Shown here piece after piece: positions 1-38,690 of a stretch of 38,690 bases of DNA. The DNA lies in contig JAJKIP010000216.1 of the NCBI GenBank assembly GCA_021154405.1, positions 1 to 38,690 of the forward strand, read 5' to 3'. Below the pieces are notes generated by a model. The model was not told the DNA's origin, did no database searches, and saw only the letters and a program-made list of their open reading frames with translations. Each line of letters starts with the position of its first letter. Positions within the stretch are counted from its first letter, which is position 1. The stretch is from Segetibacter sp. GTDB lineage: Bacteria; Bacteroidota; Bacteroidia; Chitinophagales; Chitinophagaceae. The position numbers and the translations under genes were made by a program.

Positions 1-1128
1 CAAAAAGGTGCAGTGGGCAGAATGAAGATCGATAAGGAATTGTCAAAGGTCCTGCACGCTATTGAAGGGCAATTGGGCGTTCAGCCTTTTGGAAAGGACA
101 TAGTGGCAATGATGAAAGACGCCTATAAGGAAGGAGTAGATCTTCAGACAGCTACTTTCCATTTTGTAAATGCATTATTAGGCGAATACGGATTAGTGAT
201 CCTGTTACCTGATAATGCATCCCTCAAAAAGGAGATGATAAAAGTATTTGAAGATGATCTGCTGCATCAGAAAGCTTCGGCGGTAGTAGAAAAAACAGTG
301 GAAGCGTTACATAAGGCATCCTATAAAGTGCAGGCAAACCCCAGGGAGATCAATCTGTTTTACCTCGAAGGTGATATTCGGGAGCGCATTGAACGATCAG
401 AAAAGGATAATGTCTGGACTGTAGTTAATACCGACAAACAATTTACCAGGCAGGAATTGATGGATCTGCTGAATCAGCATCCGGAACGGTTTAGTCCCAA
501 TGTGATCCTTAGAGGACTTTATCAGGAGACCATACTTCCCAATATTGCATTTATTGGAGGGGGAGGGGAACTGGCTTACTGGCTTCAGTTGAAAGGATTG
601 TTTGAGCATTATAAAGTTCCTTACCCGGTGCTGGTATTACGGAATTCATTTCTGATCCTGGAAACAAAATGGAAGGAGAAGATAAGCCGGCTTCAGTTCT
701 CGATGGAAGATTTTTTTCTTTCAAAAGAAGAACTGCTAAATAAACTTGTAATCAGGGATAGCCAGAATGATGTGAAGTTGAATGGTTCATTGACCAGCGT
801 GGAGGAATTATATGAAGCCTTTAAGAAGCAGGCTGCTTCCATAGATTCAACTCTTTTACGGCATGTAGAAGCATTGAAATTTAAGACTGTTTATCGTCTG
901 CAGGAGCTTGAAAAAAAGATGTTGCGTGCGGAGAAGCGAAAATTTACAGATCAGCAACGGCAAATAGCAGCCATTAAAGACCATCTATTTCCTTCGGGCG
1001 GATTGCAGGAGCGCTATGATAATATTGGCTACTGGTATGCCAGATATGGCAAGGATTTTATTGCAACACTGTTTGAGAACTCACTGGCGCTGGAACAGGA
1101 ATTTGTATTACTTACAGAAAAGGACTAA
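1..1128 (+). CDS. bshC: Bacillithiol biosynthesis cysteine-adding enzyme BshC, C-terminal part
   Basis: This is the 3' portion of a gene that begins before the window; the frame is open to base 1, so the first GTG (13) and ATG (22) need not be starts. BshC catalyses the last step of bacillithiol synthesis, joining cysteine to glucosaminyl-malate in the cytoplasm. About 375 residues are visible, against roughly 530 in complete family members. Family hallmarks seen are the block around NVILRGLYQETILPNIAFIG, the following GGGGELAYW, and the long charged helical segment near the C-terminus that forms the coiled coil in BshC structures. The stop lies one base from the stop of the convergent gene on the other strand. 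The assignment is by recognition of family sequence; the missing N-terminal third cannot be assessed. Confidence 0.9.
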   Translation, partial: QKGAVGRMKIDKELSKVLHAIEGQLGVQPFGKDIVAMMKDAYKEGVDLQTATFHFVNALLGEYGLVILLPDNASLKKEMIKVFEDDLLHQKASAVVEKTVEALHKASYKVQANPREINLFYLEGDIRERIERSEKDNVWTVVNTDKQFTRQELMDLLNQHPERFSPNVILRGLYQETILPNIAFIGGGGELAYWLQLKGLFEHYKVPYPVLVLRNSFLILETKWKEKISRLQFSMEDFFLSKEELLNKLVIRDSQNDVKLNGSLTSVEELYEAFKKQAASIDSTLLRHVEALKFKTVYRLQELEKKMLRAEKRKFTDQQRQIAAIKDHLFPSGGLQERYDNIGYWYARYGKDFIATLFENSLALEQEFVLLTEKD

Positions 1129-1129
1129 C

Positions 1130-2239
1130 TCACTTCATTAATTTGACCGGTACAATTGCCTTTGCCGGTTCAACCAGTTTGCGGCTTCGGGTAGGATCAA
1201 TTCTCAATTCCATTTTGTGGGGATCGTCAGTGCGGGAACTAAAATAAAAAAAGTCCATATTGTCGTACAGGGGGAAGCTATTAATAATTTCCATTTGTCC
1301 ATTACCCTGGCCAGATGGTTTTCTCCGAACAGTTCCGATCTTCCTGTCTCCGAAATAAATGATCTCTCCTTCCTTCAGCTGGATCGAATCAGTAGCATTG
1401 GAAACCTGAAAAGTATAGACAGTGGCTGGCGGCGTTACTTCCTTCCTTACATATTTATTGGCTGCAACTATCATTGCGCTATACTGGCTGGTCTTTCCAT
1501 GCTCGGTTTCACAATTCAGGTAACGGATATTTTTCTCACCACAATACACGCTGAGTGACCCATCTTTGGAAGCGTTGCCGTTATCCTGCCACACAATATT
1601 GAATTTCTCCTTTATCAGGTTCCTGTATAATATACTATCAGTTGTCAGGAACAGATCATCCGGGTCCTCATCAGGAGACAGGTGAATGGCCCTTGCATCC
1701 TGTTCCCGTTCATTGCCCTTTAGGTAACTGGTTACGGAAAATTTGCCATCTGAATTATTATGGAGCGCAATAACACAGACAGGGGAGGGCGGCAGGAACT
1801 TAAGTATTCGATTGGCAAATTTTTCTACCTCATCAACTGCTTTATTGCTTATCCTTCCAAAACCGCTTAAAGATTGAGTAATGCCGTGACGGGAAAAGAT
1901 GCGGTTGGGATCAAACAGGTAAGAGACCCCCTCCATTTTAAAAGTGATATTCCGCTGTTTGTTATTCACCAGCCTTATCAGGGTACCACCCTGCATTTCC
2001 AGTAACCTCATGGCTCCATTTACTGCTGTAGCTTCATCATCATGAAGATTGATAAAGAACAGGTCTTTTGAATCACCGAACTGGTAATATTTGATAGGGA
2101 TAACTGTACTGCCCAGTTGATAATATACTACGGTAACCCTGGGAGTCAATCCATGTGATGCAACAGGTGAGGCTGCAGTCTGGCTGAATACAAAAACCGG
2201 GAACAGTAAAATAAGCAGTGGTAATGAGAAATGTTGCAT
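1130..2239 (-). CDS. Exported M14-like (zinc carboxypeptidase fold) protein of unknown substrate
   Basis: A 369-residue protein with a signal peptide (hydrophobic residues 5-18, likely cleavage after FSQ at 20). I do not recognise a named family, but the spacing of putative catalytic residues resembles M14 metallopeptidases: an HxxE pair (H66, E69), a DPNR element (110-113) like the substrate-binding Asn-Arg, a later histidine (H160, in ALHNN) and a glutamate near the end of the domain (E244 in NCETEHG). The last 80 residues look like a small beta domain. It would act in the periplasm or outside the cell. It lies 48 bp downstream of the initiating glycosyl-phosphate transferase on the same strand, so the two may be cotranscribed. 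The M14 reading is inference; an unrelated fold with the same residues by chance remains possible. Confidence 0.6.
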   Translation of the reverse strand: MQHFSLPLLILLFPVFVFSQTAASPVASHGLTPRVTVVYYQLGSTVIPIKYYQFGDSKDLFFINLHDDEATAVNGAMRLLEMQGGTLIRLVNNKQRNITFKMEGVSYLFDPNRIFSRHGITQSLSGFGRISNKAVDEVEKFANRILKFLPPSPVCVIALHNNSDGKFSVTSYLKGNEREQDARAIHLSPDEDPDDLFLTTDSILYRNLIKEKFNIVWQDNGNASKDGSLSVYCGEKNIRYLNCETEHGKTSQYSAMIVAANKYVRKEVTPPATVYTFQVSNATDSIQLKEGEIIYFGDRKIGTVRRKPSGQGNGQMEIINSFPLYDNMDFFYFSSRTDDPHKMELRIDPTRSRKLVEPAKAIVPVKLMK

Positions 2240-2287
2240 CGGCGTCCTGATTACAAAAATATTGCCCGCATCGTTATGTTATCAATA

Positions 2288-3679
2288 TCAATAAGCGTTC
2301 TTTTCCCCTTTCGCCATATTGAAAGCAGTCATGGCAATAATGCGGGTATCGAGCCAGAGGCTCCAGTTTTCAAGATACCAGAGATCGTATTCAACCCGAT
2401 TATTGATATCTTCCATATACTTGATCTCACCACGGTAACCATGGATCTGAGCCCAGCCGGTGATACCAGGTTTCAGGAAGTGGCGGATCATATAATGATT
2501 AAGCATTTTGGAATAATCGTCGGTATGCTTGGTCATGTGAGGGCGTGGACCAACAATGCTCATGTCACTCATAAAAACATTAAAGAACTGAGGCATTTCA
2601 TCCAGGCTTGATTTGCGAAGGAAACGACCGAGCCTGGTAATACGGGAGTCATTCTTGGTAGCCATCTTTGAATTGGCATCTCGGTTCACTTTCATGCTCC
2701 GGAACTTGATACAGCCAAAGGGTTTTCCTCCCTTGCCACTTCGTTGCTGAACGAAGAACACCGGGCCACGGTTATCCAGCCAGATCAGTAATCCTACAAT
2801 AGGCACCAGCCAGGAAAGTACCAGTATAATAAAAAGAGAACTTAACACCAGGTCAAAAACACGTTTCTTGATCCGGTTGCCCACATCATCCAATGGTTCC
2901 TTACGCAGGGAGAGCACCGGCATATCATTAAAGTAATCGATATGCACCGGTTTGCGTATAAAATGATTCAGGTCTGGTATAATACGGAAACGGATACAGG
3001 CCTGGTCTGCCTGCGTCATTAATTTATAGATACCTGTTTGCTGTTCGGGTGCAATAGTTGAAAAGATCTCGGTTACCTTATATTGTTTGGAGGTCTCGAT
3101 CACATCATTGATGCCACTGATGATGGGGTAGTTGGATAATTCAGTGACATTTTCTTCTTCTTCACAAAATCCAACGATCTCGGTTTTGATCGGTTCCTGT
3201 TCCAGGTATTCAGCCAGCTTCTTGGCGCGGTCATTATATCCGATGATCATGACTTTGCGTACGATATGATTTTTGCTCTGGAAGTAATTATACAGCGCCA
3301 GGTGAAGGAAGCGGTTGATCATTAAGCAAACTGCAAAGGATGTAAGTATGCTGATAAGGAATAACCGGGATATATCTCCGCCTTTGCTGAAAAACAGGTA
3401 TAGCATTTCCACGCCCAGGAAATAAACAAAGGCGGACATGGTTTGCTTGCTAAATTTTTCAAATGAATAGATATGGCGCTCATGATACACATTGCTGCCC
3501 CAGCTAACACCTGCCCAGGCCACATTAGAAAAGAACCACAGATAAGAATACTGTATTTCCGTTTCAGGTGAAATATTGGAACGGAATACAAAGCGGCAGA
3601 TAATGAATACAAGATTGAGAACCAGGAGATCGAGTAGCACAAATCCGATTCGGAGCAGAATAGTAAGTCGTTGGTTCAT
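2288..3679 (-). CDS. Exopolysaccharide polyprenyl glycosyl-phosphate transferase (WcaJ/WbaP type)
   Basis: A 463-residue inner-membrane enzyme that transfers a hexose-1-phosphate from a nucleotide sugar to undecaprenyl phosphate, starting assembly of a polysaccharide repeat unit. The N-terminal third has four hydrophobic segments, followed by a soluble Rossmann-like domain (about 140-260, with VMIIGYN). A fifth hydrophobic segment (about 275-300) precedes the catalytic bacterial sugar transferase domain, recognisable from KRVFDLVLS, GPVFFVQQRSG, FRSMK, DEMPQFFNV, MSIVGPRPH and KPGITGWAQ. The length fits the family. It stands apart from the main Wzx/Wzy-type cluster, separated from it by the secreted PKD-repeat gene, but is the only initiating transferase in the window and presumably serves that cluster. 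The sugar it uses cannot be read from sequence. Confidence 0.92.
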   Translation of the reverse strand: MNQRLTILLRIGFVLLDLLVLNLVFIICRFVFRSNISPETEIQYSYLWFFSNVAWAGVSWGSNVYHERHIYSFEKFSKQTMSAFVYFLGVEMLYLFFSKGGDISRLFLISILTSFAVCLMINRFLHLALYNYFQSKNHIVRKVMIIGYNDRAKKLAEYLEQEPIKTEIVGFCEEEENVTELSNYPIISGINDVIETSKQYKVTEIFSTIAPEQQTGIYKLMTQADQACIRFRIIPDLNHFIRKPVHIDYFNDMPVLSLRKEPLDDVGNRIKKRVFDLVLSSLFIILVLSWLVPIVGLLIWLDNRGPVFFVQQRSGKGGKPFGCIKFRSMKVNRDANSKMATKNDSRITRLGRFLRKSSLDEMPQFFNVFMSDMSIVGPRPHMTKHTDDYSKMLNHYMIRHFLKPGITGWAQIHGYRGEIKYMEDINNRVEYDLWYLENWSLWLDTRIIAMTAFNMAKGEKNAY

Positions 3680-4252
3680 GGTGATGCATTTAAAACGTAC
3701 GCAAAGGTTGTATTATTTTTTAAAGAGTTATAATGATTTAGGCTAATTGTAAATAAGTCTTAATACTTAGTTACAAGAGCCGGAAAATCATCAGCTTTTA
3801 AATCAAATAATGGGCTGAATTTTCGGGAATATTGGCATGCCCGGGGCCGATTGGAGTCAAAAGTTGATCTATATGCTAACAGGCTCATTCTCAGAGACCA
3901 ATAAGGGTCCACGTAAAACATTCAACAGAATCTTCAGGGAGAACTACATACGTATTAAAAAGCGATGTAGAAAATACGTAGCAATGTTTCGCCGGAAACT
4001 GCTTAATCTGTTAAAATGTTATTCACAATTAATCAACTGGCGGGTTTTTGGCAATAAAATTGACTTATGTTTAAAAGCTTTTTTACATGTTTGAATTGTT
4101 GAGGCGTAGGAAGTAAGAGTTTCCCTGTTGATCACTATCAATTAAACTTTTTTCATATCCTGGCCAAACAATTTTGGCAGAAAAATTGCGCTTAGTAATG
4201 GTTTATATCCAAGTTCTAGAAAAACAAAAGTTTTATAAATCCAGTATTAGCT
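3680..4252. other. 573-bp divergent intergenic region
   Basis: AT-rich spacer between the divergent initiating transferase and the secreted PKD-repeat protein. I see no convincing gene; an 85-codon plus-strand reading frame at 3837-4094 has no recognisable features. Two dyads stand out: TACGTATT / AATACGTA (3949-3956 and 3973-3980) and GCCAAA-CAAT-TTTGGC (4163-4178), the latter about 75 bp before the plus-strand start. The best promoter-like words are AACCTTTG on the minus strand (3709 to 3702) and CATGTTTG on the plus strand (4084-4091), each one base off TAnnTTTG and lacking a clear -33 partner. Promoters for both genes must lie here but cannot be placed firmly. Confidence 0.4.
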
Positions 4253-7200
4253 ATGAAAACCAAACTTTACACATTTGAGAAGCTTAGGCCCTCCCGAGCC
4301 TTCTATGCTCGATCTCTATTAATCATTTCTCTGAGTTTTGTTGTATCGATCGTTGGACATTCACAAACAACAAACGTAACATTTACTTCAATTCCTTATA
4401 GTGACCCAGATTTCAATGCGCCAGCACGTGGTGTTGAACAGTGGCATGGAGGTAATGAAGTGAATGTTCCGCTAGCATCAACAAATACTCCGCGGATTGA
4501 TAAATATTATCGTTTCTCCTGGAACCATTTTGAAACAACACAGGGGAATTATACATGGTCAGATTTTGACCAGCAGATCAATGCTGCTATCGATGCCGGT
4601 CAAAAATTCAGCTTCGGTATTATGACTTCCTGTCCCGGTTGTGAACTGGGATGGAATAATAATACAGCAGGTGGATTAATGACCTATCCGGCCTATTTGC
4701 ACAACCTCATGCAGGCGGAAAGTCCGAAAGACTGGTTAAGCGGTGATGGAGACTGGGTGCCAAACTGGAACAGTGAAGCATACCTTACCCGTCTGGAAGC
4801 GCTTAACGTGGCCGTTAATAACCATTTGGAAAACACTGTTTATAAAGGAATCCGTTACAGGGATATCATTAACTATATAGATATCCGTGGTTATGGCGCC
4901 TGGGGTGAGTGGCATAGTGGTGGTGGTATTGTTCAGAATGATGTTTCTGAATATCCCACCGGAACAAGGGCCACAATTACCTCTTTAAAACGTATTGTTG
5001 ATATTCATACACGCAGCTATCCCAACCATCCGCTGGTTGCCATGATAGCTGCTTTTGATGCTAATTATCTCGGTATTATCATGAACCCTCCCGAGATCGC
5101 ACAGTATATTCTTACGCAAAAGAATAGCTGGGGATATATCGGTTGGCGTCGTGACAGCTGGGGCGCAACGGATTCCTATCTGTCTGCCCTTCTCGAAAAC
5201 AATACCCGTTCATTTGGTGGTATGCGATTCGATACTGCTATCCTCAACCGTTATAAGTATGCTCCTATCGTTGGTGAACCTCCAGGCTGGGCTGTTACTT
5301 ATAATGAACTGGAAAGCCAGGTTCGTCTTTATCACGTGAGCTCATTTGGTAACAGTAACTATGGTGGCGCAAACACAACTACCATTGGTAATAATATCCG
5401 TGCCGCTTCCAAAGCTGCCGGCTATCGTATTACTCTGGAAGGTGGTACAGCTCCTACCGCTATTTCTACCGGTACGCCGTTCAATGTAACATTGAACTGG
5501 AAGAACGTTGGTATCGCACCTATATATGAAAGCTGGAATACTATATATGAGTTGAGGAATGCTTCCAACGCTACCGTATGGTCCGGTACTTCCAATTTTA
5601 AAGTGAAGCATTTCCTTCCACAGGCTAACAATACTCCTTTCACAGATAATTTCACCCTGCCGGCAACTGTGCCAGCGGGTACCTATAGGCTGGTTGTCTC
5701 AGTAAAAGATCCGAACAGTTATCGTCAACCGTTGCCGATTGCCGTAACAGGCAGAGGAACGGATGGATCTTATACTGTGGTTAATGCTGTTACCGTAAGT
5801 GTTGGTGGTGGTCCTGTCAATACTCCGCCAAACGCAAATGCCGGTCCTGACCAGAGTGCAACTCTTCCTATAGCATTATTAATGACATTAGATGGTACCG
5901 GATCAAATGATCCTGACGGTTCTATCACTGGCTATCAGTGGACGCAGATCAGCGGCCCTGCTGTTTCAATCCTTACTGGCGCCAACACCTCAAAAGCAAG
6001 TGTTACAGGCTTATCATTAGCAGGTGATTTCGTGTATAAACTCACTGTTACCGATAACGGAGGCGCTACGGATAATGACACCATGAAGATCACGGTGAAT
6101 TCATTGCTTCCAGGTAATACTCCTCCTGTAGCAAATGCAGGAACCAATCAGACAATTACACTGCCCACTACTACTGCCAGCCTTACCGGGACCGGATCAA
6201 CGGATGCCGATGGAACGGTAACGGGTTATTTATGGCAACAAGTTAGCGGGCCGACAACATCGGCCTTTTCTTCGACCACAAGTGCAACTCCAACTGTCAG
6301 CGGGTTATCTTCTGTAGGTACTTATCAGTTCCGTTTAACGGTAACTGATGATGATGGAGCTACTAATTCAACTACAGTAAATGTGGTAGTCAATGCTGCG
6401 GCCAATGTTCTGCCTGTAGCCAATGCCGGTGGTAACCAGACTATCACTCTTCCTGCAACACTTACCCTCAATGGCACCGGTTCAACCGATGCTGACGGTA
6501 CCATAGCATCTTATTTGTGGCAACAGGTTTCAGGACCAAATACCTGGACGCCTTCATCAACTACCGCTTCATCAATTACTGTTACCGGATTGATTGCAGG
6601 TACCTATCAGTTCAGGTTAACTGTAACTGATAACCGTGGTGGAACTAATGCAGTAACAGTAACTGTAACCGTAAATGCTGCGGCTAATGTGCTTCCTGTT
6701 GCAAATGCTGGCAGCAATCAGACTGTTACTTTACCTGCAACAGTTACATTGAATGGCGGCGCATCAACAGATGCAGACGGAGTGATTTCAAGTTATTTGT
6801 GGCAACAGCTCTCCGGCCCTAATACTTCAACTCTTTCATCAACTACTGCATCATCCATCACCGTAAGTGGATTGGCAGCCGGTACGTATCAGTTCAGGTT
6901 AACGGTAACTGACAACCGTGGTGGAACTAATTCAGCCACAGTAACCATAACTGTAAATTCTGCTACCAACCAGGCCCCAACGGCAAATGCTGGTGGCAAT
7001 CAGACTATCACACTGCCTGTTGCATCAGCTAACCTGAGTGGCAGCGCATCTACTGATCCTGATGGAACAATTGCCAGCTACCTGTGGCAACAGGTTTCAG
7101 GACCCAATACATCAACCCTTTCATCAACTACCGCTCAATCTATTACAGTAAGCGGACTGATAGTGGGTACTTATACTTATCGATTAACAGTAACAGATAA

Positions 7201-8380
7201 CGGTGGCATAACTGGTACTACAACAGTAACAGTTACTGTGAACGCTGCTGCGAATATTGCACCAGTAGCCAATGCTGGTACCAATCAGACTATCCAGTTA
7301 CCAACCGCCTCAGCCAGTCTGAATGGTGCTGCATCTTCTGATGCTGATGGAACCATTACCGGCTGGGCATGGACGCAGGTAAGTGGTCCCAATACTGCAA
7401 CCTGGTCAGCTAACAATACTTCTGGCTGCACAGTGAGCGGACTGATTGCTGGAACCTATACCTTCCGTTTGACTGTTACAGACAATTCAGGTGCTACAAA
7501 CGCGTCTACTGTAACGGTAACCGTAACTGCAGCTGCCAATATAGCGCCGGTTGCCAACGCTGGTGGTAATAAAGTGATCACACTCCCTGCCAACTCGGTT
7601 CTGCTGGATGGCAGAGCATCAAGCGATGCAGATGGATCCATTACGCGTTACCTCTGGCAACAGGTGAGTGGTCCGGGCACATCAACTTTCTCTGCAACCA
7701 ATACTTCTACCGTAACGGTGAGCGCCCTGGTACTGGGAACCTATACTTATCGACTGACAGTAACAGATAATAATAATGCAACTGGAACGACAACCGTAAC
7801 TGTAACTGTGAATGCAGCTTCCAATAACTCACCGGTAGCTAATGCCGGCGCCAACCAGACACTTTCGCTGCCGGATAACGCAGTAACCCTGAATGGCAGC
7901 AGTTCATATGATCCTGATGGTGTAATTGCCAGCTATCTCTGGGCGCAGGTAAGTGGACCGGCACCAGCCACGGTTTCATCCACATCTACTGCTAATATTA
8001 ATGTCAGTGATCTGCAGTCTGGGGTTTATACCTTCCAGCTGACAGTTACCGATAATCTGGGTGCCAAGGGTATAGCAACAGTAACAATAACTGTTGCAGG
8101 TAACCTGAGCAGCTATAATGGGCCAATGGGAGTTTATCCTAACCCGGTAATAGCTACGTCTAATGTAACACTGGCCTTCAAACGCCAGAGTCCAGCAGGT
8201 ACCCTTACCATTACAGTTTATGATATGAACAGAAGAATCGTTTTACCAGTAAGGCAAATTGCCAAACCTGCAGGTCAGTTCTTCACTTCAATCAATGTAG
8301 CCGGCCTGACTGGAGGGACTTATATTGTTGAAGCGTTGATGGGCAAAACAAAAATGACAAGCAAGCTTGTTGTAAGATAA
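4253..8380 (+). CDS. Secreted multidomain protein: DUF4832-like TIM barrel, eight PKD repeats, T9SS sorting domain
   Basis: A 1375-residue cell-surface or secreted protein. An extended signal peptide ends near GHSQ (about residue 38). Residues about 42-400 look like the glycoside-hydrolase-type TIM barrel that accompanies DUF4832, with candidate acidic residues in DIRGYGAWGEWH (210-221, E219) and VGEPPG (E342). Residues about 405-515 form the following beta domain. Residues 523-1283 hold eight PKD/K319L-type Ig-like repeats of about 95 residues. The end (about 1290-1375) starts with VYPNP and ends KLVVR, a type A C-terminal domain for export by the type IX secretion system. It sits between the initiating transferase and the polysaccharide operon on the opposite strand, so a role in trimming or binding the cell's own exopolysaccharide is a reasonable inference. 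Scavenging foreign glycans is the alternative. Confidence 0.85.
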   Translation: MKTKLYTFEKLRPSRAFYARSLLIISLSFVVSIVGHSQTTNVTFTSIPYSDPDFNAPARGVEQWHGGNEVNVPLASTNTPRIDKYYRFSWNHFETTQGNYTWSDFDQQINAAIDAGQKFSFGIMTSCPGCELGWNNNTAGGLMTYPAYLHNLMQAESPKDWLSGDGDWVPNWNSEAYLTRLEALNVAVNNHLENTVYKGIRYRDIINYIDIRGYGAWGEWHSGGGIVQNDVSEYPTGTRATITSLKRIVDIHTRSYPNHPLVAMIAAFDANYLGIIMNPPEIAQYILTQKNSWGYIGWRRDSWGATDSYLSALLENNTRSFGGMRFDTAILNRYKYAPIVGEPPGWAVTYNELESQVRLYHVSSFGNSNYGGANTTTIGNNIRAASKAAGYRITLEGGTAPTAISTGTPFNVTLNWKNVGIAPIYESWNTIYELRNASNATVWSGTSNFKVKHFLPQANNTPFTDNFTLPATVPAGTYRLVVSVKDPNSYRQPLPIAVTGRGTDGSYTVVNAVTVSVGGGPVNTPPNANAGPDQSATLPIALLMTLDGTGSNDPDGSITGYQWTQISGPAVSILTGANTSKASVTGLSLAGDFVYKLTVTDNGGATDNDTMKITVNSLLPGNTPPVANAGTNQTITLPTTTASLTGTGSTDADGTVTGYLWQQVSGPTTSAFSSTTSATPTVSGLSSVGTYQFRLTVTDDDGATNSTTVNVVVNAAANVLPVANAGGNQTITLPATLTLNGTGSTDADGTIASYLWQQVSGPNTWTPSSTTASSITVTGLIAGTYQFRLTVTDNRGGTNAVTVTVTVNAAANVLPVANAGSNQTVTLPATVTLNGGASTDADGVISSYLWQQLSGPNTSTLSSTTASSITVSGLAAGTYQFRLTVTDNRGGTNSATVTITVNSATNQAPTANAGGNQTITLPVASANLSGSASTDPDGTIASYLWQQVSGPNTSTLSSTTAQSITVSGLIVGTYTYRLTVTDNGGITGTTTVTVTVNAAANIAPVANAGTNQTIQLPTASASLNGAASSDADGTITGWAWTQVSGPNTATWSANNTSGCTVSGLIAGTYTFRLTVTDNSGATNASTVTVTVTAAANIAPVANAGGNKVITLPANSVLLDGRASSDADGSITRYLWQQVSGPGTSTFSATNTSTVTVSALVLGTYTYRLTVTDNNNATGTTTVTVTVNAASNNSPVANAGANQTLSLPDNAVTLNGSSSYDPDGVIASYLWAQVSGPAPATVSSTSTANINVSDLQSGVYTFQLTVTDNLGAKGIATVTITVAGNLSSYNGPMGVYPNPVIATSNVTLAFKRQSPAGTLTITVYDMNRRIVLPVRQIAKPAGQFFTSINVAGLTGGTYIVEALMGKTKMTSKLVVR
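5819..8102 (+). repeat. Tandem array of eight PKD-type repeat units within the coding sequence
   Basis: Eight in-frame units of roughly 285 bp, each encoding about 95 residues. Each begins NxxPxANAGxNQ, carries a central DADG or DPDG, YLWQQVSGP, and ends with RLTVTDN plus a TVTVTVNAA linker. Units 3 to 5 are the most alike, sharing near-identical SGPNTSTLSS and SITVSGL segments, which points to recent internal duplication or gene conversion. Units 1, 6 and 8 are more diverged. Such arrays usually act as rigid spacers holding an N-terminal catalytic or binding domain away from the cell surface. Confidence 0.9.
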
Positions 8381-8406
8381 TAATACCGGGTTTGGATACC
8401 GGGTTC

Positions 8407-8456
8407 ACGGCCTCTTTGTATCAGCGGTTATCCGCTTGTCTGATCAGGGAGGCCGT
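8407..8456 (+). terminator. Hairpin terminator for the PKD-repeat gene, inside the 3' end of the convergent gene
   Basis: Outer arms ACGGCCTC (8407-8414) and GAGGCCGT (8449-8456) pair perfectly and enclose a second stem, ATCAG (8420-8424) with CTGAT (8440-8444), and CGG/CCG around a TTAT loop. The plus-strand sequence continues TTTCATTT, a weak T-tract. The structure starts 27 bp after the plus-strand stop codon. Bases 8421-8456 also encode the last residues of the minus-strand TIM-barrel gene, so this terminator is also protein-coding. Confidence 0.55.
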
Positions 8457-9281
8457 TTCATTTATATTACCTTTTGAAGAGGCACCGAATAATATGGATT
8501 CAATATTCGGAAGGCCACATACGTAGTCAATTGCTTCTTTTGGCCTGATAGCCCCGCCACCCAATACCTGCATGGCTACTGCTCTTACCTGGCGGGTACG
8601 CAATGTCTTCTCGTATATATCCTTGCCACCAGACATACGGAAACCAGCCTTATTGATGGAAGAGCAGATGATCGGGTTCTTTACTCCGCCTTTTTCCAGC
8701 GCATCCAGGAGCATAGGCATGTTCATGGTTATGAATCCGGCTTCAGCATTGTATTTCTTCTTCACATATTCATGGAACGCTACCAGCACTTCCGTTGAGC
8801 GAAGACCTAATAACAGGTCAGTGATCACATTTTGCAGGAAGATCACCGGTGTATTGAGACCCTTGAACATTTTCATTTCCGCATCGATCATCAGTTCCAT
8901 GATAGACATATAGTCCTTGGAGATATAAGCTGTGGCACCCTTGAACAGGGACCCAAAGATATTTCCAGGAACATAGGCCTTCAATGTACCCATGATACCC
9001 AATTCGGTTACCGCATTGGCATATTTATGGGCATAGGGCATACAGGGAATGATCTTGAAGTTTTTGTATTTCTCCGGGTTTGCACGGATCACTTCACAGA
9101 TCCTGGCAATCCGGTCGTGCGTGGTACACATGAAGGTATCAATACCAGCTTCAATTGCATCATCCAGTGTTTTAAGAATGGCACTGTCATCCTTGAATTT
9201 GATGGCCTGTGCACGTGACTTCTCGTCTGATATATGGTTAACAGCAAAGAACTGATTATCACCAAAAAGAATTCTTTCCAT
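8421..9281 (-). CDS. TIM-barrel (aldo/keto-reductase-like) protein of the polysaccharide locus
   Basis: A 286-residue cytoplasmic protein that I do not recognise as a named enzyme. The start is taken at the ATG giving MERILFGDNQ, 7 bp after the stop of the preceding gene; a longer frame to 9380 would overlap that gene heavily. The alternation LFGDNQFF, AIEAGIDTFMCTTHD, IIPCMPYAHKYA, VIFLQNV, FITMNMPMLL, IICSSINKAGFRM, AVAMQVLGGGAI and ILFGASSKGNI fits the eight strands of a TIM barrel. The closing GGGAI ... ILFGASSKGNI resembles the C-terminal cofactor region of aldo/keto reductases. A classical catalytic tetrad is not obvious. It is the last gene of the cluster and directly follows a Gfo/Idh/MocA oxidoreductase, so the pair may act together on a nucleotide sugar. 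Confidence 0.6.
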   Translation of the reverse strand: MERILFGDNQFFAVNHISDEKSRAQAIKFKDDSAILKTLDDAIEAGIDTFMCTTHDRIARICEVIRANPEKYKNFKIIPCMPYAHKYANAVTELGIMGTLKAYVPGNIFGSLFKGATAYISKDYMSIMELMIDAEMKMFKGLNTPVIFLQNVITDLLLGLRSTEVLVAFHEYVKKKYNAEAGFITMNMPMLLDALEKGGVKNPIICSSINKAGFRMSGGKDIYEKTLRTRQVRAVAMQVLGGGAIRPKEAIDYVCGLPNIESILFGASSKGNINETASLIRQADNR

Positions 9282-9288
9282 GGGTAAG

Positions 9289-10299
9289 TTATTTTGCGCT
9301 TTGTTTAATGTATGCAATGGCCCTGTCGGTATACCATGCAGATTTAAATGTATTGACTTTGTTGGGCACCTTGCCTTCAACAGCCTTGATGAAATAATCT
9401 ATCTGTGCAGAATATTCTTCGCCACGGCGATAGAAATCAACCTCAGGCGTAAGGTCGGTGATATATTTTACGTTCCATCCTTTTGTATAGCCATCAGGGC
9501 AGTTAGCTTCCCTGAAATAAACCTTCAACTCATTGGCATCGGAAATGATCTTTCCTTTAGTACCAACAATGGTGATCGATGTAGACATTTTTCGATAAGT
9601 ATCCTCGCTCCAGTTAACGGAAAGAACCCCGCTAAGACCAGATTCAAGTTCCAGCAATGAATACACAGCATCTTCCACGCTTTTGGAATAGATTGACTTC
9701 AACAGACTTCCCTTTACTGCTTTTACAGGAGCCAGGATATCTGTGATGAGGTCAATAACGTGAGAGGCATAGTCCAGTAAACAGCCACCACCTTCTTCTG
9801 CATTGGAGCGCCAGGTGTCTGATTTCTTATTGATCACCACAGGGCCGTAGGCTTCACCGGTAAAATGATATATATCACCCAGTACACCACTGGATACGAG
9901 TTTCTTTACCTCGCTAAAAGTGCCGATGAATTTATTGTGATATCCGATCTGGTTAACTAACTTTTTAGCAGCTGCTGTATTTACCAGTTCATCGCCTTCC
10001 GCCACAGTAAGGCAGAAAGGCTTTTCAGCAAATACGTGAATGCCGTGGGCCAAAAGGTCCTTGATCATACTATAATGGAACTTCGTAGGCACTGCTACAA
10101 AAGCAGCATCGGGACGAGCCTCATTGAGCATTTTCTTATAATCAGTGAAGCAATTGAATTTTCCATATTTGCCCAGAAAATCATTTACCATTTTGGAGGT
10201 ATCACAAACTCCCACCATATCAACATCAGGATGGGCTCCAAGTATAGACAGGTGGGATATTCCCATTTTTCCTGCACCTATCAATGCAACTTTTACCAT
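9289..10299 (-). CDS. Gfo/Idh/MocA family NAD(P)-dependent oxidoreductase
   Basis: A 336-residue cytoplasmic dehydrogenase expected to oxidise or reduce a sugar or nucleotide sugar. The N-terminal Rossmann fold begins with ALIGAGKMG (5-13). The family lysine appears in AEKP (91-94), and the C-terminal alpha/beta domain contains the GGGCLLDYASHVIDL signature. Length is typical. The start codon overlaps the stop codon of the upstream glycosyltransferase by one base (TAATG arrangement), showing tight cotranscription and translational coupling. In polysaccharide loci such enzymes often make 3-keto or uronic intermediates for unusual amino sugars. No aminotransferase or acetyltransferase partner is in the window, so the product is unclear. 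Confidence 0.9.
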   Translation of the reverse strand: MVKVALIGAGKMGISHLSILGAHPDVDMVGVCDTSKMVNDFLGKYGKFNCFTDYKKMLNEARPDAAFVAVPTKFHYSMIKDLLAHGIHVFAEKPFCLTVAEGDELVNTAAAKKLVNQIGYHNKFIGTFSEVKKLVSSGVLGDIYHFTGEAYGPVVINKKSDTWRSNAEEGGGCLLDYASHVIDLITDILAPVKAVKGSLLKSIYSKSVEDAVYSLLELESGLSGVLSVNWSEDTYRKMSTSITIVGTKGKIISDANELKVYFREANCPDGYTKGWNVKYITDLTPEVDFYRRGEEYSAQIDYFIKAVEGKVPNKVNTFKSAWYTDRAIAYIKQSAK

Positions 10300-11411
10300 T
10301 ATTTTTTCTTTGTTAAACTTTTATTGAATAAATCCAGGTACTGGTCTGTTATCGTCTCCCACGAATAATCTTTTAATATTCTTTCTCTTGCCTGTCTGGC
10401 CAGTTGTATATGTTCTTCCCTGTTATTTAGCGCTCTTTCCAATGTGGCAGTCAATGATTCCACATTTGATTTCTCGAATGTATAGGCATCCTTTCCTACC
10501 AGGTAAATATTTTCCTTGATATTGCTGCAGATCAGCGGAGTCTGCAAACCCATTACGGAAAGTATCACCGGAGAAAGACCTTCTATATCTGATGGCTGCA
10601 CATAGGAGTATGCATTCTTCATCAGTGTAACAGTATCATCACCGTAAATGAATCCGGGGAAAATGATACGGGGGTCTTTTGTGTTCTTAAGATTTACCTC
10701 AAATTCGGTGGGGTTGGGAGAACCGCCCACCAGCACCAGTTTTTTGGTCGTATTTAATTTCTCAAATGCAGGGATCAGGTATTGCAAACCTTTATCAGGG
10801 ATAAAGCGGCCTACAAAAAGGAAATAGTCATCTTTCTTCAGGCCAAGCTTTTCAACAATATCCGTGTCTTTTGTTTCTTTAATTTCAGCACCAAAGGAAA
10901 TGAAGTCGAACTTCTTTTTGAATTTCTTCTCAAACAGTTCCTTGGTGAAGATATTGTCGATGGCGATGAATTTGGACGACCATACAGCCAGGTAGGCATT
11001 TGCCAGTACAAGCTTTTGCATGAACCAGCTCCATTTATCTCGTCCCCATTCGGTACCATCTATGCTGAGAATTACTTTCTTTCCAAATATTTTCAGGATC
11101 AGGGCAAAAATGGCATTGTTGCCCTGTATATGCACGATATCCGCACTGTTGCGCGTTATTATATGCCAGGTTACCTTGGTAGAGTGAATAATGGAATCAA
11201 TTCCTGATTTAGGAATGGTCTTGAAATAAACCACTTTCACCCCCTTGTAGTTGTCTGTTCCCTTTTCCTGGCCGGGGTACATACGGTTGTATCCTGTCAC
11301 CTGGTGACCACGTTCTGCAAGTCGGGGAAGAAACTCAACGGCAAATTTGTCGGCTCCTGCAGAACCTTTGGAGGGAGGGATAGAACGGAATCCAAAAGAA
11401 GCGATACGCAT
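10299..11411 (-). CDS. Family 4 (GT-B) glycosyltransferase with altered EX7E motif
   Basis: A 370-residue retaining glycosyltransferase that would add one sugar to the lipid-linked repeat unit at the cytoplasmic face of the membrane. The N-terminal acceptor domain starts MRIASFGFRSIPP and carries a glycine-rich turn, SKGSAGADKFA. The donor domain includes FLFVGRFIPDKG (198-208) and LVLVGG (225-230). At the usual EX7E position the sequence is EGLSPVILS, so the first glutamate is present (E277) but the second is replaced by serine (S285). N-terminal sequence and length suggest relation to the rhamnosyl/DUF1972-type GT4 enzymes. It sits between the RmlD-like gene (9 bp gap) and the Gfo/Idh/MocA gene (1 bp overlap). 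Donor and acceptor are unknown. Confidence 0.88.
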   Translation of the reverse strand: MRIASFGFRSIPPSKGSAGADKFAVEFLPRLAERGHQVTGYNRMYPGQEKGTDNYKGVKVVYFKTIPKSGIDSIIHSTKVTWHIITRNSADIVHIQGNNAIFALILKIFGKKVILSIDGTEWGRDKWSWFMQKLVLANAYLAVWSSKFIAIDNIFTKELFEKKFKKKFDFISFGAEIKETKDTDIVEKLGLKKDDYFLFVGRFIPDKGLQYLIPAFEKLNTTKKLVLVGGSPNPTEFEVNLKNTKDPRIIFPGFIYGDDTVTLMKNAYSYVQPSDIEGLSPVILSVMGLQTPLICSNIKENIYLVGKDAYTFEKSNVESLTATLERALNNREEHIQLARQARERILKDYSWETITDQYLDLFNKSLTKKK

Positions 11412-11420
11412 TTTCGCGGG

Positions 11421-12329
11421 TTAGAATTTATCTTTTAAGTAATCTGAGAAATAAGTGTCCAGGTATTCTTTCAATGCCACTCTCCAGTCGCGCATATTGT
11501 TGATACCGCGGATGTCCAGTTTTTTATTGGTGAGGCGCTCGCAGGGAGGGCGCTGGGCAAAATAGGTGTCTTTGAAATGTTCGGAGGTAACTTCTGTCAT
11601 CTTTACCTTTCCTTCAAGGCCTAATAATTTAACCAGTTCCTCAGCTACTTCCAATCTGCCTGTCTGACCTTTACAAACCAGGTTATATAATCCCCAGTAT
11701 TCTTTTTCAAACAAAACCTTTACATTATTGGCGAAATCCACTGTATAGGTAGGAGTACCGTCTTTATCATTCACAATGAACAGTTCTCTTTTACCCGCAA
11801 CAAGTTGTTTGATCAGCTTATTGATGAATTTCTTATCCTTGGCAGGACCACCACCCATCATCCATCCTGCGCGGCAGATGATATAGCGGTTGGCGTGTGC
11901 CATTACATATTTTTCACCCATGTATTTGGAACGGGCATAGTGTCCGAGGGGGTTGGGCTGGTCCCAGTCATCATATAATTCCTTCTGGCCATCAAAGATC
12001 CCGGCCGTGCTGATATAAAGGAGGGGGATATTTAGTTCATTGGCGATATAAACTGCATTTTCTACCGCCATGGTGTTGGTTGCATATGTATCATCAACAT
12101 TCAACTCGCAAAATTCAAGGTCAGTATAAGCGCCAAGATGGAAGAGGTAATCAGGAGCGAATGCTTTCACATCAGCCCTGTATTTTTCCAGCTCCCTGAA
12201 ATCAAGGAAACTTAGCCAGTCTGTATTGACATCTTTATCAGTACATTTTATGTTAAAATCATCTTTAAATACTCTGTAAAAAGCCTCGCCCAGCATACCG
12301 CCGCTGCCAGCCATATAAATCTTTTTCAT
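11421..12329 (-). CDS. RmlD-like NAD(P)-dependent sugar-nucleotide reductase/epimerase
   Basis: A 302-residue short-chain dehydrogenase of the extended type, closest in layout to dTDP-4-dehydrorhamnose reductase. The N-terminal nucleotide-binding motif is GSGGMLG (8-14). The catalytic set is STAG (107-110) with YARSK (Y131, K135). Conserved RmlD-like elements follow: DG-TPTYTVDFA and GLYNLVCKG. Reductases of this type supply deoxy-hexose donors. The rest of an rmlABC set is not in the window, so either those genes lie elsewhere or this enzyme acts on another 4-keto sugar nucleotide. It belongs to the minus-strand sugar-assembly run, 42 bp after the methyltransferase and 9 bp before a glycosyltransferase. 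Confidence 0.85.
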   Translation of the reverse strand: MKKIYMAGSGGMLGEAFYRVFKDDFNIKCTDKDVNTDWLSFLDFRELEKYRADVKAFAPDYLFHLGAYTDLEFCELNVDDTYATNTMAVENAVYIANELNIPLLYISTAGIFDGQKELYDDWDQPNPLGHYARSKYMGEKYVMAHANRYIICRAGWMMGGGPAKDKKFINKLIKQLVAGKRELFIVNDKDGTPTYTVDFANNVKVLFEKEYWGLYNLVCKGQTGRLEVAEELVKLLGLEGKVKMTEVTSEHFKDTYFAQRPPCERLTNKKLDIRGINNMRDWRVALKEYLDTYFSDYLKDKF

Positions 12330-12371
12330 TAATTATGGGTTGTATTTTTTATCTAAGCTAATGGTGATCAA

Positions 12372-13292
12372 TTATTTTTGCGCTGCAATAAAATGTCCCT
12401 GCGCCATTCTTTTATTTTTATCAATTGCTTTATCCAGCGGACGTAATAAACCGAGCTGTGTCCATTTATTGATAAACAGGAAAAATCTTAATACAGGCCC
12501 GGAAAACTTGAAGACCTTGGTAATACCAATAGAACACAGCAAACCCCATGTTGCCAGGATGCCGGCGATCGGAACGATATTCAATACCTTAAAACCATTT
12601 CTCTCAAACAGGTGTTTGAGGCCAAAACGGGAGGAATGAAAGAAAAGAAATGGTTCCTCATGCAGCCAGAACATAAAAGGAGTAGAAAGAATAATCTTGC
12701 CTCCTGGCTTCAATACGCGAAAATATTCTTTAACTGCCTTTTCAGGGTTGGGTATATGCTCTAATACATCAATAGTAATGATGGTATCAAAAGAGTTATC
12801 CTTAAAGGGAAGCTGTTGGGCGTCTCCCTGAACATCAATGCTGAAAGAACGAATGTCATAATCAAGAGAAACCCAGTTATCGTATTTGCCTGCAAAGGTT
12901 TTCTTTAAGTAATCGGCACCTGCGCCTACCTCCAGCACATCGCCTTTCATATGCTCATTCACAAAACTCTCTGTTTTTTTGAAGATCTCGTACCGTAATA
13001 CATCCATTTTACAGATCTTCTCATATGGGTATCCCTTTTCAATGAGGATCTCATCATAAGGTTTGGTAACTCTTCTGTAAATAGCCTTTTCATCACGTGG
13101 CTCTTCGCTTACCGTTACCGGAATATAATTGGGTAATAAACGAGGGATATTATTAATTACAGGATATTCTTCTCCTGCTGCAGATTTATACAATGCGTCC
13201 TTTTCCGTACCATTCTTTGAAGCTTCAACGAACTTCAGTTCGCCGTGGGTAACAGGGCAACAAATGTACTTTGATAATAATTGCTGATCCAT
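12372..13292 (-). CDS. Class I SAM-dependent methyltransferase with Trm112-like N-terminus
   Basis: A 306-residue protein. Residues 1-57 resemble a Trm112-type leader (LLSKYICCPVTHGELKF, then EEYPVINNIPRLLP). The methyltransferase core follows, with motif I DVLEVGAGADYL (118-129), an acidic SLDYD after strand 2, FDTIITIDVLEHI, and VLKPGGKIILSTP. The C-terminal 80 residues contain a hydrophobic stretch (GILATWGLLCSIGI) that may sit on the membrane. In such a cluster the likely role is O-methylation of a sugar or capping of the glycan chain. The substrate is not readable from sequence. The Cys pair CC at 11-12 is an incomplete zinc site, common for this domain outside Trm112 itself. Confidence 0.82.
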   Translation of the reverse strand: MDQQLLSKYICCPVTHGELKFVEASKNGTEKDALYKSAAGEEYPVINNIPRLLPNYIPVTVSEEPRDEKAIYRRVTKPYDEILIEKGYPYEKICKMDVLRYEIFKKTESFVNEHMKGDVLEVGAGADYLKKTFAGKYDNWVSLDYDIRSFSIDVQGDAQQLPFKDNSFDTIITIDVLEHIPNPEKAVKEYFRVLKPGGKIILSTPFMFWLHEEPFLFFHSSRFGLKHLFERNGFKVLNIVPIAGILATWGLLCSIGITKVFKFSGPVLRFFLFINKWTQLGLLRPLDKAIDKNKRMAQGHFIAAQK

Positions 13293-13339
13293 TTTGTTAG
13301 TTTGAGTTGCTTGAATTTAAGGTTGTTTATGTTTAATGG

Positions 13340-14593
13340 TTATAGGGCCAGATTTAAAGATTTAAATATGCCGGATAACTTTTCTTCGTAAGCTTTATGG
13401 TTAACCAGGTTCAGGATATGCTCTCTTCCATCAGCACCCATGCGGGCCAGCTTCTCTTCATCGGAAAGCATTAATTGTAACTTTTCTTTGAGTTCGTCCA
13501 CATTACCGGGGTCAAACAGGTAGCCTGTTTTTCCATCAATAACCAGTTCGGGAATTCCACCGATCCTGGCACCCAGGGCTGGTTTATTTAACAAATAAGA
13601 TTCAATGAGAGAGTAGGGAAGATTCTCATACATCTCTGTTGGTAATACAATGAACAGGGATTTGGAAGTGTAATAAAAGACTTCATTTTTTGGTTTTCTG
13701 CCAAGCAGAATAATATTCGTTAAACCATTAGCTGCTATAAATTCTTTCAGTTCATTATAGTATTCCCCATCACCAATTACATACAGGTCAACATTCAGGC
13801 CTTCCATTGCCTTAGCCAAAGTAAAGATGCCCTTCACTTTTATGAGATTGCCTACGTATACGATGTATTTTCTGTCGCTTTGATAAGGGTTCTCAATCGG
13901 TGCCACCTTTACTGAATCAATATCAAACAGGTTGTAAACCTGTACCAGCTTATCCTTATTGAAACCCCAGGATTCAAATTTATTTTTGATAAAGAGTGAA
14001 GGACAGATATAATAATCAACGTGTTTATAAGGGTTCAGCAAATTGTTGCTGTAGGAGGCGAGAGAAGCCACTACACTTGCTGAAAACGAGTTCTTTTTAC
14101 ATTTATTGATGGCACAGGCATAAAACCTGTTTGGTCTGCATTTTTCACAAACTTTTCCTTTGCTGACCATTGTTGTATTTGGGCAGAGTATCACCGTATC
14201 ATGAAGGGTCCAAAGTATGGGAATACCGCGTTTCTTGATTTCCGGTATGATGCTGGCAGGAGTAAGATAATGATGAATATTGTTCAAATGAACAAGATCA
14301 ATCTTATGTTCATCCAGTAATTGGGTCAGCTTTTGCTTTGCTTCTGATGAATAGATTGAATTCTTGACAACCGGTATGCTGCGAAGCAGGCCTTTATTTT
14401 TATTAAGCTTCTTATAATCTATACCCTTGATAAAGTATTTTGAATAAGGTGTCTCGAAATTCTTCTCATTCTCCATGGAAAAGGGAATGACTTCGTGCCC
14501 CCTTGCTTCATAAAAATGCTTGAGACTTTCAACATAGGTCCAGTCCCCCCCTGAGGGGTACCAAGTCCAGTTTACAATTAAGATCTTGCTCAT
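13340..14593 (-). CDS. Family 4 (GT-B) glycosyltransferase with cysteine-rich insert
   Basis: A 417-residue glycosyltransferase. The N-terminal domain begins MSKILIVNWTWYPSGGDWTY. A cysteine-rich insert occupies 137-165 (C137, C149, C152, C160, C165), a feature of one GT4 subgroup that probably binds a metal or is structural. The donor domain shows YIVYVGNLIKVKG and an intact EX7E motif, ENLPYSLIE, followed by NKPALGARIGGIPE. It should act at the cytoplasmic membrane face, adding a sugar to the repeat unit. It is the first gene after a 205-bp gap that contains an inverted repeat, so it may open a second transcription unit ending at 8421. Donor and linkage are unknown. Confidence 0.9.
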   Translation of the reverse strand: MSKILIVNWTWYPSGGDWTYVESLKHFYEARGHEVIPFSMENEKNFETPYSKYFIKGIDYKKLNKNKGLLRSIPVVKNSIYSSEAKQKLTQLLDEHKIDLVHLNNIHHYLTPASIIPEIKKRGIPILWTLHDTVILCPNTTMVSKGKVCEKCRPNRFYACAINKCKKNSFSASVVASLASYSNNLLNPYKHVDYYICPSLFIKNKFESWGFNKDKLVQVYNLFDIDSVKVAPIENPYQSDRKYIVYVGNLIKVKGIFTLAKAMEGLNVDLYVIGDGEYYNELKEFIAANGLTNIILLGRKPKNEVFYYTSKSLFIVLPTEMYENLPYSLIESYLLNKPALGARIGGIPELVIDGKTGYLFDPGNVDELKEKLQLMLSDEEKLARMGADGREHILNLVNHKAYEEKLSGIFKSLNLAL

Positions 14594-14729
14594 TAGAGTT
14601 GGTTGACTTTAATCCGGCAAGGCAATAATTGCTTGTAGGAACGGGTGTGAAGAATGGATTGGTATCGGCTATTTGTTTTCATTGTAAGATTGTGCCAAGG
14701 GCAGTTAGTAGTGTACGGAATTCTGTAAT

Positions 14730-14764
14730 AAAATCGGAGTTTTACGATGTCCGGACCCGATTTT
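14730..14764 (-). terminator. Inverted repeat in the gap between two glycosyltransferase genes
   Basis: AAAATCGG (14730-14737) and CCGATTTT (14757-14764) pair across a 19-nt loop that itself contains the palindrome GTCCGGAC. Read on the minus strand, the distal arm runs into TTTTATT, a weak T-tract. It is the only gap over 200 bp in the downstream half of the cluster and could end or attenuate transcription from the wzx-wzy side. A protein-binding dyad is the alternative. The remaining gap (14594-14729) shows no clear promoter. Confidence 0.35.
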
Positions 14765-14798
14765 TACGGGCGTAAACATATAAAGGAAACCGGGAATT

Positions 14799-15893
14799 TC
14801 ATAGTATTTTCTTGTATTCTTCTATCATTTTATGAGATCCAAAATTAGAACGAACATAAGCATGTACTTTGCTTCTATCAAAATTGATAATCAGCGCTTT
14901 ATGCCATTTCTCAGCGATATCCGCGGCTGTCGGTTCGCACAAAAATCCGTTGTCTTCCGAGATCATTTCGGATGCACCACCAATTCGTGTTAATACCATT
15001 GGCAGTCCGCTTGCCATTGCCTCCAGTGCTGCAATTGAAAACGTTTCCACATTGGTGGAGCATAGGGTAAACAGGTCACTTGCCTGGTAGAATGGCCGCA
15101 GATCTCGCTGCAACCCCGCAAATGAGATATAATCCTGCATACCCAGCTCCGCTACCAGCTTTTTTGTATCGGGCATCATTTTCCCTTCACCCAGTAACAA
15201 CAGGTGAGCTTTAAGTCCATACCTGTTATGAAGGATATGAAGGGCCTTCACTGCACCCGCATGATTTTTTTCTACGCGAAATGCCGCAGCCTTGATAATC
15301 ACTTTGGCATCAGCCGGAATATTGTAGGCGATCCTTGTCTTATTGGCGGAGCCATTCATGGATTGGCTCCAGTAACCAGTATCGATACCGTTATAAATAG
15401 TTTTGAACTTCCTGGCAGGGATATTCATCTGCTTTGCAGTGAAGGCTGCCTGGTTATTGGATACTGTTACGATCAGGTCTTTTTTAGTAAGTAAAGAAGT
15501 ATAAAATTTATGCAGCCAGTATTCTTTTTTGCTGACATGAAAAGTAGTGTGATAGGAAATGATCCGTTGAGCATTTGATCGGGTACCGATATTTGCAATA
15601 CGATACATGAACCAGGCGAAAAAATTGATGCAGAATACCAGGTCAGGCTTTTCTTCCTGTATGATCTTTCTTAACTGTTTAATTGGTGAAAGATCAAACC
15701 TCGACTTGCGGGACAGCGCTATGAACCGGACAGTTTTGTCCAGCTCTGGTTGCAATACATTCACATCCGTAAGACTGACCAGGCATTGGCTTTTTGCATC
15801 CTCTCTCAACCCGGCAGACAGAGTAATCAGGAATTTTTCGGCGCCTCCTGTATTCAGGCCTGGGGTGATATATAAGATCCTTTTAGCTTTCAT
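14799..15893 (-). CDS. Family 4 (GT-B) glycosyltransferase
   Basis: A 364-residue glycosyltransferase. The ATG giving MKAKRILYITPGLNTGGAEK is preferred because the glycine-rich acceptor-domain motif then sits in its usual place; an in-frame start further out (15914) would add seven atypical residues. The chosen start overlaps the end of the O-antigen ligase-like gene by 11 bp. The donor domain holds VEKNHAGAVKALHIL, LLLLGEGKM and a complete EX7E motif, ETFSIAALE, followed by MASGLPMVLTRIGGASE. It adds a sugar in the cytoplasm to the growing lipid-linked unit. Tight coupling to the polymerase gene supports function in the same pathway. Donor specificity is unknown. Confidence 0.9.
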   Translation of the reverse strand: MKAKRILYITPGLNTGGAEKFLITLSAGLREDAKSQCLVSLTDVNVLQPELDKTVRFIALSRKSRFDLSPIKQLRKIIQEEKPDLVFCINFFAWFMYRIANIGTRSNAQRIISYHTTFHVSKKEYWLHKFYTSLLTKKDLIVTVSNNQAAFTAKQMNIPARKFKTIYNGIDTGYWSQSMNGSANKTRIAYNIPADAKVIIKAAAFRVEKNHAGAVKALHILHNRYGLKAHLLLLGEGKMMPDTKKLVAELGMQDYISFAGLQRDLRPFYQASDLFTLCSTNVETFSIAALEAMASGLPMVLTRIGGASEMISEDNGFLCEPTAADIAEKWHKALIINFDRSKVHAYVRSNFGSHKMIEEYKKIL

Positions 15894-17259
15894 GTTCTGG
15901 TTCAGGAAAATCAAATGACATATCAGACAACTCCACGGGCGGCCGTACTTCAGCCTGCATATTCAACAACTTTGTTTCTGCAATCAGCGCTGCAACGATC
16001 ATAAGAGTTGAACTGGAGGTTAACTCTTCATTCTGGCCCAGGCAATAAATAATCACAAAAATGGTCACGAGTGCCATTGAAGAGATCTTTGGGTGCCTGA
16101 ATGATTGCCTTAGAGAGCTTATCAATAAATAGAAATAATATGCCAGCCCTACAATGCCGCTTTCAATTATTAGCAATAACATTCCATTGTGAGGATTGAT
16201 TCCCCATACCCCTAATTTCCGGAATATATAGCCACCGGTTCCAATCCCAAATAACTGTTCATTGAAATGCAATTGAAGAAACCTTTCTTTGGCAACCCGG
16301 GCGGCATCCTCCCGCCAGTCAAGGGCATCCAGCTGCTGCACGTTATAGTTTCTTCCCAAATGTTTATTCACCATTTGTATAGGTTCATCAATCAACCGGT
16401 TAGTAATGCTTTCAATAAAATCACTGCTCAGGTGCAGGGCATCCTGCAAAAACACAAATACAAATAAGGATAGAAAAATAGCGATCAGCATCATCCCAAA
16501 TATCCTGTAAACCCTTTTAGCCTTGCTTTTATCCTTGAGCTCGCGCACCATCAGGAAAAGAGTAATGCAGATCATTGCTAATAATGAGCTTCTGGAAGTA
16601 GACATCATAACCCCCAAAGCCATTATTGGCATAAGCAGCAATAATAACTTATGTTTTATGCGATCATTAATAAACTCATTAAATAAAAACACAAAAGTCA
16701 TCCCGCATACCTGGCCAAAGAAGTTATGGTTATATAACTCAGCCAGTTTCCCGTCTTCTGTTACCTCGTGCGGAACATGCATCACGGCCAGGAAGATCCG
16801 CTGGATGGGAAACTCGCCGGCAACAGCATAGGTGTATAGCAGATCTGCAAAACAGATGACGCCTGAAATGAGCAGTGCAGTTTTCAGGATCACCATATTG
16901 CCTTTCAGGAAGAGATAATAGTAGGCACAATAAACAGATATGAAAGTAAGAAAAGTGGATTTTATAAATCTGTCGTCTACAATGTCATATAAAGAAGTTA
17001 TTAAAACAGTGTATAGTACAAATATGAAAATATGCTGGATTCCCGGAACGGAGAAAAACTTCGGTTGAATGGGTGCTGGCTTTGAAATGATGGTTCTTGC
17101 AAATAAAGCCAGTCCAATAAGCGCTCTGACGTTCGCAGGTCCCATTTCAAAATTGATATCGGCAATCGTAAGCGTAAAAAAAAGCCCTGCTATCAGCTCT
17201 GGTTTAAAGATCAGGGCTAATACGAAAAAAAGACCGCCTAATATCAATACAGGATTCAC
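15883..17259 (-). CDS. O-antigen ligase/polymerase family (Wzy-like) membrane protein
   Basis: A 458-residue polytopic inner-membrane protein with about ten to twelve hydrophobic segments. The large periplasmic loop expected of the Wzy/WaaL superfamily lies roughly at residues 290-350, between the FLSLFVFVFLQ and GMLLLIIESGIVGLAYYFY segments. It contains the typical GIGTGGYIFRK ... GINPHNGMLL sequence, in which the H of PHN is the conserved ligase-family histidine. In this setting, beside a flippase, it most likely polymerises repeat units in the periplasm, with O-antigen-type ligation as the alternative. It starts 24 bp after the flippase stop codon. Confidence 0.85.
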   Translation of the reverse strand: MNPVLILGGLFFVLALIFKPELIAGLFFTLTIADINFEMGPANVRALIGLALFARTIISKPAPIQPKFFSVPGIQHIFIFVLYTVLITSLYDIVDDRFIKSTFLTFISVYCAYYYLFLKGNMVILKTALLISGVICFADLLYTYAVAGEFPIQRIFLAVMHVPHEVTEDGKLAELYNHNFFGQVCGMTFVFLFNEFINDRIKHKLLLLLMPIMALGVMMSTSRSSLLAMICITLFLMVRELKDKSKAKRVYRIFGMMLIAIFLSLFVFVFLQDALHLSSDFIESITNRLIDEPIQMVNKHLGRNYNVQQLDALDWREDAARVAKERFLQLHFNEQLFGIGTGGYIFRKLGVWGINPHNGMLLLIIESGIVGLAYYFYLLISSLRQSFRHPKISSMALVTIFVIIYCLGQNEELTSSSTLMIVAALIAETKLLNMQAEVRPPVELSDMSFDFPEPEHES

Positions 17260-17283
17260 TGTACTTTATTTCTGTTATTAAAA

Positions 17284-18651
17284 TTAATTCGTTTTGTAAT
17301 TATTCTTCTGGTTTCCTGCGGAAGCCGGATTTGAAAAAAGCATTTTCCTGAATATAAAGATCATACAGACCAGGTATAATGCATGGGAACAGCAATAACC
17401 AATTGTTGCTCCAAATGTCCCATACAGATTAAAGAAAAATATGGAAAACAATACCTGGGAAATACTGCTTACAAATTCCATGGTAATGAATATGCGTGTC
17501 ATGGATTTGGCAGTCATTATGTAGGCCAGTATCCAGCCAGACATTTTAATGAAATCTCCAAGCAGCTGAAACGCAAACAGGTTATCCATACCTTCAAACT
17601 GGCCGGTAAATAATACATGAATGATAATGTTGCGGCCCAAATACAAAGCTGCAGTGAACAGCAGCAGAAAGGGAACTACCAATTTATATACTGAGAAAAC
17701 CTCCTGCCGTAACTCTCTTTGTGTTCTTAATTCTGTAAGCCTGGGCAGGTAATAAACACCGAGTGAAGTGGCGAAAACCATCAAATACATATTTGATATG
17801 CGGTTAATACTCTCCCAAAGCCCTGCCTGATTAAGATTGCCTCCAATTCCTCCTACTTTGGAATGAGCAATAATATAGTTCCGGATAACGAGCTGGGCAA
17901 CGGGCATCACAGCCGCTGTAACAATAGCCATCAGGGAATAATGAGAGAGGCGCAATACCGCCAGCTTACTGAATTTTTTGGTAAAGCTTCCTATCTGAAA
18001 CCATTTGGAACTGCGTACAAGCGGCAGCGTAAGCAGGAATACTACAGATTGATAGGTTACCAGGGCGATTAATGCCCCATAGGTTCCAAATCGATAGGAG
18101 AGAATAATAGTGAATAACAAACCTACAATACTTCCAATAACATTAGCGATAACATATTTCTTGTATTCCTTAAACCCATTGATCACCGCAATCAGCAGGG
18201 TATTATAGGCATACATTACAATGGTAGCGCCAAACACGTAAAATATCAGCTTGAACTGTGAGCTCTTTAAAATGATTTCTGACCAATAGCCTGCTCCGAT
18301 TATCAGGATCAGTCCGGTCAATCCGGATAACACAGTGGTGATCCAGAAGCCGGTTCCAAGGAAAAGCTGGTTCTTTTTGGGTGATTTTGAATACTCGGCA
18401 ATGTAGCGCGTCATGCCAGTGGTAATTCCACCGTTGCATACACTGAGCAAAATTGTAGTGAAGTTATTGAGCTGCCCTACCAGCGCAATGGCCGCAGGTC
18501 CACCACCGGGAAAGTCTTTACTTAAGATGGCAATTGCCTTCATACTTACAAAGGCTGCTATCATCTTGATAAAGACGGCGATCCCGTTTAAAAAAGAAAC
18601 TTTTATAAGGTCTGCACCAAATATTTTTTTAACGCTGATCAATTTTAGCAT
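17284..18651 (-). CDS. Oligosaccharide flippase family protein (Wzx-like)
   Basis: A 455-residue inner-membrane protein of the polysaccharide transporter (MOP) superfamily with about twelve to fourteen hydrophobic segments spread along its length. It would flip undecaprenyl-linked repeat units to the periplasm. Recognisable features are the N-terminal FLNGIAVFIKMIAAFVSMKAIA, the G-M-T-R-Y-I-A-E-Y element after the second segment, and a charged cytoplasmic stretch (LPRLTELRTQRELRQEVF) midway. It is the first gene after a strong hairpin plus T-tract that separates it from upxY; the hairpin ends only 28 bp before the start codon. This suggests its expression depends on read-through controlled by the UpxY protein. 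Confidence 0.88.
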   Translation of the reverse strand: MLKLISVKKIFGADLIKVSFLNGIAVFIKMIAAFVSMKAIAILSKDFPGGGPAAIALVGQLNNFTTILLSVCNGGITTGMTRYIAEYSKSPKKNQLFLGTGFWITTVLSGLTGLILIIGAGYWSEIILKSSQFKLIFYVFGATIVMYAYNTLLIAVINGFKEYKKYVIANVIGSIVGLLFTIILSYRFGTYGALIALVTYQSVVFLLTLPLVRSSKWFQIGSFTKKFSKLAVLRLSHYSLMAIVTAAVMPVAQLVIRNYIIAHSKVGGIGGNLNQAGLWESINRISNMYLMVFATSLGVYYLPRLTELRTQRELRQEVFSVYKLVVPFLLLFTAALYLGRNIIIHVLFTGQFEGMDNLFAFQLLGDFIKMSGWILAYIMTAKSMTRIFITMEFVSSISQVLFSIFFFNLYGTFGATIGYCCSHALYLVCMIFIFRKMLFSNPASAGNQKNNYKTN

Positions 18652-18679
18652 GTTTTCGTGTTAGGGTACTCTATTAACT

Positions 18680-18718
18680 AAAAACAACAGGAGGAAGATG
18701 CTTCTGCCTGTTGTTTTT
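18680..18718 (-). terminator. Strong intrinsic-terminator-like hairpin between upxY and wzx
   Basis: The arms AAAAACAACAGG (18680-18691) and CCTGTTGTTTTT (18707-18718) are perfectly complementary over 12 bp. The stem continues inward after one mismatch (GGAAG with CTTCT, one G-T wobble) to an ATG loop. On the minus strand the stem ends in a T5 tract, and it has an A5 tract on the other side, so it could also work in reverse. It lies 44 bp after the upxY stop codon and 28 bp before the wzx start codon. As a terminator it would block transcription of the downstream sugar-assembly genes unless read through. Confidence 0.75.
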
Positions 18719-18762
18719 CATTATTATGTCGATATTGGTACGGGAATAATTGAATTCTTTGA

Positions 18763-19305
18763 TCAACCAACTTTCATTGCCAGTTCCTGTGCAATTGGCC
18801 TGATTTTCTCGATATTTTCTTTACGGATCTCAGCTACCAGCTCGTATCCCAGTGTGGGAAGGGTAAGCTTTACAGTATTGGTTCTGATTTCAACCACGTT
18901 GCCTTCCCACATCATCAATGGGCCGTTGGTTATGCGAACCCGATCGTTCAGGTTAACGCTTGCTTTTTCAACAGTCACATAATCATATTCACTAAGGAAT
19001 TTCTTAATTGTATCGATCTCTTCCTGGCGGATAACAGCCGGCTTATTCAGCCAGTGCACTATATTGATCACTCCGTCTGCCTGTCTGATCTGCGCCAGTT
19101 CAGTGGGAGAAACACAAACGAATACGTAGGAAGTGAAAAGTGGTTCAAGAATTACTTTTTTGCGGTCTGCCCATTGCCGCTTAATCTTGTTTAAGGGGCA
19201 ATAGACCTCGAATTTTCCTTTTTCAAGGTTGTCCGCAACCTTCTTTTCCCATCTTGCCCGTGTATACAGGGCATGCCATTGTTTTTTTGTGTCCGAGGTG
19301 TACAT
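18763..19305 (-). CDS. UpxY family transcription antiterminator (NusG/RfaH paralogue)
   Basis: A 180-residue specialised NusG. The NGN domain (about 8-105) begins KQWHALYTRARWEKKVADNL and includes LFTSYVFVCVS; the KOW domain follows (about 118-165, LNDRVRITNGPLMMWEGNVVEI). In Bacteroides, UpxY proteins are encoded in capsular polysaccharide operons and let RNA polymerase read through to the end of their own operon. Here the gene is third in the cluster, after the export lipoprotein and tyrosine kinase genes. It is preceded by a 152-bp leader with small hairpins and followed by a strong terminator-like hairpin before wzx. It therefore probably decides whether the glycan-assembly genes are expressed. 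No UpxZ-type inhibitor gene was found nearby. Confidence 0.9.
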   Translation of the reverse strand: MYTSDTKKQWHALYTRARWEKKVADNLEKGKFEVYCPLNKIKRQWADRKKVILEPLFTSYVFVCVSPTELAQIRQADGVINIVHWLNKPAVIRQEEIDTIKKFLSEYDYVTVEKASVNLNDRVRITNGPLMMWEGNVVEIRTNTVKLTLPTLGYELVAEIRKENIEKIRPIAQELAMKVG

Positions 19306-19457
19306 GACTCAGTTTTGGTGTACAGAAAATGATGATACTTGTCTGGGGTTTTCAGGTGAGCAGGCTTCGCCCAACTCACTTACAGGGTGCGGATTCATGT
19401 GAGCAAGAGTTACAAAACAACTTTGCTTAAAAGGCAGGTTAGAACCTGAAGATCAGC
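19306..19457 (-). promoter_or_regulatory. Structured leader between wzc and upxY
   Basis: A 152-bp gap inside an otherwise compact run. Just after the kinase stop, CAGGTT / AACCTG (19435-19440 and 19443-19448) forms a small hairpin followed on the minus strand by CCTTTT. Closer to upxY, GTGAG / CTCAC (19356-19360 and 19375-19379) encloses a GGC-TTC-GCC mini-stem. Such structures could attenuate transcription or form a recruitment site for UpxY. I see no full TTTG / TAnnTTTG promoter. Function is inferred from position only. Confidence 0.35.
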
Positions 19458-21785
19458 TTAGCGACCGCTGGCCTTCCTGGTTTTTACGCCTGTCTTCTTA
19501 TTTTGTATATAACCATAGCCGTAGCCATAACCATATCCATTCTTCGTAAATCCTCTGGATTTAATACCGTTGAAAATAATTCCAAGGTTCTTCAATTGGT
19601 GTACCTGGTTCTCCTCATCCAGCCTTTCCATATAAACCTTTGGAGTGAACTTGTGTTTCACTACATAAAGTGTGGCATTACACATTGGAGAAAGCACATA
19701 AGCATCGGATAACAAACTTGCCGGTGCACTATCAATTATCACGTTGTCAAATATTTCATTCAGGTATTCAAGCAGGGTGGTGAGTCTTTCACTCATCAGC
19801 AGTTCCGAAGGATTTTCAGGCAGCGGACCGCAGGGAATGAAGAAAAGGTTCTCATTCGCAGATGAACGTCTGATGATTTCCTCAGGTTCACAATCTCCTT
19901 TAAGGTAATCGCTAACGCCTTTGTCATATTCCACGTTCAGCTTATGGCTGAGTGAAGGATTAGCGAGGTCAAGCTCCAGTAAAACCACTTTACGATCTGC
20001 CAGAGCAAGGCTAAGTGCCAGGTTAAGGGCAACAAAGCTCTTTCCTTCACCAGACAGCGATGAGGTCACCAGTATCCTTTTCTTTTCTGCATTTACTCCA
20101 AGATAGCCCAGGGATACACGGATTCGACGGAACTGTTCAGCAATGAAAGTTCTTTTTCCGGCTTCAATTACAATCGGGTCTTTTTCCTTGTTGAGAATGA
20201 TCTCACCAATGATCGGAGTATGAGTCAGGTTCTCTATTTCATGGCGGAACAGGATCTTCCTGTTCAGAAATTCTTTGGCAGTTACAAAACCTGCAGGAAG
20301 AATAAGCGCAAACACAAAAGCAACCATATAGATCAGCTTTCCTTTCGGGCTTACAGGTTCCAGGGTTGATTGTGCCCTGTCAACAACACGGCTTTCTGCA
20401 ATATTTGACTGGTGGGAAAGTGCACTCTCTTCCTTTTTTTGTAACAGGAAAGAATAAATACCATTATAAATAGCTTGCTGGCGACTGATATCGATGAGCT
20501 CCCTTTCTTTTTGCGGGATACTCTGCAGCATGCTTGAATACACATTATTGGTAGATTGGAGATTCAGCTTGCTGGCCATCAGGGAAGCGCGCTGTTCTTT
20601 AATATTCTCAGCAACACTTGGTTTGATCTTGTTGATCTGGTCCCTGACCTGTGTAAGGATAGGGTTATTTTCTCCTGTTGTAGTCCTCAGCTTTTCGTAA
20701 TTCAATTCTGACTCGTACAGTTGATCCAGTAATTTTCCAAGCCTTTCATCTTTCAATCCCAGCGTAGAAGGAACAATACCGCCAGCGTTATCTTTCGATT
20801 GCACATATTTGTCGACCTGGTCAAGTACCGCAAGTTGCATGTTCACATCACCAACCTTCTGATCATTCTCACTAACATTTTTCAGGAAATTTTGTCCCTG
20901 CGCACTGATGTCAACAGCACCACGGGTAGCTTTATATGATTGAGCCTGTTGCTCAATATTTTTCAGTTCCTTTTCCATTTCACCAAGCCTTGCCTCAACA
21001 AATGCCGTAGTATTGGAGGCCAGCCTGTTCTTGTCATCAATAGTAGCTTTGTTATAAGCAGTGATCAGTTCATTCAGGATATCTTCTCCTCTTGCCGGAT
21101 CAGAGTCCCTCATCTTCAGATCAACCACAGTAGAAAGTTTGCTGGGCGCTGTGGCTCTTAATTGGGCCAGCAATGCGCTGGTTTGAGCTTTGGAATTATC
21201 GATCTTGAAATAAAGAGGTTTTACTGCTTTATGCGTATAATTTTTATTGGCAATGAATTTGAGCCTGCCGTAGGGAGTCTGCAACAATGTATCCAGGGGG
21301 TATTTGTTGCCACCGATTTTCACTGTGCTGTCCTGCTCGGAAAAAGTAAATGGAACTTTCTTTTGCAGCGTAAGATCATCGGGATTGGGAGCCACGATCA
21401 TGATAGGAGAGGAAGTGTAGGCAGATACAGGGATCATCTTGCCTTCTTCCAGGAAGGTTACATACAGGCCAAGGTTTTTCACCACGCTGGCCATGAGTGA
21501 CCTTGACTTTAATACCTCAAGCTCATTTTCAACAATCTTGTTACCAGCAAGCTGGTCAAGGGAGTTGATCATTTCACCATCGGATGAACCCTTCTTTTCA
21601 TCTTTGAGCATAATAGCTGCAGAGATCTCGTATTCAGGGGCAGTTTTCTGAAGGTAGAACCAGGCACCAAAGATGCTCAGTAAACCAAAAATAATGAACA
21701 GAGGCCAGTAGGGCATGTACTTAAACAAGATCTCACTTAGTAAGCTCTTATTTTCTTTTCCTTTCTTTTGTCCTGTTGATGCCAT
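19458..21785 (-). CDS. Polysaccharide co-polymerase / tyrosine autokinase (Wzc-like BY-kinase)
   Basis: A 775-residue inner-membrane protein controlling chain length and export. The start at MASTGQKKGKE is chosen because it lies 7 bp after the export-lipoprotein stop; the frame continues 18 codons upstream into that gene. Order: a transmembrane helix near residues 28-50; a long periplasmic Wzz-type domain with coiled coils and the GNVR-like segment; a second transmembrane helix (about 490-510, YMVAFVFALILPAGF); then the cytoplasmic kinase with Walker A SSLSGEGKS (about 575-582), Walker A' LLELDLANPS and Walker B NVIIDSAPA (about 680). The tail carries an alternating GYGYGYGYGY cluster, the expected site of tyrosine autophosphorylation. 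All elements of an active BY-kinase are present. Confidence 0.93.
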   Translation of the reverse strand: MASTGQKKGKENKSLLSEILFKYMPYWPLFIIFGLLSIFGAWFYLQKTAPEYEISAAIMLKDEKKGSSDGEMINSLDQLAGNKIVENELEVLKSRSLMASVVKNLGLYVTFLEEGKMIPVSAYTSSPIMIVAPNPDDLTLQKKVPFTFSEQDSTVKIGGNKYPLDTLLQTPYGRLKFIANKNYTHKAVKPLYFKIDNSKAQTSALLAQLRATAPSKLSTVVDLKMRDSDPARGEDILNELITAYNKATIDDKNRLASNTTAFVEARLGEMEKELKNIEQQAQSYKATRGAVDISAQGQNFLKNVSENDQKVGDVNMQLAVLDQVDKYVQSKDNAGGIVPSTLGLKDERLGKLLDQLYESELNYEKLRTTTGENNPILTQVRDQINKIKPSVAENIKEQRASLMASKLNLQSTNNVYSSMLQSIPQKERELIDISRQQAIYNGIYSFLLQKKEESALSHQSNIAESRVVDRAQSTLEPVSPKGKLIYMVAFVFALILPAGFVTAKEFLNRKILFRHEIENLTHTPIIGEIILNKEKDPIVIEAGKRTFIAEQFRRIRVSLGYLGVNAEKKRILVTSSLSGEGKSFVALNLALSLALADRKVVLLELDLANPSLSHKLNVEYDKGVSDYLKGDCEPEEIIRRSSANENLFFIPCGPLPENPSELLMSERLTTLLEYLNEIFDNVIIDSAPASLLSDAYVLSPMCNATLYVVKHKFTPKVYMERLDEENQVHQLKNLGIIFNGIKSRGFTKNGYGYGYGYGYIQNKKTGVKTRKASGR

Positions 21786-21792
21786 AAATTTT

Positions 21793-22596
21793 TTATTGTA
21801 GTAAACGATCGGCCACAATCGCTGCCAGTGATAATCCACTTAGGAAAATTGGCAGCCATTGAGCACTGCGGTTAGCAGTGGCGACCTTTGCCTTATTTGG
21901 TTCCACATAAACGATATCATTGGACTGTAGATAGTAATATTTGGAAGTGAACAATTCAGAAGAGTTCAGATCAATGTGCTTGATTAACCTCTTCTCGTTC
22001 TCCTCGCGGATGATCATTACATTTTGCCTTTTACCATAAAGGGTTAAGTCCCCGGCAAGGCCAATCGCTTCTAATAGAGAGATTTTTTCGTTCGGCACCG
22101 TAACTACGGTAGGATGGTTAACTTCTCCCAACACAGTAACGCGGAAATTCAGGAATCGGATTGTGACTATTGGGTCAATCAGCAATTTTTTATCCAGAAT
22201 GGTCCTGCTGATCTTATCTTTAAGTTGCGTCTTTGTTAATCCTTCAGCTTTTATGTTCCCCAAAATTGGAAATTGGATATTGCCATCTGAGTTAACCAGG
22301 TAACCCTGGCTGTTGCCGATCGTATTCGGACCAGCTGCTGCAGCATTTCCACCTTCCGTAGCAATCGGATTGAAGATCTTTGTGCCCTCAGGATTCAGGT
22401 CACCAATAGTAATACTCAGGATATCATTTTTTTGGATCGCAGATTCAGGGATCTGTATCATCGCAGATATATTGCCGTCCTGCACACCATTGAAATACGT
22501 TACTTTCTTTGTATCTGTGCAGGAAATTGCCAGAACTAAAAGCATCAGGTACGAATGGGTACGAACAATGTAAAACAAACTCCTTTTCTTAAGCAT
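21793..22596 (-). CDS. Polysaccharide export outer-membrane lipoprotein (Wza-like)
   Basis: A 267-residue lipoprotein: a signal peptide followed by the lipobox LAISC with C26 as the lipidated cysteine. The export domain (about 40-150) contains IQKNDILSITIGDLNPEG and the glycine-rich loop ending in GYLVNSDGNIQFPILGNIKAEGLT. It is followed by an SLBB-type segment (about 150-205, FRVTVLGEVNHPTVVTVPNEKISLLEAIGLAGDL). A hydrophobic helix (about 247-266) ends the protein, shorter than the C-terminal amphipathic helix of E. coli Wza. It forms the outer-membrane exit for the polysaccharide with the adjacent tyrosine autokinase. It is the first gene of the cluster. Confidence 0.92.
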   Translation of the reverse strand: MLKKRSLFYIVRTHSYLMLLVLAISCTDTKKVTYFNGVQDGNISAMIQIPESAIQKNDILSITIGDLNPEGTKIFNPIATEGGNAAAAGPNTIGNSQGYLVNSDGNIQFPILGNIKAEGLTKTQLKDKISRTILDKKLLIDPIVTIRFLNFRVTVLGEVNHPTVVTVPNEKISLLEAIGLAGDLTLYGKRQNVMIIREENEKRLIKHIDLNSSELFTSKYYYLQSNDIVYVEPNKAKVATANRSAQWLPIFLSGLSLAAIVADRLLQ

Positions 22597-22864
22597 GGTG
22601 GTTGTTGGTTGTCAAAAACATAAATCGGTAATCTAAAAAACCCAGCTTACAAACCGCTTGCGTTTTTTAAGGTGACTAATCAGACCTGGAAAGTTCAAGT
22701 AAGATCGTTCAGAAGAATTGGAAGAAAGGTTAGGGCGGACTTCAATAGGAGAGGAAATTTAGAATTGCGTCGCTAAAATAATAATTAATTGAAATTACCT
22801 AGTGTTCTTTTTTGTTCAGAGTGAGTTTAAAGCTAAAAATACTCCATTTAGGGTATATTACTCC
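22597..22864 (-). promoter_or_regulatory. Upstream region of the polysaccharide cluster
   Basis: A 268-bp gap between the regulator-like gene and the export lipoprotein gene, both on the minus strand. Near the regulator's end a small imperfect hairpin (about 22839-22856) is followed on the minus strand by T5 (22839 to 22835), a weak terminator. The cluster promoter should lie here. The closest -7-like word is TATGTTTT (22622 to 22615), one base off TAnnTTTG, but no TTTG lies at the right distance, so I do not call it as a promoter. Confidence 0.35.
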
Positions 22865-24013
22865 TTACTGTTTTTCTTGCGAAAACCGCACAAAACCAGT
22901 CTCTCTGAGCAAGTCTCCCAGCTGTACACTCCGGGATGTTATCTTATTCTTAACTGGCCTTCCAAAGGAGTGTTTTACAATGATGGTGTACCGTTTTGTG
23001 AGGTGGTGGTTATGCGAGTACACTGCCTGGTTATTGTTGCGGGGAACTTTCTCTTTATGGGATCTTTTGATCTTCAGGATATCTTCCCATAACCCGAAGG
23101 CGGAGCTGGTAGTACCAGGGAAAAAACTTTTGTTAGGGGGGATATATTCACCGGCCTCATCTGGATGGCCTGTTAATATAAGTGCTTCGCAAACAATCAA
23201 TTCAAAGTCAGGAAAGGAATTACCGTGGCTGATCTTGATAATTGTATGGTATTTCTTTGCTTCTGCCAGAATACGGTCAATGGATTCCTCCTTTATGGCT
23301 GCGTACAACAGTTTGGCAGCAATGTATCTTCCGAGGATATGCGAAGGATAATTCTGAGATACATGAAGGTTCAATAGCTCCGCCATATGCCTTTCCATAT
23401 ATTCTGTGTTTCGCGTGAGCCAGTACCTGAATATCTGCAGTGAATGGGCAAAGATCCGGGCCTCGTTGGTGTTCTTTCCACGCAGGTAGTGTCGCAAACC
23501 GTCTCCATAATACCCATTTAGTCTATCCATGTTCACAGACTGTTCAAAATAATAATACTGCCCGGCAGGTGTCTTGGCAATTTCTCTTTGAAACCGGTCA
23601 ATTAGTGAGGGATTCCTTTCCAGGAAAACGATTGTCTGTTGTACCAGGGAAAGGAAAAAATGATCTTCCCCGGTTGCCAGGGCGGGAGCGTCCCGAAACA
23701 GAGATATAAGATAACGTAGTACCTCCTCGCTATTGATGCTGCTGTCCGTAGTCCCATTTACAGCGATCTTTTCAATCTCATCCATTGAATTGAAACCGCA
23801 ATACTTGGAGAGTATGGTAAGTGTGGAGGGAGATGCGCTATAAGCAGTTTTTACAAGACCAAAGAAACGGCGTAGTGTATTGCCATTAATATTATATCCG
23901 GTCTTTTGATAAATATCGTCTACCAGTTGCAGGCAGTCTCTGGACGAAAGTATCTTTCGTCCAAAGCTATTTTCAATCTCCTTTCGCAAGGCTGGCAGCA
24001 AATGTTTATCCAT
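22865..24013 (-). CDS. Putative regulator with Bacteroidota-type N-terminal HTH-like domain and helical C-terminus
   Basis: A 382-residue cytoplasmic protein of unknown function. Residues about 1-85 (GRKILSSRDCLQLVDDIY, NGNTLRRFFGLV, SPSTLTILSKYCGFNSMDEI) match a pattern I associate with many Bacteroidota proteins: a Ser-Arg-Asp-Cys stretch, a TL+RFFG helix, then S-T-L-x-x-L-x-x-Y-x-G-F. It reads as two helix-turn-helix-like units and probably binds DNA. The remainder to about 340 is almost wholly alpha-helical and TPR-like, a likely sensor or protein-binding part. It is the nearest gene upstream of the polysaccharide cluster, on the same strand, which makes it a candidate regulator of that cluster. 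The function is inference. Confidence 0.6.
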   Translation of the reverse strand: MDKHLLPALRKEIENSFGRKILSSRDCLQLVDDIYQKTGYNINGNTLRRFFGLVKTAYSASPSTLTILSKYCGFNSMDEIEKIAVNGTTDSSINSEEVLRYLISLFRDAPALATGEDHFFLSLVQQTIVFLERNPSLIDRFQREIAKTPAGQYYYFEQSVNMDRLNGYYGDGLRHYLRGKNTNEARIFAHSLQIFRYWLTRNTEYMERHMAELLNLHVSQNYPSHILGRYIAAKLLYAAIKEESIDRILAEAKKYHTIIKISHGNSFPDFELIVCEALILTGHPDEAGEYIPPNKSFFPGTTSSAFGLWEDILKIKRSHKEKVPRNNNQAVYSHNHHLTKRYTIIVKHSFGRPVKNKITSRSVQLGDLLRETGFVRFSQEKQ

Positions 24014-24096
24014 ACACTACAGCAATGTAATAAAAGTTTCAGCGATTTAGCAGGATAAAGGGGGGACGCGAGGGTTTATCGATAGCGTTATTGTTT

Positions 24097-25035
24097 CTAC
24101 TCAAGTTCTTCTTTCATACGGTCAAGAACCTTGCTTTCTATCATCTTCTGGGCAACGATGATCATATTTTTAAAGGCTTTGGCGCCAGATATTCCATGTC
24201 CGATGATCACCGGTTTTGCCACGCCCAGCACGGGAGTACCACCGTAAATTTCGAAATCGAATCGGTCAAGGAATTCACTTTTGATCTGCTGCCGATGTCC
24301 TACTTCATATAGTGATTCAGCCAATTTAAGAATGATATTGCCGGTAAATCCTTCGCATACCATTACATCAGCTTTGTCAATTAATACATCCCTGCCTTCA
24401 ATATTGCCTATGAAATTAATATGCTTATTCTCTTTCAGGAGGGGATAGGTGGCCTGGGCCAGCAAATTACCCTTGCCTTCTTCTTCACCAACATTTACCA
24501 GCCCTACTCTTGGGTTTTTTATATCAAGGATCTGTTGCGCGTAAACTGATCCCATTACTGCAAACTGGTTCAGCTGTTCAGGTTTACAATCTGCATTCAA
24601 TCCCACATCCAGTAACAATCCGGTTCCGCCATTCTCTTTGGGAATGATTGTGGAAATGGTTGGGCGCAGTACACCTTCCAGGGCTTTAATGCTAAAGAGA
24701 GCGCCCACCAGCATGGCACCGGTATTGCCTGCACTGATGAAAGCATCTGTTTTGCCGGTTGCCAATAAGTGAAATCCAATGGCAATAGACGACTGCTGCT
24801 TTTCTTTTAATGCTTTAGTGGGGTGTTCATCCATGCCAATCACCTGTTCGGAATGAATGATCCGTACACGATTGGATGGAATCTTATGTTCAGCGATTAA
24901 TGGTTCAAGCGAAGATTGATCGCCAACCAGGGTTAGAGAGACTGAGGAGGAATTTTCCAGGATGTACTGGGCTACACCTTTAACTGCTTCAAGGGGTGCG
25001 TAATCGCCACCCATCATGTCAAGTCCGATATTCAT
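24097..25035 (-). CDS. plsX: Phosphate acyltransferase PlsX
   Basis: A 312-residue enzyme converting acyl-ACP to acyl-phosphate, the acyl donor for the first step of phospholipid synthesis. The start MNIGLDMMGGDYAPLEAVKG is the canonical PlsX N-terminus; a longer frame (to 25074) adds a non-conserved 13 residues and is rejected. Other family markers are EHPTKALKEKQQSS, AFISAGNTGAMLVGAL, LLLDVGLNADCKPEQL, GLVNVGEEEGKGN, CEGFTGNIILKLAE and PVIIGHGISGAKA. It ends the common DUF177-rpmF-plsX group. The neighbour further along is unrelated, and fabH, often next in other bacteria, is absent here. Confidence 0.97.
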   Translation of the reverse strand: MNIGLDMMGGDYAPLEAVKGVAQYILENSSSVSLTLVGDQSSLEPLIAEHKIPSNRVRIIHSEQVIGMDEHPTKALKEKQQSSIAIGFHLLATGKTDAFISAGNTGAMLVGALFSIKALEGVLRPTISTIIPKENGGTGLLLDVGLNADCKPEQLNQFAVMGSVYAQQILDIKNPRVGLVNVGEEEGKGNLLAQATYPLLKENKHINFIGNIEGRDVLIDKADVMVCEGFTGNIILKLAESLYEVGHRQQIKSEFLDRFDFEIYGGTPVLGVAKPVIIGHGISGAKAFKNMIIVAQKMIESKVLDRMKEELE

Positions 25036-25106
25036 TGGAGTACAATGTACAAATTCCAAATAATGATCCCGCAATTAAGCTGGATCATTTACCGGAGTGA
25101 TACGAT

Positions 25107-25301
25107 TTATTTCTTTACAGGAGACTTTTCAGCTACAACTTTTCCTTTATAGTAAAGCTTACCTTCACTAACATGAGCACGGTGGCGTACATGAGTTTCA
25201 CCAGTAGTGCTATCTGTAGTCAAAGTAGCCGAAGTAGCCTTATAGTGTGTCCTGCGCTTTGCGCTTCTTTGCTGACTATGTCTGCGTTTCGGATTTGGCA
25301 T
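25107..25301 (-). CDS. rpmF: 50S ribosomal protein L32
   Basis: A 64-residue basic protein of the large ribosomal subunit. The N-terminus MPNPKRRHSQQRSAKRRTH is characteristic of L32, followed by ATLTTDSTTGETHVRHR and YYKGKVV. The zinc-binding cysteines found in some L32 proteins are absent, so this is the cysteine-free form. It sits 14 bp after the DUF177 gene and 71 bp before plsX on the same strand, the conserved order in many bacteria. Confidence 0.97.
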   Translation of the reverse strand: MPNPKRRHSQQRSAKRRTHYKATSATLTTDSTTGETHVRHRAHVSEGKLYYKGKVVAEKSPVKK

Positions 25302-25315
25302 GTTATTAAGTTATA

Positions 25316-25864
25316 TTATTTATCTAAGTTCTTAAATTTTTCCAACCCTTTCCAAATCGGGTTGTCTTTCTGTTCTTTGTCTTCCGGCTCCAGTTTCTTC
25401 AGCGTATCCCTCGCTGATGGATTGCAATAAGGTCCATCCATCTTTTCATAATTGCAGGACTTCTGCATGGGAATACTCAGATTGATGAACTCATAGATCC
25501 AGTTGGCAACATCGATGTGGCTTTCACTGCGACTAATATAATATACATCAGGATCTTCCTCCTGGCCATTCATCAGTTCGGGCTCTTCTACCATTTTAAT
25601 GGTCATGTGGAATTCATCCCAAAGTTCAAGTGGCAGATTGCTATTGCACCTGTCACAGGTAACTTCCAAAGTTCCACCGATCTCGAACTTTAAAAGCATG
25701 AAACCGTTGTTCTTGTCAAGCGTTAGCTTTACATTGGCCTTGCAGTGACGAAAGTCCTGCTGCTGGAAAACTTCAAAGAACCGATCATTGATCTCGTAGC
25801 TGTATTCATGGATTCCGGGTTTTAATCCGACAAAAAGTATTTCAAAGTCCCGGCGATGCCCCAT
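25316..25864 (-). CDS. DUF177 (YceD) family protein
   Basis: A 182-residue cytoplasmic protein of the YceD/DUF177 family, always found beside rpmF and linked in other organisms to rRNA or ribosome biogenesis. The ATG at MGHRRDFEI is preferred over an upstream TTG two codons earlier. Features seen: FEVTCDRCNSNLPLEL-type CxxC centre (VTCDRCNSNL), and a C-terminal cysteine pair (KSCNYEKMDGPYCNP) that could complete a metal site. It is the first gene of the DUF177-rpmF-plsX unit, with a good -7 promoter element about 55 bp upstream. Confidence 0.88.
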   Translation of the reverse strand: MGHRRDFEILFVGLKPGIHEYSYEINDRFFEVFQQQDFRHCKANVKLTLDKNNGFMLLKFEIGGTLEVTCDRCNSNLPLELWDEFHMTIKMVEEPELMNGQEEDPDVYYISRSESHIDVANWIYEFINLSIPMQKSCNYEKMDGPYCNPSARDTLKKLEPEDKEQKDNPIWKGLEKFKNLDK

Positions 25865-25919
25865 GATCAACTGTTTTACGGCTTCTGGTCCCGCCTTGGC
25901 GGATTCAGAAATCGGGAGG

Positions 25920-25927
25920 CAAAGGTA
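25920..25927 (-). promoter_or_regulatory. Promoter -7 element for the DUF177-rpmF-plsX unit
   Basis: On the minus strand the word TACCTTTG matches the Bacteroidota -7 consensus TAnnTTTG exactly and lies 56 bp before the DUF177 start codon. No TTTG is found at the expected -33 distance, so support comes from the -7 box and position only. Confidence 0.4.
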
Positions 25928-26026
25928 AGGGGTTTTAATGAAAATTTGTCGTTGATTTTTGGATTATTTTGGTAATCATAACTAATTTAACGCCCTGATT
26001 CCTAATACGTTTAAAATAAGACCCTC

Positions 26027-27139
26027 TTGCAAAAATTCGTTTCCCGGTTGTTTGGCAGGTTGATGAAAAGCTGGAGCTGGGTCCTGCTGATAATCCTCAC
26101 AATTTTAATCAAATGGGCCTCCTGGTACCCCGGGTGGGTCGAAAACTATTATACCTATGGGCTTTACCCAGCCATTTCTTATGTCCAGAGACTTCTCTTT
26201 GGATGGGTTCCAATCAGCATAGGGGACCTGTTCTATTTCTTTCTTATCATAATTATTATATATAAGCTCTACCGTTTCCTCAGATTGGTCTTTAAGAAAC
26301 AGTTTACCCGGCAATACCTGACTGCTGGTCTTCAGCAGGGCATATTTTTTATACTCTTTGTTTACGTCTGCTTCAACCTGCTTTGGGGTCTGAACTATAA
26401 CCGGCGGGGTATCTCGGCCCAGTTGGGTATCCAGGTTAAACGGTATGGTATGGAGGAGTTAAATACCCTCACTTTTACCCTTCACAAAAAGCTGAATGAG
26501 TATGCAGCCCAGGTAACAGAGGCGCAACGTGATTCATTTAATAAGAAAAGCCGGCTGTTTACCTTGAGCAGTGATGCATACAGGCAGGTTTCGGTGCAAT
26601 ATCCTTTCCTTAAATATAATCCTGTGTCAGTTAAGCCTTCCCTGTTTAGTTACCTGGGAAATTACCTGGGTTTCCAGGGTTATTATAATCCTTTTTCCGG
26701 GGAAGCACAGGCCAACACTACCATTCCGAGGTTCCTGGAGCCTTTTGTGACAGCGCATGAGATAGCGCATCAGATAGGCTATGCCAAAGAGAATGAAGCA
26801 AATTTTGTAGCCTTCCTGGCAAGTCGTAGTTCGCCTTCCCCCGTACTCAAATACTCGCTCTATTTTGATATGTATAACTATGCGATCGGTGAAGTATACA
26901 GGAGGGACACTGCAGCTGCAAATTATTACCAGCGAACCTTGCATCCGCAGGCAAAAAGAGACTATACGGAATACAGGGATTTTTATATCCGTTATCGTAA
27001 CCCTGTTGAACCTGTCATCATGTGGGCCTATGGCCATTATTTAAAAGCAAATAATCAGCCTGCAGGCAAACAGACTTACAATGAAGTAGTGGCCTGGATG
27101 ATTGCGTATTATAAGAAGTTTGGTATTGAAGCCTTGTGA
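26027..27139 (+). CDS. DUF3810 membrane protein with HExxH metalloprotease motif
   Basis: A 370-residue protein if it starts at the TTG (MQKFVSRLFGRL). An ATG twelve codons later (26063, MKSWSWVLL) is equally possible and gives 358 residues. Three hydrophobic segments occupy the first 130 residues. The soluble part carries HEIAHQIG (H244 to H248 in the longer form) followed by NEANF, the pattern of a zinc metalloprotease (gluzincin-like). YNPFSGEAQANTTIPRFLEPFVTAHE is the conserved block of DUF3810. The substrate is unknown; an envelope protein is likely because the protein is membrane-anchored. It converges on the dCTP deaminase gene with only an 18-bp palindrome between the stop codons. Confidence 0.85.
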   Translation: MQKFVSRLFGRLMKSWSWVLLIILTILIKWASWYPGWVENYYTYGLYPAISYVQRLLFGWVPISIGDLFYFFLIIIIIYKLYRFLRLVFKKQFTRQYLTAGLQQGIFFILFVYVCFNLLWGLNYNRRGISAQLGIQVKRYGMEELNTLTFTLHKKLNEYAAQVTEAQRDSFNKKSRLFTLSSDAYRQVSVQYPFLKYNPVSVKPSLFSYLGNYLGFQGYYNPFSGEAQANTTIPRFLEPFVTAHEIAHQIGYAKENEANFVAFLASRSSPSPVLKYSLYFDMYNYAIGEVYRRDTAAANYYQRTLHPQAKRDYTEYRDFYIRYRNPVEPVIMWAYGHYLKANNQPAGKQTYNEVVAWMIAYYKKFGIEAL

Positions 27140-27157
27140 TCCCGATAGCTATCGGGA
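27140..27157. repeat. Perfect 18-bp palindrome filling the gap between convergent stop codons
   Basis: TCCCGATAGCTATCGGGA is its own reverse complement over all 18 bases. It starts on the base after the TGA of the DUF3810 gene and ends on the base before the TAG of the dcd gene on the other strand, so it is the entire intergenic sequence. As RNA it folds identically on both strands and could end both transcripts. A T-tract is lacking, so a dispersed repeat or protein-binding site is possible. Confidence 0.7.
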
Positions 27158-27694
27158 CTAAAACTGATTCTTCCACATCATACTCTCGATCGGTTTATCA
27201 GGCTGCCCGCTGTATTTGGCATTTTTCTTCTGATTATACTTCACTTCAATCTCACCATCAACAGGGAAATAGATCAATTGACCAATAGGCATTCCTTTGT
27301 AAACCTTTACGGGTTGTTTTACGGAGATCTCCAGTGTCCAGTGACCACAGAAACCTACATCGCCTTTTCCGGCAGTGGCATGTATATCGATACCCAGCCT
27401 TCCGGTAGATGATTTTCCTTCCAGGAACGGAACATGCGCGTGAGTTTCAGTATACTCCTGTGTTACCCCCAGGTAAAAAATATGCGGGTAGAGAACAAAT
27501 CCTTCCTCAGGTATCTCAAAATATTCGATCTCGTTATGCTTTTTTGCGTCAAGGATATGTTCCCTGTAAGTAGCCAGCCATTTTCCAAGGTGCACATCAT
27601 AGGAATTACTGCCCAGGCATTCCCGGTCGTATGGATTGAGCTTGATAGTTCCTTTTGCTATTTCTTCCAGTATCCGCTTATCGGAAAGTATCAT
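27158..27694 (-). CDS. dcd: dCTP deaminase
   Basis: A 178-residue trimeric cytoplasmic enzyme that deaminates dCTP to dUTP for dTMP synthesis. The N-terminus MILSDKRILEEIAKGTIKLNPYD and SNSYDVHLG are typical. The nucleotide-binding block FLEGKSSTGRLGIDIHATAGKGD (split here as LEGKSSTGRLG, IHATAGKGDVG) and HWTLEI provide the catalytic region, and GMPIGQLIYF follows. At 178 residues it fits the short form. The family includes dUTPase and bifunctional dUMP-forming members; the deaminase reading is preferred but not proven. It is transcribed away from the phosphopantetheinyl transferase gene, with a 55-bp divergent gap. Confidence 0.92.
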   Translation of the reverse strand: MILSDKRILEEIAKGTIKLNPYDRECLGSNSYDVHLGKWLATYREHILDAKKHNEIEYFEIPEEGFVLYPHIFYLGVTQEYTETHAHVPFLEGKSSTGRLGIDIHATAGKGDVGFCGHWTLEISVKQPVKVYKGMPIGQLIYFPVDGEIEVKYNQKKNAKYSGQPDKPIESMMWKNQF

Positions 27695-27749
27695 TTTCTA
27701 ACTTCGGTTTTATTTACGTTCCGGCAAAATAAAGGGGAAAAGCTGACGA

Positions 27750-28364
27750 ATGCCTATTTTTTATCAACATCAAATCAACGAAACTACCCGGCTGGGTATC
27801 TGGAAGATAGAAGAGACCGAAGAATTCTTTAAGGCAAATGTGCCCCAGCACAGGGATGTTACCCATCCTCACAAACGGTTACAACACCTTGCCGGCCGGT
27901 TTCTCCTCCAATACCTGTTCCCTGATTTCCCCTATGAATTGATAAAGATAGCAGATACCCGAAAGCCGTTTTTACCTGGCGAGCAATACCATTTTTCCAT
28001 TTCGCACTGCGGGGATTATGCGGCTGCCATTGTGAGCAGGAACCAGAGGGTGGGAGTAGATATAGAAATTCCTGTTGATAAGATCATACGGGTGCGGGAC
28101 AAGTTCCTGTCCCCAGATGAGGTAGTCACTTTCGGGAGCCTTGATATTGATCAATTAACAATGTGCTGGTCTGCCAAGGAAGCCGTATTTAAATGGGATG
28201 GAGAAGGAGGAATTGATTTCCGGGAGCAGATCCATTTGCACAAATCACACGGTAATACTAATCAGATGAATTGTACGTTTATCAAAGGCGCCCAGGTGGA
28301 ATTAACCATTGAAATACAGCATTTGAAATATATCGTTCTTGCCTGGGTTGCACCTGATAATTGA
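27750..28364 (+). CDS. 4'-phosphopantetheinyl transferase superfamily protein (Sfp-like)
   Basis: A 204-residue enzyme that attaches the phosphopantetheine arm of CoA to carrier proteins. The three family motifs are present: HFSISHC (81-87), the Mg-binding RVGVDIE (100-106, D104 and E106) and WSAKEAVFK (140-148, E144 and K148). Length is at the lower end for Sfp-type enzymes. No polyketide or non-ribosomal peptide genes are in the window, so it probably modifies fatty-acid or other acyl carrier proteins, or serves clusters elsewhere. Ordinary AcpS is shorter, so this is the Sfp type. Confidence 0.9.
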   Translation: MPIFYQHQINETTRLGIWKIEETEEFFKANVPQHRDVTHPHKRLQHLAGRFLLQYLFPDFPYELIKIADTRKPFLPGEQYHFSISHCGDYAAAIVSRNQRVGVDIEIPVDKIIRVRDKFLSPDEVVTFGSLDIDQLTMCWSAKEAVFKWDGEGGIDFREQIHLHKSHGNTNQMNCTFIKGAQVELTIEIQHLKYIVLAWVAPDN

Positions 28365-28386
28365 ACGTAATCTTTGTATTACCAGC

Positions 28387-28417
28387 TTTGAATTATCCGT
28401 TCCCCTGTATATATTTG
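28387..28417 (+). promoter_or_regulatory. Bacteroidota-type promoter for the M48 protease gene
   Basis: TTTG at 28387-28390, exactly 19 bp, then TATATTTG at 28410-28417, a full match to the TTTG / TAnnTTTG consensus. Transcription would start near 28425, about 15 bp before the M48 start codon at 28440. It is the best promoter seen in the window. Confidence 0.75.
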
Positions 28418-28439
28418 AGCCGTTAGCCACCACCAGCCA

Positions 28440-29813
28440 ATGTCCGTAAAAACTATTCCTTTCTTAATTCTCATTTTACTTATTTCCCGCCTTTATTCAA
28501 CGGCACAGGCCCCAGCTATTTATGCATTTCAGCAGGATGATACACTTGTCAGAAATAACTACCTGGAAGAGGTAGCTTCAAAAAAGAAAATGTTGTTGAG
28601 CGGAGTCCCCAAATCAGCCGCTTCAGATTATAAAGAGATTTACGAGAGTCAATTTGATGAGATCAATGACCTGGTTAAAACCCGTTCTGTAACTGCCCCG
28701 GTTGCGCAGGAATATTTGCAATCGATGGTCAAACAGGTAATAGCGGCAAATCCAGAGTTGGCCAAGCTGCATACGAGGATATTCTTTACTCGCGACTGGT
28801 GGCCCAATGCGGCCAGCATGGGAGAAGGCACTATCGGGATCAATGCCGGTTTAATGGTATTCCTGCACAATGAAGCAGAGCTTGTTTTTGTTATCTGCCA
28901 CGAATTAGCTCACTATTATCGGGATCATACCCAGAAATCTATTGATAAGTATGTGGAAACAGTAAATAGTGAGGTCTTCCAGTCAGAATTGAAAAGATTA
29001 TCGAAAGTACAGTTTGGCGTCAATAAACAATTGGAAGCTTTATCAAAAGGAATTGCATTTAATAGTCGCAGGCATAGTCGGGATAACGAAGCAGAAGCTG
29101 ACAGATATGCTTTTGCCTTCATGAAAAAAACAGGTTATGATGCAGGCGGCATAAAAACCTGTCTTGAACTACTGGATAAAGTTGACGATTCTCTTCTCAC
29201 AACATTGAAATTAGAGCAGGTGTTGAATTTTGACCAGTATCCATTCAAGCCAAAATGGATACAGAAGGAATCAGCCATATTCAGTCAGTTGGGTGAGGAT
29301 GATAACCAGCTTTCAAAGAAAGAGAAGGACTCGCTAAAAACCCATCCCAACTGTCAGCAACGAATAGCATTTCTTGCTGATTCAATCAATAGCGCAAAGA
29401 CCGGCAAAATGTTTATTGTAAATGAGGACCTGTTTAATAACCTGAAAAAAGATTTCTTCAGGGAAATGACTGAGCAGTGCTACCGAAAGAACAATTTGAG
29501 CCGGAATCTATATTACAGTCTTTTACTATTGCAGGATAACAGTGAAGATCAAATGGCGGTCTATTCCGTTGCCCGTTGTCTAAATCAATTATATGAGAAC
29601 CAGAAAAATCACAAACTGGGATTAATAATTGATCTGGAAGGCAAAGAATACCCGGCACAGTATAATCTTTTATTAAGAATGCTGAAGAGATTACGACTGG
29701 AAGAGATTGCCGCCATCAACCAGAATTTCTGCAGAAAATATGCGGGCCTGATGAAAGACAACCCCGACTTTGCGAAAGAATCAACAAAAGCTTTTCAATT
29801 AAATAAATCCTGA
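28440..29813 (+). CDS. Exported M48 family metalloprotease
   Basis: A 457-residue protein with a signal peptide (hydrophobic residues 6-18, probable cleavage around TAQA, about 23). The M48 domain has the zinc motif HELAH (H154 to H158) and the downstream EAEADRYAF (around 215-223), whose glutamate is the third ligand. The glycine-rich MGEGTIGINAGLM strand sits before it as expected. The C-terminal half is helical with no assigned domain. M48 relatives in the periplasm (BepA/LoiP type) handle misassembled outer-membrane proteins; this one has no membrane helices beyond the signal, so a periplasmic quality-control role is likely. It has its own strong promoter and is 21 bp from the next gene. 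Confidence 0.88.
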   Translation: MSVKTIPFLILILLISRLYSTAQAPAIYAFQQDDTLVRNNYLEEVASKKKMLLSGVPKSAASDYKEIYESQFDEINDLVKTRSVTAPVAQEYLQSMVKQVIAANPELAKLHTRIFFTRDWWPNAASMGEGTIGINAGLMVFLHNEAELVFVICHELAHYYRDHTQKSIDKYVETVNSEVFQSELKRLSKVQFGVNKQLEALSKGIAFNSRRHSRDNEAEADRYAFAFMKKTGYDAGGIKTCLELLDKVDDSLLTTLKLEQVLNFDQYPFKPKWIQKESAIFSQLGEDDNQLSKKEKDSLKTHPNCQQRIAFLADSINSAKTGKMFIVNEDLFNNLKKDFFREMTEQCYRKNNLSRNLYYSLLLLQDNSEDQMAVYSVARCLNQLYENQKNHKLGLIIDLEGKEYPAQYNLLLRMLKRLRLEEIAAINQNFCRKYAGLMKDNPDFAKESTKAFQLNKS

Positions 29814-29834
29814 TTCCAACTACAAATCACCATC

Positions 29835-31385
29835 ATGAAAAAATCAATTATTGCGGCCGTACTGCTGCTATTTGTACTGTCGGTAACTGCTCAGAAATTA
29901 TCCATAGAAAATGTGCAAAAAGTTACTCTCCGGAATGCCGATGCTATCAAAGAGGGCTCAGAGGTTAAAGGGTACTATTTCTTTTATGTTAGCGACAAGA
30001 TAGACAAGAGAACAAATGAGTATACCCTTCAGATAACAGACAACAACCTGAAAAAACTCAAGGATATCAAATTTGTTGACTCAAAGGATGTTAAGATCCT
30101 CGAATCCTCGTTCAATGGCACTGACCTGATTTTCCTGTTTTATAATGATGATGCCCTCACCTTTGATTATCAGGTGTACGGAGCAGATGGCAAAAAGAAA
30201 TATTCCTATCAGCGCCAGTTAACCAAAAAGGAAAGGCGTTTTCTTGAAAATACTTATCTCCGGATGGATGATGATGAGAATAATTATAAAGGGATATATC
30301 CTATTGACGGTCGTGGTTTTATTTCCAATACGCCAAGCCGCGAGGATAAGGATTACACTTTCCAGGTTGATTTTTTCTCCACCGAAAAAAGGAAGCAATG
30401 GTCTTATATACCCACTATCGGTGCCAAGAAATTCATTGGCGACTACCTGGGTACTTTTAATGGTGTAGTGTTCCTGGAAGTATTGAAATTCACAGGTATG
30501 ATGGATGGCAAGCCTGATTCTTATGTAGTGGGACTTGACCTTGAAACCGGCAAACAGTTATTTGAAAAATCAACCGACGAGGGGAAGTATAAGTTTTATC
30601 CTGCCAGCATGTCTATCCTGAATGGAGATAAAGCATACATTTTTGGAGAATATTTTGATCCAAATGGAAATATCATAAAGGATAAATCTCATGGATTTGC
30701 ATTCATCGGCATGGATGAAAAAGGAAAAATTGTAAGTGAGAAATATTGTGGCTGGGACCTTGAACTGGGAAAATTCCTGGAGGTTACCTCAAAGGGTAAA
30801 ATTGCCGATTTCGGGTTTATGTACCTGCACAATATGTTCCAGACAGCAAACGGTGATATTTATGCTGTTGGCGAAGGATTCATGAAAGTGGCCAGTGCGC
30901 TGGGTATTGCAAGTACGGTTTTATCCGGAGGTAGACAAGGTGTAGTCAGTAACGTTAAAGTAAAGGTGACAGATCTTATCATGATCAAATTCGATAAGGA
31001 CTTTAATGTAAAAGAAGCTAAAATTTATGATAAGAATTCAAATAAGCAGGAATTACCAAGTGGAATGGAGTTTGTGAGCACACCACTCATTGGCAAGCTG
31101 CTGAAGTACTCCTACGGTGAATTCGATTATGCTTATACACAAATGAATAAAGACAATACTGCCTTTACGGTCTGCTATAGTGATTATGTGAAAGGTAAAG
31201 ATTATAAGGGTAGTACTTTCAATGCCATTAGCTATAATGATGGCAAGATCACAACGGATAAGATAAATACAAAATCAGAAGCTACCCGGTCTTCAGTGCT
31301 TCCTGCACAGCAGGGCCAGGTATTGATCCTGGATTATTATAAAAAAGATAAAAGACTGGATGCGCATTTTGAGAAACTGAATTAA
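29835..31385 (+). CDS. Exported protein of unknown function (possibly DUF6770-like)
   Basis: A 516-residue protein with a clear signal peptide (cleavage after TAQ, about 20). The rest is rich in short beta strands with repeating aromatic/Gly/Asp turns such as VSDKIDKRTNEYTLQITD, YQVYGADGKKKYSYQ, YVVGLDLETGKQLFEKS and FAFIGMDEKGKIVSEKY, which look like blades of a beta-propeller. It resembles proteins I know as DUF6770, but I hold that name only tentatively. No catalytic motif was seen. It probably shares the promoter of the M48 gene, 21 bp upstream, and is followed by a strong terminator. The two may be a periplasmic protease and a partner. Confidence 0.7.
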   Translation: MKKSIIAAVLLLFVLSVTAQKLSIENVQKVTLRNADAIKEGSEVKGYYFFYVSDKIDKRTNEYTLQITDNNLKKLKDIKFVDSKDVKILESSFNGTDLIFLFYNDDALTFDYQVYGADGKKKYSYQRQLTKKERRFLENTYLRMDDDENNYKGIYPIDGRGFISNTPSREDKDYTFQVDFFSTEKRKQWSYIPTIGAKKFIGDYLGTFNGVVFLEVLKFTGMMDGKPDSYVVGLDLETGKQLFEKSTDEGKYKFYPASMSILNGDKAYIFGEYFDPNGNIIKDKSHGFAFIGMDEKGKIVSEKYCGWDLELGKFLEVTSKGKIADFGFMYLHNMFQTANGDIYAVGEGFMKVASALGIASTVLSGGRQGVVSNVKVKVTDLIMIKFDKDFNVKEAKIYDKNSNKQELPSGMEFVSTPLIGKLLKYSYGEFDYAYTQMNKDNTAFTVCYSDYVKGKDYKGSTFNAISYNDGKITTDKINTKSEATRSSVLPAQQGQVLILDYYKKDKRLDAHFEKLN

Positions 31386-31433
31386 TCAAGGTATGCCTGA
31401 TCTGGCATACCAAATCAACGATAATTCCATATT

Positions 31434-31470
31434 AAAAAAAGACCCACTTTCTGAAGTGGGTCTTTTTTTT
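31434..31470. terminator. Bidirectional intrinsic terminator between two convergent exported-protein genes
   Basis: An A7 tract (31434-31440), a perfect 9-bp stem GACCCACTT / AAGTGGGTC (31441-31449 and 31454-31462) with a 4-nt loop TCTG, then T8 (31463-31470). The symmetry makes it a terminator for both flanking genes. A second hairpin, GTATGCC / GGCATAC (31391-31410), stands just after the plus-strand stop but has no T-tract. Confidence 0.93.
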
Positions 31471-31514
31471 ATCTCTTGAGGAGTCATCTTCTGAAGAACA
31501 TAAAGTCAACAGAT

Positions 31515-33020
31515 TTAATATTCAACTTTTTGCCAAAAGGAGCTGACATTTGATTTTGAAGAAAAAATACCGCTTTCATCACCGCAATTTTCTATTAATA
31601 CACCATCTTTTAGCCATATTGATGCATCACTTTCAACTACTGGCCCTCTTGCGCTTCTGTTAATATATGGGTTGTCTAAAACTGCAAACTTTTCTACTTT
31701 CAGGCTGGTGAGATCAATCTGTGCAAAAAGCGTTTCAAGCCTTGCAATGCCTGAAAAAGCAGGCAAAATGGTATATAATTTACCGTTGTTTATTGTTGCT
31801 CCAACAGATCTGCATTCAGCTTCAAAAAGTTCAAATCTCCTGTCCAATGCCAGCGTTTTGAGTTTATTCCATTTGCGGTCATAAATTTCCAATGCCACTG
31901 TACCGTTTTGATAGCGGGTGCTTTTATCATTGGATAGAGAATACTGGTACCCCTTTATTATTACGATCCGTTCATCAGAAACCAGGAAATTTAAAAGATT
32001 GAAATATTCTGCGTCAGATTTATAGGCATTCCGGATTTCTTTTATTTCCGAAACTTCAAATGATTTTAAATAAGCCTTATCCATGGCTTGTTCTCCTGTA
32101 CCTGAAACCTTATTCTCTGCAAAATTAAATTCAAATGCCTGGTGCACATTATCTTTATCTTCTGTGGTATAGTCTATTACGGTAAAGTAACTGGTCGGCT
32201 TTTTAGCATCAATAGTTGTGAATATTTTAATATCACGGTTTGTTCTTACTGAAAAGGGTGCTGATAACTTATTTACAGATTTACCCGAACTATTAAAGCG
32301 CTCTGTAACGAGTTGATCATCCAGGATAAAAGAAAAATATAAATCATCATTTGCTCCTGATTCGACACCGGTAAATAACCCATCTTGTCCTGGCGATTTT
32401 ATCTCAACAGGTTTTGCGCTGAAATTGCCATCAATTCCAATAGCCAGGATTTTAGCGCTGGTTAAAGTCTTTTCTGTAATTTTCTTATTACCCATTACGT
32501 AACCATCATTGTTGGTTACCCTTACAAATAACGATGAAAAGCTGCCATCTGGTCTGTTCAGCGGCTTGCTATCTATAATAGCTCTTTCCCCATTATCATA
32601 CATCAATATGTCTTTGATTAATTTGCCGTTCTCGATATTAATAATTGCACCACGAACCGTAGAACTAATTGCAGTATTCTTCATACTAAAAGCACCTTTC
32701 CCGAATTCCTTGTTAGAGTAAAAGACAATTGCGTTGTTATTCATTCTGCTAACTCCAACAGCTTCTCCTTTCACCGTGAATTCCCATAAAGTCTTACCCT
32801 TATCGTCTATCCGGGCTATACCACACTCTCCTTTATTAAAGTCGGCAGCTACAATAGCCCCACCATTGGGTAAATAGTTAATGCTTTTACTAAAAGCTGA
32901 ACCGCTATGTTCTACGTGCCATACATTCTTTGGAAATGGCTTCAGTACTTTTTGCGCATATAAATTATTGATGAACGCCAGGGCCAATAAGCCTGTTAGT
33001 AACTTGATTGATGGTTGCAT
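31515..33020 (-). CDS. Exported beta-propeller-like protein of unknown function
   Basis: A 501-residue protein with a signal peptide (cleavage after LYAQ, about 23). Repeated strand-turn units such as GGAIVAADFNKGECGIARIDDKGKTLWEF (in the segment about 55-82), KILAIGIDGNFSAKPV, VALEIYDRKWNKLKTLAL and TLFAQIDLTSLKVEKF suggest a beta-propeller, similar in style to the protein encoded on the other side of the shared terminator. No clear homology between the two was seen by eye, and no catalytic motif is visible. It is followed upstream by the DUF2130 gene on the same strand at 31 bp; whether they share a transcript is unclear because the cellular locations differ. Confidence 0.65.
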   Translation of the reverse strand: MQPSIKLLTGLLALAFINNLYAQKVLKPFPKNVWHVEHSGSAFSKSINYLPNGGAIVAADFNKGECGIARIDDKGKTLWEFTVKGEAVGVSRMNNNAIVFYSNKEFGKGAFSMKNTAISSTVRGAIINIENGKLIKDILMYDNGERAIIDSKPLNRPDGSFSSLFVRVTNNDGYVMGNKKITEKTLTSAKILAIGIDGNFSAKPVEIKSPGQDGLFTGVESGANDDLYFSFILDDQLVTERFNSSGKSVNKLSAPFSVRTNRDIKIFTTIDAKKPTSYFTVIDYTTEDKDNVHQAFEFNFAENKVSGTGEQAMDKAYLKSFEVSEIKEIRNAYKSDAEYFNLLNFLVSDERIVIIKGYQYSLSNDKSTRYQNGTVALEIYDRKWNKLKTLALDRRFELFEAECRSVGATINNGKLYTILPAFSGIARLETLFAQIDLTSLKVEKFAVLDNPYINRSARGPVVESDASIWLKDGVLIENCGDESGIFSSKSNVSSFWQKVEY

Positions 33021-33051
33021 GATTATGGTGGTTGTGTAAATTTTACGATTA

Positions 33052-34233
33052 TTATTCTTCGAGCAGGTTCATATCTTCCGGCAATCCAAGATCAATGGTA
33101 TTCTGACCAGCTATCCCTTCAATTGATCCACGGATATGGGCGGCACTCAGTAATACTTTTTCCAATTGCTTCTCTCTTGATTTCCACAAACGCTCCATGG
33201 CTTCCCGTTCTTTCTGAATTGATAATTTCATGCTGGCAAATCCTTCCCGGATCGCTTTCCATTGTTCAGAGAATTCATTGCTTAATAAATAATCATAGAG
33301 TAATTGCATTTTATCACCACGATTATCATTTGTCTTTGCAGCGGCATTAACCTTTATCACTCCATCTCTCAATAAGGCTGCCATAGGTTTTACTTCTGAA
33401 AATGAGCAGATCCATACGCCATCCTTCAGCCCAAAACAGTCCATATCTTTTGGCATGGTGCGGGTCACAATGACTGCAATGTCGGCACCATTTGCACGCA
33501 TATCAGATTTAAGCTTTTCGATCCAGTCGGATCCCCAGGCAGTAGCCCGTTTACTTTCATAGATGATCTTGCCACATTCCTGTCCAAAATTGTTCCGAAC
33601 GGTTTGAATGCAATCAGCTCCTCTTTTACCTTTGCCCACTTCAGTAATAAGATCAAATGGAAAGGCCAGGCGAAGCATTTCTTCAAGGGCCAGTTCCTGC
33701 ACTTCACCCTGTAACTGGGAAGAACCCTGGTCTGCTTTTCTACGCATTTCCTCTGCCAGTTTTTTCTGGTCATCCAGCTGCTTTTCCAATTCCTTCATAC
33801 GGAATTGGTATTCTGTCTCGCGCGCAGCAACTTTTTGTTCTTCGATCTTGCGAATATCTTCAGCCAGTTTCTCGCGATCGCGCTGTAATTGTTTTTGAAC
33901 AGTGAGATCAATTTCTGCTTCACGATTCTTCAATTCCATTTCCTTGCGGAGATAGTCAGCTTCTTTCTGCCGGGCATCTTTCAGCTTTTCCTGGTTTTCC
34001 TTCTGCTCCTGCAGCAGCAGGTTTAATTTATTCTCATAATCGGAGGCGATCCTTTTACGGGTGCTCTCTTCGATCTGTTGCTGCTGCTTCATTTTCTGGT
34101 CATCGAATTCCTTCTCTTTCTTTTTCTTCCAGTCTTCCATCTGGGAACGAAGCTCTTTTTGAATCTCGTCCCGGATCGTGTCTGTAGGTTCAAACTCGTG
34201 GCCACAATTTGGACATTTGATATTTTCAGTCAT
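33052..34233 (-). CDS. DUF2130 protein: zinc-finger-like start, long coiled coil, PD-(D/E)XK-like core
   Basis: A 393-residue cytoplasmic protein of the DUF2130 family. It begins with a single CPNCGHEF knuckle (C7, C10). Residues about 20-175 are a continuous, highly charged coiled coil. The conserved domain (about 178-370) contains GADCIQ (D207) followed by KIIYESKRA (E226, K228), which fits the D...ExK active-site pattern of the PD-(D/E)XK nuclease superfamily, with E184/E185 on the preceding helix as a possible fourth residue. The family is widespread, its function poorly known. The upstream gene on the same strand encodes a HARE-HTH-like protein with an SSB-type tail, so a DNA-related role is plausible. 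Nuclease activity is inference. Confidence 0.85.
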   Translation of the reverse strand: MTENIKCPNCGHEFEPTDTIRDEIQKELRSQMEDWKKKKEKEFDDQKMKQQQQIEESTRKRIASDYENKLNLLLQEQKENQEKLKDARQKEADYLRKEMELKNREAEIDLTVQKQLQRDREKLAEDIRKIEEQKVAARETEYQFRMKELEKQLDDQKKLAEEMRRKADQGSSQLQGEVQELALEEMLRLAFPFDLITEVGKGKRGADCIQTVRNNFGQECGKIIYESKRATAWGSDWIEKLKSDMRANGADIAVIVTRTMPKDMDCFGLKDGVWICSFSEVKPMAALLRDGVIKVNAAAKTNDNRGDKMQLLYDYLLSNEFSEQWKAIREGFASMKLSIQKEREAMERLWKSREKQLEKVLLSAAHIRGSIEGIAGQNTIDLGLPEDMNLLEE

Positions 34234-34518
34234 AAATTTTTTTATAAATCTTCAAACTTGAATCTTGATTTACCATCCAGATTGTTAAAGTGATCAATCC
34301 GTTCATTTTTTATTAGCTTTTAATTCCACATTTAGGAAGGGCCTTGTTTATCTTAAAACTTAATTGTAAATTTAGAATCGGTTCAGGAGGTAAGAGATTG
34401 GCAAGGGTTTGAGCCTCGCAGCGCACTAAATCAGAGTGATAGTCCACAGGACCCAACTCTTACCATCCATCTCCGATTTGATAATGCCTGGTATGCCGCT
34501 AACATAGTTTGGCAAATA

Positions 34519-35022
34519 TCAAAAAGGTAAATCGTCGACCCCAATTGATGTTCCATAAGATTGAGTATCGTTCGATATATAATTATCTTTTCCGGGCAAG
34601 GAATATTCAAATTCTCCACGCGTTCCTTGTTTTTTTTCGAATTCTTCTCCAGCTTTTACACTGAGTGTTGAGGATACGCTAGCGATAGCTCTTTTTCTAT
34701 CGGCGATAAATTCAGGTTCATATTCTGTAAGTATATCTACAATTTCCCTAGTTGAAACTGGTCGGTTTACTTGCTCCATAGCAAATGTGATTTTTCTCAC
34801 CCATGGCCACTTGTCATCGTACACATCTGCATTCGCAAGAGGGGTAATTTCGGTGGCACCTTCCGTACGTTCTGCTTGTCTCAGCTGCATAATGATGGCA
34901 CTAATCTCTTTTACCTCCTTTTCAAGCATATTTATTTGTGCTTTAAGGAACTTTTGCCTCTCCACATAGAACAGGACTAAATCCTTTACATGGCCATCCT
35001 TTATTTGGATATTAACAGGCAT
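34519..35022 (-). CDS. Coiled-coil / HARE-HTH-like protein with SSB-type C-terminal tip
   Basis: A 167-residue protein with no name I can give. Residues 12-50 form a coiled coil. Residues about 73-142 (PWVRKITFAMEQVNRPVSTREIVD, then a second helix pair RKRAIASVSSTLSV and a wing RGEFEYSL, each within this span) resemble the HARE-HTH or related winged-helix domain found with restriction enzymes and chromatin factors. A polar, probably disordered linker (143-160) leads to the last residues VDDLPF, ending DDLPF. That tip is the protein-interaction peptide at the end of bacterial single-stranded DNA-binding proteins, but no OB fold is present. The start ATG is preceded by TATTTTCG, one base off the -7 consensus. 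It lies 285 bp upstream of the DUF2130 gene. Function is unknown. Confidence 0.75.
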   Translation of the reverse strand: MPVNIQIKDGHVKDLVLFYVERQKFLKAQINMLEKEVKEISAIIMQLRQAERTEGATEITPLANADVYDDKWPWVRKITFAMEQVNRPVSTREIVDILTEYEPEFIADRKRAIASVSSTLSVKAGEEFEKKQGTRGEFEYSLPGKDNYISNDTQSYGTSIGVDDLPF

Positions 35023-35491
35023 TGTGACATTGTTTATACGAAAATAGGGGAATATTAGTAAACTTTTTTATGGAACTCTAAAAAAACATCTATTTCTTGA
35101 AGTACTTTTATTTCTAGCATGTCTAGGAGGTCTAAAATATGTCATTATTCTGTCATTTAAGGTTAGATTTATGATTTAAATAGAAGGTATATTTGGAATT
35201 TACAAAAACTACATTTCAAATAGCATAAAAAGCTTATGTAATTTTGTTCTTGAGCTAATAGAATATCCTGACTAATTTCTTGACACAAAACGGGTTACTG
35301 GAAGAACTGGCTCATTGTTTTAATTCCAAATCTAAAGATCATAACTTCCCATAGTTTATATTATCCCGGAGAGATTACCGGGAACTGATCTTGCACCCTA
35401 TTTCCTGAATCAGGTTCATTAACCGGCTCGGGACCAACGGTTCAAAATTTACTTACATAATTTTCTAGAACTTTTTGCTATGCGAAAACGA
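35023..35491. other. Gene-free, mostly AT-rich stretch with a cluster of small hairpins
   Basis: No gene of credible length was found. A word TATATTTG (35188-35195) matches the -7 promoter consensus on the plus strand, without a good TTTG at -33. A relatively GC-rich patch at 35369-35441 holds three successive hairpins: CCCGG / CCGGG, CCTGA / TCAGG with a one-base loop, and AACCG / CGGTT. It could be a structured RNA, but it matches no riboswitch I can name. The minus-strand promoter of the HARE-HTH-like gene should lie near 35039-35070. Confidence 0.35.
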
Positions 35492-35674
35492 TTATCGTTG
35501 CGCATGGCCGTCAGGCTCCTGGCTGTTCAACGTGCCTTGTTGGTTCAACCTTTGTTTTGCTATCATCCAGTCACCGCGGCCCCGTTGATCTCCAATGATC
35601 CCCCTGGCTGCTAATACAGATAGGTATGCATTCCGCAGCCAGGATAAACCAAACAAGGTCATCATAATCGCCAA
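35492..35674 (-). pseudogene. Possible C-terminal remnant of a glycosyltransferase 2-type gene
   Basis: A 60-codon minus-strand frame. Residues LSWLRNAYLSVLAARGIIG followed by GRGDWMIAKQRLNQQG resemble the cytoplasmic end of Bacteroidota family 2 glycosyltransferases, where a hydrophobic helix leads to a short G-x-x-x-W-x-x-x-x-R segment. A stop codon immediately precedes the frame and no catalytic domain is present, so if the resemblance is real this is a fragment. A chance open frame in decaying DNA is a serious alternative. Confidence 0.2.
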
Positions 35675-35683
35675 TTACATACC

Positions 35684-36077
35684 GGAAAATTTAATCAGTC
35701 AGATAAACCAAAAACCATCGTTAAATCATTGCTGGACGTGATGAATAAGGAGGTTAAGGCCATTGCTGCAGACGAGATTACAGATCATTATGACGATCAT
35801 GAGTTAGCATTGCTTTATCTAAAAGCAGGCGACCTCGATAGGGCGCTGGAACATGCGATGCATGAATATAAATGCCATTTAAAGAATATTGATGTAAATG
35901 AGAATGTTGCCTTGGTGTATTATAAGAGGGGAGAAGGAGAAGGCAGTGAAGTACCTGGAGGAGGCGCTGAATAAGGAATCGCAGACCCCGAATTTATTGC
36001 ACAGGGCTGAATTGATTTACGCGATGGTTGGGCATACCGAAAAGGCCAGAGAGATCACAAAAAAAAGGATACAATAA
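35684..36077 (+). pseudogene. TPR-repeat protein fragment disrupted by a frameshift
   Basis: Two adjacent frames together read as a TPR protein. The first ends ALLYLKAGDLDRALEHAM ... VNENVALVYYKR, and the second continues EKEKAVKYLEEALNK and LIYAMVGHTEKAREITKKR before a TAA at 36075-36077. They join at a G4 run (35928-35931); removing one G restores a single frame. Frame one without correction ends at 35974 in a low-complexity tail. Coding character extends upstream to about 35684, but the first ATG is at 35741, so the N-terminus is also lost. It is therefore probably a 5'-truncated, frameshifted relic rather than a sequencing error alone. Confidence 0.55.
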
Positions 36078-36090
36078 GGCATGGAATGAA

Positions 36091-36123
36091 TTTGGAAGAA
36101 TAGCGGTAGTTGTAATACTTTTA
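36091..36123 (+). promoter_or_regulatory. Candidate promoter for the DUF6314 gene
   Basis: TTTG at 36091-36094, a 21-bp spacer, then TACTTTTA at 36116-36123, one base off the TAnnTTTG consensus. The start codon follows 19 bp later at 36142. Spacing and position fit, though the final base of the -7 box differs. Confidence 0.45.
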
Positions 36124-36141
36124 GCCGGAATTGTATGAAGA

Positions 36142-36597
36142 ATGGCAATTGAGTTAATTAATTATTTCGAAGGGAATTGGTCTTTTACCAGGGAAATCAA
36201 AACAAACAAGGATAAGTTATTTGCTATCGCGGAGGGAAGGGTATCCTTTTCAAAAGATTCAAAGCCGGATTGCCTGTTTTACAGTGAAGATGGAAAACTT
36301 GACCTGAAAGAAAGCAGGACAAACAACCTGTTTTATAAAAACTATATTTTCCATTTTTTTAAAGATCATATAAGCGTTTATCTTTCCGGAGGTGCTAAGG
36401 CTGAACAGCTTTACCAGGAATACAGCTACAAAGAAAATAAGTTAATCCCAATTGCTGAGCACGCCTGTAACCGGGATCTTTACAATAGTGAATACCAGAT
36501 TAAAGATGAGGATCAGTTTACGCTGGTCACAAAAATAGGCGGTCCTCAAAAGGATTTTCTAATAAAGACAATCTTTAATCGAATTAAGACTGGATAA
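36142..36597 (+). CDS. DUF6314 family protein
   Basis: A 151-residue soluble protein that matches the DUF6314 pattern: an early GNWSFTREI, an AEGRVSF strand, LFYSEDGKLDL, a YKNYIFHFF segment, HACNRDLYNSEY with the family's H-x-C-x-x-D-x-Y, and a closing GGPQKDFLIKTIFNRI. The pattern suggests a small beta-barrel of lipocalin/THAP4-like type that could bind a small hydrophobic ligand; this is inference from strand layout. It lies after the decayed region, has its own likely promoter and is followed directly by a hairpin. No functional partner is evident. Confidence 0.75.
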   Translation: MAIELINYFEGNWSFTREIKTNKDKLFAIAEGRVSFSKDSKPDCLFYSEDGKLDLKESRTNNLFYKNYIFHFFKDHISVYLSGGAKAEQLYQEYSYKENKLIPIAEHACNRDLYNSEYQIKDEDQFTLVTKIGGPQKDFLIKTIFNRIKTG

Positions 36598-36618
36598 AAG
36601 GCTGCATAACGCAGTCTT
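36598..36618 (+). terminator. Hairpin after the DUF6314 gene
   Basis: AAGGCTGC (36598-36605) pairs with GCAGTCTT (36611-36618), including one G-T wobble, around the loop ATAAC. The sequence continues TTGCCTTTT, an interrupted T-tract. The hairpin begins on the base after the stop codon. It is a moderate terminator candidate. Confidence 0.5.
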
Positions 36619-36676
36619 TGCCTTTTAACGCTCCCTCGTTAAATTGCAAATAAAACTACCTCCGGCGGCTTATACA

Positions 36677-37156
36677 ATGGCAGATTTCAAAAACATATTT
36701 CTAAGGAATAAAGCAACCATACTTTATAGCATCAGTCTTGCTTTTCTGCTGTTCCTTCTCAAATGGCTGGAGCTCCGGTTTATAATATTCGACCATTCAT
36801 TCGAGATCTACATCGGCTTTATCGCGATCATTTTTACCGGTTTAGGCATATGGCTGGCCCTGAAATTATCAAAACCAAAAATCAAGACTGTAGTGGTGGA
36901 GAAGGAAGTGATCGTTACCCGGAATGAGAATTTTGTGCTGAATACCTTAATGGTCTCGGAACTTGAACTAAGCAGGCGGGAGCTGGAAATATTGGGATTA
37001 CTGGCCCAGGGGCATAGCAATCAGGAAATTGCTGAAAAACTTTTCGTTTCGCTAAGCACTGTAAAAACACACCTTCAAAACCTTTTTCTAAAGTTGGACG
37101 TGAAAAGACGGACGCAGGCGATAGAAAAAGCAAAAAGGTTAAGTCTCATCCCCTAA
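36677..37156 (+). CDS. Membrane-tethered LuxR-type HTH transcriptional regulator
   Basis: A 159-residue protein starting at [12 protein letters not shown]; an upstream in-frame TTG (36644) would add eleven unlikely residues. Two transmembrane helices occupy about 12-30 ([17 protein letters not shown]) and 42-62 ([19 protein letters not shown]), then a short basic and valine-rich linker. The C-terminal LuxR/GerE domain (about 95-155) contains [21 protein letters not shown] (in two parts), the recognition helix [13 protein letters not shown] and [11 protein letters not shown]. It has no receiver or sensor domain. It is followed after 106 bp by a DUF4199 membrane protein, a pairing I have seen in other Bacteroidota. 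It probably senses a membrane state or partner. Confidence 0.85.
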
Positions 37157-37262
37157 AAGCTCATCCTTTTGTATGAAAATACGCTGACTTCCAGAAAAAT
37201 GGCCGAAAGTATGACTGCAAAATGCTGTGCAACAGACACATTTGCACTATAAAATTTTAAAA

Positions 37263-37793
37263 ATGCAAAGGAATATTATTGTCTACGGACTCATATCAGG
37301 CGTTCTGATTTCCGTTTTTATGCTGGTCTCCATGAACTACGCAAGTCATTGCGAAGGCAACGTTGCTTATGAAACCAGCATGCTGATCGGGTATGCCGCC
37401 ATGCTTATTGCATTTTCTCTGGTGTATGTGGGAGTCCGCAATTATAGAAATAAATACAACGGAGGAGTGATCAGTTTCGGAAAGGCGTTCAAGATTGGGA
37501 TTTTGATGGTTTTAATCGCTTCCACGCTTTATGTGATAGCGTGGATGATCGACTACTTTTTCTTCATGCCTGATTTTATGGATAAATATTCAGCGCATGC
37601 CATCGACAAACTGAAAGCAGAGGGAGCAAGCCAGGTAAAAATAGATAAGGAAACAAAAGAGATGTCAAATATGGTACGAATGTATAAAAAACCGGTATTC
37701 ACTGCCATGTATACTTATGCCGAAATTCTGCCAGTCGGCCTGATAGTGACACTTATCAGTTCATTGATTCTAAAAAGAAAAGCAAAATTATAG
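37263..37793 (+). CDS. DUF4199 integral membrane protein
   Basis: A 176-residue protein starting at MQRNIIVYGLISG; the upstream in-frame extension from 37227 is not conserved in character. Four hydrophobic segments are visible: 5-22, 36-57 (SMLIGYAAMLIAFSLVYVGV), 78-100 (FKIGILMVLIASTLYVIAW) and about 150-168 (ILPVGLIVTLISSLIL). The motif YRNKYNGGVISFGKAFKIG between segments two and three, and the amphipathic, charged region before the last helix, are typical of DUF4199. Function is unknown. Its neighbour is a membrane-bound LuxR-type regulator, with which it could form a signalling pair. Confidence 0.85.
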   Translation: MQRNIIVYGLISGVLISVFMLVSMNYASHCEGNVAYETSMLIGYAAMLIAFSLVYVGVRNYRNKYNGGVISFGKAFKIGILMVLIASTLYVIAWMIDYFFFMPDFMDKYSAHAIDKLKAEGASQVKIDKETKEMSNMVRMYKKPVFTAMYTYAEILPVGLIVTLISSLILKRKAKL

Positions 37794-37815
37794 GGAGTAA
37801 AGGTATAAGGATCCA

Positions 37816-38511
37816 TTATTTTTTCCTGGCAAATACATGTATGCCATAGCAAAGCAATTCCGAAGAACCAGTGTCGCGTTTGCTAAGTCTTCCGAGGATA
37901 ATAATATTGAGATGGATAATTATTTTTTCCAGGATATTCAATTTTCTCCTTGCATATTTCAATGCAACACTTTTGATACGATGGTTTTCCTGGGCTATGT
38001 ATTCGAAATAATTTCCATTTAGCGTCAATTCTTCGATCTCGAAACCATTGCCTGGTAAATGCTTTTCATAGAAGAAACGACTTAATCCTGACGCAAAATG
38101 ATAAGGTGCGAAATGAGTAAGGCTGGCAAAAGGAGCTGTGATCAATAGATACCCGCCGGGCTTTACCAGTCGGCCGAATTCTTTTATCGCTGCAATTGGA
38201 TCCGGAATATGTTCAAAGACTTCGGTACACATGATGGCATCAACAGAAGCATCAGGAAGTGGAATCGATGTAATGTCAGAAACGATATCCAGTTTTGCAT
38301 TATCCCAGGTTCCTGTTTGCAATCCCACATTGCCCTCACCATGGTACTGGCCAAAATCCTGTGAAACATATTTCAGATGAGAACAGAATTTTTTGAACTG
38401 GCATTCGCCGGCGCCTGCATCCAGAAGGGTTAGACCTTCAGGGATTTTTTTCAGGGTTTGTTCAATCCATTTTACGCGTTCCTCTTCGTTCGTTGTGCCG
38501 GCTTTAAACAT
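37816..38511 (-). CDS. Class I SAM-dependent methyltransferase
   Basis: A 231-residue methyltransferase of the Methyltransf_11 type. Motif I is LLDAGAGECQFKKF (about 29-42), followed by the acidic VSQDF, DIVSDITSIPLPD, AIMCTEVFEHIPDP and RLVKPGGYLLITAPF. A variable region (HFAPYHFASGLSRFFYE) follows as in enzymes acting on sugars, lipids or small molecules. A weakly hydrophobic stretch near the end (IIHLNIIILGRL) may touch the membrane. It sits between DUF4199 (convergent, 22-bp gap) and the tRNA-Leu gene, outside the main polysaccharide cluster. Substrate unknown. Confidence 0.85.
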   Translation of the reverse strand: MFKAGTTNEEERVKWIEQTLKKIPEGLTLLDAGAGECQFKKFCSHLKYVSQDFGQYHGEGNVGLQTGTWDNAKLDIVSDITSIPLPDASVDAIMCTEVFEHIPDPIAAIKEFGRLVKPGGYLLITAPFASLTHFAPYHFASGLSRFFYEKHLPGNGFEIEELTLNGNYFEYIAQENHRIKSVALKYARRKLNILEKIIIHLNIIILGRLSKRDTGSSELLCYGIHVFARKK

Positions 38512-38536
38512 GATTTTCGCTCAATAAAATTGGAAG

Positions 38537-38569
38537 AAAAAATGGCTGCAAAAATTTCTTTGCAGCCAT
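38537..38569 (-). terminator. Intrinsic terminator downstream of tRNA-Leu
   Basis: ATGGCTGCAAA (38542-38552) and TTTGCAGCCAT (38559-38569) form a perfect 11-bp stem with a 6-nt loop. On the minus strand this runs into T6 (38542 to 38537) and then CTTCC. It lies 21 bp past the tRNA 3' end and before the methyltransferase start codon, so it should end the tRNA transcript and insulate the next gene. Confidence 0.85.
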
Positions 38570-38590
38570 CTGATTAAGTGTAACTATAAG

Positions 38591-38676
38591 TGCCCCGGAA
38601 CGGAGTTGAACCGTTACGGCCATTGCTGGCCACAGGATTTTAAGTCCTGCGTGTCTACCAATTCCACCACCAGGGC
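38591..38676 (-). tRNA. tRNA-Leu, anticodon UAA
   Basis: An 86-nt class II tRNA read on the minus strand. The acceptor arms GCCCTGG and CCGGGGC pair, with A as discriminator base. The anticodon arm is CAGGA-CTTAAAA-TCCTG, giving U33 and anticodon UAA for Leu (UUA codons). A long variable arm (GGCCAGCAATGGCC) and a T arm with GGTTCAACTCC are present. CCA is not encoded. A strong terminator follows. Confidence 0.97.
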
Positions 38677-38690
38677 GGGTTTGATTCTGC

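Follow-up and report, generated by a model that had tools for sequence, protein, structure and literature searches.

What does a small protein without an OB fold do with the C-terminal tip of a bacterial SSB? The question is raised by a gene in the window, by which we mean the whole stretch of DNA analyzed, an entire contig of 38,690 bases from a 4.64-Mb genome that is 83% complete. The open reading frame at 34519-35022 (minus strand) is intact and encodes 167 amino acids. The initial annotation had placed D-D-L-P-F in its last five codons, and this reading holds, as the protein ends in ...SIGVDDLPF directly before the TGA stop codon (Table 1).

Gene and protein architecture

We found one copy of the gene in its own genome, flanked by a DUF2130 gene (33052-34233, minus strand) and a gene-poor stretch. 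The DUF2130 gene (PF09903, E 7e-67), which has the same orientation, follows 285 bp downstream, and the N-terminal half of its product looks coiled-coil-like by eye. Few genes are seen at 35490-36080, where a short TPR-like open reading frame fragment is perhaps a decayed gene.

Table 1. Features of the SSB-tipped gene in the window
Feature	Position	Strand	Basis
Whole gene, 167-aa coiled-coil/winged-helix protein with SSB-type tip	34519..35022	-	Open reading frame and homologues
Long helix, probable coiled-coil segment, residues 9-56	34855..34998	-	AlphaFold2 helix; coiled-coil proteins among non-significant PDB profile matches
HARE-HTH-like winged-helix core, residues 68-143; predicted helices 74-85, 91-101, 109-134	34594..34821	-	PF05066 signal in family, core model, VIA-align
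Poorly conserved, probably disordered linker, residues 144-162	34537..34593	-	pLDDT <50; low identity over six homologues
SSB-type C-terminal tip D-D-L-P-F, residues 163-167	34522..34536	-	Sequence, homologue ends, host SSBs
Stop codon TGA	34519..34521	-	Sequence

The full-length AlphaFold2 model, built on a two-sequence alignment, consists of the long N-terminal helix (residues 9-56, with pLDDT 91-93 for residue block 21-40) and of a region, residues 116-161, with pLDDT below 50. Since its overall pTM is 0.26, we used only the broad features of this model, according to which the tail before the tip is probably disordered. When residues 62-148 were modeled alone, the core formed the three-helix unit of Table 1 with a mean pLDDT of 71 and a pTM of 0.56, and wing strands were absent from this model.

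The initial annotation had described the core as a winged helix resembling HARE-HTH, a description that is supported at the level of the family. The window protein had no match to PF05066 (HARE-HTH) in the Pfam scan. Of 13 family members in the alignment, the window protein among them, 5 gave a PF05066 match at E<=1, the best at 1e-5; one homologue (L041) scored 26.3 bits against the curated cut-off of 25.9, and the other four matching members fell under it. The family profile also matched a genuine HARE-HTH protein (L063; PF05066 E 4e-15). At the family level, the sequence comparisons thus support a HARE-HTH-like winged helix. Structure prediction gave weak winged-helix matches for a core model without wings: the best 14 rows of VIA-align were all forkhead winged helices, at Z 5.3-6.1 and rmsd 2.3-4.1 Å, where Z 8 is the tool's level for a firm match. 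No match with E <0.001 was returned by Foldseek with the core model, nor by the fold search with the full-length model, which is weak. Searching PDB sequences with the single window protein gave one match, at E 0.51, and the PDB profile search gave mostly coiled coils, none of them significant (best E 0.058). No restriction-enzyme or chromatin domain is fused to the winged helix of the window protein, which has a coiled coil in front of it and an SSB-type tip behind it.

The claim that an OB fold is missing was upheld, as Pfam and NCBIfam scans of the window protein, read down to E 10, matched neither an SSB nor an OB-fold family. The protein was also unmatched in PADLOC. It thus differs from an SSB in having a coiled coil and a winged helix in place of any detected SSB/OB domain, and resembles one in its acidic, probably disordered tail that ends exactly in L-P-F, as in the SSBs of the hosts.

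Recurrence of the tip among divergent homologues

Relatives were searched for in overlapping samples of genomes and, with the genome of the window counted, were found in 12 of 195 genomes at E<=0.01, 13 of 396 at E<=0.001, 17 of 395 at E<=1e-4, 29 of 394 at E<=1e-6 and 7 of 324 at E<=1e-10. Phages, plasmids and viral contigs returned none when queried with the window and G951 proteins, the only two used there. A class-wide search found relatives, none of which was a new carrier of the tip, and a search of genome contigs for the family found one locus, G085. Among the matches listed, with at most 30 loci taken from each search, we could distinguish 61 family open reading frames at E<=1e-4. The eight with the highest scores were G451, the window gene, G057, G085, G951, G1019, G497 and G283, in a ranking by a profile (A2) whose alignment comprised six of the eight and which therefore favors those.

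Four of these proteins end exactly in LPF: the window protein (...VDDLPF), G057 (...EELDLPF), G085 (...LEDLPF) and G1019 (...DDDDDSLPF). Two others end close to it, G451 in ...EPFDLPFK and G951 in ...DDDINPFE, and the G497 and G283 proteins terminate where the winged helix ends. Among the matches listed, an LPF end therefore occurs in 4 of the 61 open reading frames, all within the top eight by score, and in none of the 53 outside them. The expectation that DDLPF is kept at the very C-terminus of homologues is hence borne out in part: LPF recurs in divergent members, and a tip throughout the family is contradicted. Of 14 aligned rows, which are the window protein and 13 homologues picked by us, four end in LPF and eight have neither the tip nor a near tip, five of these eight being linked to IS1595 transposases (see below). 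The tip is therefore not needed for the basic role of the family, and was either added to, or lost from, an older passenger gene.

Where a tail is present, it is net acidic over the last 12 residues in all six members (charge -1 to -6), and the linkers of the divergent tip-bearing homologues barely align. Identity over six homologues is 37.9% in the core, 15.7% at residues 141-163 and 88.9% at the tip columns, a contrast that depends on the alignment and favors the tip because the six rows were picked for their tips. These values bear on whether the tip was simply inherited once and has been unconstrained since, or is a coincidence. Consistent with unselected descent, LPF is found in just 4 of the 61 open reading frames among the matches listed, and the window protein, G085 and G1019, three of the four with an LPF end, are mutually nearest in a tree of the 14 rows that is poorly resolved, with 7 of 11 inner branches open. 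Against it, identity to the window protein is only 36% for G085, 45% for G1019 and 26% for G057, all of them tip-bearing, and the identity contrast between linker and tip makes unselected inheritance the least likely of the readings considered, with very little probability left to it.

We also asked how often such an end arises in other reading frames. Shuffling six tails, which had themselves been selected for tip-like ends, yielded at most two LPF ends in 200,000 trials compared to the four observed; the less selected figures are those given above for the 14 rows and the 61 open reading frames. Among 836 distinct reading frames (at least 100 codons between stops, at least 80 from the first Met, with a real stop; many of these are certainly no genes), LPF ends were seen in 21, namely the four family members, 16 SSBs that had been retrieved deliberately and one DUF3127 protein. 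Before the SSB loci were added, six of 621 frames ended in [DENS][LIVM]PF: the same four family members, the SSB of the window genome and the DUF3127 protein. In the window genome, D-[LF]-P-F followed by TAA or TAG occurs at four places, corresponding to one SSB, one frame of 91 residues and two sites outside long frames; as this pattern misses TGA stops and tips without D, it is not a count of the proteome. The 91-residue frame, which is below the length limit of the 836-frame count, ends in HDLPF and runs antisense within a frame of 418 residues, and we regard its DLPF end as due to chance. The DUF3127 protein (L038:10868-11242, minus strand; PF11325 E 1.6e-17) shares the ...DDLPF end with the window protein and differs from it in its Pfam domain and its length of 125 amino acids; its gene lies about 1.7 kb outside an IS1595 element.

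In Streptococcus mutans, a published scan detected LPF ends only in SsbA, SsbB and one hypothetical protein (PMC5143411). In some strains of this species, the last three residues of SsbA, LPF, suffice for degradation by ClpXP (PMC5143411), and the end of the window protein could likewise be a turnover signal of a regulatory protein rather than a docking tip. In the same paper, LPF goes unrecognized in three S. mutans strains, and a heading says the same of other bacteria. The acidic residues before LPF, which are dispensable for that degron, are used in SSB-type docking and are kept in these tails. We consider a degron improbable.

Match to the SSBs of the hosts

A PF00436 search of nine genomes gave 24 matches. 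Sixteen of them have an LPF end, one ends in MPF and one in LPG, five are forms lacking a tip and one is so close to a contig end that its tail cannot be seen; at least one LPF-ended SSB is present in each of the nine. The third-last L is common to the four exact family tips and the LPF-ended host SSBs, while the SSB of Escherichia coli has I at this position (PMC10238739). In G451, the homologue ends in ITEPFDLPFK and one SSB of the same host in ITEPFDDLPF. The SSB-like character of the tip proposed in the initial annotation is confirmed: the tip sits at the very end of divergent homologues, the tail before it is modeled with low confidence, and the SSBs of the hosts share its LPF.

Ligands of the SSB C-terminus (SSB-Ct) type bind to a conserved pocket of RecO, RecJ, PriA, RecQ, ExoI and other enzymes. 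Published pockets hold the side chain and carboxylate of the terminal Phe and upstream Asp residues (PMC10238739), and an EDDLPF peptide was co-crystallized in the pocket of RecJ (PMC4846377). The one-residue extensions of G451 (+K) and G951 (+E) would remove the terminal Phe carboxylate, and therefore these two proteins may not bind. The extensions would also be evidence that selection on the tip is not strict in these two copies. As for possible partners, RecO is present in the genome of the window, and the RQC domain of RecQ was not found in this 83%-complete assembly.

Residence of close relatives in IS1595-family transposons

An IS1595 transposase gene adjoins six of the eight best-scoring homologues and 10 of the 61 family open reading frames among the matches listed; the other 51 have none in the flanking DNA examined. 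None of 49 control loci (25 with DinD, 24 with SSB) has an adjacent IS1595 transposase. Seven of the ten transposases were confirmed by Pfam (PF12762/PF12760), and those of G173, G124 and G729 were called by our own profile, made from three IS1595 transposases including that of G173.

We then looked at nine of the ten IS1595-linked loci, all except L064, for GG...CC ends and an exact duplication of 8 bp on either side of the two genes. Eight of the nine (L016, L017, L037, L038, L039, L040, L106 and L109) carry such ends as GG-ended inverted repeats, in which 11 to 14 of the outermost 14 bases match, together with perfect 8-bp duplications around both genes; in L042 no such pair was detected. 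All six IS1595-linked members of the eight closest homologues fall among the positive elements. In the literature, 8-bp duplications are reported from the IS1595 family, GG ends are reported from its Merlin relatives, and the family is said to have usually one transposase gene (PMC8101967). The elements of the relatives thus resemble IS1595 insertion sequences and transposons (PF12762, NF033547) in transposase, GG inverted repeats and 8-bp duplications, and differ from them in carrying extra genes. Close relatives of the window gene are often passengers of IS1595-family transposons, and this link is a larger finding than the tip itself.

Several details of these elements were noted along the way. 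The G085 element (L016:2670-7099) contains a gene resembling SocA/Panacea antitoxins (PF13274 E 2e-22) as well as further small genes with no significant Pfam match, and another copy of the inverted repeat starts just past its right end and duplication. In the G057 element, the transposase gene (L017:6811-7746, plus strand) is split by one in-frame stop. The transposase at L106:8981-10153 (plus strand) has a C-terminal I-HmuI NUMOD-like domain (PF22083).

The window copy itself lies outside any element found. In the window, as in L104 and L105 (the latter scanned for only 1.5 kb on each side), there are no GG inverted repeats with an 8-bp duplication and an IS1595 transposase. A relic IS1595 element was ruled out for the window by the absence of both a repeat/duplication pair and significant transposase similarity. 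Having neither transposase, ends nor relic, the window copy is therefore an orphan. The gene is also not a general trait of IS1595 elements, as it is carried by only one of 30 IS1595 loci among the matches listed, from a search with matches in 22 of 79 genomes. In the literature, searched mostly beyond subscription papers, we found no transposon protein bearing an SSB tip.

The tails of SSBs also contact their own DNA-binding domain. Together with the sharing of one element by close homologues and a transposase, this raises the alternative that the tip acts within the protein or the transposon, with the acidic tail autoinhibiting the winged helix or contacting the transposase or the transposon ends. 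Autoinhibition based on acidity would not require an exact terminal L-P-F, and the tip is kept in members without a nearby transposase (window and G1019). An internal role is therefore improbable in our judgment.

Distant, tipless homologues are found in other surroundings. One (L004) adjoins an IS21 IstB ATPase (PF01695 E 2.6e-67), with similar frames seen by eye in L014, and two (L003 and L013) adjoin a frame that by eye looks like a serine recombinase. The wider family may therefore serve several mobile elements.

DinD neighbors and the possibility of a decoy

The orphan homologues of G951 and G1019, one with a near tip and one with the tip, are divergent neighbors of DinD (NCBIfam NF008573, E 1e-113 and 3e-109). 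In E. coli, DinD acts on filaments of RecA, and the two neighbors hint at a context of DNA damage rather than at a rule. A general pairing of DinD with the gene was ruled out, as none of 25 other DinD loci has the gene within about 1.5 kb; DinD belongs to another family and is a neighbor in two loci only. The DinD protein encoded beside the G951 homologue (L104:8596-9450, plus strand) matches a candidate defense model of PADLOC, PDC-S13 (E 7e-110).

These neighbors could be taken as a sign that the protein is a decoy or inhibitor, whose tip would vie with SSB for partners and dampen repair or recombination by the host in the vicinity of the element. An SSB-type tip without an OB fold might compete whether DNA-bound or free. 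A weak interaction at a single site would, however, need high expression against abundant SSB, and the 25 DinD loci without the gene weaken the argument from the neighbors. We find such competition unlikely, although less so than the other alternatives discussed.

A proposed adaptor for enzymes of the SSB hub

The gene and its tip, the recurrence of that tip, the transposon residence of the relatives and the match to host SSB tips are best explained, in our opinion, if the window gene is an orphan member of this family and encodes a DNA-bound adaptor that docks SSB-partner enzymes through its SSB-type tip. We assign this reading a probability of about 50%. The closest relatives in this family are often accessory genes in IS1595-family transposons of Chitinophagales-type Bacteroidota. 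The N-terminal coiled coil would probably dimerize the protein, and the HARE-HTH-like winged helix would bind DNA. The disordered tail would hold out the last residues, a copy of the host SSB tip, for docking in the SSB-Ct pocket of host repair and replication enzymes such as RecO, RecJ or PriA. The docked enzymes might then be brought to the DNA bound by the protein, for example at transposition gaps or forks, by recruitment rather than competition. The suggestion that the protein mimics or extends the SSB hub accordingly keeps its basis in a tip that is real, recurrent and matched to the hosts, and is limited by the eight aligned rows devoid of it.

Work on SSB partners usually concerns the enzymes by which the tip is read, and to our knowledge little is known of tip carriers other than SSB. 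Exact C-terminal LPF outside SSB is very rare among the loci examined, which provides a simple search rule for such carriers. More tentatively, one IS1595 lineage and its stand-alone relatives, including the window copy, may encode DNA-binding mimics of the SSB tip that plug into the SSB hub without binding single-stranded DNA and steer enzymes of gap repair and replication restart to chosen DNA. If this is true, mobile DNA would have a natural route to borrowing the repair and replication machinery of its host, in the form of a passenger that combines a DNA-binding domain with an SSB-type tip.
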